This document shows, one piece after another, positions 1 to 64,000 of a stretch of 64,000 bases of DNA; within the stretch, counting starts at the first letter, position 1; the number at the start of each line of letters is the position of its first letter. A program made the position numbers and the translations under genes. The notes below the pieces were generated by a model. It searched no databases, was not told the DNA's origin, and saw only the letters and a list, made by a program, of their open reading frames with translations. Location of the stretch: contig CP051234.1 in NCBI GenBank assembly GCA_017792465.1, forward strand, positions 3,008,501-3,072,500, read 5' to 3'. The stretch is from Filomicrobium sp. (GTDB taxonomy: Bacteria; Pseudomonadota; Alphaproteobacteria; Rhizobiales; Hyphomicrobiaceae).

Positions 1-765
1 GAACCGGGTGGGTTCAAAGTTCTCGATACGGTAGGGCTGGACACCAAAGACGACATGGTTCGCATCCGTCTCGATGGGAACGACCGTGCAGTCGGTTCCA
101 TCCGGTTGAGGGCCTGGGTCGAGGATGTCGTCCTTCGCAAAGCCGAGATCGTTTTCGAGAACGGCGATCGTCAGGAAGTCAAGATTCGCGACCGTTTGGA
201 GCCGGGGCAAGCGACACCGCCGATCGATCTGCTTGGTTATCGCCGCAAGATCCAGCGTGTCGACTTGACGTTGAAACCGCAGCGCGGTCGCAGCGAGTAT
301 GCGCGCATTGACCTGCTCGGAAAGGCTGCCCCGGCTGGGCATTACGAGCGTGGCCGCGACAATGGCAAGCGTGGCCGCGATTTGCGTGATCGCGATCGCG
401 GTCGGGATCATGATCGCCGTGGTGGTCTGGGTCGCGACTGGGAGCTTCTGGGCACTCGGAAAGCTGCCATCTTCAGCAAAGACAGCGATGTCTTTCCAAT
501 CGGGAAATCGAAAGGCCGGTTCACGACCATTCGTGTGCGCGCATTGGAACAAGATGTGCAGATGTATGGCATGACGATCATCTATGGAAACGGCAATCGC
601 GAAGACGTCGGGATTTATGGGACGCTGAGAGAGGGCGAGCTTTCGCAACCTTTCGATCTGAAAGGTAAGCGCCGTTTCATCGATAAGATCGAGTTCAAGT
701 ATCGCACCAAGCTCAATCTGAAGGGGCAAGGCGAAGTTGAACTTTGGGGAAAGAGTGCTGGTTGA
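1..765 (+). CDS. Hypothetical protein with two DUF2541-like beta-rich domains (5' end cut by window)
   Basis: The reading frame is open from base 1, so the gene begins upstream; the first in-frame ATG (55) is probably internal. The visible part has two similar domains of about 100 residues. Each has alternating short hydrophobic strands and the pattern 'F.NGD/YGNGN....... L..G....P.DL.G.RR.I..V....'. The first runs to about residue 92 counted from the ATG at 55, and the second covers 128-236. A linker rich in Arg, Gly and Asp (about 95-127) separates them. This resembles the DUF2541 family of small exported alphaproteobacterial proteins; that is my recollection of the family pattern and is not a search result. 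No function is known. A strong terminator follows at 843-869. Any signal peptide would lie outside the window. Confidence 0.7.
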   Translation, partial: EPGGFKVLDTVGLDTKDDMVRIRLDGNDRAVGSIRLRAWVEDVVLRKAEIVFENGDRQEVKIRDRLEPGQATPPIDLLGYRRKIQRVDLTLKPQRGRSEYARIDLLGKAAPAGHYERGRDNGKRGRDLRDRDRGRDHDRRGGLGRDWELLGTRKAAIFSKDSDVFPIGKSKGRFTTIRVRALEQDVQMYGMTIIYGNGNREDVGIYGTLREGELSQPFDLKGKRRFIDKIEFKYRTKLNLKGQGEVELWGKSAG

Positions 766-842
766 CGCTTGAAGCTCTCCACGCAGTCGCCAGCAGATAG
801 TCTGGGTAACGGCGAGAAGAGCGATCTCATTGGAAAACATTT

Positions 843-869
843 AAGCCGCCCTTTTGGGGCGGCTTTTTT
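843..869 (+). terminator. Rho-independent terminator after the DUF2541-like gene
   Basis: A 9-bp GC-rich stem (aagccgccc at 843-851 with gggcggctt at 857-865) has a 5-base loop and is followed by a T tract. It ends the plus-strand gene that stops at 765. It also lies just past the stop of the minus-strand gene ending at 886, so it may act in both directions, but the T tract favours the plus strand. Confidence 0.88.
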
Positions 870-885
870 GATTGTTTTTCGTGAC

Positions 886-1329
886 TTAAGGGCTTGATGC
901 GTTCCAGACCGCATCGTCCTGATAATTTGCGGGCGGGTTGGCTTCCAGTTCGGCTGATCTGGTTTCGATCTCAGCAAGCTGCAGCTCTGAATTTTCCAGT
1001 TCGGCCGCGCGCGCGCTTTCGTCGGGTGTCCAGTTGGCTTCTCCCTTGCGCAACAGCCGCACAGCTTCGCGGGTGGCGTTGCCGACGATTTCGTCGAATT
1101 CCGCCTTGTTGGATGCGCCGACGAGCAGGCGCTGTCTGCGGTCGCGTTCAGCGCGCACGTCGGCTGCCGTCGGTGGCGGTTTCTGGTAGGCGGAGATCGG
1201 GACGGCATTCGTCACCAGCGCCGCATAGTCCTTATTGGCCGGGTCTTTCGGCACATTGGTTTCAACGATCCCATCCGAGACGAGAATGACGGTTTCTTCC
1301 GGGTTGGCATATTTTGCGGTGATCGGCAT
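886..1329 (-). CDS. Phage tail-assembly-chaperone-like protein
   Basis: A 147-residue protein whose ATG at 1329 lies four bases after the TAA of the DUF2793 gene (1334-2836), so the two are surely one transcript. The C-terminal half is a charged helical region with regularly spaced ERDRR, AELENSELQLAEIE and SAELEANPP elements and ends in a YQDD..W motif. That layout is typical of small chaperone-like or tail-fibre-assembly proteins encoded after phage tail-fibre genes. The family assignment rests on this pattern and on the neighbour. A longer start at 1386 is possible but would overlap the upstream gene, and the short spacing favours 1329. It could also be a GTA accessory protein. Confidence 0.6.
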   Translation of the reverse strand: MPITAKYANPEETVILVSDGIVETNVPKDPANKDYAALVTNAVPISAYQKPPPTAADVRAERDRRQRLLVGASNKAEFDEIVGNATREAVRLLRKGEANWTPDESARAAELENSELQLAEIETRSAELEANPPANYQDDAVWNASSP

Positions 1330-1333
1330 TTTC

Positions 1334-2836
1334 TTAGAGTTCCGCCTCTGCTGTGTAGTGGCCGCGTGCGAAGGTGCCAGAACCATTGAGGCCGTGGCCG
1401 GACAGGAGCAAATTGACGATAAACTGCCGGTTGCTGAGCCAGCTGGACACGCTGCATGGCGCAGTCGTATAGCCGCTCGTAAGGACTGCCCAATTGCCGA
1501 TCGCGACGCCAGTTCCGTGGTTGGGATAAAATGTCATTGTCGGTGTCGCGCGCATTTCGACCGGGAACATGATTCCTTGCGTGGCGATGTTTGAAATATT
1601 CCAGTCGAACGCTGCGTAGGTGATGTCCGTGGCGTTGGTCGCCGCGGGTGTTGTATCGAGTGGGAACGATTTGCAGTAATAACGCTGGCAGCGCAGCAGC
1701 TCTTCTGAAAGCGGTCGGTATTCCCAAACGGTCGCGTCCGTGCCGACTTCCAGCTTGACCTTGTCGAAGGTGACGGCGCCGGAAGTTGGCGACAATTTCA
1801 CTGAGATGTTGCCGGTTGATCCGCCTGGGATCGCGATGGTTGCAGATTTCTGTCCGCTGCCGGCAGTGATTGTCCCGGTTTCGCCGGCAACATCGTAGCT
1901 GAGGCTGCCATCTGTGAGGTTCCAAACGCTCAATGTGACGTCGAGACCGGCAAGGCCCGGTGGAGATAGTTCCACCACCTGCTCGGTTGTGCCGCTCGTT
2001 AGCGTGATGACGCCGGTTGTTGCGTTGCGCGAGAGGCTGGCTGCGCCGCCGCTGGCCTTCCATCGATCGAAGCCGTAAACGCCTGAGCTTAGCGAACCGC
2101 CAGCAAAGCCTCGCTGGTTGATGCGGAGGTCACCGTTGGTCAGCAAGGACCGACGCAAGCCGGAACCGCCGCCGCCGCCACTTAAGGTCGTATTGGGGAA
2201 GGAAACCTCGCCGCTGGCCTTGTCGATGAGGATTGCTTCGTTCCAGGTCGATCCGTCGCTGCTGACTTTGAAATGGAAATCATCATCGCCTGTTAGCCCC
2301 AGCTCGGCGCGGCCGGAAAACCCGGTTTGATAGAGCAAAGATGCGGTGTCTGCGGCTGCAGCCTTGTTGACTTTGAGCTGGTGGCCGTTGCCTTCGTGAT
2401 TGAAGAGCGAAGCTGGAGAAGCAACCGAGAGGCGATTGGTCGTGTCAGCGGTCGCGTTGACCCCGACGAGCGAGACCGGGTTGACGCTCATAGAGCCGCC
2501 ATCGAGTGAGACCCAGCTCGTGCCATTGAACACGATGGCGATGCCTTCGTCTTCAAGCCATAGAATCCAGCCGGACTGCGGTTGGTAGAACATCCAAGCG
2601 CCGTCCTGGTAGGCGGCGATGTTGCCATCTTGGTCGGCCCAATCGTCGGTTGCGGAAGCAGCCACCAGATATCTCGCGCCGGCGGTCGGGCTTGCCGGAG
2701 GCGTCGCCAGATCTCGGTCGGTCACGGCCAATTGCACAACTGCGTCAAGGGCACGCAGCGCTTCGTTGTGTGTGACGTGTTTTTGCGCCTGGGCCGCGAT
2801 GATGTAGGGCAGTCCCAAGTTCTCGGTTTCCTGCAT
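1334..2836 (-). CDS. DUF2793 phage/GTA fibre-like protein
   Basis: A 500-residue protein. The N-terminal 120 residues carry the DUF2793 signature: a QETENLGLPYI start, 'AQKHVTHNEAL..LD..VQL' and a series of W/G-rich turns (AYQDGAWMFYQPQ, WLEDEGIAIVFNGTSW). A Gly-rich linker near residue 230 leads to a jelly-roll-like, carbohydrate-binding type beta domain. The C-terminal part contains 'LLRCQRYYCKSFP', an element common in phage tail-fibre and receptor-binding proteins. Start 2836 is chosen because DUF2793 homology begins there; the frame extends to 2920. DUF2793 proteins are known from alphaproteobacterial prophages and gene-transfer-agent loci. Here only this gene and the short chaperone-like gene remain, with no capsid, portal or terminase nearby, so this is a satellite module or a remnant. 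Confidence 0.8.
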   Translation of the reverse strand: MQETENLGLPYIIAAQAQKHVTHNEALRALDAVVQLAVTDRDLATPPASPTAGARYLVAASATDDWADQDGNIAAYQDGAWMFYQPQSGWILWLEDEGIAIVFNGTSWVSLDGGSMSVNPVSLVGVNATADTTNRLSVASPASLFNHEGNGHQLKVNKAAAADTASLLYQTGFSGRAELGLTGDDDFHFKVSSDGSTWNEAILIDKASGEVSFPNTTLSGGGGGSGLRRSLLTNGDLRINQRGFAGGSLSSGVYGFDRWKASGGAASLSRNATTGVITLTSGTTEQVVELSPPGLAGLDVTLSVWNLTDGSLSYDVAGETGTITAGSGQKSATIAIPGGSTGNISVKLSPTSGAVTFDKVKLEVGTDATVWEYRPLSEELLRCQRYYCKSFPLDTTPAATNATDITYAAFDWNISNIATQGIMFPVEMRATPTMTFYPNHGTGVAIGNWAVLTSGYTTAPCSVSSWLSNRQFIVNLLLSGHGLNGSGTFARGHYTAEAEL

Positions 2837-3046
2837 GCTGCCGTGGCTCCGCTGCAACCCATTGAAACGATGGCCTAATCTTGCTTGCGTCTGGGCTCGG
2901 CGGGGATAAGTCCTAGGCAAGAGGCATGGGCTCGGGAGCGCTTCTTTGGCGGGGAGAAGGCGGCGGTTGGGTTCGCGCTTTGTGGCGTCCTGTGCTAGAG
3001 CGCGCTTGAAATAAGACGAACCACTAAGTCAGGAGCCCAAGCAGGC

Positions 3047-3892
3047 ATGACCGATATCGATATCCGTTCGCTCGCCGAGAAATTGACCGATACGGCCCTG
3101 AAGGCCGGTGTCGTGACGCTCAAATATTTCAAGAGCGATGATGCCGGGGTGACGTCCAAAGCCGATGGCAGCCCGGTGACGTTGGCCGATCAGGAAGCCG
3201 AAGTTCTCATTCTCGACGACCTCAAAAAGCTGGTCCCGGATATCCCTGTGATTGCCGAAGAGGCTGTCAGTCGCGGTGAGATTCCAGATGTCGGTGCGCG
3301 CTTCTTCCTGGTCGATCCGCTTGATGGCACCAAGGAATTCACCGGGGGCTCGGGGCAGTTCACGGTCAACATCGGGCTTGTCGAAAACGGACAGCCGATC
3401 TTCGGCATCGTCTATGCGCCTGCGCTGGGAGACATCTACGTTACCCTTGGGCCGGGCGAGGCCGCGCATGCGAAAGTCGCTGATCCGATCAAGGCGGCCG
3501 AAAGCGGCTTCAAGGCGCTGGAGTTCAGCCCGCTCAAGACGTGTGATGTTCCAAGCGACGGCTTGACGGTGGTTGCTAGCCGTTCGCATGGATCATCAGA
3601 AGGCGAAGCCTGGCTTGACGGTTTGCCGATGTCGGTCAAAGGGCGGCGCAATATCGGTTCGTCCTTGAAGTTTTGCCTCGTCGCAGCAGGCGAAGCCGAT
3701 CTTTATCCGCGGCATGGGCCGACGATGGAGTGGGATACTTCGGCCGGCCATGCGGTGCTGGCGGCTGCCGGTGGGATCGTCACGAAGCTCGACGGGGCGC
3801 CGTTCGTTTATGGCAAAACGGATGAGGGTTATCGCAACACCGGCTTTATCGCCTTTTCGGGTGAGGCGCTGAAGGCGAAGTTGGCTTCTTGA
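3047..3892 (+). CDS. cysQ: 3'(2'),5'-bisphosphate nucleotidase CysQ
   Basis: A 281-residue cytoplasmic enzyme of the inositol monophosphatase/FIG superfamily. It removes the 3' phosphate from PAP or PAPS, recycling the by-product of sulfate assimilation and sulfotransfer. Metal-binding motif 1 (DPLDGTKEF, from Asp90) and motif 2 (WDTSAGHA, from Trp229) are intact, and the acidic EEA near residue 70 supplies the third ligand. Length matches CysQ (about 250-280). The start at 3047 precedes the conserved N-terminal helix. It stands alone between minus-strand genes, and no sulfate-assimilation gene is adjacent. General inositol monophosphatase is the alternative, but the KEFTGG continuation of motif 1 favours CysQ. 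Confidence 0.93.
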   Translation: MTDIDIRSLAEKLTDTALKAGVVTLKYFKSDDAGVTSKADGSPVTLADQEAEVLILDDLKKLVPDIPVIAEEAVSRGEIPDVGARFFLVDPLDGTKEFTGGSGQFTVNIGLVENGQPIFGIVYAPALGDIYVTLGPGEAAHAKVADPIKAAESGFKALEFSPLKTCDVPSDGLTVVASRSHGSSEGEAWLDGLPMSVKGRRNIGSSLKFCLVAAGEADLYPRHGPTMEWDTSAGHAVLAAAGGIVTKLDGAPFVYGKTDEGYRNTGFIAFSGEALKAKLAS

Positions 3893-3945
3893 GCGGCGAG
3901 GCTCGGGCTAGAGGCTTGAGACCATCGGTTTGGCGCACGCGTCGA

Positions 3946-4962
3946 TCAAGACGCGTTGCCGTAGAACGCGCGATACCATTCGACGAAGCGCGCGATTCCC
4001 GTTTCGATCGGCGTATCGGGTCTGAAGCCGACGTCGGCTTTGAGGTCGGCGACGTCGGCGAACGTGGCGAGCACGTCTCCGGGCTGCATGGGCAGGAAGT
4101 TCTTTTCCGCCGTGCGGCCGATCGTTTTTTCAAGCGCTGCGATCATGTCCATCAATTCGACGGGTTCGGAGTTGCCGATATTGTAGATGCGGTAGGGTGC
4201 ATGTGAGGTCGCCGGGCCGGTCGGACCTTCAGAATCCCAATCTGGATTTCCTTGCGGGAGGACATCGGCTGTGCGGATGACACCCTCGACAACGTCGTCA
4301 ATGTAAGTGAAATCGCGCGCGTGCTTGCCGTTGTTGAAGATGTCGATGGGTTCGCCGGCCAGCATCCGCTTGGTGAACTTGAATAGCGCCATGTCGGGGC
4401 GTCCCCACGGACCATAGACGGTGAAGAAGCGCAGTCCGGTTACGGGTAGTGCGTAGAGATGGGCGTAGGTGTGCGCCATCAGTTCGTCGGATTTTTTGGT
4501 TGCCGCGTAGAGGCTGACGGGATGGTCGACGTTATCGGAGACCGCGAACGGCATTTTGGTATTGGCGCCGTAGACCGAACTCGAGGAGGCGAACACCAGG
4601 TGTTCGACGCCATGATGGCGGCAGCCTTCGAGGATGTGGAGCATGCCGACGATGTTGGAATCGACATAAGCGTGCGGGTTCTCGATCGAGTAACGCACGC
4701 CGGCCTGGGCGGCCAGGTGGATGACGCGCTGGGGTTTATGGTCGGCAAACAGCGCCTCCATGCCCTCGCGATCTTTAAGATCGAGTTTTAGAAACTTGAA
4801 ATTGGGGTGGTCTGAGATCTGGGCGAGGCGCGCCTCTTTGAGGCTGACGTCATAGTAGTCGTTGAGGTTATCGAAGCCGGTGACTTCGTGCCCTTGCTCT
4901 AAAAGCGCCTTTGCCGTGTGGTAGCCGATGAAGCCTGCTGCGCCGCTGACCAGATATCGCAT
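3946..4962 (-). CDS. UDP-glucuronate 4-epimerase (NAD-dependent epimerase/dehydratase)
   Basis: A 338-residue short-chain-dehydrogenase-type sugar epimerase that interconverts UDP-glucuronate and UDP-galacturonate, a precursor of capsule, LPS core and exopolysaccharide. The Rossmann motif GAAGFIG lies at residues 7-13. The 'NLNDYYDVSLKEARL' stretch typical of the GlcA epimerase (LpsL/Cap1J) subgroup follows near residue 30. The catalytic Tyr152 and Lys156 lie in YAATK. Start 4962 (MRYLVSG) is preferred over an in-frame start at 5091, because homology begins at the Rossmann strand. The substrate call is by subgroup resemblance. It is supported by the UDP-glucose dehydrogenase gene at 8184-9491, whose product would feed it. 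Confidence 0.88.
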   Translation of the reverse strand: MRYLVSGAAGFIGYHTAKALLEQGHEVTGFDNLNDYYDVSLKEARLAQISDHPNFKFLKLDLKDREGMEALFADHKPQRVIHLAAQAGVRYSIENPHAYVDSNIVGMLHILEGCRHHGVEHLVFASSSSVYGANTKMPFAVSDNVDHPVSLYAATKKSDELMAHTYAHLYALPVTGLRFFTVYGPWGRPDMALFKFTKRMLAGEPIDIFNNGKHARDFTYIDDVVEGVIRTADVLPQGNPDWDSEGPTGPATSHAPYRIYNIGNSEPVELMDMIAALEKTIGRTAEKNFLPMQPGDVLATFADVADLKADVGFRPDTPIETGIARFVEWYRAFYGNAS

Positions 4963-5160
4963 GGGATCAATTCTCTTTGACTTGGCAGGCGCCAGGGCTT
5001 GGAAGTCGCCCGCATTCGGGCGATACGTTGCGGGCGAATTGCGAACCGGCGCCTTTGCCCTACGATTAGGAAGGGGCGGCGCCGCAGTCAATCACGCAAC
5101 TGCATTCTCGAACTGTGCCGATATGCGTCCTTGCGGCACTCCAGCTCAAAATCGATCACT

Positions 5161-6591
5161 ATGACTCACAGGCTCAATCGACCCACTGAAGACGTTCTGG
5201 CACGCTTGAGTGCTGTTGTCGGCCCCGGACAAGCTTTGAGCGCGCCGGAGGATCAGGCGCGCTATTTGACCGAATGGCGTGATCTCTACGTCGGCAAAAC
5301 GCCGTTGGTCTTGCGGCCGGGCTCAACAGAAGAAGTGTCCGAAATCCTCAAGATTGCCAACGAAGCTCGTATCGGCGTCGTGCCTCAGGGTGGAAACACC
5401 GGGCTGGTTGGCGCTCAGGTACCATTCGAGGCTGGCGACGAAATCGTCGTCTCTTTGGAGCGGCTCAACAAGGTGCGGCATGTGGATCCCGCAGCAGGGT
5501 ATATGGTTGTCGAAGCGGGGGTGATCCTGGCGGACGTTCAAACGGCGGCTGAAGATGCGGGAGCGTTGTTCCCCTTGAGCCTTGGATCGGAAGGAACCTG
5601 CCGGATCGGGGGCAACCTGGGGTCCAACGCGGGCGGCGTCCAGGTTCTGAGCTACGGCAACACCCGCGATCTGACGCTGGGTCTGGAAGTGGTGCTGGCG
5701 GACGGGCGCATCTGGGATGGCCTGCGCGCGCTGAAGAAGGACAACACGGGCTATGACCTGAAGGACCTATTCATCGGCGCCGAAGGTACGCTGGGTATCA
5801 TCACAGCGGCGGTGCTTAAGCTCTTTCCGCGACCGGTCGAGAAGGCGACGGCCTTCGTTGCGCTTTCGGGGCTCGACGCGGCGCAGGACTTGTTTGAGCG
5901 GGCGCGGGCGGCGGCAGGAACGAATCTGACGGCGTTTGAGTTCATGGCGGGGTGGTGCGTCGATGTCGTCGTGCGCCATATGCCCGGTAACCGCCGGCCG
6001 CTTGAAGGTGACGCGCCGTGGTATGTGCTGATGGAGATTTCGAGCGGACGGCCCGATGGCAATGCGCAATCGACTTTGGAAAGCCTGCTGGAAGGCGCCA
6101 TGGAAGATGGGCACGTCGTCGATGCGGTTCTTGCGCAATCGCTTGATCAAGCCAACCAGCTCTGGAAGTTGCGCGAAGATATGTCGGAAGCGCAAAAGTA
6201 CGAGGGCGGGTCGATTAAGCACGACATCTCGGTTCCGGTTGCGGCCATTCCCGAATACGTGCGGCGGGCCGAAGATGTGGTGCAAGGAGTTTGCAAAGGC
6301 GCGAAGCCGTTTGTTTTCGGGCACTATGGCGACGGCAATCTGCACTACAACGTGACCCAGCCAGAGGGGATGGATAAGCAGGCCTACCTCGAATTGTGGG
6401 ATGTGATGAGCGAGGCCGTGCATGATCTCGTCGTCAGTATGGGCGGGTCTATCTCAGCCGAGCACGGCATTGGCCGTATGAAGAAACATCAACTTGCGAA
6501 ATACCGTTCGGCGGTTGAACTCGATATGATGCGAGCCGTGAAAAATGCGCTCGATCCGAACGGTATTATGAACCCCGGCAAGCTGATCTGA
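5161..6591 (+). CDS. FAD-binding 2-hydroxyacid dehydrogenase, GlcD/D2HGDH type
   Basis: A 476-residue flavoprotein of the PCMH/GlcD family. It oxidises a D-2-hydroxy acid (D-lactate, D-2-hydroxyglutarate or glycolate-like) to the 2-oxo acid. The FAD-binding domain has 'VLRPGSTEEVSEIL' and 'VVPQGGNTGLVGAQ' near residues 45-90 and 'SEGTCRIGGNLGSNAGG' near 145. The C-terminal FAD-oxidase domain has 'FGHYGDGNLHYNV' and ends in 'SAEHGIGRMKK' and 'DPNGIMNPGKL', all typical. Start 5161 is used because the frame upstream (to 4999) overlaps the divergent epimerase promoter region and lacks homology. There are no glcE/glcF partners, so it is probably the single-subunit D-2-hydroxyglutarate or D-lactate dehydrogenase subgroup; the exact substrate is not determined. 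Confidence 0.87.
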   Translation: MTHRLNRPTEDVLARLSAVVGPGQALSAPEDQARYLTEWRDLYVGKTPLVLRPGSTEEVSEILKIANEARIGVVPQGGNTGLVGAQVPFEAGDEIVVSLERLNKVRHVDPAAGYMVVEAGVILADVQTAAEDAGALFPLSLGSEGTCRIGGNLGSNAGGVQVLSYGNTRDLTLGLEVVLADGRIWDGLRALKKDNTGYDLKDLFIGAEGTLGIITAAVLKLFPRPVEKATAFVALSGLDAAQDLFERARAAAGTNLTAFEFMAGWCVDVVVRHMPGNRRPLEGDAPWYVLMEISSGRPDGNAQSTLESLLEGAMEDGHVVDAVLAQSLDQANQLWKLREDMSEAQKYEGGSIKHDISVPVAAIPEYVRRAEDVVQGVCKGAKPFVFGHYGDGNLHYNVTQPEGMDKQAYLELWDVMSEAVHDLVVSMGGSISAEHGIGRMKKHQLAKYRSAVELDMMRAVKNALDPNGIMNPGKLI

Positions 6592-6670
6592 GCGCCGGTT
6601 TTGCGAAGCTTATTTGGTGCGGCCGCTCTTAGATGATGAGTACGGCGCCGGCCCTCTGCAGCGAAGGACA

Positions 6671-7720
6671 ATGCACGCGATGGAATTCACGAAACTCGGC
6701 CGCACGGATATTGAAGTCAGCCGCATCTGTCTTGGAACGATGACTTGGGGCATCCAGAACACGGAGGCGGAAGGCCACGAGCAGATGGACTATGCCTTGA
6801 GCCAGGGCGTCAATTTCTGGGACACGGCCGAGATGTATCCGATCCGCGCCGGTAAGGAGTTGAGCGGGCGTACCGAGGAGATCATCGGCACCTGGTTTCA
6901 GAAGAACCCAGGGCGGCGCAAAGACGTGGTTTTGGCAACAAAGATTACTGGTGCGGGGAGCCAGGCTGTTCGCGATGGCCGTGGCATTGATGCCAAAGAG
7001 ATCAAGATCGCGGTTGAGGGAAGCCTCAAACGCCTGCAGACCGACTACATCGATCTTTATCAGTTCCACTGGCCGCAACGGGGCAGCTATCACTTCCAGC
7101 AGTACTGGAATTACGATCCGTCCAAGCAAAACAAGGCGCAGGTCCACGACAATCTCCTGGAGAGTTTGCGCGCGGTCGGCGATCTTGTTGAAGAAGGCAA
7201 GATCCGGGCTTTCGGCGTGTCAGACGATACGGTCTGGGGCGTGATGCAGCTTCTTCGCTTTTCAGATGAATTTGGATTGCCGCGGGTCCAGTCGGTGCAA
7301 AATGAGTACAGCCTCTTGTCGCGGCAATTCGATCTAGACTGGGCGGAAGCGGCTCATCACGAGGATGTCGGGCTTTTGGCCTGGTCGCCGCTGGCGATGG
7401 GGATCTTGAGCGGCAAGTATCTGGATGGCGACGTGCCTGCGAACTCGCGCAAGGTGCTGCTTGATGGGATGTCGCGCGAAAACGAACAGTCGAATGCCGC
7501 GACGCGCGAATACGTCGAGCTTGCGCGCGCGCAAGGGCTCGATCCGTGCCAGATGGCGATTGCCTTCACACTGGAACGGCCGTTCACGACAGCCAGCATC
7601 ATCGGCGCCAGCAACATGGATCAGCTGAAGATTGCGATTGATGCTGGAGAGCTGAAGCTCTCAAAGGACGTCTTGAAAGGGATCGCGCGCATTCATCGCA
7701 AATATCCGATGCCGTTCTGA
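6671..7720 (+). CDS. Aldo/keto reductase, Tas-like
   Basis: A 349-residue (beta/alpha)8 NADP(H)-dependent oxidoreductase. It resembles the Tas subgroup closely: 'LGRTDIEVSRICLGTMTWG' at the N-terminus, 'DTAEMYP' carrying the catalytic Asp and Tyr (near residues 53-58), 'LQTDYIDLYQFHWPQR' with the catalytic His, and the late cofactor motif 'IIGASNMDQLK'. The ATG at 6671 has gaagga a few bases upstream; an in-frame ATG at 6680 is an alternative. It lies 80 bp after the flavoprotein gene in the same direction and may share its transcript. The physiological substrate is unknown; Tas of E. coli is named from a suppressor phenotype. Confidence 0.88.
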   Translation: MHAMEFTKLGRTDIEVSRICLGTMTWGIQNTEAEGHEQMDYALSQGVNFWDTAEMYPIRAGKELSGRTEEIIGTWFQKNPGRRKDVVLATKITGAGSQAVRDGRGIDAKEIKIAVEGSLKRLQTDYIDLYQFHWPQRGSYHFQQYWNYDPSKQNKAQVHDNLLESLRAVGDLVEEGKIRAFGVSDDTVWGVMQLLRFSDEFGLPRVQSVQNEYSLLSRQFDLDWAEAAHHEDVGLLAWSPLAMGILSGKYLDGDVPANSRKVLLDGMSRENEQSNAATREYVELARAQGLDPCQMAIAFTLERPFTTASIIGASNMDQLKIAIDAGELKLSKDVLKGIARIHRKYPMPF

Positions 7721-7910
7721 TTTGCGGACGGGCAAAGGTCGCGCCGGCGACGCGCTTGGCTGCGATTGGGCGTCAGTCAAAATGTCGCGTGCGGACGCCT
7801 ATGTGGATTTGACCTCGGTCAAAGATCACGAATTCAAGTGCAGTATTTTTCCATGCAATTTAATGCCGATAATTCTCGATTAAAAAAACAAATTCTATGA
7901 GGAACATCCA

Positions 7911-8168
7911 ATGGATCGGCCTTTGTTGCGTCGGGTCGAAATGCGCGCGCGCCGAATGAATGACATGGTCGCTGCGTTGCAAGTCGATGAGATTGCGCTC
8001 ATCCGCGCGAAGTCCGGGGAGGGCTATTCGGAAGCGCGTTCCAAATGCCTGCACTGCATCAATGCGAGCGAATGCCTGCATTGGCTGCAAGTCGAAGAGG
8101 TCGACAAGGACGCGCCGGAGTTTTGTCCCAACTACGATCTCTTCAAGACCTGCCAAAGGAGCTGCTAA
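7911..8168 (+). CDS. Small Cys-rich DUF6455-like protein
   Basis: An 85-residue protein with ATG at 7911 and an AGGA-containing ribosome site (tatgaggaacatcc). A basic N-terminal helix is followed by 'CLHCINASECLHWL', then 'FCPNYDLFKTC' and a terminal C.R.SC. Six to seven Cys in a fixed pattern are typical of the DUF6455 family of small alphaproteobacterial proteins. The pattern suggests a metal or Fe-S site, but no function is established. It is encoded alone between the aldo/keto reductase and the convergent UDP-glucose dehydrogenase. The upstream gap is AT-rich. Confidence 0.75.
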   Translation: MDRPLLRRVEMRARRMNDMVAALQVDEIALIRAKSGEGYSEARSKCLHCINASECLHWLQVEEVDKDAPEFCPNYDLFKTCQRSC

Positions 8169-8183
8169 GCGGCTTTCAGCTGC

Positions 8184-9491
8184 TTAGCTCGGGCGTCCGA
8201 TGCTGTCGTAGCGGAAGCCGGCGGCGGTGGCTTTGGCAGGGGTGAAAATGTTGCGCAGATCGACGAGGAGGTCGCCATTCATTGCGGCCTTCGCTGCTTT
8301 GAGGTCGAGAGCGCGGAACTCGTTCCATTCGGTCAAAACCAACAGAACGTCAGCGCCTTCGAGGGCTTCAAGAGAGCTTGTGCACCAAGTGACGCCAGGC
8401 AGCATGGGCGCGGCCTGCTTTTGACCTTGCGGATCGTAGGCCCGGACGACGGCGCCGCGTTCCTGCAGCATCGGCACGATGACGAGGCTTGGGCTTTCGC
8501 GCATGTCATCGGTGTTGGGCTTGAAGGTGACGCCCAGGACGCCGATCGTTTTGCCGCGGACCGATCCACCCAACAGCCGCTCGACACGCGTCGCCATGGC
8601 GATTTTGCGCTCGTCGTTGACGGTCTGGACCTGCTCGATCAGCGACAGCGGCGAGCGGGCTTCCCGCGCGGTGCGGATAATCGCGGAGACGTCCTTGGGG
8701 AAGCATGAGCCGCCATAGCCGGGGCCCGGGTGCAGGAATTTTTCGCCGATGCGGCGGTCTTTGCCAATCGCCGAGGCGACTTCCTGGACGTTGGCTCCAA
8801 CAGATTCGCAAAGGTCGGCGACTTCGTTGATGAAGCTGATCTTCATCGCCAGGAAGGCGTTGGCGGCGTATTTCGCCAGTTCTGCGGATTCGCGGGCGAC
8901 GAAGACGACCGGGGCATTGCGCAGCGACAACGGCTTATAGAGCTGCTCCATGACCTCTTGCGCACGCGGATCGTCAAGACCGACGAGCACGCGATCTGGA
9001 TGGGTGAAGTCCTGGATCGCCGAGCCCTCGCGCAGGAATTCCGGGTTCGAGCAGACGGCGTAGTCGGCGTCCGGGCGTAGTTCTTTGAGGCGTTTTTCGA
9101 TTTCGCGGCTGGTGCCGACCGGGACGGTCGATTTGGTGGTGATGACCGTGAACCCGTCGAGATGTGGGGCGAGTTCTTCGACGGCGCCATAGACGTAGGA
9201 AAGGTCGGCATAACCGTCGCCGCGGCGCATCGGCGTCCCGACGGCGAGGAAGACGATGTCGGCCTCTTTGACTGCGGGGCCAAGATCGCCCGAGAACGTC
9301 AACCGGCCGGCCTGCATGTTGCGGGCCATGAGCTCGTCAAGGCCGGGTTCGTAAATCGGCGACTTGCCTTCGGCCATCTGGGCGAGCCGGGCCGGGTCAT
9401 TGTCGACGCACGTGACGTTCCAGCCGAACTCGGAAAAACAGGCGGCTGAGACCAATCCGACGTAGCCGGCGCCGATCATGCAAATCTTCAC
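8184..9491 (-). CDS. UDP-glucose 6-dehydrogenase
   Basis: A 435-residue enzyme that oxidises UDP-glucose twice with NAD to UDP-glucuronate. The N-terminal Rossmann motif is IGAGYVGLVSAACF, 'VGTPMRRGDGYADLSYV' follows near residue 80, and the catalytic Cys263 lies in 'PGPGYGGSCFPKD'. The central hinge helix and the C-terminal UDP-binding domain ('GVTFKPNTDDMRESPS') are complete. Length is normal for the UDPGDH family. It converges with the DUF6455 gene (15 bp apart). A perfect 8-bp inverted repeat lies 32 bp upstream of its start. Together with the UDP-GlcA epimerase 3.2 kb away it should supply UDP-GalA. Confidence 0.95.
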   Translation of the reverse strand: MKICMIGAGYVGLVSAACFSEFGWNVTCVDNDPARLAQMAEGKSPIYEPGLDELMARNMQAGRLTFSGDLGPAVKEADIVFLAVGTPMRRGDGYADLSYVYGAVEELAPHLDGFTVITTKSTVPVGTSREIEKRLKELRPDADYAVCSNPEFLREGSAIQDFTHPDRVLVGLDDPRAQEVMEQLYKPLSLRNAPVVFVARESAELAKYAANAFLAMKISFINEVADLCESVGANVQEVASAIGKDRRIGEKFLHPGPGYGGSCFPKDVSAIIRTAREARSPLSLIEQVQTVNDERKIAMATRVERLLGGSVRGKTIGVLGVTFKPNTDDMRESPSLVIVPMLQERGAVVRAYDPQGQKQAAPMLPGVTWCTSSLEALEGADVLLVLTEWNEFRALDLKAAKAAMNGDLLVDLRNIFTPAKATAAGFRYDSIGRPS

Positions 9492-9964
9492 GAGCGTTCC
9501 CCTTCGAGAGGTGCGGTTGAGCCTTCATTGAATCAATGAAGCGATTTTTCGTTCGTTGCCTAGCCAATTGAGGGCTTTAAGGCAATTGCGCGAAGTTGTC
9601 CGATTGTGGGCGGGAGCGCCGTTGGGCGGCTTGGACAAACTCGATGGCGCGCAGGCACAATCGAGGGGCACTAACGGTCATTTATGACAATTGGTTGATT
9701 GTCTGAGGCCGGAAGGTTCGCAGACGGGCCGTTGCCAGAAAGGTGCAAAAAAAGCCGATGTTAAGGGTGGTGGCAAAATTCCCACGATATCTGCAGCTTT
9801 TTGACAGCGGCTTAGCGGTGGAAGGGTGCGATATCTGGCCAGCAAGGCCTTAAATAACTACGACTTATGTTCCAAAAGTACAGTTGACCGGGCCAAGCGC
9901 ATCGCGCCAAGGTCTGGCATCCTGTGGCGAAAAGTCCGCCAAAAGGCCCCACCGGAGGAACATA
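9492..9964. other. Divergent intergenic region between UDP-glucose dehydrogenase and aorA
   Basis: 473 bp without a convincing gene. It must hold the promoters for the minus-strand dehydrogenase and the plus-strand aorABC genes. Visible structure is a perfect inverted repeat at 9523-9541 and a shorter one (gacaat/attgtc, 9686-9703). I could not place a confident -35/-10 pair or a sigma-54 motif. The aorA ribosome site (ggaggaacata) sits at its right end. Confidence 0.6.
9523..9541. promoter_or_regulatory. Perfect palindrome, candidate operator
   Basis: cttcattg (9523-9530) and caatgaag (9534-9541) form an exact 8-bp inverted repeat around aat, 32 bp upstream of the UDP-glucose dehydrogenase start. 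Its length and symmetry suit a dimeric regulator. On the plus strand it is followed by gcgattttt, so a small hairpin role cannot be excluded. No known consensus is recognised. Confidence 0.35.
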
Positions 9965-10483
9965 ATGCTCAAGGCGCTAGTGATCGATGCTGGCAAGTGC
10001 ACTGGATGCAAACAGTGCGAAATGGCCTGCTCGCTCGACAACGAAGGCGAGTTCAACGTCGCCAAATCCCGTATCCGGGTCTTCGATTTCCATACCGAAG
10101 CTCGTTTTGTCCCCTACACCTGCACGCAATGCGCTGAAGCCTGGTGCCAGCAAGCGTGCCCGGTCAATGCCATCACGACCAACGAAATGGGCGTCAAAAT
10201 CGTCCATGAGAATCTCTGCGTTGGCTGTAAGGTCTGTACCATCGCCTGCCCGTTCGGCACCGTGAACTACGATGCCTCGAAGGGTAAGGTCATCAAGTGC
10301 GACCTTTGCGAAGGCAATCCTGCCTGCGCTGACGCCTGTCCGACGGGTGCCATCACGTACCAGGACACCGAGCAGACCGGCTTCGACAAGATGAAGGTTT
10401 GGGCCGCGCAATCGGCCAATGCGGCGACGCATGAAGGTCCGAACACACCGAAAGCAAGCCAGGCTTCCGGAACCGGTCACTAA
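9965..10483 (+). CDS. aorA: AorA-like four-cluster ferredoxin subunit of aldehyde oxidoreductase
   Basis: A 172-residue polyferredoxin with four Cys groups of the DmsB/HycB type: 'CTGCKQCEMAC' (from about residue 12), 'CTQCAEAWCQQAC', 'CVGCKVCTIAC' and 'CDLCEGNPACADAC'. It should bind four [4Fe-4S] clusters and move electrons between the tungsten subunit and the FAD subunit. Start 9965 has an ideal ggaggaacata site; the upstream in-frame start at 9884 lacks one. The order Fe-S protein, tungsten AOR, FAD protein matches the aorABC genes characterised in Aromatoleum aromaticum, on which the name rests. The C-terminal tail of about 35 residues is polar and probably disordered. Confidence 0.85.
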   Translation: MLKALVIDAGKCTGCKQCEMACSLDNEGEFNVAKSRIRVFDFHTEARFVPYTCTQCAEAWCQQACPVNAITTNEMGVKIVHENLCVGCKVCTIACPFGTVNYDASKGKVIKCDLCEGNPACADACPTGAITYQDTEQTGFDKMKVWAAQSANAATHEGPNTPKASQASGTGH

Positions 10484-10599
10484 GAATTTGGTCGAGGTGG
10501 CTGTTGTGCGTCCGGTTGGCTGAAACAAGCAGTTCAGCACGGCCGAAGTTCGCGCCCGCACCTCAATCTCGAACTCAACATTATTAGGAGAAACCTCCA

Positions 10600-12447
10600 A
10601 TGGGTTGGAATGGGAAAGTTCTCCGGGTGAACCTGACAAACGGGACGGTTCAGTCCGAGCCGCTCAACATGGATTGGGCGCAGAAGTATCTCGGGCAGCG
10701 CGGTCTGGCTTCGAAATACCTGGTCGAAGAAATCGATGCGACCTGCGATCCGCTGGGTCCGGATAACAAGATTATTTTCGCAACAGGTCCGCTGACGGGG
10801 ACCTGCGCTTCGACGGGTGGGCGCTATTCGGTCATTACCAAAGGGCCGTTGACCAACGCGATCGCGTGTTCGAACTCGGGCGGGTATTTCGGCGCTGAGC
10901 TGAAGTTTGCCGGTTGGGATATGATTATCCTGGAAGGCAAGGCGCCCAAGCCTGTCTATCTTTGCGTTATCGACGACAAGGTTGAGTTGCTGGACGCTTC
11001 AGAGATCTGGGGCACATCGGTTTGGAACGCTGACGAGTGGATCAAGGCCAAGCATCAGGATCCGATGATGCATGTCGCCACGATCGGCGTCTCGGGTGAG
11101 AACGGCGTTCTTTATTCCGCGATCGTCAACGACCTTCACCGCGCTGCCGGCCGTTCGGGCGTCGGTACGGTGCTTGGCTCGAAGAACGTCAAGGCGGTCG
11201 CTGTTCGCGGCACCAAAGGCGTCAAGGTCAAAGATCCGCGCGCGTTCTTGAAGGCGACTTCGGACGGCAAGAAAGTTCTGGCCGAAAACGCCGTGACTGG
11301 ATCGGGCCTGCCGAGCTTCGGAACACAGGTGTTGATGAACGCCATCAACGAAGCCGGCGCCATGCCGACGCGCAACAGCCGTGAAGTGCAGTTCGAAGGT
11401 GCGCACGACATTTCGGCTGAAGCGATGGCGACGCCGCGCAAGAGCGATGGCGAAAAGAACCTGCAAACGAACCAGGCCTGCTTTGGCTGCACGATTGCCT
11501 GCGGCCGTATCTCGAAGATCGACGAGAAGCATTTCACGGTCGTCAACAAGCCGGAGTATTGGCATTCCTCAGGCGGGCTTGAATATGAAGCCGCCTGGGC
11601 GCTGGGCTCCAACACCGGCATTAACGACCTTGAAGCCCTGACCTACGTGAACTTCATCTGCAACGAGCAGGGCCTTGATCCGATCTCCTTCGGCGCAACG
11701 GTCTCGGCGGCGATGGAGCTCTTCGAAATGGGCGTGCTGACCACCGAACACACTGGTGGACTCGAATTGAAATTCGGTTCGGCCGAGGCACTCGTGAAGT
11801 GCGTTGAGCTGACCGGCAAGGCGGAAGGCTTCGGCAAGGAATTGGGGCTGGGTTCGGCACGTCTGTGCGCGAAATACGGCCATCCGGAATTGTCGATGAC
11901 GGTCAAGAGCCAGGAATTCCCGGCTTACGATGCGCGCGCCATCCAGGGGATGGGCCTGACCTATGCAACCTCGAACCGCGGCGCCTGCCACCTGCGGTCC
12001 TATACGGTTTCGTCCGAAATGCTCGGCATTCCGGAAAAGACCGACCCGCTGGTGACCGAGGGCAAACCGGGTCTTGTCAAGGCGTTTCAGGATGCTACGG
12101 CGGCTGTCGATAGCTCCGGACTGTGCGTCTTCACGACGTTCGCCTGGACGCTCAACGACATCGCTCCGCAGGTCGATGCGGCTTGTGAAGGTGACTGGTC
12201 GCCGGAAAAGATGTTGGAAGTCGGCGAGCGCATCTGGAACATGGAGCGCATGTTCAACCACCGCGCCGGGTTCACCGCAAAGGACGACACCCTGCCACCA
12301 CGTCTGCTGAAAGAGGCTGCAGAAACTGGACCGGCCAAAGGTCTCGTCAGCGGTCTGGAAAAGATGCTGCCGGAATACTACCAGCTTCGCGGCTGGACGG
12401 CGGATGGCGTTCCGACCAACGAGACGCTGTCGCGTCTGGCGATCTAA
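10600..12447 (+). CDS. aorB: Aldehyde:ferredoxin oxidoreductase, tungsten subunit (AorB-like)
   Basis: A 615-residue member of the AOR family, which oxidises aldehydes to carboxylic acids at a tungsten bis-metallopterin centre. The N-terminal domain is complete ('WNGKVLRVNLT', 'GPLTGTCASTGGRYSV', 'KGPLTNAI'). The [4Fe-4S] ligands are Cys294, Cys297, Cys301 (CFGCTIAC) and Cys509 (GLCVF). The conserved 'DARAIQGMGLTYATSNRGAC' region binds the pterin. The start follows taggagaaacctcca. It is preceded by aorA (116 bp gap) and followed by aorC, so it is the catalytic subunit of a heterotrimer that can couple to NAD. The aldehyde substrate cannot be read from sequence, and known AORs of this type are broad. 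Confidence 0.92.
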   Translation: MGWNGKVLRVNLTNGTVQSEPLNMDWAQKYLGQRGLASKYLVEEIDATCDPLGPDNKIIFATGPLTGTCASTGGRYSVITKGPLTNAIACSNSGGYFGAELKFAGWDMIILEGKAPKPVYLCVIDDKVELLDASEIWGTSVWNADEWIKAKHQDPMMHVATIGVSGENGVLYSAIVNDLHRAAGRSGVGTVLGSKNVKAVAVRGTKGVKVKDPRAFLKATSDGKKVLAENAVTGSGLPSFGTQVLMNAINEAGAMPTRNSREVQFEGAHDISAEAMATPRKSDGEKNLQTNQACFGCTIACGRISKIDEKHFTVVNKPEYWHSSGGLEYEAAWALGSNTGINDLEALTYVNFICNEQGLDPISFGATVSAAMELFEMGVLTTEHTGGLELKFGSAEALVKCVELTGKAEGFGKELGLGSARLCAKYGHPELSMTVKSQEFPAYDARAIQGMGLTYATSNRGACHLRSYTVSSEMLGIPEKTDPLVTEGKPGLVKAFQDATAAVDSSGLCVFTTFAWTLNDIAPQVDAACEGDWSPEKMLEVGERIWNMERMFNHRAGFTAKDDTLPPRLLKEAAETGPAKGLVSGLEKMLPEYYQLRGWTADGVPTNETLSRLAI

Positions 12448-12453
12448 AGCATT

Positions 12454-12523
12454 GAAGGCCTCGTCAAGGTTGCTTGCGGGGCCTTCTTGATATTCAGCGG
12501 GCGACGGGACTGACCGCCGCCCG
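12454..12523 (+). terminator. Two hairpins between aorB and aorC
   Basis: The first hairpin pairs gaaggcc (12454-12460) with ggccttc (12480-12486) and is followed by ttga. A second GC-rich imperfect hairpin follows at about 12498-12523. The T tract is weak, so partial termination or an mRNA-stabilising element lowering aorC relative to aorAB is more likely than full termination. The 218-bp gap to aorC holds no gene. Confidence 0.45.
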
Positions 12524-12665
12524 TTCTTCATGATAACGACCGCCGCTCGATCTCCAGATGCTTATTGCGTAAGCTGGCGCCGATAGACGCTCACAACTCA
12601 CAAGCGCCACGACAACAAAGCAAAGAACCGGTAAGCACTGCGACTGCGGCCAAGGGGTAGGAACG

Positions 12666-13991
12666 ATGAACTACGTCATATTGGGAGCCGGGCCAGCCGG
12701 CGTCACCGCAGCAGAGACGCTGCGCAGTGTTGATCCGAATGCCTCGATCACTTTGATTGGAGGCGAGCCCGAGCCGCCCTACTCGCGTATGGCGCTGCCG
12801 TACTACATCTACGGCAAGATCGATGAGGGCGGAACGTATCTGCGCCAGGACCCTGAGCATTACGATAAGCTGCGCATCCGCTACATCATGGGCCGCTGCG
12901 GGGGCGTCGATTCTCGCGACAAGAAACTCTACCTGTCGACGGGTGAGGTTCTGCCCTACGACAAGCTTCTGATCGCGACGGGGGCGAGCCCGATTATGCC
13001 GCCAATTCCAGGTGCGAACCACGAAGGTGTCGAGACCTGCTGGACGCTTGATGATGGGCGCAAGATCCTGGAGCTGGCCGAAAAGGGATCGCCTGTCGTG
13101 CTTGTCGGGGCGGGCTTTATCGGATCGATTATTCTGGAAGCGCTTTACCTGCGCGGCTGCAAGATCACCGTCGTTGAGCTGGCGCCGCGCATGGTCGCGC
13201 GCATGATGGACGAGACGGCCGGCGGCATGCTGGGCCGCTGGTGCGAAGCCAAGGGCGTTCGGGTCGTCACCAACACACGGGTGACGAACATCGACAAGGG
13301 CGAAGACGGAGGTCCGCGCCTCAAGGTCGGCTTGTCGGATGGGACGGAAGCGCCGGCTGACTTGTGCGTTCTGGCTGTTGGCGTGCGCTCCAACACGGGC
13401 TTCCTTGTCGGCTCGGGTGTGAAGGTCAATACCGGCATCATCGTCGACGATTACCTGGAGACGACGGCACCCGACATCTACGCAGCTGGCGATTGCTGCG
13501 AGGGCATCGATCTTTCGACCGGTAAGCATGAGATGCTGGCAATCCAGCCGGTGGCCGTCGAGCACGGCCGCATCGCGGCGCTGAACATGGCCGGGCGTCA
13601 GCATAAGCATCGCGGCTCGCTCAACATGAACGTGCTCGATACCATGGGGCTGATTTCGTCGTCGTTCGGCTTGTGGCAGGGTGCGCAGGTCGGTCAGACC
13701 GCGAAGCTCGTCGATGAAGACAACTTCAAATACATGAAGCTCGAATTTGAGGGCGATCAGCTGGTCGGGGCGCAATGCGTCGGCATGACGGACCATGTCG
13801 GGATGCTGCGCGGTCTCATACAGACGGGCTTCCATCTGGGTGAGTGGAAGGACACGCTATTGCGGTCGCCCGAGCGGCTGCGAGAAGCCTATATCGCGGT
13901 TTCTCAGGGAGCTCCTTCGGCCGGTCCGATGGCGCCGCACGTGAATACGCCCAGGGACGGCTACGGCCATGCGGGGGCGACCGGCCACTAG
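12666..13991 (+). CDS. aorC: AorC-like NAD(P)/FAD oxidoreductase
   Basis: A 441-residue pyridine-nucleotide-disulfide-oxidoreductase-type flavoprotein. The FAD-binding GAGPAG lies at residues 7-12. The NAD-binding 'VVLVGAGFIGSIILEAL' is near residue 145, and the second FAD motif 'APDIYAAGDCCEG' near 265. Residues after 350 are a helical extension ending in a Pro/His-rich tail. It lacks the redox CxxxxC of disulfide reductases, as in NADH:acceptor oxidoreductases. As the third gene after aorA and aorB it should pass electrons from the Fe-S subunit to NAD, as shown for AorC of Aromatoleum. A nitrite-reductase-like or rubredoxin reductase role is the generic alternative, but context argues against it. 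Confidence 0.87.
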   Translation: MNYVILGAGPAGVTAAETLRSVDPNASITLIGGEPEPPYSRMALPYYIYGKIDEGGTYLRQDPEHYDKLRIRYIMGRCGGVDSRDKKLYLSTGEVLPYDKLLIATGASPIMPPIPGANHEGVETCWTLDDGRKILELAEKGSPVVLVGAGFIGSIILEALYLRGCKITVVELAPRMVARMMDETAGGMLGRWCEAKGVRVVTNTRVTNIDKGEDGGPRLKVGLSDGTEAPADLCVLAVGVRSNTGFLVGSGVKVNTGIIVDDYLETTAPDIYAAGDCCEGIDLSTGKHEMLAIQPVAVEHGRIAALNMAGRQHKHRGSLNMNVLDTMGLISSSFGLWQGAQVGQTAKLVDEDNFKYMKLEFEGDQLVGAQCVGMTDHVGMLRGLIQTGFHLGEWKDTLLRSPERLREAYIAVSQGAPSAGPMAPHVNTPRDGYGHAGATGH

Positions 13992-14052
13992 GCCGTCCGC
14001 CGATGGCAATGCCGTTGAAGCATTGTCAGATGCCCAGTGCATGAATTAAACG

Positions 14053-14081
14053 AGGCCGGCGGAGTATTCCGCTGGCCTTTT
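14053..14081 (+). terminator. Rho-independent terminator after aorC
   Basis: An 11-bp stem (14053-14063 with 14068-14078, one G-T pair) closes a gtat loop and is followed by tttt. It lies 60 bp after the aorC stop and closes the aorABC unit. Confidence 0.85.
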
Positions 14082-14103
14082 CTATCATTGGGGGCTCGTC
14101 CAG

Positions 14104-14505
14104 GTGTCTTACGATCAGCTCATCCTCCTGCAGAACACCGCCAAGGTGTTTTTCTGGCTTTGCATTGCGGCCGGATCGATCAGTTTCATCCTGGGGATGT
14201 ACAAGCCAACTTGGGCCGGTGTGAGCAAGCGGCGCTGGGTTGTCTTGCGGTCGATTGGCATATTGGCCCTAGGGTTTGTCGTCGTGGCGGGCACCATCTT
14301 TTACACCCACTCGCAACCCAATGGGCCGCATGCGTTCAATACCTATCTGGAGAGCTATGCCGCCAAGAAGTGCGTCGAGCGCAATGATCTCACGCCGTGT
14401 GAGGACATCGTGAAGAAGTGCGCCGGGATGCCGGGCACGATTTATCCGGCTTGCGAGATCCTGCGTGGGGGCGATGGCGGCATAAAGGTTGATATGACGC
14501 CTTAA
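14104..14505 (+). CDS. Small membrane protein of unknown function
   Basis: A 133-residue protein starting with GTG at 14104; the Shine-Dalgarno is only a G run (ggggg) some bases upstream. Two hydrophobic segments are visible (about residues 13-32 and 50-67) flanking a short basic loop, so it should be a two-helix inner-membrane protein. The C-terminal 65 residues contain four Cys ('KCVERNDLTPCEDIVKKC', then 'PACEI') and would face the periplasm, perhaps as two disulfides. I do not recognise the family. It starts 23 bp after the aor terminator and its stop is one base from the convergent hrpB stop. Codon use looks like the neighbours, and its length and topology support a real gene. Confidence 0.62.
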   Translation: MSYDQLILLQNTAKVFFWLCIAAGSISFILGMYKPTWAGVSKRRWVVLRSIGILALGFVVVAGTIFYTHSQPNGPHAFNTYLESYAAKKCVERNDLTPCEDIVKKCAGMPGTIYPACEILRGGDGGIKVDMTP

Positions 14506-14506
14506 G

Positions 14507-17062
14507 CTAGCCGCCGGGCTTGCGCGGCTTGGCGCGGCGCGTCGGTTCGGCATTGGCCGGATCGTCGGGCCAGGGATGCTTGGGGTAGCGTCCCTTCATG
14601 TCGGCTTTGACGGCCGCCCAGGAGCCTTTCCAAAAGCCCGGAAGATCACGCGTGATCTGGATCGGTCTATTGGCAGGTGACACTAGATTGAGGGTCAGGG
14701 GCAGCTTACCGTCGGCGATCGATGGGTGATGTTTCAGTCCGTAGAGTTCCTGCACACGGATATTGAGGGCCGGGGCACCCGGGCCGTCGTAATCGATTGG
14801 GTGATTGTGGCCGGTTGGCGCGGTGAAGTGCGTTGGGGCTGCTTTCTTTAGGTGCTCTGCGACATGTCTTGGCACCAGCATCGAAAGGGCCTGATCGAGA
14901 TCGTTTGCCGTGATGTCGTCGGCGCGGGTTTTGCCAACGAGGAATGGTGTGAGCCAGTTTGCGGCGTCTTTGGCAAGTGCGTCGTCGCTGAGGTCGGGGA
15001 GCGTTTCATCGCCCGCCTCCATCAGGAACGCGATGCGGTGGCGAAGCTGGGATTGGGCGGTGCTCCAGGGCAGAGCGGCGATGCCTTCTCTTGCGAGACC
15101 TTCCGCCAGGATACGGGCATGGTCGTCGCTGTGTTCGGCTTTGAGCGGTTCAGGCTCCGAGCGCAGCGTGATCGCGCCGAGTTTTTTTGATGTGCGCTGG
15201 CGCAAGCTGCGGGACGACCGATCGTATTCGACATTGCTCGTCTCAAGGATGCGATCTTGCGCTATCTCTTCGAGTTCAGTTTCGGTGAGAGGAGCGGCGG
15301 CGAGGATGCGCGTCGCTGCAGCAGCGCCTTGCAATTCGGCGACGACGAGAAACGGCTCTTTGGCCAGAGTGTCGGTCGGATCGAGATTGGCTCCGCGTCC
15401 GCCGGCTAGCAGGTATTGGCTGGTCGCGCCGCGGCGTTTGGCGATCCTGTCGGGAAAGGCGACGGCAAGGTGGGCGGCGATGGATGGTTCCGCAGTTCGT
15501 TGCGCGGCGTGTTTGTTGCGGGCTGGGTTTTCGTTCGGGCTACTGGAATTTCTTGCGGCCTTGCTAGCGCTTTTTGCCCAGGCGGCGGCGAGGTTCCTCA
15601 TCTGGCGCGCGCGGTTGGAGCGGTCTTTGCGGAAACGCTCCAGGCGTTCGCGCAGGTCGGAGTCATTGCCGCCCAGGCCGCGCTCAACCAGGAGGGCTGC
15701 GATCTCAGCTGCTTCGATACCGGCGGCTTCGCTTGCGTCAACTCCTGACAGCACCATCGCTGCAAGACGCGGTGGAAGCGGCAGTTGCCGCAGCGCACGC
15801 CCAAGCGCCGTGATGCGGGAGGTTTCATCAAGCGCACCTAATTCCTGCAAGTCTTTTCGGGCGGCATCGATGGCGGATCTGGGAGGCGGGTCGAGCCAAC
15901 TGAGGTCGGCCGGGTCGGCGACGCCCCAGTCGGCGCAGTCGAGCAGGAGACCTGTCAGATCGGCGGCGATGATTTCGGGTTCTGTGAACTCGATGAGGGC
16001 TTTTGTCTGCGGTTCGTCCCAAAGCCGGTAGCACACTCCTGGTGCTGTCCTGCCGGCGCGGCCCTGGCGTTGATCGACGGATGCGCGCGAGGCGCGGACT
16101 GTTTCCAGCCGGGTAATCCCTGCGCCGGGCTCGAAGCGAGGGACGCGCGCGAGGCCGGAATCGATGATGACCCTGACGCCTTCGATGGTAATTGAAGTTT
16201 CGGCGATGGAGGTTGCCAGAACGACTTTGCGCTTGCCATCCTTGGCGGGCGCGATGGCTTTATCCTGGTCGGCTGGTGAAAGCGCTCCATAGAGAGGGCA
16301 AATGGTTATGGCAGCAGGGTCAAAACGGCCCTCCAAACGGTCGGCTGTGCGTTTGATTTCGCCTTGTCCGGGGAGAAAAGCCAGGATCGAACCGTTTTCG
16401 CGGCGAAGAGCTAGATCGATTGCGTCGGCCATCTGATCTTCGATGCGCAATCCAGGTGCGCGGCCAAGGTAACGCGTCTCGACGGGATACATTCGGCCGG
16501 CGCTTTCAATGACGGGGGCCTTGCCTAAAAGCTTTGCGACGCGGGAACCGGCAAGCGTGGCCGACATCACCAGCAGGCGGAGGTCTTCGCGCAGTCCGGC
16601 TTTGGCATCTAAGCACAGCGCCAGACCGAAATCGGCATCCAGCGAGCGTTCGTGGAATTCGTCAAAGATGACGGTGCCGATGCCTTCCAGGCTCGGATCG
16701 GCTAGGACCATGCGCGTGAAGACGCCTTCGGTTACGACTTCGATGCGCGTGCGGTTGCTCACCCTGGTATCGAAGCGCGCGCGGATGCCGACGGTCTCGC
16801 CGACCTTTTCGCCGAGCATTTCGGCCATCCGCTGAGCAGCAGCGCGGGCAGCCATGCGGCGGGGTTCCAAGAGCACGATTTTGGCACCAGGCCCGTTTGC
16901 CTGATGCAGAGCGATGGGGACGCAGGTGGTCTTGCCGGCTCCTGGGGGCGCAACCAGCACGGCGCAGTGCGTTGCATCCAATGCGGCCTTCAATTCGGGT
17001 AAGCTGTCGGTGACAGGGAGGTTGAGTGCCTCGGCGTTCGTCATCAGCGATTGGTCCGTCAC
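14507..17062 (-). CDS. hrpB: ATP-dependent helicase HrpB
   Basis: An 851-residue DEAH-box-type helicase of the HrpA/HrpB family. Motif I is 'APPGAGKTT' (near residue 40), motif II is DEFHERS, the variant normal for HrpB, and 'SATLAG' is motif III. 'TSIAETSITI' and 'QRQGRAGRTAPG' are motifs V and VI. The helicase-associated winged-helix region and the HrpB C-terminal domain follow, ending in a basic RRAKPRKPGG tail. Length is typical (about 820-850). It is thought to act on RNA, but its physiological role in bacteria is poorly defined. It stands alone and converges with the small membrane protein gene. Confidence 0.95.
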   Translation of the reverse strand: MTDQSLMTNAEALNLPVTDSLPELKAALDATHCAVLVAPPGAGKTTCVPIALHQANGPGAKIVLLEPRRMAARAAAQRMAEMLGEKVGETVGIRARFDTRVSNRTRIEVVTEGVFTRMVLADPSLEGIGTVIFDEFHERSLDADFGLALCLDAKAGLREDLRLLVMSATLAGSRVAKLLGKAPVIESAGRMYPVETRYLGRAPGLRIEDQMADAIDLALRRENGSILAFLPGQGEIKRTADRLEGRFDPAAITICPLYGALSPADQDKAIAPAKDGKRKVVLATSIAETSITIEGVRVIIDSGLARVPRFEPGAGITRLETVRASRASVDQRQGRAGRTAPGVCYRLWDEPQTKALIEFTEPEIIAADLTGLLLDCADWGVADPADLSWLDPPPRSAIDAARKDLQELGALDETSRITALGRALRQLPLPPRLAAMVLSGVDASEAAGIEAAEIAALLVERGLGGNDSDLRERLERFRKDRSNRARQMRNLAAAWAKSASKAARNSSSPNENPARNKHAAQRTAEPSIAAHLAVAFPDRIAKRRGATSQYLLAGGRGANLDPTDTLAKEPFLVVAELQGAAAATRILAAAPLTETELEEIAQDRILETSNVEYDRSSRSLRQRTSKKLGAITLRSEPEPLKAEHSDDHARILAEGLAREGIAALPWSTAQSQLRHRIAFLMEAGDETLPDLSDDALAKDAANWLTPFLVGKTRADDITANDLDQALSMLVPRHVAEHLKKAAPTHFTAPTGHNHPIDYDGPGAPALNIRVQELYGLKHHPSIADGKLPLTLNLVSPANRPIQITRDLPGFWKGSWAAVKADMKGRYPKHPWPDDPANAEPTRRAKPRKPGG

Positions 17063-17325
17063 CTGGGTCCGCGTTCATTCTTTTTGCAATTTGTACGAGC
17101 GGCACGAATGTCCTGTCTAGATTTCAACCTAGGGCTGTGTTAGAGCTTTCATCAATGGACGTATGCCGTTGGTATGTCCGAAACTTTTTGAATTTCAGTG
17201 GGACTGCTTCAGCGTGATTTTGGGGCGGCCTGTATACATGAAAACATCTGCGTGAGTATTGTCCATGCGTACAGTAAAGATAAAATATTATCCTTGCCGC
17301 GAGTTCGCCCTTCGGATAGTTTCGC

Positions 17326-17331
17326 TATAAT
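17326..17331 (+). promoter_or_regulatory. Candidate -10 box for the 626-residue protein gene
   Basis: A perfect TATAAT lies 29 bp upstream of the ATG at 17360 in an AT-rich stretch. No good -35 is seen at 16-18 bp (gttcgc at 17 bp). This would give a short leader with the site gggaga before the ATG. Confidence 0.4.
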
Positions 17332-17359
17332 TTAGAGTGTTTGTGCGGGAGACAGCTAT

Positions 17360-19240
17360 ATGTCTGCCAAAGTCGTATCCCTTTTCGACGCGCATGACTT
17401 TCGCAGTCCGAAAAGGTGGACAAATCAAGATGTTGCTGAAATCTATCGCGTGGGCGCAAGCCTAACTCGCGCCGGTCTGCCTATTGAATGCGAAGAGGGG
17501 CAAACGGATGAAGGTGACCGTTGGTATGCGTTCTGCAACGCGAAAACCGGCGATGTCATCGTGCACTTTGCGCTCATCGACGACAAATATGTTGCCCAGG
17601 TCTGCCATCTGTCGGTCAGCTTCACCGGAACCACGCTGAGCGACATTGTTGAGCAATTCCTTACAACCTATCCGGTTGTTCTGCCGGACCAAAAAAGCGC
17701 CAGCGCTAACCGGATATGGATGCATCCGGCCAGCGGGTTGGCTGCTTTCGTCGCGACGCTCTATTTCCTGCTCGAAATGACCAAGAGCGCCGAGGCGCAG
17801 ACAGTCGACGTCGCCTCAACCTTTGAGGACCGGCATACCGACAAACCCGATCTTGATCTGGCGACAGACTGTCAGAAGTCGCAAGATGCTCTGCAAACGT
17901 CCAAGCAGCTGATGCGCTGGGTGCGTCTCGATAACAGTGGCGCGCAGGACGGGCCGAGGATGGTTGCAATTACGGCAGCTGCCCTCATTGCCGGCATCCT
18001 CATGGATAGCAAGCTGGGCAACGACACTGAGCTGACGTTCGACCCTAAGAGTGTGCTTGATGCGCTCAATCTGCCGGCTTTGAGCGAGTCCTTGAATGGT
18101 GTCGTTGAAGAGGTGATGGCGGCCGCCGAAGCGCAAATCGCGAAGTTTCGCGCCGAACTGACGGGCTCTGACAAGGTTGAAGCTCGAACGGCTTATCATG
18201 CGGAAAAGGAGGCCCACTCGGATGTTGCCGGTCTCGCGCATGCTGAAAAGATTGCGGTCAGCGAGGACGAACAAGGCGACGCGCTCATTATCGACCTGGA
18301 AGGTGATCTGGGCGTGCCGGATCATGGATTTGAAGGGCATCTGCGGGCGCACATGGGTCCGTTTGCAGGCGAAGGAGAAAACGGCCTGCAAGATGGTGTC
18401 CGAGAAGGCCCCGGCCGTCACATTCACACGATCGCTGCGCCCGATGACGAAGGCCAGGAGGGCGATCATGATTTGGCTCCGCCGGAGTCGCCAGATCAAA
18501 ACACCGGAGATGGCGGACCGCCTGCTCACGAGGATGCAGGACCGTTGTTTGTCGAACAGGTTCAGGACAGCAACGCGATCGCCGTCTTGAAGTCCCTGGG
18601 CTTCAGCGCGACGCTTTCCAGTGAATTCGATGCCCTTGCGCAGCTCATTTCCGGCACTGATGTGACTTCGATCCTGGCGGATACTGGTTCGGCATCATCG
18701 CAAGCAAGCGCGTCGCCGGCGACTTCGGCGCGGATCGTTTCCACTGTTGAAAGCGATCCATTCAGTGCCTCTAGTACGTTAAGTGAAGTCATGGCGAGTG
18801 CGACGCAGGTGGATCTGGGTTCGGGTTCGGACACTGGTTCTTTTGAGACATCCCCAGCAAGCGGTCGCGATCCGCTGGCGGTGCCTCCGCCACCCCCGCC
18901 ACCAGTCCCGAAGTCGATGCCGGGCGACGTGTTGTCAGCCATTTCCCCTGAGCCACATGGTGGGTCCCATTCAAATCATGCCGATCAGATCATGTTCGCC
19001 AATGATTTCTCGATCTTTGACCCGGTCGAAGTTTTGCGGGCCTTTCTCGATATCGTTGAGGATGTCGGGTTTGCTGAGTTTCACGATAGCTATTTTCTCT
19101 TCGATGCTTTCTCCGTTGCATCGCATCCGTCGTCAGAACTGGCGTTTGAGAGCGTCGAGTTGATGAACGGCGATGAAGTCAACCTGATTGGTCAGGCGTC
19201 GACATTCGATCTGGTTCGCGATGCCCTGGAGACGACCTGA
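17360..19240 (+). CDS. Large acidic protein of unknown function next to RTX genes
   Basis: A 626-residue, strongly acidic protein. The N-terminal part (1-110) is compact with mixed polarity ('WTNQDVAEIYRVGASL', 'DRWYAFCNAKTGDVIVHFA'). Two hydrophobic stretches follow, near 126-140 ('GLAAFVATLYFLLEM') and 200-216 ('MVAITAAALIAGILM'). A long acidic, His-containing low-complexity region then reaches a seven-Pro run near 509 and a final structured domain of about 90 residues ('FDPVEVLRAFLDIVEDVGF'). The start is supported by gggaga and a TATAAT at 17326. I do not recognise a characterised family; similar proteins occur beside type I secretion and RTX loci in Rhizobiales (recollection). It converges with the RTX peroxidase gene. 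It has no RTX repeats and no classical signal peptide. Confidence 0.75.
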   Translation: MSAKVVSLFDAHDFRSPKRWTNQDVAEIYRVGASLTRAGLPIECEEGQTDEGDRWYAFCNAKTGDVIVHFALIDDKYVAQVCHLSVSFTGTTLSDIVEQFLTTYPVVLPDQKSASANRIWMHPASGLAAFVATLYFLLEMTKSAEAQTVDVASTFEDRHTDKPDLDLATDCQKSQDALQTSKQLMRWVRLDNSGAQDGPRMVAITAAALIAGILMDSKLGNDTELTFDPKSVLDALNLPALSESLNGVVEEVMAAAEAQIAKFRAELTGSDKVEARTAYHAEKEAHSDVAGLAHAEKIAVSEDEQGDALIIDLEGDLGVPDHGFEGHLRAHMGPFAGEGENGLQDGVREGPGRHIHTIAAPDDEGQEGDHDLAPPESPDQNTGDGGPPAHEDAGPLFVEQVQDSNAIAVLKSLGFSATLSSEFDALAQLISGTDVTSILADTGSASSQASASPATSARIVSTVESDPFSASSTLSEVMASATQVDLGSGSDTGSFETSPASGRDPLAVPPPPPPPVPKSMPGDVLSAISPEPHGGSHSNHADQIMFANDFSIFDPVEVLRAFLDIVEDVGFAEFHDSYFLFDAFSVASHPSSELAFESVELMNGDEVNLIGQASTFDLVRDALETT

Positions 19241-19301
19241 GCCCGAGGTCGCGTGACCAGGCTCGTTCAAGCAGACCGAGAAAATCAACGAACTGCGGAC
19301 G

Positions 19302-19334
19302 AAAAAAATGCCGGCCTGATGTTTCAGGCCGGCA
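19302..19334 (-). terminator. Rho-independent terminator of the RTX peroxidase gene
   Basis: An 11-bp perfect stem (19309-19319 with 19324-19334, loop tgtt) is followed on the minus strand by seven T. It lies 25 bp past the peroxidase stop and may also stop the convergent 626-codon gene. Confidence 0.92.
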
Positions 19335-19358
19335 ATTCATTTGGTGTCGGTGGACGCC

Positions 19359-21845
19359 TTAAGAGTGACCGAAGCTGAAGTTCGAGGCGTGCAAATCGTC
19401 TTCCGAAACGCCGACGAGGAAGACCTTGTCTCCGCCGCCGAAGTCGATCAGAGTCCCGGTCCGATATTCGTGGGCGTGATTGTAGACTTGGGCCACCGAT
19501 TTGAAATGGTCGCCGACTATGAGAACGTCGCGGTTGGTCTCGAAGTCGTAGATCCTGTCGTAGCCCATATGGTGACCCATCACGAAGAAGTCGCGGGCGC
19601 CGCCGCCCCAGATGAGATCGTTGCCAGTTCCGCCGTCGATATAGTCGACGCCGTGCTGGCCATAGATGCGGTCACGGCCGGCACCGCCAAAGATGTCGTC
19701 ATTATGCGAACCGCCATAGAGGAAGTCGTTGTCGTTGCCACCGTCGATATAGTCATAACCGTGGCTGCCGACGATCTTGTCGCGGCCGTCTTCGCCAAAC
19801 AGCTTATCGTTATGGCCGCCGCCGTTGATGTAGTCATTGCCATCGCCGCCGACGATCTTGTCGTTGCCGCGCTGGCCAAACAGTTTGTCTCGGCCGGCGT
19901 CGCCATACATTTCGTCGTTGCCGTTGCCGCCGTACATCCAGTCGTTGCCTTCGCCGCCACCGATGATGTCGTCGTGGTTGCCGGCATTGATGTAATCGTT
20001 GCCTTCACCGCCTAGCGCATAGTCTTCGCCATCTTCCAAATACATGGTGTCGTCGCCGTCACCACCTTCGGCGTGGTCGTTGCCGCTGCCTGCGAGGAAG
20101 AAGTCGTCGCCGTCATCTCCGTACATGGTGTCGTGGCCGTCATCGCCGAACATGTCGTCATTGCCGTCGCCACCGTAGATTTCGTCGTCGTTGCCGCCGC
20201 CGTGGAGGGTGTCATTGCCGCCTTCGCCGATGATGAGTTCTCTGGCGTCGGTGCCGAACATCGAGTTGTCGTTGTTGTCGCCCAGCAAGCGGTCGTAGGC
20301 CTTGAACAGGTCGTCCTGGAGGTGGTCGATCCCGGAGTTGCGCAGAATGATTTCCTTGAACGATGAGCTTTCGATTTCGCTCAATAGATAGTCTTTGTCG
20401 GCCAACCGATTTTCATAGTAGAAGCGGTCGCCGTCGCGCAGGCGCGTGAACTGGTCGATGAGGATCGCCTGTAGCGTTTCGCCGACTTGCGTTCCATCGA
20501 TCTTGTCTTCGGCCAGGATGCCGACCCACAGATCGACCTTGTCGATGTCGCCGCCGTATGCAGCTGAAAGTGCTGCGGCAAGTGAAGCATCGGAAGTGAG
20601 CTGGTCGAAGCTCGTATAAGGCGTCATGCCAGGCGCGTTGTTGAAGTCGGCCCGGAAATCATTGAGGGTCGGGATGCCTTGATCGCGGCCGCGCATGATA
20701 TTGAGCGTGGCCAGGTCGCGTGGTCCGCCAAAGAGCAGATTGCGTACGTCGTCGATGATCTTGGCGTCGAATTCACTGGTGACGTTTGCAGCCAGACCGC
20801 GCAGTAGCGCGTCGACACCGCCGCCCTGGTCGAGTTTGTGCGGCTGGAAAAATGCGTCAAACAAACCGAGGTTTTCGGTCGTCGTGCCGTCTTCAGCAAG
20901 GCGTTCGAAGTCGGTCGGCAGCATCGTGTGGCCGAAGCGGAACGCTGCGCCGGCGAATTCGTTGGAGATCGTCGCGTTGACGTTGCTCTTATAGCCTTCG
21001 TAATCGGGAAGAACGTCTCCGATCAGTTCCGGGAGCCACTCGTCATAGACGACTTTTTGATATTCGGCTTCGACGATCATGCGAGCCGTGTTGAAGAGTT
21101 CGTCGTCGGTCAAGCCGAGGTTCATGGCCTTGAGACGGTCGACCTGGTAGTTGTGTTCGGACATCCAGATCTGGTGCATCGACGTCAGCGCGATGTTTTC
21201 GTCGCTGCGGATGTCGCCCATCACGTGTGCCGTGTTGGGATCTCCCATGTAGAGACCGTTTGCGGCTCCGGGGCCATGGACCGCTTCGATGTCGGCAACC
21301 GTTGCGGCACCGCCGTTTGCGTTTGTGATCATGTAGGCGCCGTCGCGCAGGACGTTGGTGACGGCGTCGCTTGATCCATAGACGTTGGAGGCGTCGAGGA
21401 AGCTCGTAATCTGGTTGGCGTGTTCGCGGGCGTGGCCGTTTTCGCCGGTGCCGGAGATGTAGGCGGAGCGCTCCAGGCCCAAGACGCTGCCTTCGGCAAA
21501 CGCCGGATCGCCTGCCTGGACGACGGTCGTCATCTGGCCGGCGTTATGGTCTTCGGCGACAAGATCGATGTCGTGGTCGATGTATTGACCAAAGAAGATG
21601 AAAAGCTGGCTTGTTCCGTAGCTGTTTGGCGTTCCATCGGGAAGGTCGGCCATGGCATTGGAAATTTCGCGAGCGTTGCCGCGGTCTTCCGGGCTATCGA
21701 TGGCGTTGGAATAGTCTGCAAAGGTGACGCGGATCAACTGCTCTCCGGCTGATCCCCACGTGACGTTAGCCAGGTTATTCCCAGTGCCGTCGGATTCACG
21801 GGCTTCAGTTTGGCTTAAACTGACCAGATCGGTACTTATCGACAT
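19359..21845 (-). CDS. Secreted animal-type haem peroxidase with RTX repeat tail
   Basis: An 828-residue protein. Residues 30-500 are an animal haem peroxidase domain. It has the distal GQYIDHD with Gln87, Asp90 and His91, the Ca-site element TSFLDAS, GDIRSDE with catalytic Arg213 and Glu216, and FRFGH with proximal His306. Asp90 and Glu216 match the two residues that form covalent haem esters in myeloperoxidase-family enzymes; the Met of the third link is Asn. Residues about 540-770 are some 20 RTX nonapeptides (GGxGxDxUx), which bind Ca2+ outside the cell. The last 60 residues form the uncleaved type I secretion signal. Start 21845 has agggaa upstream; the frame opens at 21893. The ABC/HlyD pair at 27198-30464 is the likely exporter. 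Substrate is unknown. Confidence 0.93.
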   Translation of the reverse strand: MSISTDLVSLSQTEARESDGTGNNLANVTWGSAGEQLIRVTFADYSNAIDSPEDRGNAREISNAMADLPDGTPNSYGTSQLFIFFGQYIDHDIDLVAEDHNAGQMTTVVQAGDPAFAEGSVLGLERSAYISGTGENGHAREHANQITSFLDASNVYGSSDAVTNVLRDGAYMITNANGGAATVADIEAVHGPGAANGLYMGDPNTAHVMGDIRSDENIALTSMHQIWMSEHNYQVDRLKAMNLGLTDDELFNTARMIVEAEYQKVVYDEWLPELIGDVLPDYEGYKSNVNATISNEFAGAAFRFGHTMLPTDFERLAEDGTTTENLGLFDAFFQPHKLDQGGGVDALLRGLAANVTSEFDAKIIDDVRNLLFGGPRDLATLNIMRGRDQGIPTLNDFRADFNNAPGMTPYTSFDQLTSDASLAAALSAAYGGDIDKVDLWVGILAEDKIDGTQVGETLQAILIDQFTRLRDGDRFYYENRLADKDYLLSEIESSSFKEIILRNSGIDHLQDDLFKAYDRLLGDNNDNSMFGTDARELIIGEGGNDTLHGGGNDDEIYGGDGNDDMFGDDGHDTMYGDDGDDFFLAGSGNDHAEGGDGDDTMYLEDGEDYALGGEGNDYINAGNHDDIIGGGEGNDWMYGGNGNDEMYGDAGRDKLFGQRGNDKIVGGDGNDYINGGGHNDKLFGEDGRDKIVGSHGYDYIDGGNDNDFLYGGSHNDDIFGGAGRDRIYGQHGVDYIDGGTGNDLIWGGGARDFFVMGHHMGYDRIYDFETNRDVLIVGDHFKSVAQVYNHAHEYRTGTLIDFGGGDKVFLVGVSEDDLHASNFSFGHS
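19660..20240 (-). repeat. Tandem RTX nonapeptide coding repeats
   Basis: A DNA-level run of imperfect 27-bp units coding GG.G.D... inside the peroxidase gene. GC-rich codons for Gly, Asn and Asp repeat about 20 times. This explains the apparent low-complexity pattern and the long spurious antisense frames here. Confidence 0.85.
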
Positions 21846-21981
21846 GACGTTTCCCTGCGTACGATTTTTGGACACTTGGATCAGCGCGGGCATTTCATCT
21901 CAAATTGGCGCACAGAAGTGTTCCGTTTTGAAATGATACGCGACTTATCGAATGAATAAGCACTACTTATGCCTGTTTACA

Positions 21982-22035
21982 GAAAACCCCGGCACACATT
22001 TGCCCTATGGTAAACTGGGCGCATGCGTGCCGGGG
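21982..22035 (-). terminator. Terminator after the 1543-residue RTX protein gene
   Basis: A long hairpin pairs gtgccgggg (22027-22035) with ccccggcac (21987-21995) and has an inner gggc/gccc pair. On the minus strand it is followed by ttttct. A second perfect 9-bp inverted repeat without a T tract lies closer to the stop (22054-22077). This separates the 1543-residue protein gene from the downstream peroxidase gene, so the two are probably transcribed independently. Confidence 0.75.
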
Positions 22036-22089
22036 CTGTCACTTTCGTGTGGGCGGAACGGGAGTTAACCCGTTCCGATGGCGCGCAAA

Positions 22090-25000
22090 CTAGACCAGTG
22101 GGACGCTGCCGACGATGTCGTGCTCGGTCACTTCGCCTGGTCCGATGCCGACCAGCTTGACTGCAGAGTCAGCCAGGTAGTCGCCATCATCCTTGAAGAC
22201 AAAGATCGCGGTCGCGACTTCGCCACCATCGTTGTAGCTGGCCGCAGCATAGCCTTCCGAAAGTCCACCGTTTTGCAGAGCGAAGAGCAGGAACTCATCC
22301 TGAGCTTCGTCAAGCGCTTCGGCGTAGTTCGAGAAGACGACCGGGTTCTCTTGAGTTCCGGCCTCCACCGATGCATCGACAAAGAAGCCTTCGCCGTCGA
22401 CATCGATGCCTTCGAAGTCGATCTTGTCGGCCGCCACATCCGTCTTCGGATCGCCGTGGTTGTGGCTTTCCTCATAGTACGTGACGAAGTCCTTGATCGT
22501 GTCGATGAGGCTTTCTTCAGACCCTTCGACGAAGTCGTTGTGGTGGCTGACGCCAGGATCCGGGTTTTCCATGCTGACAATGAACATGTCACTGCCGTCC
22601 GGATCGCCTTCCTGGATCAGGCCGCCGGCATCGAGACCCTCAGAGGTGTCTTCGATGGTGTGCTCGACCCATGGATCGGAGTTGTCGTTAACGTCGAGCC
22701 AAGCATCCGGCGTGTAGATGACGTCGTCATCACCGGAAACGTCGCTGCCTTCGTCAACGAGCTTCATGGTCGCGGCGACTTCGGTATCCGGGAATGGATC
22801 GCCGCTCTCTGGGCCGTAGAACTCGAGCGAGTACTGGCCGTTACCGTGGTAGGACACGGCTACCGTTGCAACGATAGGACCGTTGCCTCCGGCGTCATTG
22901 CCTTCGAACACGTAGTAGTTCGTCGAGCCCTGGGTGTAGACCTGGGTCTGGGAAGCGTCGTAGCCGATACCCAAGTTGTCGACGATCTGCGACACGACGT
23001 CGACGTCTTCGTCGCTTGCCGGGAACGCCTCAGCCGAAAGATCACCTAAGTCGATCGGTGCACTGTAACCATCGAGCATGAGGGTTACTTCGCGTGGCAC
23101 GTAGTTGAAGGAGATGTGTGCCCTGGCATCTTCGACCTTGGTTCCGTACTCGCTGATCTCGAAGCCTTTATTGTGTGAGGTCAGCTTGACGGTATCGCCT
23201 TTGCCGACGACTTCGGCACTCTCGACCAAGCTCGAGTAGGAGTGTTCGATGTAGTCGGCGAGGGCAGAAGCCACTTCCTTCTCATCGACCCATCCGTCGT
23301 CGTTGGTGTCGAGGCTATCGTCAATGTGCAGCTTGAATTCTTCAGTCTGCGTGTATGGACCATAGCCAGCCTTGACCTTGACGACCACCTTGTCACCGTA
23401 GTCGTAGTGACCTTTCTCGATCGTGACGGTTTCCATCTCAGGATGGTCTTCGATGCCATGGCCGTCGACTGCGAAGCCAGTGAGTTCGAAGTCGAGACCC
23501 GACTCTTTGACAACAACCAGTCGACCGTGCTCATCGACTTCGGCGTGCATTTCATCGCCGAGATCGTGGAGATACAGTTTGTGGTTGATGTCGTAGGCGA
23601 TCTCTTTCTGGAGGTGTTGGAGCTTGAAGTGCTCTTTCCACTCCGGATCAAGATCCCACAGACGGGATTCAACCTGGTCGAGGGTCATGGACTGACCGTC
23701 TTCGGCTTCCCACTTGGATTTCATCCAAAGATGGAATTTGTACAGGCTGAATGTGGTCTCGACAGGGATTTCTTCGCCGTGAGCTTCGATGATGACGGTA
23801 TAGACATCGCCGTCACCGATCTTGCCTTCGACAACGATTTCCCGGATCGTCGCAGTGCTGCCACCGCCGGTCATCCAGTCAGCGCCTGCCCCACCATTGA
23901 TGAGGTCTTCGCCGCCGCCGCCGATCAGGTTGTCCATGTCGTCGCCACCGTTGATGACGTCGTCACCGCCGAGGCCGTTGGCGTAGTCCATGCCAGCGCC
24001 CATTTCGAGGGTGTCGTCATTGTTGGTGCCGTAGACGATGTCGTCGTTGTCTGTTGCGGTAACCGTGAGACCCGTTTCCGAGTTGGAACCGAAGCCTTTG
24101 TTGACGACGAGGCGTGTGTCGCCCGTTGTCGCCGAAGCGTCGATCGTTTCCAGGTTCGGGGTCAATTCCGGCTTGGCAGCAGCCAGTTCGATGTAGTCGG
24201 CTTCACCATCGAGGTTGATCGTGGTGAGGTCGGAGGCGACGTCGAGGCCTTTTTCCTCGTTGACGTAATAGTAGACCGTGTCGCCGTGCTCGTCGGTGCC
24301 GTCTTCGTATGGCGTTTTCTCGATGTCACGCTTGCCGAAGTAGATCGTGTGGCCGCCATCACCGTATTTGGTGTCGGCGGTGATGTTGAGCTCTTCGGTT
24401 TCGCTTGCTGTCAAGAATACGTCGACGTCGTCCTGGAGGACCAGGTTGAAGACATCGTTCGTGCCATTACCGGCTTGCGGTGACGGCTCGGTATCCTTGT
24501 CGCCAACGTCGATGTTGAGGACGACGGTCTTGCTGTCGAGACCGATCGGATGCGGGTACTTGATGTCGCCGAGATCGGCCGGCTCGTGATCGTGCTCTTC
24601 CGAGGCGACTGCGACTGGCACATCGTGACCGCTGTCAGCTGCGATGGTCAGCGTATACTCGGTGTCCGGGATCAGGTTCTTCATGTCGATGAACGAGAAG
24701 CCTGGGACGTAGTGGAGCTGATCGGAAAGAGATTGAATCTCCTTCATGACGAACTTGCCGTCTTCGTAGGTCTCGATGCGGTCATAGCAGTTGATGCCGC
24801 AGGAGAGTTCGACATTGGTGACGCCGTTCAAGACGCTCATGTCGATCATGTCTGGCGACCAAGGATCGTGCGATCCGACCGGGCTCCAGATCTTGACCAG
24901 TTCGATGCTCTCGAAGGTGTTGTCTTTACCTTCCGGGAGATATTCGAAGATCGCGGTGTCGAACCCGTCGCCGCCGTTGATCGTAGCGTTCACCAGACCA

Positions 25001-26721
25001 CTTGGCAGGTAGATGGTTTCATCGCCGGAACCACCCAGGAAGGACAACGGCTTCTTATCAACGAGGATCGGATGCCCGTACTCGTCGTATTCGTAAACCG
25101 GAACTTTCCAGAGCATGTCGCCCCAGCCGACGATGTACTCGTTGTCGGCCGTGGTGCCCGACATGTCGATCGTCTGGAGATACTTGTTGTGCTCAATCAG
25201 CGGGCTTTCGTAGCCGATGACGACTTTGGCGTCGCCTTCACCCGTGATCGTTTCAAGGCCGTCGACGACGTTGCCGTACTCGTCCTTGACGATGCCTGAG
25301 GTGATTGAGCCGATTGCGCTTTGTTCGCCGTTGAAGACGAGGTCGATCTGCTCAAGGTTGGCGAGTTTGCCGTGCTCAGGGGTTGATGCGGCTTCCGTAA
25401 AGATCAGGTTGCCGCCTTTGGTTTCCGGCTTTTCCTTGTAGTCGTGCTTGTCGCTTTGTTCTTCGATGGCGCCGATGTGGTCGACTGTGACCGTCACCGT
25501 TTCATCGCCGTTGGTGGTGCCTTTCTTGAAGTCGAAACCGAAACCGTCGGTCACCGAGTGGCTGAGTTCGATCTCAAGGCCATCGGCTTCGTTGATGTTG
25601 GTAACGATCACGCCTTCTTCGGCCTGCGAGCCGTCGATGACGATCTTTTCGAGATCGGGCATGCCTGCGGCGTCAACAATGGCCACGCCATAGTCGTAAT
25701 CGCCTTGGCCGAAGACCTTAACTTCCAGGGTCTCGATGTCGGAGGCATGGAATGCACCGACGTAACGGCCATGGATGTGCTGTTCGCCCAGATGGTCGTC
25801 GTAGATCGACAGCTCAGTTTGGGAGTGCTCAATCTCGTTGTAGTAGTTGAGGTTGATGATGACCTTGAGCGTGTCTTCGCCCTCGCCACCGTCAATGACC
25901 GAACCCGGCAAGGTTTCTTCATTGCCGACGAAAAGGTCGTCGCCGCTGGTGCCAGGAGCGCCAGAGCCGACTTCAATCGCATCGGCTGGATCTTCGTCTT
26001 TGACGGTCACTTCGACTTCGAATGGACCAGCGGAATTGCCGGCGCTGTCTTCGACCTGCACCTGCAGGACGTAATCGGTGTCTTCGGAAACGTCTTCACC
26101 TTGATAGACGATCTTGTTGCCGCCGATGACCGTGAAGGGGACGTCATCGTCGTTGAGGATAGTAAAGATGTGGGTGTCGTCGGCATCCGGGTCGATGGCT
26201 TGCAACTCGCCGACCGTCGAACCTGCGGCGGTGTCCTCGGAAATCATTCCAAGGTTGTCCATGTTGATGCCGGTGGGGGCTTCGTTCGGAGGTGGCTGTT
26301 CGAGCAGGTTGGTGCCGTATTCGACGTCTTCACCGTTAACGATCTTGGTGACGAAGTCGGCCGCGAGATGTTCGGCTGCCTGGCGAATCCAGGGACGGCT
26401 GTAGATGAATGCGAGCAGGTCTCCGCCGTCGTGGCGTTGAGCCCAAATGCGCATGTTTGCGAGCGGAGGGTAATCAATTCCGAGATTTTTATGCAGAGTC
26501 TTGATCAGAAAGATCTCAGGAACAACTCCGCGGGCATTTGCGAACTCGTTTTGGAATACTTTCGACCGATAAATAATATCGAAGTAGCTATCTGGATCGC
26601 GGTCGTAGATCAGGACTTGGCGGGACAAGTACGCCAAACTGGGTGGGGAATGCCCGAATAGCGTCTGCCACAATGCGACGACTTTGATCGCTGAATCTTG
26701 ATTGACGGTTGTAATTGGCAT
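22090..26721 (-). CDS. Giant acidic surface/secreted protein with cadherin-like, RTX and EF-hand elements
   Basis: A 1543-residue, very acidic protein. Residues 1-135 are helical and resemble the DUF4214-like N-terminal module of RTX/S-layer proteins ('VVALWQTLFGHSPPSLAYL', 'DSYFDIIYRSKVFQNEFAN'). A cadherin-like beta domain follows (about 150-245, 'APTGI', 'AIDPDADD', 'VQVEDSAGN'), then an RTX-like element (255-280), a long beta-rich region, a cluster of RTX nonapeptides (about 890-950), and a canonical EF-hand loop DTNDDGWVDEKE at 1138-1149 with all ligand positions filled. Several Ca2+-dependent modules and no Sec signal point to type I export and a cell-surface or S-layer-like role, which is inferred. 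It ends 245 bp upstream of the peroxidase start and is divergent from the secretion ABC gene. Confidence 0.85.
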   Translation of the reverse strand: MPITTVNQDSAIKVVALWQTLFGHSPPSLAYLSRQVLIYDRDPDSYFDIIYRSKVFQNEFANARGVVPEIFLIKTLHKNLGIDYPPLANMRIWAQRHDGGDLLAFIYSRPWIRQAAEHLAADFVTKIVNGEDVEYGTNLLEQPPPNEAPTGINMDNLGMISEDTAAGSTVGELQAIDPDADDTHIFTILNDDDVPFTVIGGNKIVYQGEDVSEDTDYVLQVQVEDSAGNSAGPFEVEVTVKDEDPADAIEVGSGAPGTSGDDLFVGNEETLPGSVIDGGEGEDTLKVIINLNYYNEIEHSQTELSIYDDHLGEQHIHGRYVGAFHASDIETLEVKVFGQGDYDYGVAIVDAAGMPDLEKIVIDGSQAEEGVIVTNINEADGLEIELSHSVTDGFGFDFKKGTTNGDETVTVTVDHIGAIEEQSDKHDYKEKPETKGGNLIFTEAASTPEHGKLANLEQIDLVFNGEQSAIGSITSGIVKDEYGNVVDGLETITGEGDAKVVIGYESPLIEHNKYLQTIDMSGTTADNEYIVGWGDMLWKVPVYEYDEYGHPILVDKKPLSFLGGSGDETIYLPSGLVNATINGGDGFDTAIFEYLPEGKDNTFESIELVKIWSPVGSHDPWSPDMIDMSVLNGVTNVELSCGINCYDRIETYEDGKFVMKEIQSLSDQLHYVPGFSFIDMKNLIPDTEYTLTIAADSGHDVPVAVASEEHDHEPADLGDIKYPHPIGLDSKTVVLNIDVGDKDTEPSPQAGNGTNDVFNLVLQDDVDVFLTASETEELNITADTKYGDGGHTIYFGKRDIEKTPYEDGTDEHGDTVYYYVNEEKGLDVASDLTTINLDGEADYIELAAAKPELTPNLETIDASATTGDTRLVVNKGFGSNSETGLTVTATDNDDIVYGTNNDDTLEMGAGMDYANGLGGDDVINGGDDMDNLIGGGGEDLINGGAGADWMTGGGSTATIREIVVEGKIGDGDVYTVIIEAHGEEIPVETTFSLYKFHLWMKSKWEAEDGQSMTLDQVESRLWDLDPEWKEHFKLQHLQKEIAYDINHKLYLHDLGDEMHAEVDEHGRLVVVKESGLDFELTGFAVDGHGIEDHPEMETVTIEKGHYDYGDKVVVKVKAGYGPYTQTEEFKLHIDDSLDTNDDGWVDEKEVASALADYIEHSYSSLVESAEVVGKGDTVKLTSHNKGFEISEYGTKVEDARAHISFNYVPREVTLMLDGYSAPIDLGDLSAEAFPASDEDVDVVSQIVDNLGIGYDASQTQVYTQGSTNYYVFEGNDAGGNGPIVATVAVSYHGNGQYSLEFYGPESGDPFPDTEVAATMKLVDEGSDVSGDDDVIYTPDAWLDVNDNSDPWVEHTIEDTSEGLDAGGLIQEGDPDGSDMFIVSMENPDPGVSHHNDFVEGSEESLIDTIKDFVTYYEESHNHGDPKTDVAADKIDFEGIDVDGEGFFVDASVEAGTQENPVVFSNYAEALDEAQDEFLLFALQNGGLSEGYAAASYNDGGEVATAIFVFKDDGDYLADSAVKLVGIGPGEVTEHDIVGSVPLV

Positions 26722-27197
26722 AACTGTCGCTCCTCCAAAGACGCAACAAAATCAATAATTTACGGGGTTGTCCGAGCAAGCCGGTATCGTTCGCGGAAAT
26801 CGCCTCCGCGTTGCATCGTTTTCGTATTGAGATTTGCTCTCGAACCTGCGTATAGTAAAATCAATACACGCCGCTGACGTCAAGGCAAAATTGCTAAAAA
26901 GTGTTCTGGAATGGTACAAACTCGTTTGGTGCAACTGCTTCAAATGGAGACTTTATTCATGTGCCTCCAAGCGTGTTGCTTATTGGAATTTGCCTGTTTC
27001 GATCGGTCGGCGCTCAGTGTTCCTTGGGGAATTAACCAGCTTACAAAAAGATGCATTACTTAAAGGTGCGAGGACATTCGAAGGACGGCACGCTCTTTGC
27101 TAACTCGGTGATTGTCGCACTGGTAATTTTGAGCGTACAAAGATCAAGAAGTTAAAATGCGACTGGAGCTATTCAGTATGTTGGCCGGGAGGAATTC
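26722..27197. other. Divergent intergenic region between the giant RTX gene and the secretion ABC gene
   Basis: 476 bp, AT-richer than the genes, containing the promoters for both directions. A short frame at 26834-27103 has no codon bias, no good ribosome site and an odd composition, so I do not call it. A strong ribosome site (gggaggaattc) precedes the ABC gene. No repeat or RNA gene is seen. Confidence 0.55.
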
Positions 27198-29018
27198 ATG
27201 ACGTCGCGCAATAACGGTCAGGCAGGGGCCGCACAGGTCAGCCCACTGCAGGCCGCTTTCGGGAACTTCCGACCGGCGTTGATCACCGTCTTGATCTTCA
27301 GCGTGTTCTGCAACGTGCTGTTGTTTGTCGGTCCGGTCTACATGCTGCAGATTTATGACCGGGTGCTGTCGAGCCGCAGCGAAGGCACGCTGATCGCGCT
27401 CACCGTCATCGCCGTTTTTCTTCTTCTCACCTATAGCGGTCTGGATGCCTTGCGCTCACGAATTTTGGTGCGGGCTGGATACAAATTCGACGAGCAGCTG
27501 AACGGACCGTTGTTCCGCCGCGCCCTTGGGTCTGCGTTGGCTCAGCGCTCCACGGCACCGGCATCAACGTTGCGGGATATGGATACCGTTCGTGAATTCT
27601 GGACGGGGTCTGGCGTCATAACGCTTTGCGACGCGCCGTTTGCTCCTTTATTCGTGGCGATTTGTTTCATTTTTCACCCCTTGCAGGGGGTGGTCGCTCT
27701 CGCGGGGGCGATTATTTTGTTTGGATTGGCGCTGGCGAACGAATTTGCAACGCGCGACTCCCTGAAGGAAGCCGGCAAGCGATCGAGTGAAGCGTCGCAC
27801 TACGCCAATTCGTCGATGAGCAACGTCGAAGTCATCCATGCGCTTGGCATGCACAGAGCTATTCACCAGTGCTGGGCCGACCGGCACGTTGAGGCTTTGC
27901 GCTATCAGGCCAAGGCCAGCGATTGGGCCGGCGTCATCATGGCGACGACCAAGTTCGTCCGCCAGACGCTGCAGATCTTCATTCTCGGGGTTGGGGCGTA
28001 CCTGGCAATCCAGGGTGAGATCTCACCTGGTATGATGATTGCCGCCTCGATCATGATGGGCCGTGCGCTGGCGCCGGTCGAACAGTCGGTCGGCCAGTGG
28101 AAAGCTTTCGTTGCGGCCCGGAACTCGTGGAGCCGGCTTGAGCAACTGTTCGCGGCTGCTGCTGCCGAAACCGAGAAGACGCCGCTGCCGGCACCGAAGG
28201 GACGCCTGGCTGCCGAGGCTCTATTCGTCGGCGCAGGCAAGGGCTCCAAGCCGATTTTGCGCAATATCGGGTTCGAAATTGCGCCCGGCGAAGTTCTAGC
28301 TGTCATCGGCCCGAGTGCGGCTGGCAAGTCGACACTGTTGCGGGCAATTGTGGGTGTCTGGGAACCGGCTTCAGGCGTCATGCGGCTGGACGGGTCGGAT
28401 CTTCGCCATTGGGATCCTGAAAAACTCGGCATGCATGTCGGTTATCTGCCGCAGGACATCGAGTTGTTCTCCGGCACGGTTACAGAAAACATCTCGCGCT
28501 TCCGGAAGGACGAAGATCCGCAGCTGGCTGTCAAAGCCGGTATGATGGCTGGCGCGCATCCGCTCATCCAGCAGCTGCCCGATGGATACGATACGCCGGT
28601 CGGTGAAATGGGTGCCTCGCTTTCGGGTGGGCAGCGTCAGCGGATCGGGCTGGCACGGGCGATGTACGGTTCGCCAAGCCTGCTGGTTCTGGACGAGCCG
28701 AATGCGCATCTCGACCGGCATGGCGAGCAAGTGCTTCTTGCTGCCATCAAACGGTGCAAAGAGCAGGGTACAACGGTCGTGTTCGCAACGCATACGCCAA
28801 ATCTGCTGGCGGCTGCGGACAAGATCCTCGCGCTCAAGGACGGTGGCGTTCACATGTTTGGACCGACCAAGGACGTCGTGAACGAACTTCTGAAGCCCCG
28901 TGCAGTCGCCGAAGGAGAAGGCGCTGGAAAGTCGGAGCAATCGAAGCCGCAGTCCGGTAACGGCGAAGCGGGCGGGCCGGAGAGCCAGTCGCGGGCGGTC
29001 AGTGCGACAGGGATGTAA
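27198..29018 (+). CDS. Type I secretion ABC transporter, permease/ATPase (PrtD-like)
   Basis: A 606-residue half-transporter with the membrane domain first and the ATPase second. There is no N-terminal C39 peptidase domain, which fits export of proteins with uncleaved C-terminal signals such as RTX proteins. About six membrane helices lie in residues 20-310 ('VGPVYMLQIYDRVLSSRSEG'). Walker A has Lys377 (GPSAAGKST), the signature is LSGGQRQRIG near 474, Walker B is LLVLDEP near 495, and the switch His532 is present. A Gln/Gly/Ser-rich tail follows. The start has a strong Shine-Dalgarno (gggaggaattc). With the HlyD gene 108 bp downstream it forms an export pair; TolC must come from elsewhere. 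Likely cargo is the adjacent RTX peroxidase and the giant RTX protein. Confidence 0.93.
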   Translation: MTSRNNGQAGAAQVSPLQAAFGNFRPALITVLIFSVFCNVLLFVGPVYMLQIYDRVLSSRSEGTLIALTVIAVFLLLTYSGLDALRSRILVRAGYKFDEQLNGPLFRRALGSALAQRSTAPASTLRDMDTVREFWTGSGVITLCDAPFAPLFVAICFIFHPLQGVVALAGAIILFGLALANEFATRDSLKEAGKRSSEASHYANSSMSNVEVIHALGMHRAIHQCWADRHVEALRYQAKASDWAGVIMATTKFVRQTLQIFILGVGAYLAIQGEISPGMMIAASIMMGRALAPVEQSVGQWKAFVAARNSWSRLEQLFAAAAAETEKTPLPAPKGRLAAEALFVGAGKGSKPILRNIGFEIAPGEVLAVIGPSAAGKSTLLRAIVGVWEPASGVMRLDGSDLRHWDPEKLGMHVGYLPQDIELFSGTVTENISRFRKDEDPQLAVKAGMMAGAHPLIQQLPDGYDTPVGEMGASLSGGQRQRIGLARAMYGSPSLLVLDEPNAHLDRHGEQVLLAAIKRCKEQGTTVVFATHTPNLLAAADKILALKDGGVHMFGPTKDVVNELLKPRAVAEGEGAGKSEQSKPQSGNGEAGGPESQSRAVSATGM

Positions 29019-29126
29019 TGAGAATTGCGGCAATGGCCATCAGTTGATGATGCCGAACATTGCGATTGCAAGTGGAATGGAGCAGCGCGGGACGAACGCG
29101 CAAGGGATAAATCTAGGAGTGGGACG

Positions 29127-30464
29127 ATGACAGCGTTGGTACAGCATAAGAACGCCCCTGTCTCGGCGGCGGACAATAGCGGCGGTGGCCAGTGGCCCTA
29201 TACGCTTTTGGGCTATTGCCTCATCTTTCTCGTCTTCGGCGTTTTCGGAGCCTGGTCGGCGTTTGCCAAACTCGATAGCGCTGTGATTGCGTCCGGTTCG
29301 GTGACCGTTGAAAGCAACAGGAAGCGGATCCAACATTACGAAGGCGGTATCGTTCGCGAAATTCTCGTCAACGAAAACCAGGCCGTGAACAAGGGCGACG
29401 TGCTGTTCCGTCTCGATCCCGTACAAGCGCAGGCGCAGGCCGAAATGCTGAACGGTCAGGTTGATGCGGCGATGGCTCTCGAAGCCCGGCTGATTGCCGA
29501 GCGCCAGCGCGCCAAGAAGATCGAATTTCCGCAAGAGCTCATCGACCGTGCCGGCAAGCTTGCCACCCGCAAGTATATGATCGATCAGGAACAGCAATTC
29601 AAAGAGCGTCGCGCATCGATCAAAGGCCAAGCAGACATTCTGCGGAGCCGTATCGAACAGCTGGGCCGGACCATCGCAGGACTGGATGCCGTCAGGGTTT
29701 CGACAGAAGGGCAAATCAAGAGCATCAAGGAAGAGTACGAAAAAGTCTCCACCCTGGCGGAGCGCGGCTACTATCCAGTCAACCGTTTGAAGTCGATGGA
29801 GCGTGAGATCTTTTCGCTCGAAGGCCGACTCGGACAGACGATTTCGGATATCGCGCGTAACGAAAACGGGATCGGTGAAGCCAAGCTGCAGATCCTCCAG
29901 ACCGAGCAGAAGTTTCAGGAAGAGGTGATCGACGGCCTGCGCGAAGTTCGCGTCCAGCTTCCAGAGCTGCAGGAACGTTTGCGGATGGCACAGGATGTCG
30001 TCAATCGCCTGGAGATCAAGGCGCCGCTTAGCGGTGTCGTGCAAAATCTGCAAGTGCATACGGTTGGCGGTGTGGTGCGCGCAGGCGAGCCGCTGGCCGA
30101 ACTTGTCCCGATCAATGATTCCCTGCAGATCGAGGTTCATATCAATCCGGTCGACATCAATCACGTTGTGCTTGGCAGCCCGACGGAAGTCCGTTTCCCA
30201 GGCTTCAAGAGCCGGACGTTGCCGCTCATTCTTGGCAGCGTGCGCAGCGTATCGCCTGACCGTCTGGTCGATCAGGCAACCAACCAGCCCTATTACCTCG
30301 GTATTGTGGAAGTGAAGGACACGCAGATCCCCGAGGAATTCAGAGGCCAGCTCACAGCGGGCATGCCGGCTGACCTGTTCATCGCGACCGGGGAGCGGAC
30401 GGTTGCGGATTACCTCTTGTCACCATTCACGGACGTTGCACGCAAATCGCTGCGTGAACTCTGA
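29127..30464 (+). CDS. Type I secretion periplasmic adaptor (HlyD/PrtE family)
   Basis: A 445-residue membrane-fusion protein. One N-terminal membrane segment (about 22-46, 'LLGYCLIFLVFGVFGAWSAF') is followed by the first half of the lipoyl-like domain ('GGIVREILVNENQAVNKGD'). A long alpha-helical hairpin with heptads (about 110-290) and the closing barrel ('IKAPLSGVVQNLQ', 'VHTVGGVVRAGEPL') come next, and it ends in 'TVADYLLSPFTDV'. Start 29127 is chosen for its taggagtggg site; the frame opens at 29025. It joins the ABC protein to an outer-membrane TolC that is not encoded here. A terminator at 30485-30522 closes the two-gene unit. Confidence 0.93.
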   Translation: MTALVQHKNAPVSAADNSGGGQWPYTLLGYCLIFLVFGVFGAWSAFAKLDSAVIASGSVTVESNRKRIQHYEGGIVREILVNENQAVNKGDVLFRLDPVQAQAQAEMLNGQVDAAMALEARLIAERQRAKKIEFPQELIDRAGKLATRKYMIDQEQQFKERRASIKGQADILRSRIEQLGRTIAGLDAVRVSTEGQIKSIKEEYEKVSTLAERGYYPVNRLKSMEREIFSLEGRLGQTISDIARNENGIGEAKLQILQTEQKFQEEVIDGLREVRVQLPELQERLRMAQDVVNRLEIKAPLSGVVQNLQVHTVGGVVRAGEPLAELVPINDSLQIEVHINPVDINHVVLGSPTEVRFPGFKSRTLPLILGSVRSVSPDRLVDQATNQPYYLGIVEVKDTQIPEEFRGQLTAGMPADLFIATGERTVADYLLSPFTDVARKSLREL

Positions 30465-30484
30465 TATCAAGCAATCCCAAGGCG

Positions 30485-30522
30485 AGGGCCGTTACTCCGA
30501 TTGCGGAGCGATGGCCCTTTTT
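30485..30522 (+). terminator. Terminator of the first type I secretion operon
   Basis: An outer stem agggcc/ggccct (30485-30490, 30513-30518) and an inner stem ctccg/cggag (30495-30499, 30504-30508) form one long hairpin followed by tttt. It lies 21 bp after the HlyD stop. Confidence 0.85.
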
Positions 30523-30754
30523 CGTGCCTGTTTCGGTTTTTCGCCGGGGCAAGACGAGTCCAGATATTGCTCATCAGATCTCTTGATTAGGACAATATGT
30601 TTTCTGGGTTGGCTTTGGTTCTTTTGAAATACTACTTTGATATCAACATGTTGTTTCGTGCGTCTTTGTGCAGATTGTTGGGTTGCTCATTTTCTACGCA
30701 AAGCGAAATCTATTTCGGCTTTTTGTAAAGTTGAATTTTCGAGCTTGAAATGAT

Positions 30755-30783
30755 TTGTGACAGTATGTAATTTGCTCTATGAT
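30755..30783 (+). promoter_or_regulatory. Sigma-70-like promoter upstream of the XRE gene
   Basis: ttgtga (30755-30760) and tatgat (30778-30783) are separated by exactly 17 bp in AT-rich DNA. This would give a leader of about 80 bases before the ATG at 30873. Confidence 0.45.
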
Positions 30784-30872
30784 CTTGTATAAGCCTGTGC
30801 TCGCTGACTGAGCTGTGCTTGCGCAAGGTGCATTAAAAACGCCTCCGGGCACTACAAAGATGGTCTCAAGCA

Positions 30873-31202
30873 ATGTATTCCAACCCCCAAAAGCGCCAGG
30901 ACGCCCAAACGCAGGAATTGCGTAAAGCGGCGGGTCGGTGGCTCCGCGAGCTTCGTGAGGCGAAGGGCCTTTCCCAACGGCAATTAGCTCAAGAGGTGGG
31001 TGTCGAGTACTACACGTTCATCTCGCAGCTTGAGACCGGCCGTGGACGTATCCCACCGGATAAATATGCCATCTGGGCCGAGACTCTGGGAATGCCTGCG
31101 CGGGACTTCGTCAAGCACCTGCTGCAGTATTACGACCCAATCACTTACGGCTTCTTGTTTGGCGAAGCGTCAGCGACAAAAAGCAAGAAGTCTTCGGGCT
31201 AA
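30873..31202 (+). CDS. XRE-family HTH regulator (small)
   Basis: A 109-residue DNA-binding protein. A Cro/C1-type helix-turn-helix occupies about residues 22-78 ('LRELREAKGLSQRQLAQEVGV', then 'YYTFISQLETGRGRIPPDKY'), and a short C-terminal helix and a basic Lys/Ser tail follow. There is no ligand-binding domain. It lies between the first secretion operon and the CoA-ligase/formate-dehydrogenase genes in the same direction, with its own promoter-like site at 30755. The target is not evident; autoregulation or control of either neighbouring operon is possible. The Shine-Dalgarno is weak. Confidence 0.85.
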   Translation: MYSNPQKRQDAQTQELRKAAGRWLRELREAKGLSQRQLAQEVGVEYYTFISQLETGRGRIPPDKYAIWAETLGMPARDFVKHLLQYYDPITYGFLFGEASATKSKKSSG

Positions 31203-31624
31203 GATCGCGTCAGCCGGTCGCTTTCGGCAACATTCCCTCTACCCTTACTTCATAGCTTAGGGTTGATCGCTCGAAGCCTTTCGGCTTTCGGCGCGCTATC
31301 GCTTGCGCCTGTGCGCATCTCTATCATCTCAAAATCTGCAGTATACGTGGTGCGGCCGAGGTCGTGACCGCGCCTGGGGCGTTTTTTAAGCTCTTTTGGG
31401 AATGGACCGGGATTACCGATGCTGGCCAACTTGGCTTCGTTTCGGCGATAAATATTACTCTTGATTGCTTCATTCTGCCTCGACAGCTGGGCAGCATTGG
31501 CATATGGTATACCAGAAGGATGCAGTGCCGCGTTTTTCAGGATACGCTCATGGGTATCGATGGACGGCACCGTATGCTCAGGCGATCGAGAAAATAATAA
31601 CGCCAAATCAGGGAGGTGCGACCC
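31203..31624. other. Intergenic region upstream of the CoA-ligase/FDH operon
   Basis: 422 bp. Open frames on both strands here are short, lack ribosome sites and have poor composition, so none is called. The right end carries gggaggtgcgaccc, the ribosome site of the CoA-ligase beta gene. It presumably holds the operon promoter, but no clear -35/-10 pair is seen. Confidence 0.5.
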
Positions 31625-32815
31625 ATGTTGTTGCACGAGTTCCAGGCCAAGAAGCTGCTTTCTGGCTTCGGGATCGCTTGCCCTATGGGGCAGGTCGTTT
31701 CAACCCCTAAGGAGGCCCGCGCGGCGGCCGAGCGGCTTGGTTGTCGGCGATATGTCGTCAAGGGCCAGCTGCTTGCCAGTGACAGAGCGCTGCTTGATGC
31801 GATCCGGTATGCTTCCAGCCCGGCTGAAGTCGAAATGCAGGCGCGGCAGCTGATCGGAAAGTCTTTTGAAATTGCTGGTGGCGGCTTGCCTGACCAGACG
31901 GTCACCAAGGTTCTGGTCGAAGAGTTCGTCGAGACTTCGCGCGAGCTTTATGCGGCCGTCATGCTCGACAAGGATAGTGGTCAGGTCGTCTTATTGGCGT
32001 CGACGGCCGGCGGATCAGGCCTCGAAGCGCGGGCGGCGAGCGATCCTGAGGTGATCCGTTCGCGCAAGCTTCATTTCGATGGGCGGCGGCTGAGCGGAGA
32101 CTTCGACGGTCTCGCCAAGGAAATCGCCCCGGAACAAGGGCCCGCGCTGGTTTTGGCGCTGACTGAGTTCTTCCGAAACCTGACGGCAGTATTCGTGGCT
32201 CACGATGCTTTGCTCATTGATATCAATCCGATCGTTTTGAGCACCGAAGGCCAGCTGATCGCCGTTGATGCCAAGATTACGATCGACGACAACGCTTTGC
32301 CGCGCCAGCCTCAGCTAGAGGAAATGCGGCTTGAAAACGATTCCACCTTGCAGTTTGCGGAGGATCTGGAGGCGCAGCGGTTCCGGATCAACTATCTGAG
32401 CCTGGGCGGGGATATCGGGGTCGCCGTCAATGGCGCCGGGCTGGCGCTTGCCACCAACGATCTATTGATCGACTGCGGCGGCCGGCCGGCGAATTTCATG
32501 GATATCCGGACGACCGCGTCGAGCATGGATATCGCCCGGGGATTCGAGCTTTTGCTGTCAAATCCGGCGACGCGGGCGATCCTCGTCAACGTCCACGGGG
32601 GCGGCATGCAGCGGTGCGACACGATTGCAGAGGGGCTTGGTGTTGCGCTTCGGCGGCACAAGAAGAATTTGCCAATCGTCATTCGTCTGGCTGGCAACAA
32701 TTCCCAATTTGCGCGTACAGTACTAAAGAACAACGGTGTGAGCTATTACGAAGCGGATTCGATGCTGGATGCGGCACAGCGTGTTGTCGCGCTTTGCAAA
32801 GGGGAGGCGGCGTAA
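31625..32815 (+). CDS. Succinyl-CoA-synthetase-like acyl-CoA ligase, beta subunit (divergent)
   Basis: A 396-residue ADP-forming CoA ligase beta subunit: ATP-grasp domain (1-230, 'LLHEFQAKKLLSGFGIACP', metal site 'LLIDINPIVLS') and flavodoxin-like power-helix domain (240-396, 'VNGAGLALATNDLL'). It is related to SucC and to malate-CoA ligase MtkA. The active-site loops differ: the FLDVGGGA loop is 'FMDIRTTAS' (291-299), and the loop that holds the carboxylate (GGIVRC in SucC) is 'HGGGMQRC' (324-331), one residue longer. The substrate is therefore probably not succinate. Start 31625 has gggaggtg at good spacing; a GTG nine bases earlier overlaps that site. The alpha gene begins immediately after its stop. 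Confidence 0.85.
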   Translation: MLLHEFQAKKLLSGFGIACPMGQVVSTPKEARAAAERLGCRRYVVKGQLLASDRALLDAIRYASSPAEVEMQARQLIGKSFEIAGGGLPDQTVTKVLVEEFVETSRELYAAVMLDKDSGQVVLLASTAGGSGLEARAASDPEVIRSRKLHFDGRRLSGDFDGLAKEIAPEQGPALVLALTEFFRNLTAVFVAHDALLIDINPIVLSTEGQLIAVDAKITIDDNALPRQPQLEEMRLENDSTLQFAEDLEAQRFRINYLSLGGDIGVAVNGAGLALATNDLLIDCGGRPANFMDIRTTASSMDIARGFELLLSNPATRAILVNVHGGGMQRCDTIAEGLGVALRRHKKNLPIVIRLAGNNSQFARTVLKNNGVSYYEADSMLDAAQRVVALCKGEAA

Positions 32816-33688
32816 ATGGCGATTTTGATCAATCCGGAGACAAAGGTTATTTGTCAGGGCATGACCGGACGCACTGCGACCTTTCATTGCGCGCGTATGC
32901 AATCCTATGGAACGCAGCTTGTCGGCGGCGTCACGCCCGGCAAGGGCGGCCAGCGCCATCTCGATCTGCCGATCTACGATACCGTCGCGGAGGCCGTCGA
33001 GGAGACGGGCGCGGATGCAACTTTGGTTTTCGTACCGCCGAGCAATGCCGGGGCTGCGATTATCGAGGCCATCGAGAGCGACATCGGGGTGATTGTCTGC
33101 GTAACCGAGCGGGTGCCAGTTCTCGATATGGTGCGCGTCAGGCAAGCGCTTGACGGCTCAAACAGCGTGCTGATCGGGCCGAATTCGCAAGGTCTGTTGG
33201 CGCCTGGAATCGGTCAGCTCGGCGTCATGTCGACGGTCGATGCGCGTCGGGGCCGGATCGGCATCGCCTCGCGCTCAGCCTCTTTGACAAGCGAAATCGT
33301 GGCGCAAACGACGCAAGCCGGGCTGGGCCAATCGACGACGGTGGGTGTCGGCGGTGATCCCGTGCATGGGATGTCACTTGCTGACTGCGTGGAACGCTTT
33401 ATAGACGACGACGAAACTGAAGGCATCGTCATTGTCGGGGAGATCGGCGGAACCGAAGAGGAGCATGTTGCTGCGCTTCTGGACCGCCGGAAGACCGACA
33501 AACCAGTCGTGGCTCTGGTCGTCGGGCGTCATGCTCCGCCAGAGCGCCGAATGGGACATGCCGGAGCGCTGGTTAGTGGCCTCGCCGGCTCCGCCAGTGC
33601 GAAAATCGACAGGTTGCGGTCAGCAGGAGTAATCATTGCGCCGCATGCTGGAAGCATCGGGGACACGATGCGATCGGCGCTGAATTGA
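32816..33688 (+). CDS. Succinyl-CoA-synthetase-like acyl-CoA ligase, alpha subunit (divergent)
   Basis: A 290-residue alpha subunit that binds CoA and carries the phosphohistidine. The fold markers 'TKVICQGMTG', 'VGGVTPGKGG' and the His248 motif MGHAGAL are intact, so catalysis through phospho-His is expected. Compared with E. coli SucD, the substrate loops have changed: PNCPG is PNSQG (122-126), SRSGTLTYE is SRSASLTSE (152-160), and TGSQGT is TGRTAT. These loops contact the acyl group and CoA. The start abuts the beta-subunit stop, so translation is coupled. fdh1B starts 10 bp after this gene, which links the ligase to formate or C1 metabolism. Malate-CoA ligase (MtkB) is a weaker alternative. 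Confidence 0.85.
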   Translation: MAILINPETKVICQGMTGRTATFHCARMQSYGTQLVGGVTPGKGGQRHLDLPIYDTVAEAVEETGADATLVFVPPSNAGAAIIEAIESDIGVIVCVTERVPVLDMVRVRQALDGSNSVLIGPNSQGLLAPGIGQLGVMSTVDARRGRIGIASRSASLTSEIVAQTTQAGLGQSTTVGVGGDPVHGMSLADCVERFIDDDETEGIVIVGEIGGTEEEHVAALLDRRKTDKPVVALVVGRHAPPERRMGHAGALVSGLAGSASAKIDRLRSAGVIIAPHAGSIGDTMRSALN

Positions 33689-33698
33689 AGGGAAGATT

Positions 33699-35399
33699 AT
33701 GAGCGAGATGACATTCAAGGGCGGAAAAGCGATCCATCCAGGTTCGGGTCGCCGGAAAGCGGTGCCCTTTCCCAAAGGCCGGGTGCTCGCGCCGGGAGAA
33801 AAAGAGGCCGTCGCGGAACTGATCGGTCCACCGCCCTATGAGCGTCCTCTGCTGATCGAATATCTGCACAAGATCCAGGACGCTGAAGGCTGCCTGCCTG
33901 CCGGGTCTCTGCACGGGCTGGCGACGTTGATGAAGCTTCCGATGGCGGAAGTCTACGAAGTGGCGACGTTCTACGCGCACTTTGATGTGGTGCCCGATGA
34001 TGCCGCGCGGCCGGCGGCGACGACCATTCGCGTTTGTGAGAGCCTGTCGTGCATGATGGCCGGTGCCGAAGAGCTGATTTCGGCTCTGGAAGCCGAAGAC
34101 ATGCCGAACGTTCGCGTCGTTCGCGCGCCGTGTGTCGGGTCCTGCCATACCGCGCCTGTGTGCCATATCGGCCATCACCACGTCGATCATGCGGACGTCG
34201 AGAAGGTCAAAGAGTTGGCGCTTGCCGGCGAGACTCATCCGACCATCCCGGAATATCAAACGCTGGGCGACTATATCGAGCAGGGCGGCTACAAGATGCT
34301 GCGTGCCTGCCTTGCCGGTGACAAGACGGTCGATGAGGTTATTGCTGCTTTGTCAGACGGCGGGTTGCGCGGTCTGGGCGGCGCAGGCTTCCCGACGGGT
34401 CGCAAGTGGGGCTTTGTGCGGGCGGAAAAGGGCCCGCGCCTGATGGCGGTGAACGGCGACGAAGGCGAGCCGGGGACGTTCAAAGACCGCTACTATCTCG
34501 AAACCCGTCCGCATCAGTTCCTGGAAGGCATGCTGATCGCCGCTTGGGCGGTGGAGGCGGAAGAAGTCTTCATCTACATGCGGGATGAATATCCGGCCGT
34601 TTTGAAAATCCTCGCGAACGAATTGCCGAAGCTCGCAGCCGCCGGCCTTACGACGCATACCAAGGTTTCGATCCGCCGTGGCGCCGGGGCTTATATCTGC
34701 GGCGAAGAAAGCGCGATGATCGAGTCGATCGAGGGTAAGCGGGGGTTGCCACGGCATCGTCCGCCATATGTTGCTCAGGTCGGCATTTTCGATCGACCGA
34801 CGCTCGTCAACAACGTCGAGACGCTCTACTGGATCCCGAAAATCATCGAAAAAGGCCCGGAATGGTTTGCCGAACAGGGTAAGAACGGCGCCAAAGGGGC
34901 TCGCTCCTATTCGGTTTCGGGCCGCGTCAAGAATCCAGGCGTCGTTCTGACGGCTGCGGGATCGACTGTCGAAGAATTGATCGAGCTGTGCGGCGGCATG
35001 GCCGATGGCCACGCGTTCAAAGGATATCTTCCCGGTGGCGCATCAGGCGGCATTTTGCCTGCTTCGATGGGCGATATTCCGCTCGATTTCGGGCAGCTTG
35101 AGAAGCATGGCTGTTTTGTCGGGAGCCATGCCGTTGTTATCCTGTCGGATAAGGACGACATGAAAGATGTCGCGCTCAACCTGATGCGTTTCTTCGAGGA
35201 TGAAAGCTGCGGGCAGTGTACGCCGTGCCGGAATGGTACCGAAAAGGCCGTGCAGTTGATGAGCCAGAAGAACTGGGATCGTCCGATGCTCGAAGATCTG
35301 TCTCAGGTGATGACTGACGCATCGATTTGCGGTTTGGGGCAGGCAGCCTCCAATCCGCTGAAAAGCGTAATCAAGTTCTTCCCAGAGGACTTGTCGTAA
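33699..35399 (+). CDS. fdh1B: NAD-dependent formate dehydrogenase beta subunit (NuoE-NuoF fusion, Fdh1B)
   Basis: A 566-residue fusion. Residues 1-165 are a NuoE-like thioredoxin-fold [2Fe-2S] domain with Cys113, Cys118, Cys145 and Cys149. The rest is NuoF-like: an FMN/NADH site ('GLGGAGFPTGRKWGF', 'NGDEGEPGTFKDR', 'RRGAGAYICGEESAMIESIE'), an SLBB domain, and the terminal [4Fe-4S] motif 'ESCGQCTPCRNGT'. It takes electrons from the alpha subunit and reduces NAD. The one-gene fusion is the form seen in the tungsten-containing Fdh1 of Methylobacterium, whereas Rhodobacter and Cupriavidus have separate FdsG and FdsB. It follows the CoA-ligase alpha gene by 10 bp. The 140-bp gap to fdh1A has no gene and no fdsC/fdsD. 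Confidence 0.93.
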   Translation: MSEMTFKGGKAIHPGSGRRKAVPFPKGRVLAPGEKEAVAELIGPPPYERPLLIEYLHKIQDAEGCLPAGSLHGLATLMKLPMAEVYEVATFYAHFDVVPDDAARPAATTIRVCESLSCMMAGAEELISALEAEDMPNVRVVRAPCVGSCHTAPVCHIGHHHVDHADVEKVKELALAGETHPTIPEYQTLGDYIEQGGYKMLRACLAGDKTVDEVIAALSDGGLRGLGGAGFPTGRKWGFVRAEKGPRLMAVNGDEGEPGTFKDRYYLETRPHQFLEGMLIAAWAVEAEEVFIYMRDEYPAVLKILANELPKLAAAGLTTHTKVSIRRGAGAYICGEESAMIESIEGKRGLPRHRPPYVAQVGIFDRPTLVNNVETLYWIPKIIEKGPEWFAEQGKNGAKGARSYSVSGRVKNPGVVLTAAGSTVEELIELCGGMADGHAFKGYLPGGASGGILPASMGDIPLDFGQLEKHGCFVGSHAVVILSDKDDMKDVALNLMRFFEDESCGQCTPCRNGTEKAVQLMSQKNWDRPMLEDLSQVMTDASICGLGQAASNPLKSVIKFFPEDLS

Positions 35400-35539
35400 T
35401 TGGCGGATCTAGAAGGTCCGTTCGAAGGTTTTGAATTGAAGGGCTGCGTGGTTCTCACTACCGCGCGATTGCAGGTCTGGCGGACAGGCAACGCGGTCAC
35501 ACAGCAGCCCAAGCAACGTTATGATGGCTGAGGCGTCTT

Positions 35540-38326
35540 ATGACAGACAAGATCAAGTTTGAACTCGACGGCCGCGAAGTAGAGGCTGAAGCGGGCGAGA
35601 CGATCTGGCAGGTCGCTAAGCGCGAAGGGGTGTCGATCCCCCATCTGTGCTGGCTTCCGCAACCTGGCTACCGGGCTGACGGCAACTGCCGGGCATGTAT
35701 GGTTGAAGTCGAAGGTGAGCGCGTGCTGACGGCGTCGTGTCAGCGCAAGGCTGCCGAAGGCATGAAGGTCAAGTCGGCCAGCGAGCGGGCCAAGAAATCC
35801 CGTGAGATGGTTTTCGAGCTTCTCTTGGCAGACCAGCCAGCACGTGAAGAAAGTCATGACCCGTCTTCGTCGTTTTGGACGTGGGTCGATGATATGGGAA
35901 TTGCAGCCACCAGCCGCTTCCCGAAAGCCGACCGTCCTGCGGCCGACTCCACCCATTCAGCGATCGCCGTCAATATGGATGCCTGCATCAACTGCGGTCT
36001 GTGCGTCCGTGCCTGCCGCGAGGTGCAGCATAACGACGTGATCGGGATGGCCTACCGCGGCCATGGCGCCAAGCCCGTCTTCGATTTCGATATCGGAATG
36101 GGTCATTCGACATGCGTTGCTTGCGGTGAGTGCGTGCAGGCGTGTCCGACCGGCGCGTTGATGGAAGCCAACCTGCTGGACGAAAAAGGCAAGCGGGTTG
36201 AATTTGAAGAAAAGAGCATCGACTCGCTTTGCCCGTATTGCGGTGTCGGCTGCCAGACGCGCGTGCATGTCAAGGACAACAAGATCCTTTACGTCGATGG
36301 GCGCAATGGTCCGGCCAACGAAAACCGTCTTTGCGTCAAGGGCCGCTTCGGCTTCGATTACATTCACCACCCAGATCGCATCACCAAGCCGCTCATTCGC
36401 CGCGAAGGCGTGCCGAAAGACGGTGAGATGCAGTTGCGCAAGGAAGACATTTCATCGGTCTTCCGCGAAGCGACCTGGGAAGAGGCGCTTGATTTTGCCG
36501 CGTCCGGCTTGAAGAAGATTAGCGACGAGCGCGGCGGTTCGGCGCTGGCCGGCTTCGGTTCGGCGAAGGGTTCGAACGAAGAAGCCTATCTGTTCCAGAA
36601 GCTGATCCGCCAGGGCTTTGGCACCAACAACGTCGACCATTGCACCAGGCTTTGCCACGCGTCGTCTGTTGCAGCACTTATGGAAGGTCTTAATTCTGGC
36701 GCGGTGTCGGCGCCGTTCATGGCGGCCGCCGATGCAGAGTGCATGATTGTCATCGGCGCACGTCCGCACCAGAACCACCCGGTTGCCGCGACTTACCTTA
36801 AGGACGCAGCAGCGCGTGGCGCCAAGCTCATCATCATGGACCCGCGTGGTCATAACGGCGGCTTGGAGCGTTATGCTTCGCATCACCTGCAGTTCCGTCC
36901 GGGCCATGACGTGGCGCTCTTGAACGCCATGCTGAACGTGATCATCACCGAAGGGATGGTCGATATTCAGTACGTCCAGGCGCACACCGAAGGCTACGAG
37001 CAGCTCAAGAAGAAAGTTGCGGAATTTACGCCGGAAGCGATGGAGCCGGTTTGCGGTATCGATGCGAAGACGATCCGCGAAGTTGCCCGTCTTTATGCCC
37101 GCTCCGAGCGCTCGCTCATTTTCTGGGGCATGGGCGTCTCGCAGCATACGCACGGCACTGACAACGCGCGCTGTCTGATTGCGCTGGCGCTTACCACCGG
37201 TCAGATCGGCCGGCCGGGTACGGGACTGCATCCGTTGCGTGGTCAGAACAACGTGCAGGGCGCTTCCGACGCGGGCCTCATTCCGATGGTCTATCCCGAC
37301 TACATCTCGGTCGAGGATCCGGCGGTGCATGCCAAGTTCGAGCGCCTCTGGGGCAAGAAACTTGATCCGAAGCGCGGTCTGACGGTCGTTGAGATCATGG
37401 GGGCCATCCATAACGACGAGATCGTCGGCATGTACGTGATGGGTGAGAACCCGGCGATGTCGGACCCTGACGCGCATCACGCGCGCGCGGCGTTGGCGAA
37501 GCTGCACCATCTCGTCGTGCAGGATATCTTCGTCACCGAAACGGCGTGGCATGCTGATGTCATTCTTCCGGCTTCGGCGCATGCCGAAAAGTGGGGGACG
37601 TTCACCAACACGAACCGGCAGGTTCAGCTGGCACGTCCGGTCGTTACTCCGCCGGGTGAAGCACGCCAGGATTGGGAATTGGTTCAGTCGCTAGCCACGC
37701 GTGTGGGGCTCGATTGGAACTACAAGGACGTCGGGGAAGTATTCACCGAGATGGCGTCGGTGATGCCGTCGCTCGATAACATTACCTGGGAGCGGCTGCT
37801 CGATGAGGGCGCTGTCACCTACCCGTGCGACGATCCGGAAAAGCCCGGCAACGAGATCATCTTCTCCAACTCGTTCCCGACGCGTTCGGGGCGTGCGAAG
37901 ATTGTTCCAGCCGAGCTTTTGCCGCCGGACGAGCTTCCCGATTCCGATTTCCCGATGGTGCTGACGACAGGGCGTCTTCTGGAGCACTGGCATACCGGTT
38001 CGATGACGCGGCGCGCCAGCAATCTGGATTCGCTTGAGCCGGAAGCAATTGCCGGTCTCAACCCACGAGACATGGGCCGGATGGGCATTGAGCCGGGTAG
38101 CTTCGTCGATGTCACCACGCGGCGCGGCACGGTGCGTCTGAAGACGCGGGCAGACCGTGACGTTGCGGAAGGAATGGTGTTCATTCCGTTCTGCTTTGCG
38201 GAGGCTTCGGCCAACATGCTGACGAACCCGAAGCTCGACCCGATGGGCAAGATTCCGGAGTTCAAGTACTGCGCGGCCCGGGTCGAAAAGGTCGACGCAG
38301 ACGCGCCTGCGGAAGCGGCTGAATAA
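35540..38326 (+). CDS. fdh1A: Formate dehydrogenase catalytic alpha subunit (Fdh1A)
   Basis: A 928-residue molybdopterin oxidoreductase that oxidises formate to CO2. Order of domains: NuoG-like N-terminus with a [2Fe-2S] site ('CWLPQPGYRADGNCRACMV') and a His/Cys cluster region; two [4Fe-4S] groups ('CINCGLCVRAC', 'CVACGECVQAC'); the proximal [4Fe-4S] site 'CPYCGVGCQ'; then the bis-MGD domains. The metal ligand is Cys372 with the adjacent His373 in 'CTRLCHASS'. It is Cys and not selenocysteine. Metal (Mo or W) cannot be read from sequence; W is inferred from resemblance to Methylobacterium Fdh1. Length is close to that protein (about 990) and to FdsA (about 960). It works with Fdh1B in the cytoplasm. 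Confidence 0.94.
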   Translation: MTDKIKFELDGREVEAEAGETIWQVAKREGVSIPHLCWLPQPGYRADGNCRACMVEVEGERVLTASCQRKAAEGMKVKSASERAKKSREMVFELLLADQPAREESHDPSSSFWTWVDDMGIAATSRFPKADRPAADSTHSAIAVNMDACINCGLCVRACREVQHNDVIGMAYRGHGAKPVFDFDIGMGHSTCVACGECVQACPTGALMEANLLDEKGKRVEFEEKSIDSLCPYCGVGCQTRVHVKDNKILYVDGRNGPANENRLCVKGRFGFDYIHHPDRITKPLIRREGVPKDGEMQLRKEDISSVFREATWEEALDFAASGLKKISDERGGSALAGFGSAKGSNEEAYLFQKLIRQGFGTNNVDHCTRLCHASSVAALMEGLNSGAVSAPFMAAADAECMIVIGARPHQNHPVAATYLKDAAARGAKLIIMDPRGHNGGLERYASHHLQFRPGHDVALLNAMLNVIITEGMVDIQYVQAHTEGYEQLKKKVAEFTPEAMEPVCGIDAKTIREVARLYARSERSLIFWGMGVSQHTHGTDNARCLIALALTTGQIGRPGTGLHPLRGQNNVQGASDAGLIPMVYPDYISVEDPAVHAKFERLWGKKLDPKRGLTVVEIMGAIHNDEIVGMYVMGENPAMSDPDAHHARAALAKLHHLVVQDIFVTETAWHADVILPASAHAEKWGTFTNTNRQVQLARPVVTPPGEARQDWELVQSLATRVGLDWNYKDVGEVFTEMASVMPSLDNITWERLLDEGAVTYPCDDPEKPGNEIIFSNSFPTRSGRAKIVPAELLPPDELPDSDFPMVLTTGRLLEHWHTGSMTRRASNLDSLEPEAIAGLNPRDMGRMGIEPGSFVDVTTRRGTVRLKTRADRDVAEGMVFIPFCFAEASANMLTNPKLDPMGKIPEFKYCAARVEKVDADAPAEAAE

Positions 38327-38337
38327 TCGCCAACTAG

Positions 38338-38373
38338 CTTCAGGCGTGAGCAAGTAAGTGTTCGCGCCTGAAG
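38338..38373 (+). terminator. Stem-loop between fdh1A and aceK
   Basis: A perfect 9-bp inverted repeat (cttcaggcg 38338-38346, cgcctgaag 38365-38373) with an inner pairing region but no T tract. It is more likely an mRNA 3'-stabilising or attenuating element than a full terminator. Confidence 0.4.
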
Positions 38374-38479
38374 GCTCTGGGCGTCGTTTCAAATTTCTGG
38401 TCAAATACGTCCAACACGGCGCAGATACCAAGCGCCGGGCGCATAAGCATGCGAACCAAAAAAGGACGGGAGGCAGGCG

Positions 38480-40420
38480 TTGGAGGCGGTCGAGGAGAAG
38501 ACTGCGCCTCAGGCAGAAGTTGCCGAGGGCGATGATGAGCGCCTGAAGCGGGCGCTGAGCCAGGCGGAAATTTGCCTCAGTGGCCTCGATCCGGAACTCA
38601 GCCGGCGCATACGTGCGGAGATCATTGCCCGCGGGATCCTCATCGTCTTTGAGCACTACTATGTGCGTTCACGCGAGATCCCGTTCCTCTACAAAAAGCT
38701 GTTTGAGACCTGCAACTGGCCTGAGACCTTCAAGCTTTCCAAGGAGCGTTTGACGATCTATGGGCGCTATCTCAGCGCGTTCGTTCCGATCCTGCAGCGA
38801 TATTGGCCGCAGCAAATTCCCGACGAGCGCGGCTTCTGGGTGGAAATCGAGGCGGCATATCTGGATTTCATTCACCGGCGCTATGAGGCCGACCTCGCAT
38901 TCGCATTCCTGCGTTCGATGCGGCGGGCGGTTCGGCAGAGCGAGTGGGCGCCGGTCGCCTATTACGCGGGCCGCGATGCGGACGGGCCTGACGAGGAAAT
39001 CGGCCATGACGTGACGCGGACTTTTCCGGCGCACGGCAAAGTCAGCTCGGGCGCGATGGCCAACGTCTTGAGCGTTCCGAATTTTGAGGCGCAATTCCGG
39101 GATCTGGCCGGCGATGCCGAGCTTTTGGCTGACCTTGTCAACGCGGAACTGAAGTCTCGCAACGCGGTCATCGATAGCGCGTGTGCGATCCAGGTCATCA
39201 ACTCCGGTTTCTTTCGTAACCGCGGTTGCTATATCGCGGGGCGCGTGTGGTACGAGACGGCGGATGGTTCTGGCGATGGCGAGACAGCCGATGGCGAAGA
39301 GAGCGCCGGGGGTGGCGATGGCGCAAAGCCAAAGGCGCGCAAGTTTCTCCCCTTCGTCATCGCCCTACTCAATGAAAAGAACTCCGGCATCTATGCGGAC
39401 GCGGTGATCTTCGAGGATGATGAGATCCACCGGATCTTTTCTTCGGCGCTGGCGAATTTCCATGTCACTGAGCCCGCCTATCACCAGCTGGCGCGATTGC
39501 TCCACGAACTGATGCCGAAGCGGCCGCTCGGGCTCCATTATTCGACGATCGGTTTTAATCATGTCGGCAAGGTTGCCGTCATGCGCGAGTTGATGGCTGA
39601 GCACGCCAGGACGGACGAGTTGATCGATTTCGCGGTTGGTTCGCGCGGGACGGTGGCGATTGGTTTTTCCATGCCGTCGTCGCGCTACGTGCTGAAGGTG
39701 ATCCGCGATACGCCGGCGGAAGGCTATAAATGGGACGCGTTCGACGGGCCTGAGGCGATCCTGCGCAAATACGGGTTCGTCCACGACATGGATCGGGCGG
39801 GTTCGATGCTCGACAACGTCATCTATTCCAACGTGCGGCTTGAACGCTCGTGGTTTGCGCCGGAGCTCCTGCAGGAGTTTGCCAGGGCGGCGCCGAGTTC
39901 GGTGATCATCCTGCACCGCTATGTTTTGTTCAAACATCTCATCGTGCAGATGAAGCTCGTGCCGCTACCGGTCTATCTCAAGACGGCCGATTTCGAGGCA
40001 GGCAAGCGGGCGATTGAGGAACTGGGCATCTGCATCCAGAACAACGCGGCCGCCAACATCTTCAACAAGGATCTCGATGCGCGCAATTACGGCGTCAGCC
40101 GGATCGGAAAGATCTATCTTTTCGACTACGATGCGGTCGAGCCCTTGAGCGGCGTCAAGGTGCGCACCAACGTCGACCGGTTCGATGGGGAGGAGGACAT
40201 CCCCGACTGGTTCTTCGAGACGGGAACGATCTTTCTGCCGGAGGAAATGCTTGTCGGGCTTCGCATCGACGATCCCGACTTGCGACGGCATTTCCGGGAA
40301 GCGAATGCCGAACTTATGAGTCTGGGATACTGGGAAGGCATGCAGCGGGCGCATGCAAAAGGCTTTGTGCCCAAGGTGCGATCCTACTTGCCCGAAAGGT
40401 CGTTGCCCAAACGAGGCTGA
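38480..40420 (+). CDS. aceK: Isocitrate dehydrogenase kinase/phosphatase AceK
   Basis: A 646-residue bifunctional enzyme that phosphorylates and dephosphorylates isocitrate dehydrogenase and so controls the split between the TCA cycle and the glyoxylate shunt. The N-terminal regulatory domain is followed by the kinase fold, with the AceK-type ATP loop 'AVGSRGTVAIGF' near 385 and 'YVLKVIRD'. Later come 'YSNVRLERSWFAPELL', 'NNAAANIFNKDLDARNYGVSR' split by helix, and 'KIYLFDYDAVEPL', which carries metal ligands. A TTG start at 38480 is preferred, with gggagg six bases upstream. Here it follows fdh1A by 154 bp in the same direction, and no aceA or aceB is nearby. The length is slightly above E. 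coli AceK (578) because of a Gly/Glu-rich insert near 265-290. Confidence 0.92.
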   Translation: MEAVEEKTAPQAEVAEGDDERLKRALSQAEICLSGLDPELSRRIRAEIIARGILIVFEHYYVRSREIPFLYKKLFETCNWPETFKLSKERLTIYGRYLSAFVPILQRYWPQQIPDERGFWVEIEAAYLDFIHRRYEADLAFAFLRSMRRAVRQSEWAPVAYYAGRDADGPDEEIGHDVTRTFPAHGKVSSGAMANVLSVPNFEAQFRDLAGDAELLADLVNAELKSRNAVIDSACAIQVINSGFFRNRGCYIAGRVWYETADGSGDGETADGEESAGGGDGAKPKARKFLPFVIALLNEKNSGIYADAVIFEDDEIHRIFSSALANFHVTEPAYHQLARLLHELMPKRPLGLHYSTIGFNHVGKVAVMRELMAEHARTDELIDFAVGSRGTVAIGFSMPSSRYVLKVIRDTPAEGYKWDAFDGPEAILRKYGFVHDMDRAGSMLDNVIYSNVRLERSWFAPELLQEFARAAPSSVIILHRYVLFKHLIVQMKLVPLPVYLKTADFEAGKRAIEELGICIQNNAAANIFNKDLDARNYGVSRIGKIYLFDYDAVEPLSGVKVRTNVDRFDGEEDIPDWFFETGTIFLPEEMLVGLRIDDPDLRRHFREANAELMSLGYWEGMQRAHAKGFVPKVRSYLPERSLPKRG

Positions 40421-40509
40421 ACTTCTGCCAGCGCACTAACGGTCATGGCGGTAGGCGCATCGAAGGCGACGTCCGCAGGCGATGCGAGGTGGTGACTGGT
40501 TTGGCTCGC

Positions 40510-41307
40510 TTATCTTCCAAACGGCAGGAACAATGCGAACGGCTCTTCGACGGTGCGGCGCAGCGCGGCGCTATAGCGATCGAACGCCGGGTGCCCCTTG
40601 GAAATCCGGCCGAAATGATGCTTCTTGCCATTGTCGATTGGGATCAGGGCGATCGGCGTCGAGACAGGGGTGAGCTGGGCGCCGCGACCGGCCTGCAGCG
40701 TCGTCAGGATGCCGTGCATTTCGCCGCCGATCAGCGGGCGTGAGACGACGACGAGGCGGAATTGTCCGTGACGGTTGGTGACGAGATAAATATGCCCGGA
40801 CTGATGTGGAATGGAGACCTGGCCCCATTGCGAGAAGTCGGCGTCCATGCGCTCGGCTTCGCGAAAGGCGAGGCTCGAGGTGTCGTCATCCCACGCGATT
40901 TCCGTTCGATAGGCATAGACGGCCGCGGGGTCTCCGAAGGAGGGGCGCAAGGTCAGGTACGCGCCTTCGATCCAGCTGACGGCCGGACGTGCGTATGAGC
41001 CCAGGTTCTGCGGGGCAAGCGAGGTGATCGTTTCGCGGACGATGTTTTGTTGGTCTGGCATGCCGCGCAACGACATGCCCAAAGCCTCTTCCAGCCGGAC
41101 CAGTGTTGCGATCGTAAATGGACGGCGGCCAGACAGTGCTTTTTCGAGCGTTGAAAGCGAAATCCGGGCGTCGTCGGCAAGCTGCTGACGGGTAATGTGA
41201 CGGCGGGCAATTTCCTCGCGGATGCGCAGGGCAATGGAGGGGCTGTCGTCATTGATGGATTGTTGCTCGCTTTGCATCAGCTTTTCGCCGGTACTCCGTA
41301 AATTCAC
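40510..41307 (-). CDS. XRE-type regulator with C-terminal sensor-like domain
   Basis: A 265-residue protein. The HTH lies at about residues 30-85 ('EIARRHITRQQLADDARIS', 'LEKALSGRRPFTIATLVRLEE'). A domain of about 170 residues follows ('VSWIEGAYLTLRPSF', 'IYLVTNRHGQFRLVVVSRPL', 'HGILTTLQAGRGA') with a beta-rich pattern that may bind a ligand; I do not recognise its family name. The GTG at 41307 has gatcgagg upstream and is preferred over an ATG at 41277. It is the last gene of a minus-strand run that includes the Bug binding protein (177 bp upstream), which could be its target. Confidence 0.82.
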   Translation of the reverse strand: MNLRSTGEKLMQSEQQSINDDSPSIALRIREEIARRHITRQQLADDARISLSTLEKALSGRRPFTIATLVRLEEALGMSLRGMPDQQNIVRETITSLAPQNLGSYARPAVSWIEGAYLTLRPSFGDPAAVYAYRTEIAWDDDTSSLAFREAERMDADFSQWGQVSIPHQSGHIYLVTNRHGQFRLVVVSRPLIGGEMHGILTTLQAGRGAQLTPVSTPIALIPIDNGKKHHFGRISKGHPAFDRYSAALRRTVEEPFALFLPFGR

Positions 41308-41483
41308 AGCATTCGCCTCGATCTTTTCGTCTTCCGGTCGGCGATCTCAGCACCATCCACCCTTGGTGCGGTCAGATCAATATTGATACTGGCAACAAGA
41401 TGAACCTGCCGATTTGGCTTTTGGTGCGCACGTTCAAGAATTTTGCAGCATTTGAGTTTGGCCGTTTGCGGTTTGCGTGGCTT

Positions 41484-42515
41484 CTAGTTGGGCGGGACCG
41501 GGCCGGCTGTGACTTTGAGGAGTTCGATCGTCATATCCCAACGCCTGTGTTTTTCTCTCTCGTTCTGCCAGTAGCCCATGAGCTCTTGGCCGGTCAGCAG
41601 TTTGCCGCCGAGACTGTTTTTGGCGCGATAGCCCTGCCATTCGGGTGAGTTGAAAAGGTTCTTGAAGAGTGCTTCGTAGAACTGCTTCGCGTCGCTCGAC
41701 ATGTCTGGTGCGCCGACGACTGAGCGCTGCATGTAATAGTGAAACGGCATTCCGGTTTCCGTCAGCGTCGGCGTCCTCTTGAATTGCTGCAGGCGGGCAG
41801 GCGTGATGGCGACGATGGGTTTCGTCAGACCTTCAGCGAAATACTTGGCTTGTTCGGACGGGTTGTTGACGGTTGAATCGCACTTGTTCTGGACGAGTTC
41901 CTTGGCAACGGCGCCGCCGCCCTTCATTGGGCGGTACTGCATGTTGAGCCCGTACATGGTGTTGAAGAAGTCGGTGAGGAGGTTGTCTTCAGCGCCCTTT
42001 CCGGTTCCCGACATGATCCAGCCGTTGCCTTTCTTGCGCGCGGCTTTGACGAAGTCATCCATGGAGTTGATGTCTTTGCGATCGGCGTTCACCCACAGAA
42101 GGAAGACATCTTCGGCCAGCCTGGCGATGGGCGTGAACTTGGAGATGTCGATCTTGAGGTCGGGGCTGCGGATCGGGGTCGTATAGAAGCTGTTGAGCGT
42201 GAAAAGAATGGCGTGGTCGTCGCCTGCCATTCCTTGCAGAGCGGCCATGGCTTCGCCGCCGGATTTGCCGGGGATGTTGACGATTTCGAAGGGGACGTTG
42301 ACCAGCTTGCGGTCGGTCATGGTTTTGACTAGGAAGCGGACCGCTTTGTCGGCGCCACCGCCTTTGCCAGCCATGACGATGAATTTGATTGGCTTCGTCG
42401 GCTGCCAAGCGGCGGCCGGCTTAGACAATGCAAACGCTGCCGAAGCCGCCAGGAGAAGCGCAAAGGCGACACTCGTCACGAACGGAACTCGGACTCTACC
42501 AGCTACTGTCGGCAT
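41484..42515 (-). CDS. Tripartite tricarboxylate transporter substrate-binding protein (TctC/Bug family), orphan
   Basis: A 343-residue periplasmic binding protein. A signal peptide (basic start, hydrophobic stretch about 10-30, cleavage near 'KPAAAWQ') precedes a two-lobed Bug domain. 'PTKPIKFIVMAGKGGGADKAVR' (split over the strand and P-loop-like turn) is the family N-terminus. Start 42515 follows agaggaaac; the frame opens at 42557. No tctA/tctB membrane genes are adjacent, so the protein is an orphan, as many Bug proteins are, and may serve as a sensor partner or share a distant transporter. Ligand (often a carboxylate) is unknown. Confidence 0.85.
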   Translation of the reverse strand: MPTVAGRVRVPFVTSVAFALLLAASAAFALSKPAAAWQPTKPIKFIVMAGKGGGADKAVRFLVKTMTDRKLVNVPFEIVNIPGKSGGEAMAALQGMAGDDHAILFTLNSFYTTPIRSPDLKIDISKFTPIARLAEDVFLLWVNADRKDINSMDDFVKAARKKGNGWIMSGTGKGAEDNLLTDFFNTMYGLNMQYRPMKGGGAVAKELVQNKCDSTVNNPSEQAKYFAEGLTKPIVAITPARLQQFKRTPTLTETGMPFHYYMQRSVVGAPDMSSDAKQFYEALFKNLFNSPEWQGYRAKNSLGGKLLTGQELMGYWQNEREKHRRWDMTIELLKVTAGPVPPN

Positions 42516-42595
42516 GTTTCCTCTTTCTTCTCGTTCCACGCCGCGTGGCGAACGCATCTCTTCATGACGTAGTGTCTATCAGAGGATTGCTTCGA

Positions 42596-44212
42596 TTACT
42601 TGATCCAGACTTCGACGCGCCGATTGAGGTGGCGGCCCTGGGCGGTGTTGTTGCAGGCGACCGGTGCGAGTTCGCCGTAGCCTCTGGCGGTTGCCTCCGC
42701 GAATCCGGCCTTGATCAACGCATTCTTGAGGGTTCTGGCGCGCTGTTTTGAGACCTCGAGATTGACGTCATAAAGGCCAACCGCGTCGGCAAATCCCAAA
42801 AGCAGTATGGTCTTGCCGTTGTAGTCGGGCTTTTTGAGCTCTTGGGCGAGGCGCGCGACGTCCTGTTCGGCTTTGGTATCGAGGAAGGCCGAGCCCATGG
42901 CGAAGCGGAAGGTCGTTGATAAGCGGCTTGCGCGCGAAATGTCCGTCAACAGTTTCGGCATGTCTTCGAGGCTGAAGTCTTCGCTTGGTGCGGTCAGGGC
43001 ATAGGCAATGCGGCTTGCCTGTTCGCGAAATGGGAGTTGCTCGGGCGCCTGGTCGACAAAGTGCGCGTTCTTCAAAGCGACCTGGGCTTTTGGCGACAGT
43101 GAGAACGCCAATAATTCACGCGCCAAGCGGGAGGTCGGCTCACCCTTGGTGTAGAAGTAGAGCCTGCGGGCGAGCGGGAATTCCTCGGTCTTGGCCGAGA
43201 ACAGCGACGGCTTCGAGACGAGGCCGCAAGACTGGCGGATATTGAGCGGCTTGGTCTCGCGGATATAGGCCAACAGATTGAAGCCGATGCCTTGCGGATC
43301 GGCAGAAATCGCGTCGCTCCATTCCGTAGCAGTCGCGGGCCGTATGGCTGACGGGGTCAGTTTCAAACCGCGTGGGTTGAGGACGAGGTTTTCGAAGGCG
43401 GCCGTCGCGCCAAAACCTTCGCTCGGCGCGTAGACATTTATCCTGCCGGGGGGAGCGCCAAGGCCTGACCAGTCGGTGATGCGTCCAGCAAACACGTCGG
43501 CGATCTGTTCGATGGAGAGCGACAGCAAGGCGTTCTTGGGGTGGACCAGAATGGCGAGTGCATCGAGTGCGAAGATGTGCTCGGAATTTGCCGAGCGCAG
43601 ATTGATGCCTTGGCGGGCGAAGGCTGCAGCGTCGCTGTCGGAGGCCTGAGCGCCGCTCCAGACAAGATCGGCGGCGCCCGATAGCAGGTCATTCATTCCT
43701 TCCCGCACGCCCCGGCGTTTGACGAAGATGCGGCCCACGGTCTTTCCGGAGGCGTCGGTCAATGAGAAGGTCAGATCACGGGTGTCGCGGCCGACGGATT
43801 TATTGACGATGTAGCCGTTTGCTGCGGCATAGGCCGAGATCAGTTCGGGGATGTACTGGGTGCCGATGGCGCTGCCGCCAACGAATGTCGTGTCGCCTAA
43901 CTGCGAGGCTGGGACAGCCGGACGATCAATGGCTGCTTGATTGGCCGTCCGTACGGGCGGGGCAGCGGCATTTGCAGCGCCCGGACAACCGCCACCGATG
44001 CAATCGAACCGGTCGGCGTTCAGACTGATATTGCCGAACTCATCGGAGCGGACGATGTAGGCTTTGCCGTCGTAGGACTGCAGGTTTCCGGAAATTTCAA
44101 AGCCGCCTCCTTTCATGCGAAGTGTGACGTCTTCTGCCAGAAGCGACGTGGTTCCCGCAATGCAGAACACCTGGACGGCGACCCAATGTAACCATGCCGT
44201 CGATCGTTTCAT
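42596..44212 (-). CDS. PstS-like phosphate-binding/OmpA-domain fusion protein
   Basis: A 538-residue exported protein. A signal peptide (to about residue 26, 'STAWLHWVAVQVFCIAGTTSLLAED') precedes a small N-terminal beta domain ('LRMKGGGFEISGNLQSYDG', with Cys pair CIGGGC). Residues about 105-385 are a PBP-like type 2 domain of the PstS kind ('FVGGSAIGTQYIPELIS', 'LVWSGAQ', 'ILVHPKNALLSLSIEQIADVF', 'WSGLG'). Residues 415-538 are an OmpA-like peptidoglycan-binding domain ('AFLDTKAEQDVARLA', 'GFADAVG', 'GRHLNRRVEVWI'). The combination would hold a substrate-binding domain at the cell wall. PBP-OmpA fusions are known but functionally uncharacterised. It lies 81 bp before the Bug gene. Confidence 0.85.
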   Translation of the reverse strand: MKRSTAWLHWVAVQVFCIAGTTSLLAEDVTLRMKGGGFEISGNLQSYDGKAYIVRSDEFGNISLNADRFDCIGGGCPGAANAAAPPVRTANQAAIDRPAVPASQLGDTTFVGGSAIGTQYIPELISAYAAANGYIVNKSVGRDTRDLTFSLTDASGKTVGRIFVKRRGVREGMNDLLSGAADLVWSGAQASDSDAAAFARQGINLRSANSEHIFALDALAILVHPKNALLSLSIEQIADVFAGRITDWSGLGAPPGRINVYAPSEGFGATAAFENLVLNPRGLKLTPSAIRPATATEWSDAISADPQGIGFNLLAYIRETKPLNIRQSCGLVSKPSLFSAKTEEFPLARRLYFYTKGEPTSRLARELLAFSLSPKAQVALKNAHFVDQAPEQLPFREQASRIAYALTAPSEDFSLEDMPKLLTDISRASRLSTTFRFAMGSAFLDTKAEQDVARLAQELKKPDYNGKTILLLGFADAVGLYDVNLEVSKQRARTLKNALIKAGFAEATARGYGELAPVACNNTAQGRHLNRRVEVWIK

Positions 44213-44443
44213 TGTCTTAATGCCCGTGTTCCCAAAGTCTGCCCCTGCTGAGCACCTTCGGCAGAAGTAGAGCTTTTTTGCGGCGATCTTGCGCGAAACG
44301 GGTTGAATTGGCGTCGGGCGACCGGAATCCGCGGTGGTTGCGGCATGCCGCGGCGCATTTCAAATCGCGTGAAATGCGGCTTGTAGCGAGGCGGTTCGCA
44401 AATGTTCACCCGCCAGCGACCGGATTAACCCTGTTTGGCTGCG

Positions 44444-45805
44444 TCAATCCTCACGGAAGGCGCGACTGAAGCTGTCGGTCACCGGGCGAACGATATATTC
44501 GACCAGAGTGCGGGCCCCGGTCTTGATATAGACTTCGGCTGGCATGCCAGGAGAAATCTGCTGGCCTTTGACGAGTGCCAGTTGATCTTCGGGAATTGAG
44601 ACGCGGGCGACATAGTAGACTTCGCCGGGCTGCTTTCCTTCGATGGTGTCTGCGGACACGTAAATGACTTTGCCCGCCAGCACCGGTGTCGTGCGCTGTC
44701 TGAGAGCTGAAAGGCGCAGATCGGCCTCGAGGCCGCGGTGGACTGAATCGATATCCTGCGGGCGGACGTAGGCTTCGACGAGAAGCTTTTCGTCGGTTGG
44801 AAGCAGATCGAGGATCTTTTCGCCCGGAGCGACGACACCGCCTGCGGTGTGATGATGCAACTTGATGACGATGCCGCGGACGGGCGCGGTCACTGTCAGC
44901 CGGTTGGATACGTCGCGGGCAGCTTTCAAGCGCTCGGCGAAGTCATCGAAATTGGTCTGGGCTTCGCGGAATTCGTCAGCCAATTCCTGAGCGCGCCGAG
45001 ACTCGATTGAGAGGACCTCCGCCTCTGTCTCAAGGATGCGCTGGCGGGCTTGTCCGATGCTTGAGGTAAACTGGCCGATATCTCCTTCAAGCTTCACGCG
45101 CGTGCGGCGTAGCTGCAGGACCGTCGGCAGACGGGCTAAGCCCTTTTTCATCAGTCCTTCGTTGACCGACAATTCGCGATCGACGAGCTTCATTTGCTCG
45201 TTCGCCGCAATCTTCTGGGCCTTCAAGCCGCTGATTTCTTCTTTGACGGCCGAAACGCGCCGACGGAGGATTTTGACTTCGTCGTTGTGCTTTTTACGGC
45301 GGGCCTGGAACAGGTTTTTTTGAGAGTTGATGATGCCGCCGATCTCTGGCCTTTCCTGGTCTTCGGCGCTCAGTTCGGGGAATTTGATCTTGTCCTCATT
45401 GTTCTGTTCGGCGCGGATGCGGGCGAGCGTTGCAGCCCATGTCGTGTATTGCAGTTCAAGGCGGCGCAGTTCGGCGCTGGCGCGTTCTGAATCGAGGCGG
45501 ACGAGCGGCTGCCCGGCTTCGACCTGATCGCCTTCCTTGACGAGAATTTCGCGGACGATGCCGCCTTCGAGGTGCTGGACCGTTTTGTTGGTTCCGGTGG
45601 CGACGAAGACGCCGTGGGCGACGGTGGCGCTTGCCAGTTCGGCCGTCGATGCCCAAAGCCCGAAGCTGCCGAAGAGGACGCAGAGGATGGTCAGACCGAA
45701 GAGCGCAGGTCCCCAATAACTGCGACGGACCGGTTTGTGCCAATCGTCAAAGGCGTTGGAGCTGCGGGTGTTTGGGGCAGCATTTTGGGCCGGCTTTTTG
45801 AACAT
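44444..45805 (-). CDS. Type I secretion periplasmic adaptor (HlyD family), second system
   Basis: A 453-residue membrane-fusion protein. One membrane segment (about 35-57, 'GPALFGLTILCVLFGSFGLWAS') is followed by 'GTNKTVQHLEGGIVREILVKE' at the lipoyl half. A long coiled-coil hairpin (about 120-310, rich in Glu, Arg, Lys) and the closing half 'VTAPVRGIVIKLHHHTAGGVV' come next, and the end is 'TLVEYIVRPVTDSFSRAF'. It pairs with the ABC gene 150 bp upstream. It shares the layout of the adaptor at 29127-30464 but is clearly divergent in sequence, so this is a second system and not a recent duplicate. Confidence 0.93.
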   Translation of the reverse strand: MFKKPAQNAAPNTRSSNAFDDWHKPVRRSYWGPALFGLTILCVLFGSFGLWASTAELASATVAHGVFVATGTNKTVQHLEGGIVREILVKEGDQVEAGQPLVRLDSERASAELRRLELQYTTWAATLARIRAEQNNEDKIKFPELSAEDQERPEIGGIINSQKNLFQARRKKHNDEVKILRRRVSAVKEEISGLKAQKIAANEQMKLVDRELSVNEGLMKKGLARLPTVLQLRRTRVKLEGDIGQFTSSIGQARQRILETEAEVLSIESRRAQELADEFREAQTNFDDFAERLKAARDVSNRLTVTAPVRGIVIKLHHHTAGGVVAPGEKILDLLPTDEKLLVEAYVRPQDIDSVHRGLEADLRLSALRQRTTPVLAGKVIYVSADTIEGKQPGEVYYVARVSIPEDQLALVKGQQISPGMPAEVYIKTGARTLVEYIVRPVTDSFSRAFRED

Positions 45806-45955
45806 CTGATCTAGCCTGGGTTCTCGGTCGACGCGATATCAACTTGCTGGAGCGGTGCCGGTATCGGCCGTCGTGCTGTTTGGGTTCAGTTCATTGCCAG
45901 AGGCTGACCCTGATAGGTCTTCTGTTTCGTTACGCGAGCACTGCCGACCCAGCCT

Positions 45956-47857
45956 TCATGCTCCATTGCTATTGGCGGAGCCTTTGATGCTGGCAAATTT
46001 GTTGGGCAGTGTCGCTGGGTCCTGATTAGCTGCCGTTTCGTTTGAGGCAGCCTGAATGTTTGCCGCGACCTCTTCGTGAGGCGAAGGCTCGTTGGGGGCC
46101 GGCTGGGCTTCGACCGGGCGGCGCAGCAGTTTTTCACGTGGCCCATAGGCTTCGATCTGGCCGTCGGTCATTGCCAAAATACGATCGACGTAGCGCAACA
46201 TCGCAGGCCGTTGAATGATGATGATCGTCGTGATGCCTGCCTGCTTGGCTTGAAGAAGGCATTTGGCCAAGGCGGTTTCGCCGTCGCGGTCGAGGTTGGC
46301 GTCGGGTTCGTCGAGGATGACGAGCTTAGGCGATCCGTAGAAGGCGCGTGCCAATGCGACGCGCTGGCGTTCTCCGCCGGAGAGCGGCATGCCGCCGAGC
46401 TGGATCATTGTTTCGTAGCCGTGCTTCTGGCGCAGGATGAGATCGTGGGCGCCGGCGAAGCGTGCGGCCTTGACGATCTCCTCATCGGTGGCGTCGTCGC
46501 GCAACCTGGCGATGTTCTGCGCGATCGTGCCCGGGAACAGCTCAACGCCCTGCGGGAGATAGCCGATATAGTCGCCGCGCTGGAGTGCATCCCAGTTGCG
46601 AAGGTCGGCGCCATCCAGGCGGATCGTGCCGGTTGTCGGGTCGATTGCGCCAGCGAGCATGCGCCCCAGCGTCGACTTGCCGGCACCGGTTGCGCCGATC
46701 AGCGCGACGAGGTTGCCGCGCGGGATTTCGAAGGTGATGCCCTTGATGATCGGGTCACGCGACATCGGTGCGACGTAGGCGAGTTTCTCGACGCCGACAT
46801 CGCCGTGCGGTTCGGGCAGTTCGATGCGATCGGAACGGGCTGTGGCGCGCGACAGAACGCCTTTGAGGCGGTTGTAGGCCTGCATCGCCGAGGTGAGGCT
46901 GCGCCAGCCTTCGATCGCACCTTCGATCGGAGCCAAAGCGCGACTGCCGATGATCGATGCGGCGATTGCCATACCGGCGGTGACTTCATTATGGAGCGTC
47001 AGGAATGCACCCCAGCCCAATATAGCGATCTGCAGCAACAGCCTGAACAGTTTGGATAAACCCGAAACGACAGCGTTGCGGTCGTTGGCGATGCGTTGGC
47101 TGTTGAGGGCATCGCGGTTTTCTTCACCCCAAGCGCGGATACAGTCCGGCAACATGCCCATGGCACGTACGGAGTCGGAATTTCGGGTGTGCGCCTGGGC
47201 GCGGCCGATGGCGATCATCGAGTGTTCGCTCGCTGTCTTCATCGGGCTTGAAGTCACCGACTGGTTGGCGAGTGCGAAAGCAAGCAGAACGATGCTGCCG
47301 CAGGTTGCGATCCAACCCAGCTCCGGATGGATGAGGAACACCATCAGAATGTACAGCGGGGCGACGGGGAGGTCGAAAAGCATGGGCACGACCGGGCCGG
47401 AAATGAAGCTGCGGACCTGGCTCAAGTCCCGCAGGCCCTGGACATCGGAACTGGTGCCGTTCGAGGTCTGATCGATTGAGGCCGCCAGAAGCGGTCCGCC
47501 AAGTTCAGTCTCCAGACGCATTCCGATTCTGGTCAAGATATAGCGCCGGACCATGTCGAACATCGCCAGCACCATGATCGCGCCGATGGCACCTGCCGAC
47601 AGCATGATCAGAGTATCGATGCTGCGGCTGACAAGGACGCGGTCGGAAAGCTGCATCAGGTAAACCGGCACCGTCAGCATCATGAAGTTGATGATGACGC
47701 TGAACAGGGCGACAAACGCGATCCCGCGGCGCCAGCGGACAAGCCTTAGGCGCAGGTCCTTGCCCGTCAGGCCAAAACGGCGGCGGCTTGATGAGCCTCC
47801 CGCGGGAGGGGCGGTGGGCTGCGCGGCGCTCTTCTCGTTTGTCGGTTCTGCCGTCAT
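45956..47857 (-). CDS. Type I secretion ABC transporter, permease/ATPase, second system (H-loop His replaced)
   Basis: A 633-residue half-transporter of the PrtD kind, without a C39 peptidase domain. Membrane helices lie in residues about 40-330 and the ATPase after 360. Walker A has Lys394 (GATGAGKST), the signature is LSGGERQRVALARAF, and Walker B is LVILDEPDANLD. The position that normally holds the switch His is Gln549 (IIIIQRPAML), read as CAA on the minus strand. The homologous transporter at 27198 keeps the His. Loss of the H-loop His lowers hydrolysis in many ABC proteins, so the transporter may be slow or asymmetric. The N- and C-terminal tails are Pro/Ala/Glu-rich. No cargo gene lies beside it. 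Confidence 0.92.
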   Translation of the reverse strand: MTAEPTNEKSAAQPTAPPAGGSSSRRRFGLTGKDLRLRLVRWRRGIAFVALFSVIINFMMLTVPVYLMQLSDRVLVSRSIDTLIMLSAGAIGAIMVLAMFDMVRRYILTRIGMRLETELGGPLLAASIDQTSNGTSSDVQGLRDLSQVRSFISGPVVPMLFDLPVAPLYILMVFLIHPELGWIATCGSIVLLAFALANQSVTSSPMKTASEHSMIAIGRAQAHTRNSDSVRAMGMLPDCIRAWGEENRDALNSQRIANDRNAVVSGLSKLFRLLLQIAILGWGAFLTLHNEVTAGMAIAASIIGSRALAPIEGAIEGWRSLTSAMQAYNRLKGVLSRATARSDRIELPEPHGDVGVEKLAYVAPMSRDPIIKGITFEIPRGNLVALIGATGAGKSTLGRMLAGAIDPTTGTIRLDGADLRNWDALQRGDYIGYLPQGVELFPGTIAQNIARLRDDATDEEIVKAARFAGAHDLILRQKHGYETMIQLGGMPLSGGERQRVALARAFYGSPKLVILDEPDANLDRDGETALAKCLLQAKQAGITTIIIIQRPAMLRYVDRILAMTDGQIEAYGPREKLLRRPVEAQPAPNEPSPHEEVAANIQAASNETAANQDPATLPNKFASIKGSANSNGA

Positions 47858-48275
47858 TTGCTACCCGCGATTGTGCCTGAGAAAACCCGTGTCGGGTAGT
47901 TTGTGCATAGGCCGCGCTGCCCAGACCTTGATCTTGGTCCTGGCTGCTTGTGTTGGGCTGCTATTCCAACTCGTATTGGCCAAATGTGCATGGCTTCGTC
48001 CGCCCGTATACCGCAACAAATGCTGCAATCATAGGTTGTTTTATGTCCCAGATTGCGAAAAGTAATGACCTGTGATCTCAGCGCTTTGCTGGCGGATCAG
48101 AAGGGTCACGCCCCCTATTATGCTCGGACTGCAGTATTTTGGCGCAGGTCCAATGCGGATATAAGCATGAACAGGTGCCTTTGTCAGCGCAGGGATGGCC
48201 TTTGGTCGGGCTGTGTGATCTTGGCAATGACAGTTTGGGTGGAAATTCTAACGGCTGCAGGAGAGGGAAGAACAA
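47858..48275. other. Divergent intergenic region
   Basis: 418 bp between the second ABC gene (minus) and the FAH-family gene (plus). Frames here are short or are the out-of-frame start of the FAH gene. Nothing beyond a ribosome site (aggagaggg) at the right end is recognised. Confidence 0.5.
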
Positions 48276-49124
48276 ATGCGATTGGTGCGATTTGGCGATG
48301 CAGGGCGCGAAAAGCCCGGACTTTTGGATGGCAAAGGCCGAATTCGCGACGTCTCGGGCGAAGTGCCGGACTATTCGGGCGAAGAAGGTCTTTCGCCGCG
48401 GGCCATGGAAAAGCTGCGTGGCCTCGATCTTTCCGCGATGCCGGTTGTGGAAGAAGGCGTCAGGCTTGGTCCGCCGGTCGGATATGTGCGCAATTTCATT
48501 GGGATCGGTCTCAATTATGCCGACCATGCTGCCGAAGCCGGCCTACGCATTCCGCGCGAGCCTGTCATCTTCAACAAGATCGGCAACTGCATCGTCGGCC
48601 CGAATGACGACGTGATGATCCCCAGGGGCTCACTGAAGCTCGACTGGGAAGTCGAGATTGCTTTCGTCATCGGCAAGCGGTCGCGCTATGTCGAGGAAGC
48701 CGATGCGATGTCGCACATCGCGGGTTTCTGTGTTTGCAACGACATTTCGGAGCGTCATTTTCAGACCGAGCGCTCGGGGCAATGGGCCAAGGGCAAGTGC
48801 TGCGAAACGTTTGGGCCGCTAGGTCCCTGGCTGGTGACGCCTGATGAACTCGATATCGACAACCTCGGGCTCTGGCTCGATGTCAACGGTGTCAGGCGGC
48901 AGACGGGCTCAACCTCGAAGATGATCTTCAAGATCCCCTATACGCTGGCTTATGTTTCCCAGTTCATGACGCTTGAGCCGGGCGATGTCGTGACCACGGG
49001 GACGCCGCCGGGAGTCGCCTTGGGGATGAAAGAACCTGAGTGGCTGAAAGCTGGCGACGTGATGACGCTTGGCATCGATGGACTGGGCGAACAAAAGCAG
49101 CGCGTGGTTCCGTTCGAACTGTAA
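48276..49124 (+). CDS. Fumarylacetoacetate hydrolase family protein
   Basis: A 282-residue enzyme of the FAH superfamily (includes ureidoglycolate lyase, 2-hydroxyhepta-2,4-diene-1,7-dioate isomerase, acylpyruvate hydrolase and oxaloacetate decarboxylase). 'IGIGLNYADHAAEAG' opens the catalytic domain near residue 75. Metal ligands Glu125 and Glu127 (WEVEIAFVIG) and Asp156 (CNDISERHFQ) are present. 'LAYVSQFMTLEPGDVVTTGTP' near 235 is typical. The first 60 residues are the small N-terminal domain common in this family. The exact reaction cannot be assigned. It is a single-gene unit with a strong terminator at 49179-49222. Confidence 0.9.
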   Translation: MRLVRFGDAGREKPGLLDGKGRIRDVSGEVPDYSGEEGLSPRAMEKLRGLDLSAMPVVEEGVRLGPPVGYVRNFIGIGLNYADHAAEAGLRIPREPVIFNKIGNCIVGPNDDVMIPRGSLKLDWEVEIAFVIGKRSRYVEEADAMSHIAGFCVCNDISERHFQTERSGQWAKGKCCETFGPLGPWLVTPDELDIDNLGLWLDVNGVRRQTGSTSKMIFKIPYTLAYVSQFMTLEPGDVVTTGTPPGVALGMKEPEWLKAGDVMTLGIDGLGEQKQRVVPFEL

Positions 49125-49178
49125 GGTTTGCTGTTGCTGATCGGTTGGCGGCGATTTTGTGAGCTGCGAAAACAAATC

Positions 49179-49222
49179 CGGCGCGGTGTTCTTGTCATTG
49201 AACACCGCGCCGTTTTTTTTTC
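49179..49222 (+). terminator. Strong Rho-independent terminator after the FAH gene
   Basis: A perfect 13-bp stem (49179-49191 with 49200-49212) closes an 8-base loop and is followed by ten T. It lies 54 bp after the FAH stop. On the minus strand it is followed by a T-rich stretch, so it may also end the VWA gene. Confidence 0.95.
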
Positions 49223-49266
49223 GGGGGATGCGGGACCCACCGGCTCCCGCTAATTTTTTCAGGGCA

Positions 49267-50664
49267 TCAGAACGACTGGCGCGTCTTTGCCTTGTGCTGC
49301 TGATAGCGCATGGCCTTGCGCTGCTTACTCCAATTGTCAGCATCGAGGTTGTCGGCGGCCGTTACGTTTTGCTGTTCAAGTTCTTCCAGTTCCTTGAGCG
49401 CTTTCGCTGACGCTGGAGCTGCCCCTGAGGCATAGCCTTCGCGCATGCGGCCGATGTACTTTGCGTTCTCCTGAAGGAGCTGGCGGGCGCCGTCGAGATC
49501 GCCTTTGTCGCGAAGTGAGACGGCTTTTTCCGAACGTTCGGTTGCGATCTGGGTGGTGATTTCGCTCATCACTTCTTTATCGATGCTGGCTTCCTGTTTG
49601 GATTTCTCAGCCGAGATCGAAACATGGACACGAGCGTTTGCCGAGCGGCGGTCACCGCTTTGCAGGTCGAGATATTGGGTTTCGACGCTGGCGACATCGA
49701 TGTCGGTGGCAGGCGCCGATGGCGCGGCGTCAAGTTCGACGATCACGTAGCGCTCGTTCAGGGCTGTCAACTGGTTGAACTTCAATTTGATGCGCGAGCC
49801 GTCGATCTTGCCTTGACGTCCGAGAATGCGAACCGGTTTGAAGCCGGCGCGGACCTCGATGATGATCTCGATATCCTGTGCGGCAATCGACAAGGCGTCG
49901 CCGAACTCGGAATTGAAGATGCGGATGAGATCGTCAGGCGTTTCGGCGAAGGCATGGTTGCCGTCACTGGCAAGCGCCAGCTTCTGCATCAGGTCTTCGT
50001 TGTAGCCGAGGCCGAGGCCGATCGTTGTGACGGAGATGCCTTTGCCGCCGAGTTCCTGTCCCAATTTCGATAGCGCGGCGGGGGAGGACGGACCGACATT
50101 CGCCAAGCCATCGGACATCAAGATAACGCGGTTGACCTGCCGGCTTTTGAGGTAGCGCTCAACTTGGCGGCCGCCTTCGGTTACGCCGGCGAACAGCGCG
50201 GTGCGGCCGTCGGCTTTCAGACGATTGATGGCGGAGGTGAAGACGTCATGCGAAATGGCGCGGCGTGCGGGCTGGAGAACCTCAACGTTATGGTTATAGG
50301 CGACAAGCGCGACGGTGTCGTCCTGGCCCAACCGCGACAAGGCCATGCGGGCAGCTTCCTTGGCGGCTTCAATGCGTTTGCCGCGCATCGATCCTGAGCG
50401 GTCGAGCACGAGGCCGACGTTGATGGGCGGGCGGTCTTCGCTGTTTCGTTGATGGGCGAGCGCTTTGAGGTTGAGGCGCAAATAGACTTTGCCGCCTTCG
50501 GTCGGGATCACCGATTGACCGAGGCCGGCTGAGAGTTTGACTTCGGACGCGTGCGATTTGGTTGCGCCGGCCAGAATAAGGCCGACAGCAAGGGCGCAGA
50601 CACTTAAGCAAAAAACTAATGCGGCGGTGGAGACCGCGGCTTTAATGGGGCGGATTACCGACAT
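49267..50664 (-). CDS. VWA-domain (von Willebrand factor A) exported protein
   Basis: A 465-residue protein with an N-terminal membrane or signal segment (about 10-35, 'AALVFCLSVCALAVGLILAGA'). The VWA domain covers about 78-260 with an intact MIDAS motif DRSGS at 88-92 and later Thr/Asp ligands ('ILMSDGLANVGPS'). A beta domain of about 100 residues and a charged helical C-terminus ('GDLDGARQLLQENAKYIGRM') follow. Such proteins bind a metal and a protein partner in the periplasm or at the membrane. Start 50664 has aggag; the frame opens at 50700. The large membrane protein gene upstream (50959-54339) is separated by a terminator, so co-transcription is unlikely. Confidence 0.88.
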   Translation of the reverse strand: MSVIRPIKAAVSTAALVFCLSVCALAVGLILAGATKSHASEVKLSAGLGQSVIPTEGGKVYLRLNLKALAHQRNSEDRPPINVGLVLDRSGSMRGKRIEAAKEAARMALSRLGQDDTVALVAYNHNVEVLQPARRAISHDVFTSAINRLKADGRTALFAGVTEGGRQVERYLKSRQVNRVILMSDGLANVGPSSPAALSKLGQELGGKGISVTTIGLGLGYNEDLMQKLALASDGNHAFAETPDDLIRIFNSEFGDALSIAAQDIEIIIEVRAGFKPVRILGRQGKIDGSRIKLKFNQLTALNERYVIVELDAAPSAPATDIDVASVETQYLDLQSGDRRSANARVHVSISAEKSKQEASIDKEVMSEITTQIATERSEKAVSLRDKGDLDGARQLLQENAKYIGRMREGYASGAAPASAKALKELEELEQQNVTAADNLDADNWSKQRKAMRYQQHKAKTRQSF

Positions 50665-50882
50665 TTCGAAAAAACTCCTGACTCTCCAGACGTCGGTCAA
50701 AAGCTAGGTGCGTCGTGCGGCGGAAAGGCGCAGCGGTTGTGGCGAAATAGGGGTGATTGATTGTTTGGTTATTGTTTTTCGAAGTTGTGTCTTGGCGACA
50801 ACAATTCTTGTATTCGGCTTGTTGGAGTAGGGTGCGAAGCGCGCGACGAGATGATGTTCGGGCCGTCGAAGTGTGGCGCCGT

Positions 50883-50916
50883 TAAAAAAGAAGCGGCCCC
50901 ATTGATGAGGCCGCTT
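50883..50916 (-). terminator. Rho-independent terminator after the 1126-residue protein gene
   Basis: An 8-bp stem (50891-50898 with 50909-50916), extended by partial pairing, is followed on the minus strand by six T. It lies about 42 bp after the stop at 50959. Confidence 0.88.
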
Positions 50917-50958
50917 TGGTTCCTAACCTGTGCGCGACTTACGCTGCTTGAGTTGCTT

Positions 50959-53900
50959 TCAAGCGGTTCCGGAATTGGGATCGTTCTTGCGCGAAGTGAC
51001 ATCGCGCTCATTTATCTCCCAGCCTTCCAGCGTATCCTTGATCTGCTGCCAGGCTCCTGCATCGCTCAAGTCAGTCTGGCGGATGAGCTGGTCGACTTCA
51101 CGCAATCGCTTCTGCAGCTTTTGCTCGCTTTGGCTCAATTCGCGACCGTGCATGTTGGCATCTTCAAGCTGCTCGATGAGGTAACGCATGAGGCCGAGTT
51201 CGGGGAACAGCAGTAGCACGGGAAGCGACTGTTCGATCTCCGACATGACGTGCTCAAGAAGGTCGGCCACTTCAGGACCCGATGCGCCGAATTCGCTGCG
51301 CAATGAGGAGTACTTGGCGCTGAAACGGAAATCGCGATCGTTGGCGAAGTCGGCAACCAGAGTGTCGAGACGGCGGTTTTGATTGCAGTGGCGCTTCAAA
51401 ACTCTCCAGGCCTTCATCGCCGCGGCTTTGACCCCGTCGGCGTCGAGGCGGCGCTTGATCCGGTCGGTTTCATCAAAGCCGATTGCGGTGAGGAATTCGG
51501 ATTCGAAATACTCGCGAAACTGGTCGGCTCCGGCAGGAGGTTTGCCGAGATCGGGGGTGTCGAATTCGTCGCCATCTGCTTCCGGGCTGCCTTCGAAACC
51601 GTAGTCCTGCATGTCGTGGTCAGGGTTTTCGGCGTCGTTGCGGGCGCGACGCTGATCGGCGAGCAGCTGGGTCTTGGATTGCCCAACCTGCGGGGTTGCC
51701 GAAGACAGGCGTCCGGCGTGTCTAGCGTCGTTAAAATTGGCGCCAATCAACGGGCGGTCTTCGAGCCATGCTCCTGTCGTCGGGTTGGCGGCGGCGATGG
51801 TGATCAAGGTCTTGTAGAGATCCTTGTGGACGTAATAGCGGTCGTCCTCACCTTTGCGGGAGTCGTGGCCGACGTAATTGAGAACGGCACCGGCGTTCAA
51901 GACACGGCGCATGATTGGGACGTGACGCGTTTCGACCTCGTTGAGCAGGACTTCGGAGGTGAAGCCGTTGCCTTCACGCTCGTTGATCGGGTGCATGTTG
52001 TGCAGCACGATTTCGGCGTGGTCGCCAACATGAGGCTGCAAGGAGACCGTCACCAGGCGGCTCAGTTCAGCCAATTGCTTATAGTCGGCGTTGGCCTGGT
52101 AATGGCGGTGCGCGACCATCGACAGGAACTCGAAGAGTTCAGGCCGGACGAGATAGGTGTGCGGGCGGGTCGGATCTTCATCGGCAGCGCCAATCGAACG
52201 GGCGGCGTTGACGACCGCCAGAACGGCTGCGTAGTCGGGTGCGCCCGGGTTTTCGAGGACGATTTTTTGCGTGAAGCCGTTCTGGGTCACGATCGGACGC
52301 ATGGCGGCGATGGTGGCGCGCGCACTCTCGTAGGGGTGCGGCTGTAGGGCGGTTTCGACGACGGCTTCAAGCTGTTGAGCCGAGCGCGCCTGGAAGCGCG
52401 GCACATCCTGCAACGGCGAGCGGACGGCGTTGGCGCCGAAGAGGCCGGACATGAAGACGAGTGCGTCGATGGCAATGGCGATGGCAAGCGCCAGGTAGGC
52501 GAGGCGGTTGCCGTCGTTGAAGGCGTTCCAGGTCACGACGAAGCGGTGGGCTTTGTCGTCGCGGTTGAGTTCGGCGTGGTTGATCTTGGTGCGCAATTCA
52601 TCGGTGGCGGTGCTGGGTAATCCGGAGTCGCTCAAGCACTTGCGGGCGAAGCCGAAGAGCGCGTCGGTCGACTTCATCTGCTCCAGGCGATCGCCGCCGG
52701 CGCAGTTGGAAAGGAAGACGCGGGCGCCGTCGTTGAGGGTGAAGAGGACGGCCGCGGCTTCGCTGGCCTGTTTGGGATCGCAGTCGATGTCGCGGACGCT
52801 TTCCTTCGTCGTCGGCGTCGCGGCCATGGCGGTGACGAGCTGGCCGCACTGCTGCTGCAAGTCGTTGAGGCGTTCGGCGGTCGGCTCCTGGCGGAACGCG
52901 ACCTTGGCGCGCTCGAATGCTGGCAGCACGCGGGCGGGGTCAACCTTCAGCACACTTTCTTCGATATCGGTCGTGCGCTGGGCGGCGGCGATGCGCTGGT
53001 CGGCGGTCTGAGCTTCGCCCTTCAGCTTTGCAAGTTCGCCTGAAATCTGCGCCAGTTCGGCCTTGATGGTCGAAACGCGCTTATCGATGGTTTCAACCTG
53101 ACGCTTTGGGCTAGAAAGGCGCTCGTTGGCGACTTGCAGTTCGGCGCGGATTCTTTCTTCGGTGGCTTTTTCGGCGCGCCATTGCTGACCGCGGCCGACC
53201 TTGCCGGTGCCTTCGACGCCTTTTTCTTCGGCTAAGACGACGGCGCGTTGCTCGTCGAGGCGGCGCTGGATTTCAGCGACGACCTGGATTTGTTGTTCGA
53301 CCGCAGCAGCGAAGGATGGACGCTCAGCCTGGAGGCGGGCGATCTCTTCGTTGAGCTGGACGGATTTCGTTTGCAGGGCGGCTTGCTGGCTCTCGGCTGA
53401 AGCGCGGCGTTCTTGTTGTTCGGCAACCGCGCGGCGGCGGTCTTCCATCAGCTTGACGAAGTAGTTTTCGATCGCCTGCTGGGCGCCTTGGGCGCGGCTT
53501 GCCAACTGGTCGAGTTCGCTTTCGTATTGCGCCCAGCCTTTGGAATGGAAGAGCGCTTCAGCTTCGGTTAGGCGGCGCGTTTCGATGGTCTGGCCGATAT
53601 CCGAAACGATGCCAGCGACCTGGTTCTGGGCGCGCAATTCTGCAGCGCGGGCGCGTTCGTCCTGCGGGAAGATAGTCGAGAACAGCGAATCGAATGAGAA
53701 AAACACCGACGTCGACATGCACGCCAGAAACATGACCCACAAGACAGCGTTGCGCAGGATGATCTTGGTACTGCGCAGATAGGGCGTCAGCAGATCGCCT
53801 TGTAGGATGGCGATTAGGGCAACTGCGGCCAATGCGATGCTGCCGAAGAGGATCTGATCCTGGGAAATCGGAAGGCTGCCTTGGACGAACAAAGTGATGA

Positions 53901-54339
53901 GGCCAGCAACGATCCCGGCGCCGAGGATGGCGCCGATAATCCATTCGATACCGGCTCCGCCGCGGCTGGTGCGGGCGCTGCCCTGGACATTCATGCCCGA
54001 AGCGAAGCTTTCACCGATGAGCCAGGCGACGATCAGCATGACGCCCTGGATGCCGAAGGTGATCATCAGCGAGAGGATGGGTTCGTGGGTGAAATTGCGC
54101 ATCCCGTCCCAGGTCGTCCACCCGGAGGCAAGCGACAGAACGAGGCCGGTGGCGCCGAGCAGGGCAAGCTGCCAGTTGGAGAATGCAATCTTTTCGATGA
54201 CCTGGAGGAGGCGTTTCCTGAAGCCGCTCGACCACAGGTAGATGAAGTAGAGGCTGACGCAAAGCGCGATGACGGACCAGTTCCGGGCCATCCACTCCGT
54301 TACCGGTTTCAGCGAATCCGTGATCGCTACGATATCCAT
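50959..54339 (-). CDS. Large multi-pass membrane protein with long coiled coil, unknown function
   Basis: An 1126-residue protein. Six membrane segments are visible in residues 20-213 (for example 'VIALCVSLYFIYLWSSGF' and 'IILRNAVLWVMFLACMS'). A long coiled coil (about 220-480, rich in Gln, Glu, Arg, Ala) and a region with four Cys (about 500-580, 'QQCGQL', 'DIDCDPKQ', 'SNCAGG', 'ARKCLSD') follow. Another membrane segment lies near 612-635 ('AYLALAIAIAIDALVFMSG'). A large soluble C-terminal half with mixed alpha/beta pattern and an acidic linker near 930-960 completes it. I recognise no family. The start has ggag nine bases upstream. Both ends are clean: a terminator after it and 305 bp of non-coding DNA before it. 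The architecture suggests a membrane scaffold or stress sensor, but that is a guess. Confidence 0.85.
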   Translation of the reverse strand: MDIVAITDSLKPVTEWMARNWSVIALCVSLYFIYLWSSGFRKRLLQVIEKIAFSNWQLALLGATGLVLSLASGWTTWDGMRNFTHEPILSLMITFGIQGVMLIVAWLIGESFASGMNVQGSARTSRGGAGIEWIIGAILGAGIVAGLITLFVQGSLPISQDQILFGSIALAAVALIAILQGDLLTPYLRSTKIILRNAVLWVMFLACMSTSVFFSFDSLFSTIFPQDERARAAELRAQNQVAGIVSDIGQTIETRRLTEAEALFHSKGWAQYESELDQLASRAQGAQQAIENYFVKLMEDRRRAVAEQQERRASAESQQAALQTKSVQLNEEIARLQAERPSFAAAVEQQIQVVAEIQRRLDEQRAVVLAEEKGVEGTGKVGRGQQWRAEKATEERIRAELQVANERLSSPKRQVETIDKRVSTIKAELAQISGELAKLKGEAQTADQRIAAAQRTTDIEESVLKVDPARVLPAFERAKVAFRQEPTAERLNDLQQQCGQLVTAMAATPTTKESVRDIDCDPKQASEAAAVLFTLNDGARVFLSNCAGGDRLEQMKSTDALFGFARKCLSDSGLPSTATDELRTKINHAELNRDDKAHRFVVTWNAFNDGNRLAYLALAIAIAIDALVFMSGLFGANAVRSPLQDVPRFQARSAQQLEAVVETALQPHPYESARATIAAMRPIVTQNGFTQKIVLENPGAPDYAAVLAVVNAARSIGAADEDPTRPHTYLVRPELFEFLSMVAHRHYQANADYKQLAELSRLVTVSLQPHVGDHAEIVLHNMHPINEREGNGFTSEVLLNEVETRHVPIMRRVLNAGAVLNYVGHDSRKGEDDRYYVHKDLYKTLITIAAANPTTGAWLEDRPLIGANFNDARHAGRLSSATPQVGQSKTQLLADQRRARNDAENPDHDMQDYGFEGSPEADGDEFDTPDLGKPPAGADQFREYFESEFLTAIGFDETDRIKRRLDADGVKAAAMKAWRVLKRHCNQNRRLDTLVADFANDRDFRFSAKYSSLRSEFGASGPEVADLLEHVMSEIEQSLPVLLLFPELGLMRYLIEQLEDANMHGRELSQSEQKLQKRLREVDQLIRQTDLSDAGAWQQIKDTLEGWEINERDVTSRKNDPNSGTA

Positions 54340-54644
54340 CTATCTTTGCTCCGCACCCCTGCCGACTTGCCCGCTTCCCGTCGTGCGCCGGACGCTTGTT
54401 CAGTACGCCTGTTCAGTCCAACGCGAATCAATGCTCCATTGTTGCGCGCGATCCTGACAATACCGCGACCAACCAATGCAAGAGCTGTTCTTGCCTGGAA
54501 ATAATTGTTTCGCCACGCCGGGCAATTCAAGGGCCCGTCCGATGCGCCGGTTGCAAACATCGTCAGATTTTGTTGGTGCTAAAGCAACTTATTCTTTGAC
54601 GATGCGGCGGAGCGTGAACCTACAGGCAGCACCGAATTGCGCGG
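54340..54644. other. Intergenic region, no feature seen
   Basis: 305 bp between the 1126-residue protein gene and the thiolase gene, both on the minus strand. It should hold the promoter of the former. I see no hairpin with a T tract and no supported small gene. Confidence 0.5.
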
Positions 54645-55808
54645 CTAGAGCGCCTCAAACAAGGCCGCGACGCCGATGCCGCCGATGGCCCCAAGGGCGC
54701 ATGCGCCATACTTTGGCCTGTTTTCGACCCGGTTGCGCGCCATCCGGCTGAACAATCGCACCACGAGCACGGCGCCGGCCGCGGCGAAAGGATGGCCTCT
54801 GACGACGGCGCCGCCATCAGGATTGATCAGGTCGTCATCGAAGCCAAGGGATGAACCGAACGCGATCGCCTGTGCGGCGGACGTTTCATTGAGTTCGACG
54901 AGGCCGATGTCCTTGGGGTTGAAGCCTTTTGTGCGCTCATAGAGCTTGCGCATGGCCTCCATGGGGGCGCCGGCTTCGTTGTCGGCTTTGACACCTTGCG
55001 AGACACCGCTGACTAGGCGCAAGGCCGGCGGCTTGCCGAGTTCTTCCCAAACGGTTTGGGAGACGACTACGACCATTGCCGCTCCATCGTGCATGGCGCT
55101 GGTGTTGGCGGGTGTCAGGGAGCCTTCAGGGGGCAGGAACGGGGGTTCTGCAGCGAAATGATCGGGGTCGAGGTCTGAGCTGGCACTTTGATCGCGGGCT
55201 TCTTCCGGGGTCGACTTGATCGGTACGATCTCGCCGACGAAGCGTTTATCGTCGCGGGCCGATTGCGCCTTCATGTGGGATCGCAGTGCCCAGGCATCTT
55301 GTTGTTCGCGGGCGATGTTGAGGCGCTGGGAGAGAAGTTCGGAGGCCTCGAACTGATGCGGTTCGTCGGATTCATCGAGCATCGCGGGCTCGATGCCCAG
55401 GAAGTGGGGGAGTTGGTAGAGACTCTTTGGTTTGGCAATGCGCCACGGGGCGGTCGAGATCGACTCTGCGCCGCCGGCGACGATGATGTCGGCTTCGCCC
55501 TCCGATACGGTTCGGCAGGCGGTGATGATGGCGTCGAGGCCGGAGGCACACTGGCGGTCGATGGTAAATGCTGCAGCGCACTCTGGCAGGCCGGAGGCGA
55601 GTGCAATGGTGCGCGCAGGGTTGCCGCCCTGGGTGGCGTTTCCGACGATAATTTCGTCGACCTGGTCAGGGGTTATCTTGCAATCGGCAAGCGCGGCGTT
55701 GATGACCGGAGCGGCCAGCACTTCTATGCGGCGATTGCGGTGCAGCCCACCGACGCGACCCAAGGCCGAACGGCGGGCAGCGATGATGTAAGACATGGAA
55801 GTTTGCAT
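54645..55808 (-). CDS. Acetyl-CoA acetyltransferase family thiolase
   Basis: A 387-residue thiolase. The nucleophile Cys87 lies in 'RQCASGLDAI', the NEtsAAQ element is near residue 305 (NEAFAAQ in classical enzymes), His339 is in 'RGHPFAAAGA', and the acid/base Cys370 is in 'GACALGAIGG'. Catalytic residues are complete, but the loops around His339 and Cys370 differ from PhaA/AtoB (GHPIGASGA, CIGGGQG), so it belongs to a divergent subgroup and its acyl specificity is open. Start 55808 is used; an in-frame ATG at 55796 (MSYIIAARRS) is equally plausible. It is divergent from the zur-like gene. No other fatty-acid or PHB gene is nearby. Confidence 0.87.
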   Translation of the reverse strand: MQTSMSYIIAARRSALGRVGGLHRNRRIEVLAAPVINAALADCKITPDQVDEIIVGNATQGGNPARTIALASGLPECAAAFTIDRQCASGLDAIITACRTVSEGEADIIVAGGAESISTAPWRIAKPKSLYQLPHFLGIEPAMLDESDEPHQFEASELLSQRLNIAREQQDAWALRSHMKAQSARDDKRFVGEIVPIKSTPEEARDQSASSDLDPDHFAAEPPFLPPEGSLTPANTSAMHDGAAMVVVVSQTVWEELGKPPALRLVSGVSQGVKADNEAGAPMEAMRKLYERTKGFNPKDIGLVELNETSAAQAIAFGSSLGFDDDLINPDGGAVVRGHPFAAAGAVLVVRLFSRMARNRVENRPKYGACALGAIGGIGVAALFEAL

Positions 55809-56126
55809 GGTTGGGCTGCTGGCGTACTCGGACTAGAATGCGAAATGGAGCGGCGGGAACGGCAAGAGACGGCTGCGAATTGATTTCGCTGGGGCCGCTA
55901 CTTTCAGTCTCATGACGGTTATCCTTAATGGACCGTGGAAACATTGCGAAAGTAAGGCGTCTTGCGGCAGGTTTTGGTGATCAGATCTTGTCGAAAAAGT
56001 CCAAATTAATACTTTGTCGCAAATTGCGGCTCGGCGTCTTATATATGGTGATGAAACACGTGTGCTGCTGAAACCGCGTTGCGGTCTTGCGCACGAGAAA
56101 AAGAATTGAAGGAAACAGCTCCAGCG
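55809..56126. other. Divergent regulatory region between thiolase and zur-like gene
   Basis: 318 bp without a gene. The right half is AT-rich (cttatatatgg near 56040), compatible with the zur-like gene's promoter. No Zur-box palindrome was recognised. Confidence 0.45.
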
Positions 56127-56633
56127 ATGACCAAAGCGATGACAGAACCGGCTTCGCCTAAGGAGGCCGAGGATACTCAGCGGATGCTTGAGGATATCGT
56201 AGAGCGTGCAAAGTCGGCATTCGAAGAAAAAAATCTGAGATTTACGCAGCTTCGTGAGCAGGTTTTTTGCGAAATCGCTTCGATCCGTGGATCGATTGGC
56301 GCGTACGATATTCTTGAAAAGCTGGCCGAGAAGGGGACCCGGTTGGCGCCGATCTCGGTTTACCGCTCGATCGATGCGCTGATGGAAGCCGGTGTCATTC
56401 ACCGGCTGGAAAGCAAGAACGCGTTCTTCGCCTGCCGTCGGCATGAGCACGGCAAGAAGGGTCGGCCGATTTTTATGTCATGCGAACAGTGCGGGAGCGT
56501 CGTTGAAGTTCCGGCGCAAGGCATCTTCGATGAAGTGAAGGAGCTTGCCGATTCGGTTGATTTCACACCGAAGGTGAAGTTCATCGAAGTTTCAGGCGTG
56601 TGTGCGAGCTGCCGCGATAAGGCCAAAAGCTGA
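56127..56633 (+). CDS. zur: Fur-family transcriptional regulator, Zur-like
   Basis: A 168-residue metal-responsive repressor. The winged helix occupies about 20-95 ('RFTQLREQVFCEIASIRGSIGAYD' in two helices, 'PISVYRSIDALMEAGVIHRLE'). The 'ESKNAFFACRRHEHG' segment and the paired structural-zinc motifs 'CEQCG' and 'CASC' follow. The AYDIL and HRLESxNAFxAC elements match alphaproteobacterial Zur more than Fur/Mur or Irr, and the His-rich Irr haem motif is absent. The start is uncertain: ATG 56127 has aagga 13 bases away, TTG 56106 is possible, and ATG 56139 is a shorter option. It would repress zinc-uptake genes, none of which is in this window. Confidence 0.85.
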   Translation: MTKAMTEPASPKEAEDTQRMLEDIVERAKSAFEEKNLRFTQLREQVFCEIASIRGSIGAYDILEKLAEKGTRLAPISVYRSIDALMEAGVIHRLESKNAFFACRRHEHGKKGRPIFMSCEQCGSVVEVPAQGIFDEVKELADSVDFTPKVKFIEVSGVCASCRDKAKS

Positions 56634-56672
56634 GCTGCGTGGCGAAGCGCGCTTAACAGTCCTCGAAAATCG

Positions 56673-57512
56673 ATGGAGGTGCAGGTGTCGGGACGGACAA
56701 TCCTGATCACGGGAGCGTCGTCGGGCATTGGGCTTGCTGCGGCTAAGGCAATGAGGAAACGCGGCTGGCGTGTTTTGGCGACGGCACGCAAGGACGCCGA
56801 CCTGCAGAAGTTGTCGAACGACATCGGCGTTGAAGCGTTGGCGTTGGAATTGGCCGATCCCAAAAGTATTGAAGCTTGCGCAAGCGGCGCGCTTGACCTG
56901 AGCGATGGTCGCATCGATGCGCTCTTTAATAACGCCGCGTTCGGGCAACTCGGCGCGGTTGAGGATTTGTCGGCCGACTTGTTGCGCCAGCAGTTCGAAG
57001 TGAATGTGATTGGCGGGCATGATCTCACGTGCCGGTTGTTGCCGCAGATGCGCTCACGAGGCGCGGGCCGGATCGTGCAATGCTCATCGGTTCTCGGGCT
57101 CGTCGCCGGGCCTTACCGGGGTGCCTACTGTGCGTCGAAGTTTGCGTTGGAAGGTTTGAGCGATGCCATGCGCATCGAGTTGAACGGATCGGGCGTTCAT
57201 GTCTCTCTCATCGAACCGGGGCCGATCCGCACCCGCTTTGTCGAAAACGCGTTGCAGCGGTTGAAGGCTACGATCGACATGGAAGGTTCGGTGCATCGCA
57301 CGACCTACAAGGCGCGACTGGCGCAGCTCGAAGCTGGCGGTAAGGCCACCTTCAAGCTTGAACCTGAGGCGGTTGTCGAGAAGCTTATCCATGCGGTTGA
57401 GAGCCGGCATCCGAAACCGCGCTACTTCGTGACGACGCCGACTTATGCGGCCGATGTCATGCGGCGGTTGCTGCCGACGCGGCTGCTTGATCGGGTGTTG
57501 GTCTCGCAATAG
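56673..57512 (+). CDS. Short-chain dehydrogenase/reductase
   Basis: A 279-residue SDR. The cofactor motif TGASSGIG is near residue 12, NNAAFG near 90, catalytic Ser in 'VQCSSVLG', and YxxxK in 'YCASKFALEG'. A C-terminal extension of about 60 residues gives the length of the classical SDR group that includes 17-beta-hydroxysteroid-dehydrogenase-like and DltE/YbbO-like proteins; the substrate is not known. The ATG at 56673 has no Shine-Dalgarno, whereas GTG at 56685 has ggagg five bases upstream and may be the true start, removing four residues. It follows the zur-like gene by 39 bp in the same direction and may be co-transcribed. Confidence 0.9.
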   Translation: MEVQVSGRTILITGASSGIGLAAAKAMRKRGWRVLATARKDADLQKLSNDIGVEALALELADPKSIEACASGALDLSDGRIDALFNNAAFGQLGAVEDLSADLLRQQFEVNVIGGHDLTCRLLPQMRSRGAGRIVQCSSVLGLVAGPYRGAYCASKFALEGLSDAMRIELNGSGVHVSLIEPGPIRTRFVENALQRLKATIDMEGSVHRTTYKARLAQLEAGGKATFKLEPEAVVEKLIHAVESRHPKPRYFVTTPTYAADVMRRLLPTRLLDRVLVSQ

Positions 57513-57573
57513 CGGCGGCGCCGTTCAGCCGGGCGGGAGGACTGGCTTCCAGAGCAATTCAAAAAGGCCGATT

Positions 57574-58056
57574 TCAAGCGCGGTGATAGGGGTGGCCGGC
57601 GATGATGGTGATCGACCGGTAGAGCTGTTCGGCAAGCATGATGCGCGCAAGGCCGTGTGGTAGCGTCATTTTCGAAAGCGACAGGGATAATGCGCAGGCG
57701 CTGCGAGCAGGTGCGCCATGACCGTCTGCGCCGCCGATCAGGAATGCGACTTCGCGGGCGCCGTCGTCGCGTTGGTGGGCCAGATAGTCGGCCAGTTCCG
57801 GGCTTGTTAGTTGCTTGCCGCGCTCATCGAGGAGAACGCGCACTGAGGCTTGCGACGTCGCGGCCAGCAGGCGGTCCGCTTCGTCGTTTCGGCGAGGTTC
57901 AAGCTGCGAGGAGCGGCCTTCGGGAAAGTCCTGGATCTGTAGAGGTCCGAGGCTGCAGGAGCGGCCGAGGCCGGTTGCCAGATCGCAATAGCGTTCAATG
58001 AGGGAGGTTTCGGGTCCGGCCTTGAGACGCCCGATGGCGGCGATGGAGAGGCGCAT
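57574..58056 (-). CDS. rlmH: 23S rRNA pseudouridine-1915 N3-methyltransferase RlmH
   Basis: A 160-residue SPOUT methyltransferase that methylates pseudouridine 1915 in helix 69 of 23S rRNA on the assembled ribosome. The SAM-binding knot motif is 'AFLIGGADGHG' near residue 105, and the C-terminal 'MLAEQLYRS..I..GHPYHR' is diagnostic. Length is normal (about 155-160). It follows rsfS in the minus-strand order, the usual arrangement in Proteobacteria. Confidence 0.96.
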   Translation of the reverse strand: MRLSIAAIGRLKAGPETSLIERYCDLATGLGRSCSLGPLQIQDFPEGRSSQLEPRRNDEADRLLAATSQASVRVLLDERGKQLTSPELADYLAHQRDDGAREVAFLIGGADGHGAPARSACALSLSLSKMTLPHGLARIMLAEQLYRSITIIAGHPYHRA

Positions 58057-58180
58057 CGCAATTCAATCCAGCCGGTTTATGGCACATTGCTGCTTTGGCC
58101 GGTGAAGGGACACTTCACCGGCTCACAGGTTCGACGTGGCACGCGCTGACGGCAACCGCAGAGATCCGCGGGAGTAGCCG

Positions 58181-58591
58181 TTAGTGCGAGGTCGATTCGG
58201 CCGGACGTTCGCCTGACCACATCCGTTCGAGATTGTAGAATTCCCGAACTTCAGGGCGGAACAGGTGAACGATGATGTCGCCCGTGTCGATCAAAACCCA
58301 ATCGCAGGTATCGTCGCCCTCGACGCGAGCGCGACCATGTCCGGCATCTTTGAGTTTTTCTCGGATTTTGTCAGCGATGGCTCCAACGTGCCGGTCTGTG
58401 CGACCGGATGCGACGATCATGAAATCGCCGATCGACGTCTTGCCTGACAAATTGATCGTGACAATTTCTTCCGCTTTGGCTTCATCGAGCCAATGGATGA
58501 TTTTTGACACGAGCGTTGACGAGACTTTGCTTTCGGGCACCGTCTCGGTGGGAGACTGACCCGTCATGGCAGCCTCATGCGCAGTTGGCAT
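58181..58591 (-). CDS. rsfS: Ribosomal silencing factor RsfS
   Basis: A 136-residue protein of the Iojap/RsfS family. It binds uL14 on the 50S subunit and blocks subunit joining in starvation. The core is complete: 'DEAKAEEIVTINLSGKTS', 'DFMIVASGRTDRHVGAIAD', 'CDWVLIDTGDIIVHLF' and 'REFYNLERMWSG'. The first 15 residues are non-conserved, and an in-frame ATG at 58567 is an alternative start. It lies between nadD and rlmH. A 10-bp hairpin without a T tract (58098-58122) follows in the gap to rlmH. Confidence 0.96.
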   Translation of the reverse strand: MPTAHEAAMTGQSPTETVPESKVSSTLVSKIIHWLDEAKAEEIVTINLSGKTSIGDFMIVASGRTDRHVGAIADKIREKLKDAGHGRARVEGDDTCDWVLIDTGDIIVHLFRPEVREFYNLERMWSGERPAESTSH

Positions 58592-58860
58592 GTTTAAGTG
58601 GTCGTCCTTTCCTCATCGAACCGTACAGTTGGAGCTTTCTTCCAATGGTTCGCCTCGTTTCACTGATCCCGAACGACTGTTCCGCGATCTGCGATAATGA
58701 GCGGTGGATATAGGCACTTCTTCCAACTTTGGGAAGATTAAGCTTTCACTAACGAGCGAGCAACCTTTAGCAGGCAGTTTATTGCAAGAGTTTGACGCTT
58801 CGGGAGCTGTTCCCGTGATAAATTGGTCACGAATTTGGCCACTCGCGGCGCAAATGTAGC

Positions 58861-59502
58861 TTAGCCGCCCGTCTGGCGATGCGCTCTAAGCGCGGTCGAA
58901 GACTGGTTTGAGAGCCTTGTCGAAAGGAATAACCAGGCCGGCGGCGACAAGTCCGGCAGCATGCGGGCGTGGCGCTCGCGCAGGCGATAGCGGCTGAGAT
59001 AGCGGGCTGTCGGGGAGGCCAGCGCCTTGAAGCGCCAGCCTGGGCGATCGATGACGGCGATTGGAACGGTGCGCGCGATTTCGCGCCACTGCTGCCAGTG
59101 ATGGAAGGTTGCCAGATTGTCGGCCCCCATAATCCACACGAAATGCGCTTTGGGATGCTGGCGTGTGAGGAAACGTATCGTCTGGGCTGTGTAAGGCGTC
59201 CCTAATTGGCGTTCGAAGTCGGTCGTCACCATTGCGGAGTGATTCGCCATCGCCTCAATGGCTTCTATGCGGTCATCGGTTTTCGGGAGCCCGTCGTTTT
59301 CCTTGAGAGGATTGCCGGGCGTTACAACCCACCAGAGCCGGTCAAGGCGCAAGCGCCGCAATGCGGTGCGGGCGACTATGAGGTGGCCTTCGTGTGGAGG
59401 ATTGAAGGAGCCGCCCATAAGGCCGATGCGTGCGCCCGGCCAGACGGGCGGGGTCTCAATCGCGAAGTTTGTACGCCCGTTCAGCGTTTCGAATTCACTC
59501 AA
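58861..59502 (-). CDS. nadD: Nicotinate-nucleotide adenylyltransferase NadD (TTG start)
   Basis: A 213-residue enzyme that makes deamido-NAD from nicotinate mononucleotide and ATP. The nucleotidyltransferase motif 'GGSFNPPHEGHL' is at residues 25-36, 'GADNLATFHHWQQW' follows near 110, and the 'YRLRERH' segment near the end corresponds to the second ATP motif. The frame is open up to 59850, but only the part from 59502 has sense. No ATG is suitable, and TTG at 59502 is preceded by ccggagcgcc. This start leaves 61 bp after proA. A start that relies on ATG would miss the catalytic motif or add nearly 120 nonsense residues. Confidence 0.92.
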   Translation of the reverse strand: MSEFETLNGRTNFAIETPPVWPGARIGLMGGSFNPPHEGHLIVARTALRRLRLDRLWWVVTPGNPLKENDGLPKTDDRIEAIEAMANHSAMVTTDFERQLGTPYTAQTIRFLTRQHPKAHFVWIMGADNLATFHHWQQWREIARTVPIAVIDRPGWRFKALASPTARYLSRYRLRERHARMLPDLSPPAWLFLSTRLSNQSSTALRAHRQTGG

Positions 59503-59563
59503 CGCTGGCGCTCCGGAAGGCTGGGCGTACGAATACCTGGCAGGCCGGAGACGGCGGTCACGT

Positions 59564-60859
59564 TCATTTCGGGCGCACCTGGCCGTTGCCGCGCACGACG
59601 TATTTGAACGTCGTGAGCTGTTCCAAGCCAACCGGTCCGCGTGCGTGCATGCGTCCGGTTGCGATGCCGATTTCGGCTCCCATCCCGAACTGGCCGCCGT
59701 CGGCGAATTGTGTCGAGGCGTTGTGCATGACGATTGCTGAATCGACGCGCGACAGGAAGCGCTCGGCGGTGCCGATGCACTCGGTGATGATGCAGTCGGT
59801 GTGCTGCGAGCCGTACTTGGCGATGTGCTCGATGGCTTCATCGACGCCATCGACGGTTTTTACCGAGATGATCGCATCGAGGTGTTCGGCGCCCCAGTCG
59901 TTATCGGATGCGGGGATGACGCGCTCATCGGTTGCCTGGGTGGCCGCGTCGCCGCGCACTTCGCAGCCGGCGTCAAGCAGCGCTTTGACGAGTGGGGTCA
60001 GGTAATCTTCATGCGCGTTCTTGTCGACAAGCAGCGTTTCGGTGGCCCCGCATACGCCGGTCCGCCGCAGCTTTGCGTTGATGACGATGTCCTTGGCCAT
60101 GTCGATATCCGCGCCGCGGTCGACGTAGGTATGGCAGACGCCCTCAAGGTGCGCGAAGACCGGCACGCGGGCTTCGTCTTGAACGCGCGCGACGAGGCTC
60201 TTGCCGCCGCGGGGCACGATGACATCAATCGAGCCGTCGAGGCCGCGGAGCATATGGCCAACGGCTTCGCGGTCGGTTGTGGGGACGATCTGGATGGCGT
60301 CTTCCGGCAGGCCGGTTTCGCGCAAGCCGTGGGCGAGGCAGGTCAGGATCGCCATGCTTGAATGGTGGCTATCCGAACCGCCGCGCAAGATGGCCGCGTT
60401 GCCCGATTTCAAGCACAGCGCGCCGGCGTCGGCCGTCACGTTGGGGCGGCTTTCATAGATGATGCCGATGACGCCGATCGGGACGCGGACACGCGAAATG
60501 TTGAGTCCGTTCGGGCGATCCCATTTGGCGATGACGGAGCCGACGGGATCGTCGAGATCGGCGATGGCTTCGAGGCCTTTTGCGATTTGTTCGACACGTT
60601 CAGGGTCGAGTAACAGGCGATCGAGATAAGAACCTGGCTTGCCGGCTTCTTCGGCGGCCGTCAGATCGCGCTTATTGGCTTCGATGATGGTTGGCGTGTG
60701 GCGCCGCAGTTCTTCGGCGGCAATCCGCAGCGCCTGGTCCTTGGTTTCCCGCGGGGCAATGGCGAGCGCGCTTGCGGCGGTACGGGCGGCTTTGCCCATA
60801 GCCAGCATCAAGGCTTCGACGTTGCTGTCGTTGAGAAGTTTCTGGACCGTCGAATTCAT
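59564..60859 (-). CDS. proA: Gamma-glutamyl phosphate reductase ProA
   Basis: A 431-residue NADPH-dependent enzyme of the aldehyde dehydrogenase superfamily, the second step of proline synthesis. Markers: '[18 protein letters not shown]' near 125, '[12 protein letters not shown]', and the catalytic Cys in '[13 protein letters not shown]' near 280. The C-terminal '[13 protein letters not shown]' and '[17 protein letters not shown]' are diagnostic. Start 60859 (MNSTVQ) has ggag ten bases upstream; the frame opens at 61015 without homology. It works with ProB, encoded 550 bp upstream and separated by the ybjN-like gene. Confidence 0.97.
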
Positions 60860-60986
60860 TTTGTTTCGGACTCCGAATTCCTTTTCGGGGGTGTGCCGTC
60901 TCGGGCAACCAGCGTTGCGGTCTTTGCCGCGGCTCGCATCGTTGCGGTCGAAATCGCGTCGTTTAGATTGAGCGACCGCTATCCGT

Positions 60987-61397
60987 TCAGCCTTGGGCGG
61001 CGAGCAGATCTTCAACGAATATCCGCAAGAGAAGATCCCACCAACTCACAACCTCTTTAACGTGGGCCGCCGTTATGCCTGTCAGAATGACCGACTGGGT
61101 CAGCATGGCTTCACCCTCGTCGTTGACCGAGGCGCGTGTCAACGGAAACCGGTTATTCCAGTTATTGACCCATTCCAGACTGGCCTTGCGGCCGGGGAGC
61201 ATACAACTCAGCATCAGGTATGGGCTTTTCTGTTCTGTGTTCTGGAACAGAAACGCGGAAAACGGGATGCCGCTGGTCGTGGCGCGAATGCCTTTTGTAT
61301 TGGCCGACACTTCGGCAACTTCGACGGCGAGACCGAGGTGCTGGAAGCACTCGGCAATGGCATCGATATCGGTAGCGAGCATCTGGTCGGTCGACAT
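60987..61397 (-). CDS. YbjN-domain protein
   Basis: A 136-residue protein of the YbjN family, which has a fold related to type III secretion chaperones and is linked to stress and motility phenotypes in enterobacteria. '[19 protein letters not shown]', 'AFLFQNTEQ', '[20 protein letters not shown]' and a hydrophobic C-terminal helix are typical. It starts 15 bp after the proB stop and is followed by proA, so it is inserted in the proline operon. A role in proline metabolism is not implied by sequence. Confidence 0.82.
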
Positions 61398-61412
61398 GTG
61401 GTTCGTTCTCCC

Positions 61413-62591
61413 TCAGCTTTCATCGCGATGTTGCCGGTTCAGTGCCATGTCATCGCGGTGAATGAGTTCATCGCGACCGGCAAATCCTAGGATCTCGGCG
61501 ATCTCAGTGGTCTTCTTCCCGATAATTCTTGCGGCTTCATCTTTGGCATAGGCGACGATGCCGCGTCCAAGGTCGCGACCGTCAAGACTGCGGATAATTA
61601 CTGCTTCGCCGCGGTCGAAGGTTCCGGAGACTTCGCGCACGCCGGCTGGCAGCAAGCTTCGCCCGGCAAAGAGGGCCTTCTCTGCACCCTTGTCGACGAT
61701 GATGGCGCCTTTGGGTTGGAGCTGGCCCGAGATCCAGCGCTTGCGGGATGTAACAGGATCGGTTGGCGCCAGAAACCAAGTGCAGGCGGCGCCTTCTCCA
61801 ATTGCGCGCAAGGGGTTCATGCGTTTGCCGGACGCGATCACCATGTCGCAGCCGGCTGCGCGCGCAATCTTTGCAGCCTGCACTTTGGTGCGCATACCGC
61901 CGCGCGAAAGCTCGCTGCCGGCGTCTCCGGCCATGGCCTCGATTTCAGGCGTGATGTCGGTGACGACATCCAGCCGTTTGGCGTCTGAAGCGGATCCGGG
62001 TGGCGCGGTATAGAGGCCATCGACATCGGAGAGCAGGACGAGGCAGTCGGCGTCGATCATGGAGGCGACGCGCGCGGAGAGCCGGTCGTTGTCGCCGTAG
62101 CGGATTTCGGTGGTAGCAACGGTGTCGTTTTCGTTGACGACCGGAAGTGCCTTGAGGCGCAGAAGCGTCAGAAGCGTGTCGCGTGCGTTGAGGTAACGGC
62201 GGCGCTGTTCAGTATCGCCGAGGGTCAGAAGAATTTGCGCGGCGCTTAGTCCGTGACCGCGCGCCAGATCTGCGTAGGCGTGTGCGAGTGAGATTTGTCC
62301 CACCGCGGCGGCGGCCTGGCTTTCTTCCAGGTCGAGCGGACCCTTGGGCAGCCCGAGCGACTGGCGCCCTAGCGCAATTGCGCCTGAAGACACGAGCACG
62401 ACCTCGCGGCCCGCGCGGTTCAAGTCCGCGACATCATCGATGAGCGAGGCAAGCCAATCGGAGTTCAACGCTCCCGTTTCACGATTGGCGAGCAGGGCGG
62501 AGCCGAGCTTGACGACAACGCGCCTGGCCGCAGTCCACTCGGAGCGGGCTGCGGTGTCGTTTTGCGCGTCATGATGCGTGGGCTCTGCCAT
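61413..62591 (-). CDS. proB: Glutamate 5-kinase ProB with PUA domain
   Basis: A 392-residue enzyme that phosphorylates glutamate, the first and proline-inhibited step of proline synthesis. The amino-acid kinase domain (20-275) has '[10 protein letters not shown]', '[17 protein letters not shown]', '[18 protein letters not shown]' and '[13 protein letters not shown]'. The PUA domain (about 295-385) follows with '[21 protein letters not shown]'. Start 62591 lacks a clear Shine-Dalgarno; a GTG at 62642 would add 17 residues. The obg gene lies upstream, as is common in alphaproteobacteria. Confidence 0.96.
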
Positions 62592-62743
62592 CTGCTTTAT
62601 CGTCAGTGTGGTTTGCGGTCGTTGAGGGTGTGCAGATAGCACAGTTTGTGGCGGCTCGAAGGAAATCTATCCGAATTGATGGGAACAGGTTGAAAGCGCG
62701 GCGCGTTCTCAGTTCGAGAGTTCAAGAAACTGGAGAGATGAGC

Positions 62744-62821
62744 ATGAAAAACGTACTTTTGTTCCTCGTCGGCGTGCCAATCCCGATCATTATCCTGCTG
62801 AACGTCCTGGGCTATCTCTGA
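62744..62821 (+). CDS. 25-residue membrane microprotein
   Basis: A 25-codon gene beginning MKNVLLFLVGVP, almost entirely hydrophobic with a PIPIII core, ending in NVLGYL. One transmembrane helix is expected. Ribosome site ggagag lies six bases upstream of ATG 62744; ATG 62738 would overlap it. Similar microproteins with a GVPIPIIILL-type core occur in many Proteobacteria as I recall, but no function is established. It is on the strand opposite obg and proB, in their 325-bp gap. Confidence 0.65.
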   Translation: MKNVLLFLVGVPIPIIILLNVLGYL

Positions 62822-62916
62822 TTGGCCCTGCCGGCGGCTCGTCGTGCGGGAGGCTGCGCCGAGTGCCCTGAATTGCGGTTGGTCGGGCACGGCTTAGCGC
62901 GATTGCGGCGATCTCA

Positions 62917-63960
<1,044 letters not shown>

Positions 63961-64000
63961 TTACGCTTGATACGCGCTGGTTCTATTCGAGATGATCTGC

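What the first reader, a model, noticed from the sequence alone, without database searches (positions are those of the whole stretch)
31625..38326. Divergent succinyl-CoA-synthetase-like ligase fused by operon layout to formate dehydrogenase
Both ligase subunits abut each other and sit 10 bp before fdh1B. The phospho-His (His248 alpha) and ATP-grasp are intact, but the loops that hold the acyl group are changed: PNCPG to PNSQG, SRSGTLTYE to SRSASLTSE, FLDVGGGA to FMDIRTTAS, and the GGIVRC loop is one residue longer (HGGGMQRC). These sites define succinate or malate use in SucCD and MtkAB, so the substrate is probably different. The FDH neighbour suggests a C1 or C2 acid (for example formate, glyoxylate or oxalate). 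That choice is inference.
Basis: partly seen in the sequence, partly recalled or inferred. Interest (0 to 1): 0.72.

Follow-up and report, generated by a model that had tools for sequence, protein, structure and literature searches.

The report
Probable oxalate-activating CoA ligase
Two genes that databases file as the Krebs-cycle enzyme succinyl-CoA synthetase most probably encode an ATP-driven enzyme that attaches oxalate to coenzyme A, the first step by which these bacteria would feed on oxalate.

Summary
The observation mostly holds. Beta (31625-32815) and alpha (32816-33688) of a succinyl-CoA-synthetase-like ligase abut, and FdhB starts 10 nt later. The phospho-His is kept and every flagged loop is changed. 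One correction: the ATP-grasp is not wholly intact (Gly-rich loop replaced, Glu197beta is Asp).

The pair is neither SucCD nor MtkAB. Its host (genus Filomicrobium) holds separate SucCD, MtkAB and SauCD-like pairs. It belongs to a separate clade (beta support 99, alpha 88) with a near-fixed signature: GPNSQG, SRSA[S/T]LTSE, FMDIRTTA, HGGGMQ.

FDH linkage is one case of a wider rule. In 65 of 80 relative loci the ligase lies within 10 kb of oxalate genes (oxalyl-CoA decarboxylase, formyl-CoA transferase, oxalyl-CoA reductase-like, glyoxylate carboligase, oxalate/formate antiporter), against 1 of 40 SucCD and 0 of 11 MtkAB control loci. The shared intermediate is oxalyl-CoA.

No activity was tested. 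The 64 kb window itself shows only FDH and a TctC-like receptor with the ligase; the genome's other oxalate genes lie about 40 kb away or further.

The parts
31625..32815 (+). ligase beta subunit (396 aa; ATP-grasp plus CoA-ligase domain), proposed oxalate:CoA ligase beta
32816..33688 (+). ligase alpha subunit (290 aa; CoA-binding plus CoA-ligase domain, phospho-His248)
31754..31804 (+). beta ATP-grasp stretch VVKGQLLASDRALLDAI: Lys, Gln and Arg kept, Gly-rich loop lost
32219..32233 (+). beta DINPI: Glu197 to Asp (E. coli numbering), Mg ligand Asn199 kept
32492..32521 (+). beta signature NFMDIRTTAS, aligned with the GGGA stretch of SucC (Arg in place of Gly)
32588..32620 (+). beta signature NVHGGGMQRCD, one residue longer than SucC
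33176..33193 (+). alpha signature GPNSQG
33269..33295 (+). alpha signature SRSASLTSE
33554..33571 (+). phospho-His loop GHAGAL
33699..35399 (+). FdhB, NAD/FMN subunit (fused NuoE-NuoF) of a formate dehydrogenase
35540..38326 (+). FdhA, Mo/W catalytic subunit of the formate dehydrogenase
41484..42557 (-). TctC-like periplasmic receptor (PF03401), 60% identical over 291 aa to the TctC that is divergent from the ligase in oxalate loci of relatives; part of the system by inference only

Best explanation
The pair is an ADP-forming oxalate:CoA ligase (oxalyl-CoA synthetase) of the succinyl-CoA synthetase superfamily. Beta binds Mg-ATP and phosphorylates alpha His248; the phosphate passes to oxalate at the alpha/beta interface, and CoA displaces it: oxalate + ATP + CoA gives oxalyl-CoA + ADP + Pi. 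[quoted passage not shown] or it is reduced to glyoxylate by a PanE2-type reductase for growth. Shown here: sequence, clade, signature, gene company. Inferred: substrate, direction, use of ATP, co-transcription.
For: (1) Separate clade from SucCD, MtkAB and SauCD-like pairs, all of which the same genome also holds. (2) The signature changes fall, by my alignment, on the power-helix tips and loops used to compare substrate sites in solved relatives. (3) 65 of 80 relative loci hold a core oxalate gene within 10 kb, against 0 of 20 SucCD loci of the family, 1 of 20 SucCD loci of the order and 0 of 11 MtkAB loci. A second draw of 20 ligase loci through alpha gave 18 of 20; 7 of the 20 were on contigs not in the first set, and all 7 hold a core gene. 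(4) Representatives pass curated cut-offs: Oxc, Frc, OxlT, Gcl, hydroxypyruvate isomerase, tartronate semialdehyde reductase. (5) Some loci carry only the reductive branch (PanE2-like, Gcl), others the decarboxylating branch (Oxc, Frc, FDH); what both need is oxalyl-CoA. (6) Frc passes its cut-off in 21 of 24 ligase genomes and 25 of 79 others of the family, p = 1.3e-6, not corrected for kinship. (7) The window's genome also has Frc, a PanE2-like gene, a Tct-like transporter, OxlT and formate-THF ligase. (8) Purifying selection: dN/dS 0.05-0.24 for beta (13 of 21 pairs computable) and 0.04-0.10 for alpha (14 of 21).
Against: No activity was measured. No oxc, frc or panE2-like gene lies in the 64 kb window; 15 of 80 loci show no core oxalate gene, 9 of these with FDH genes, some on short contigs. 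The window's genome has no Oxc over the curated cut-off, only a divergent TPP enzyme beside Frc. True SucCD also lies in 18 of the 80 ligase stretches (17 with a core gene), so nearness to oxalate genes is not unique to the ligase in some families; and in one genome (G177, L214) SucCD sits beside a Gcl/PanE2-like cluster with no ligase in the stretch and no alpha over 52% in the genome. G059, 85% complete, has Oxc and two Frc but no clade alpha or beta found. The Gly-rich ATP loop is lost in the Filomicrobium betas read, and Mg ligands are changed in L063 and L064, the first with an in-frame stop in the six-frame match. Frc alone could form oxalyl-CoA. The marker panel was taken from ligase loci, so the counts are not blind; the 80 loci are the best 80 of 100 and come from 72 assemblies.
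Confidence: 0.72

Rival explanations
1. The ligase works on formyl-CoA, in the ATP-yielding direction: formyl-CoA + ADP + Pi gives formate + ATP + CoA, feeding formate to the FDH next door.
For: In Filomicrobium and several Hyphomicrobiaceae the next gene is FdhB (15 of the 68 loci with alpha beside beta), and formyl-CoA hydrolase, assumed for one oxalate route, is said to lack a gene (PMC10192776, passage).
Against: 9 alpha-beta loci have the PanE2-like gene as next recognised gene and 4 have Gcl; 6 of the 9 and all 4 show neither Oxc nor FDH in the stretch held, so no formyl-CoA source. Frc, in 39 of 80 stretches, already makes formate. The signature loops are the same in both kinds of locus.
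Confidence: 0.1
2. It runs in reverse: the PanE2-like enzyme oxidises glyoxylate to oxalyl-CoA and the ligase converts oxalyl-CoA to oxalate with ATP gain.
For: A PanE2 homologue of Cupriavidus necator is put forward as a probable CoA-acylating glyoxylate dehydrogenase (PMC7486775, passages); the superfamily is reversible (established knowledge).
Against: Uptake genes (TctA-like in 22, OxlT in 12 of 80) and Gcl (19 of 80) sit in the ligase stretches, which points to import and use of oxalate.
Confidence: 0.07
3. Another small dicarboxylate or 2-oxo acid (glyoxylate, tartronate, mesoxalate, malonate) is the substrate.
For: Tct-type transporters carry various carboxylates (recalled); the loop changes do not name an acid.
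Against: OxlT, Oxc and Frc representatives pass curated models for oxalate, oxalyl-CoA and formyl-CoA proteins.
Confidence: 0.07
4. A diverged succinate or malate:CoA ligase that merely resides in these clusters.
For: Alpha passes one SucD model (NF004230, 351.7 over 336); 2 plasmid relatives are annotated as sucC; true SucCD lies in 18 of the 80 ligase stretches.
Against: Beta fails all three models it matches (329/370, 318/375.6, 274/604); separate clade and signature; true SucCD and MtkAB are present in the genome.
Confidence: 0.04

Closest known systems
SucCD, succinate:CoA ligase (ADP-forming)
   Same: fold (query TM-score 0.70-0.88 to the 24 best SCS beta chains), alpha/beta layout, phospho-His, Glu of alpha, Mg ligands Asn199 and Asp213
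   Different: substrate-side loops; 49% (alpha) and 33% (beta) identity to the same genome's SucCD; gene company
MtkAB, malate:CoA ligase of the serine cycle
   Same: superfamily, two subunits
   Different: fails NF010647 (274 against 604); the MtkAB of the genome lies elsewhere beside ppc-like and serine-glyoxylate aminotransferase-like genes, names recalled
SauCD and SqwKL, ADP-forming sulfoacetate:CoA ligases
   Same: precedent for a two-part ADP-forming ligase that activates a C2 acid (PMC12890257, passages)
   Different: the genome's SauCD-like pair has other loops (GPNTAG, SRSGSLGTL, GGEAYT), a separate clade and a SauS neighbour
AAE3 oxalyl-CoA synthetases of plants
   Same: proposed product, oxalyl-CoA (starts of abstracts in a listing)
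   Different: AMP-forming acyl-activating family, unrelated fold (recalled); no such Pfam domain in the window pair
Formyl-CoA:oxalate and acetyl-CoA:oxalate CoA-transferases (Frc, YfdE)
   Same: make oxalyl-CoA (PMC3720670, passages)
   Different: class III CoA-transferases, no ATP; Frc coexists with the ligase in 39 of 80 stretches

Membership tests
ADP-forming acyl-CoA synthetase (SCS) superfamily | ATP-grasp, CoA-binding and CoA-ligase domains | tested here: met
   PF08442, PF02629 and PF00549 over cut-off; model matches SCS beta
ADP-forming acyl-CoA synthetase (SCS) superfamily | phospho-His and stabilising Glu of alpha; Lys and Mg ligands of beta | tested here: met
   His248 and Glu209 of alpha; Lys46, Asn199, Asp213 of beta by E. 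coli numbering
ADP-forming acyl-CoA synthetase (SCS) superfamily | Gly-rich ATP loop and Glu197 of beta | tested here: not met
   loop replaced, Glu to Asp in the window copy; both kept in many clade members. This lowers the claim of a standard ATP site, not of the fold
SucCD | curated beta cut-offs | tested here: not met
   NF001913 329.1 of 370; TIGR01016 318.1 of 375.6
SucCD | curated alpha cut-offs | tested here: inconclusive
   NF004230 351.7 over 336; TIGR01019 349.3 under 353.2
SucCD | groups with SucCD in trees | tested here: not met
   clade on its own side of a branch, SH-aLRT 99 (beta, 45 rows) and 88, not starred (alpha, 35 rows)
SucCD | activity on succinate | not testable with these tools
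   needs an assay
MtkAB | malate:CoA ligase beta model | tested here: not met
   274 of 604; own MtkA 699
SauCD | groups with the SauS-linked pair | tested here: not met
   separate clade; SauS lies beside the other pair
Oxalate:CoA ligase, ADP-forming (proposed) | conserved company of oxalate genes | tested here: met
   65 of 80 loci against 1 of 51 controls; for the window copy itself not met, no core oxalate gene in the 64 kb window
Oxalate:CoA ligase, ADP-forming (proposed) | oxalate-dependent oxalyl-CoA formation | not testable with these tools
   needs an assay
AMP-forming oxalyl-CoA synthetase (AAE3) | AMP-binding enzyme domain | tested here: not met
   no such Pfam match for alpha or beta

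The most novel reading that the evidence does not exclude
A dedicated ADP-forming oxalyl-CoA synthetase family of the Hyphomicrobiales, in which one alpha serves interchangeable betas: one beta is encoded with FDH (burning oxalate), another with a PanE2-like reductase (building from oxalate), so that beta choice would steer oxalate between energy and biomass.
Probability: 0.35. Interest if true: 0.78.

Novelty: new variant of a known kind. Interest (0 to 1): 0.64.

Why it matters
Oxalate is a common plant and fungal acid. A 2023 survey states that the enzyme assumed for the first step of bacterial oxalotrophy, oxalate CoA-transferase EC 2.8.3.2, has had no gene since its description in 1961 (PMC10192776, passage). 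The formyl-CoA transferase cycle makes oxalyl-CoA only as fast as formyl-CoA is formed, so reducing oxalyl-CoA to glyoxylate for growth drains it; an ATP-driven ligase would refill it (inference). If right, genes now named sucC and sucD could be renamed by a short signature, and the route becomes testable with two genes. An ADP-forming oxalyl-CoA maker would also interest those who build oxalate or formyl-CoA pathways.

Tried and rejected
Alpha identity alone as a family test across the order: below about 56% it mixes with SucD (L193 and L194, fetched as candidates, were SucCD), so I did not use the 118 of 397 count. A first longest-ORF gene caller misread GC-rich loci and was replaced by tblastn and GC3-based calls. 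A FastTree run rooted on E. coli gave unclear support (alpha 0.35, beta 0.96) and was replaced by IQ-TREE. The exact signature pattern was found in 2 of 398 genomes of the phylum sample and 1 of 385 of the class sample, own genome included in both; about 45 and 5 of these were of the same order, so this only says that the signature is rare elsewhere. My first SucCD control (0 of 20) came from one family alone; on re-reading I saw that SucCD lies in some ligase stretches, so I added an order-wide control (1 of 20) and a second ligase draw, and dropped the pooled p-value. The model of beta confirms the fold but cannot place oxalate. Prior art was looked for; no title or abstract start listed there speaks of an ADP-forming oxalate ligase. 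Two likely papers (oxalate assimilation in Methylobacterium; oxalotrophy in Bradyrhizobium) are not held, so an earlier mention there cannot be excluded.

Rows dropped before counts: trees and motifs left out loci L001-L008 and L013-L042 (duplicates of longer stretches), hits with stops or under 260 (alpha) or 350 (beta) residues, and identical rows. The trees used thinned sets: 61 of 135 betas and 50 of 132 alphas. The beta model used 27 of the betas. In one search, 13 of the 20 ligase stretches lie on contigs already in the set of 80.
Full report
What is there. The window lies in a 4.47 Mb single-contig genome. The genus appears to be Filomicrobium: contigs of several same-genus handles match Filomicrobium records by length. 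Beta (31625-32815) and alpha (32816-33688) abut, and FdhB (33699-35399) and FdhA (35540-38326) follow on the same strand. FdhA matches PDB 7e5z/7vw6 formate dehydrogenase at 1479 bits. An AceK-like open frame starts 153 nt after FdhA. The flagged loop changes are all present and His248 is the phospho-His. The claim of an intact ATP-grasp needs correction.

Not SucCD, not MtkAB. Beta scores 329.1, 318.1 and 274.2 bits against curated SucC, sucCoAbeta and malate-ligase models with cut-offs 370, 375.6 and 604. Alpha passes one of two SucD models. The same genome holds a SucCD and an MtkAB whose beta passes the malate model with 699 bits, beside ppc-like and aminotransferase-like genes (names recalled). 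It holds a SauCD-like pair beside SauS (787 over 600 bits) and an Xsc piece (680 over 620 in one of two models), with a Pta-like gene (name recalled). It also holds a lone beta of the window's kind. In trees the window kind is one side of a branch: 45 betas with SH-aLRT 99 and 35 alphas with 88, the latter not starred.

A near-fixed signature. Over 80 alphas and 89 betas of the clade the loops are nearly uniform and differ from those of 36 SucD, 30 SucC, 11 MtkB, 11 MtkA, 4 and 4 SauCD-like rows and E. coli SucCD. In the 27-row beta alignment R295, T296, T297, A298 and H324-Q329 never vary. A published comparison of related enzymes used the tips of the two power helices and nearby loops as reference points around the bound acids (PMC11494057, section 9 read). 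By my alignment, which no call checked against a structure, the changed loops are those. An Arg at the beta helix tip would suit a second carboxylate close to the first (inference).

Company. A scan with beta kept the best 80 of 100 relatives, from 72 assemblies: Hyphomicrobiaceae, Bosea, Afipia, Methylopila, Hansschlegelia, Mesorhizobium, Phyllobacterium, Labrys and others. Within 10 kb, where the contig allows, 65 of 80 hold at least one of Oxc, the TPP enzyme that stands in its place, Frc, PanE2-like reductase, Gcl or OxlT. Controls: 0 of 20 SucCD loci of the family and 0 of 11 MtkAB loci (a few stretches shorter than 19 kb), and 1 of 20 SucCD loci drawn across the order. A second draw of 20 ligase loci, through alpha, gave 18 of 20; 13 repeat contigs of the first set, and the 7 new ones all hold a core gene. 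Counts in the 80: PanE2-like 42, Frc 39, TctA-like 22, FdhB 21, Oxc 19, Gcl 19, TPP enzyme 15, OxlT 12. Representatives pass curated models: Oxc 1017 over 739, Frc 712 over 504, OxlT 646 over 335, Gcl 1176 over 711, hydroxypyruvate isomerase 387 over 353, tartronate semialdehyde reductase 405 over 341. PanE2 is named by position and by likeness to the published oxalyl-CoA reductase role (recalled, and PMC7486775 passages); curated models call it 2-dehydropantoate 2-reductase. The names TctA, TctB and GntR are recalled; TctA of L085 and L012 matched no NCBIfam model.

Against exclusivity. True SucCD (60% identity or more) lies in 18 of the 80 ligase stretches, 17 of which hold a core oxalate gene; of the 62 without SucCD, 48 hold one. 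The single positive control, L214, shows SucCD beside Gcl, Hyi, reductase and a PanE2-like gene with no ligase in the stretch, in a genome whose best alpha is 52% identical. So in some families SucCD itself neighbours glyoxylate and oxalate genes, and such clusters can do without this ligase.

A typical locus is L085: IclR-type, Frc, Oxc, GntR-like, TctA, TctB and TctC on one strand, divergent from beta, alpha, FdhB and FdhA. In Bosea and Afipia the ligase instead precedes Gcl, Hyi, reductase and PanE2-like genes. In 38 of the 68 loci with alpha beside beta no panel gene follows on the same strand within about 1.1 kb; FdhB follows in 15, PanE2-like in 9, Gcl in 4, OxlT in 2. The decarboxylating and reductive branches share one input, oxalyl-CoA, hence the reading as an oxalate:CoA ligase.

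The window copy. All 9 Filomicrobium genomes held have FdhB right after alpha; 3 of 15 other family genomes with the ligase do. In the Filomicrobium stretches fetched around alpha no Oxc, Frc or PanE2-like gene was found, nor in the 64 kb window. In the window's genome the second beta, a PanE2-like gene, Tct-like genes, GntR-like, a TPP enzyme, Frc, a formyltransferase-like gene and formate-THF ligase (933 over 652 bits) form an island at 2.987-3.000 Mb; the ligase is at 3.040 Mb. An OxlT passes its cut-off at 4.186 Mb. A TctC-like gene 3.2 kb after FdhA is 60% identical to the oxalate-locus TctC. For the window copy the substrate is therefore inferred from its clade and genome, not from direct neighbours other than FDH.

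Genome-level association. In 103 family genomes, 24 carry the alpha at 60% identity or more. Frc is over cut-off in 21 of these and in 25 of the other 79 (p = 1.3e-6, kinship not corrected). The three misses are drafts: two show a short Frc piece at a contig end (G004, G006), one only a weak match and 67% completeness (G007). Oxc is over cut-off in 32 of 103, and in only 8 of the 24 ligase genomes. G059 has Oxc and two Frc but no ligase found.

One alpha, two betas. In 12 of 80 loci a clade beta has no alpha within 300 bp; 7 are followed by a PanE2-like gene and 5 by FdhB. In two 98%-complete genomes (G091, G093) the only clade beta and the only clade alpha found lie about 12 kb apart on one contig, so they must pair in trans if the enzyme works. 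The window's genome shows one alpha and two betas of this kind. That betas share an alpha is inference.

Function of the window beta. The Gly-rich loop is lost and Glu197 is Asp, but dN/dS among Filomicrobium is 0.05-0.24 for beta (13 of 21 pairs; dS saturated in 8) and 0.04-0.10 for alpha (14 of 21), so the gene is kept. Beta evolves faster than alpha. The model has mean pLDDT 89 and matches SCS beta chains. Whether it still uses ATP as SucCD does is open.

Judgement. Ordinary in fold and mechanism; new in probable substrate and in the gene cluster it explains. Confidence 0.72 for oxalate activation, unchanged by the added control.

Noticed in passing
L012:14836-16581 (own genome 2993.8-2995.6 kb): A TPP enzyme between a GntR-like gene and Frc, 24% identical to Oxc, below the cut-offs shown, best PDB match 2-hydroxyacyl-CoA lyase. 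In 80 ligase loci Oxc (19) and this enzyme (15) each occur always with Frc and never together: a candidate replacement oxalyl-CoA decarboxylase.
   Followed up: partly
L012:8924-10261, and 12 of 80 relative loci: Clade betas without an adjacent alpha, followed by a PanE2-like gene or FdhB.
   Followed up: partly
L120:12109-12882, L138:4464-5261, L102:17796-18647: A FAH-family hydrolase of about 257-283 aa recurs in the ligase loci; role unknown.
   Followed up: no
L011:1-13628 (own genome about 3.36-3.37 Mb): SauCD-like ligase with SauS, Xsc, a Pta-like gene (name recalled) and Tct-like genes: probable sulfoacetate use.
   Followed up: partly
38480-40420: AceK-like isocitrate dehydrogenase kinase/phosphatase after FdhA, found there in several Filomicrobium genomes; below its NCBIfam cut-off (424.9 of 488) but over both Pfam ones.
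   Followed up: no
10600-13991: Aldehyde ferredoxin oxidoreductase-like gene followed by a PadH-like FAD oxidoreductase, both below curated cut-offs.
   Followed up: no
L063 and L064 betas; G067:C3:1241677-1242807: Clade betas of two family genomes have changed Mg ligands, one with an in-frame stop in the match, though Frc and Oxc persist.
   Followed up: no
L157:635-3301 (own genome 2997.1-2999.8 kb): Formyltransferase-like gene and formate-THF ligase directly after Frc.
   Followed up: no
18 of 80 ligase loci, e.g. L098, L119, L147; also L214: True SucCD lies within about 10 kb of oxalate or glyoxylate genes in several families.
   Followed up: no
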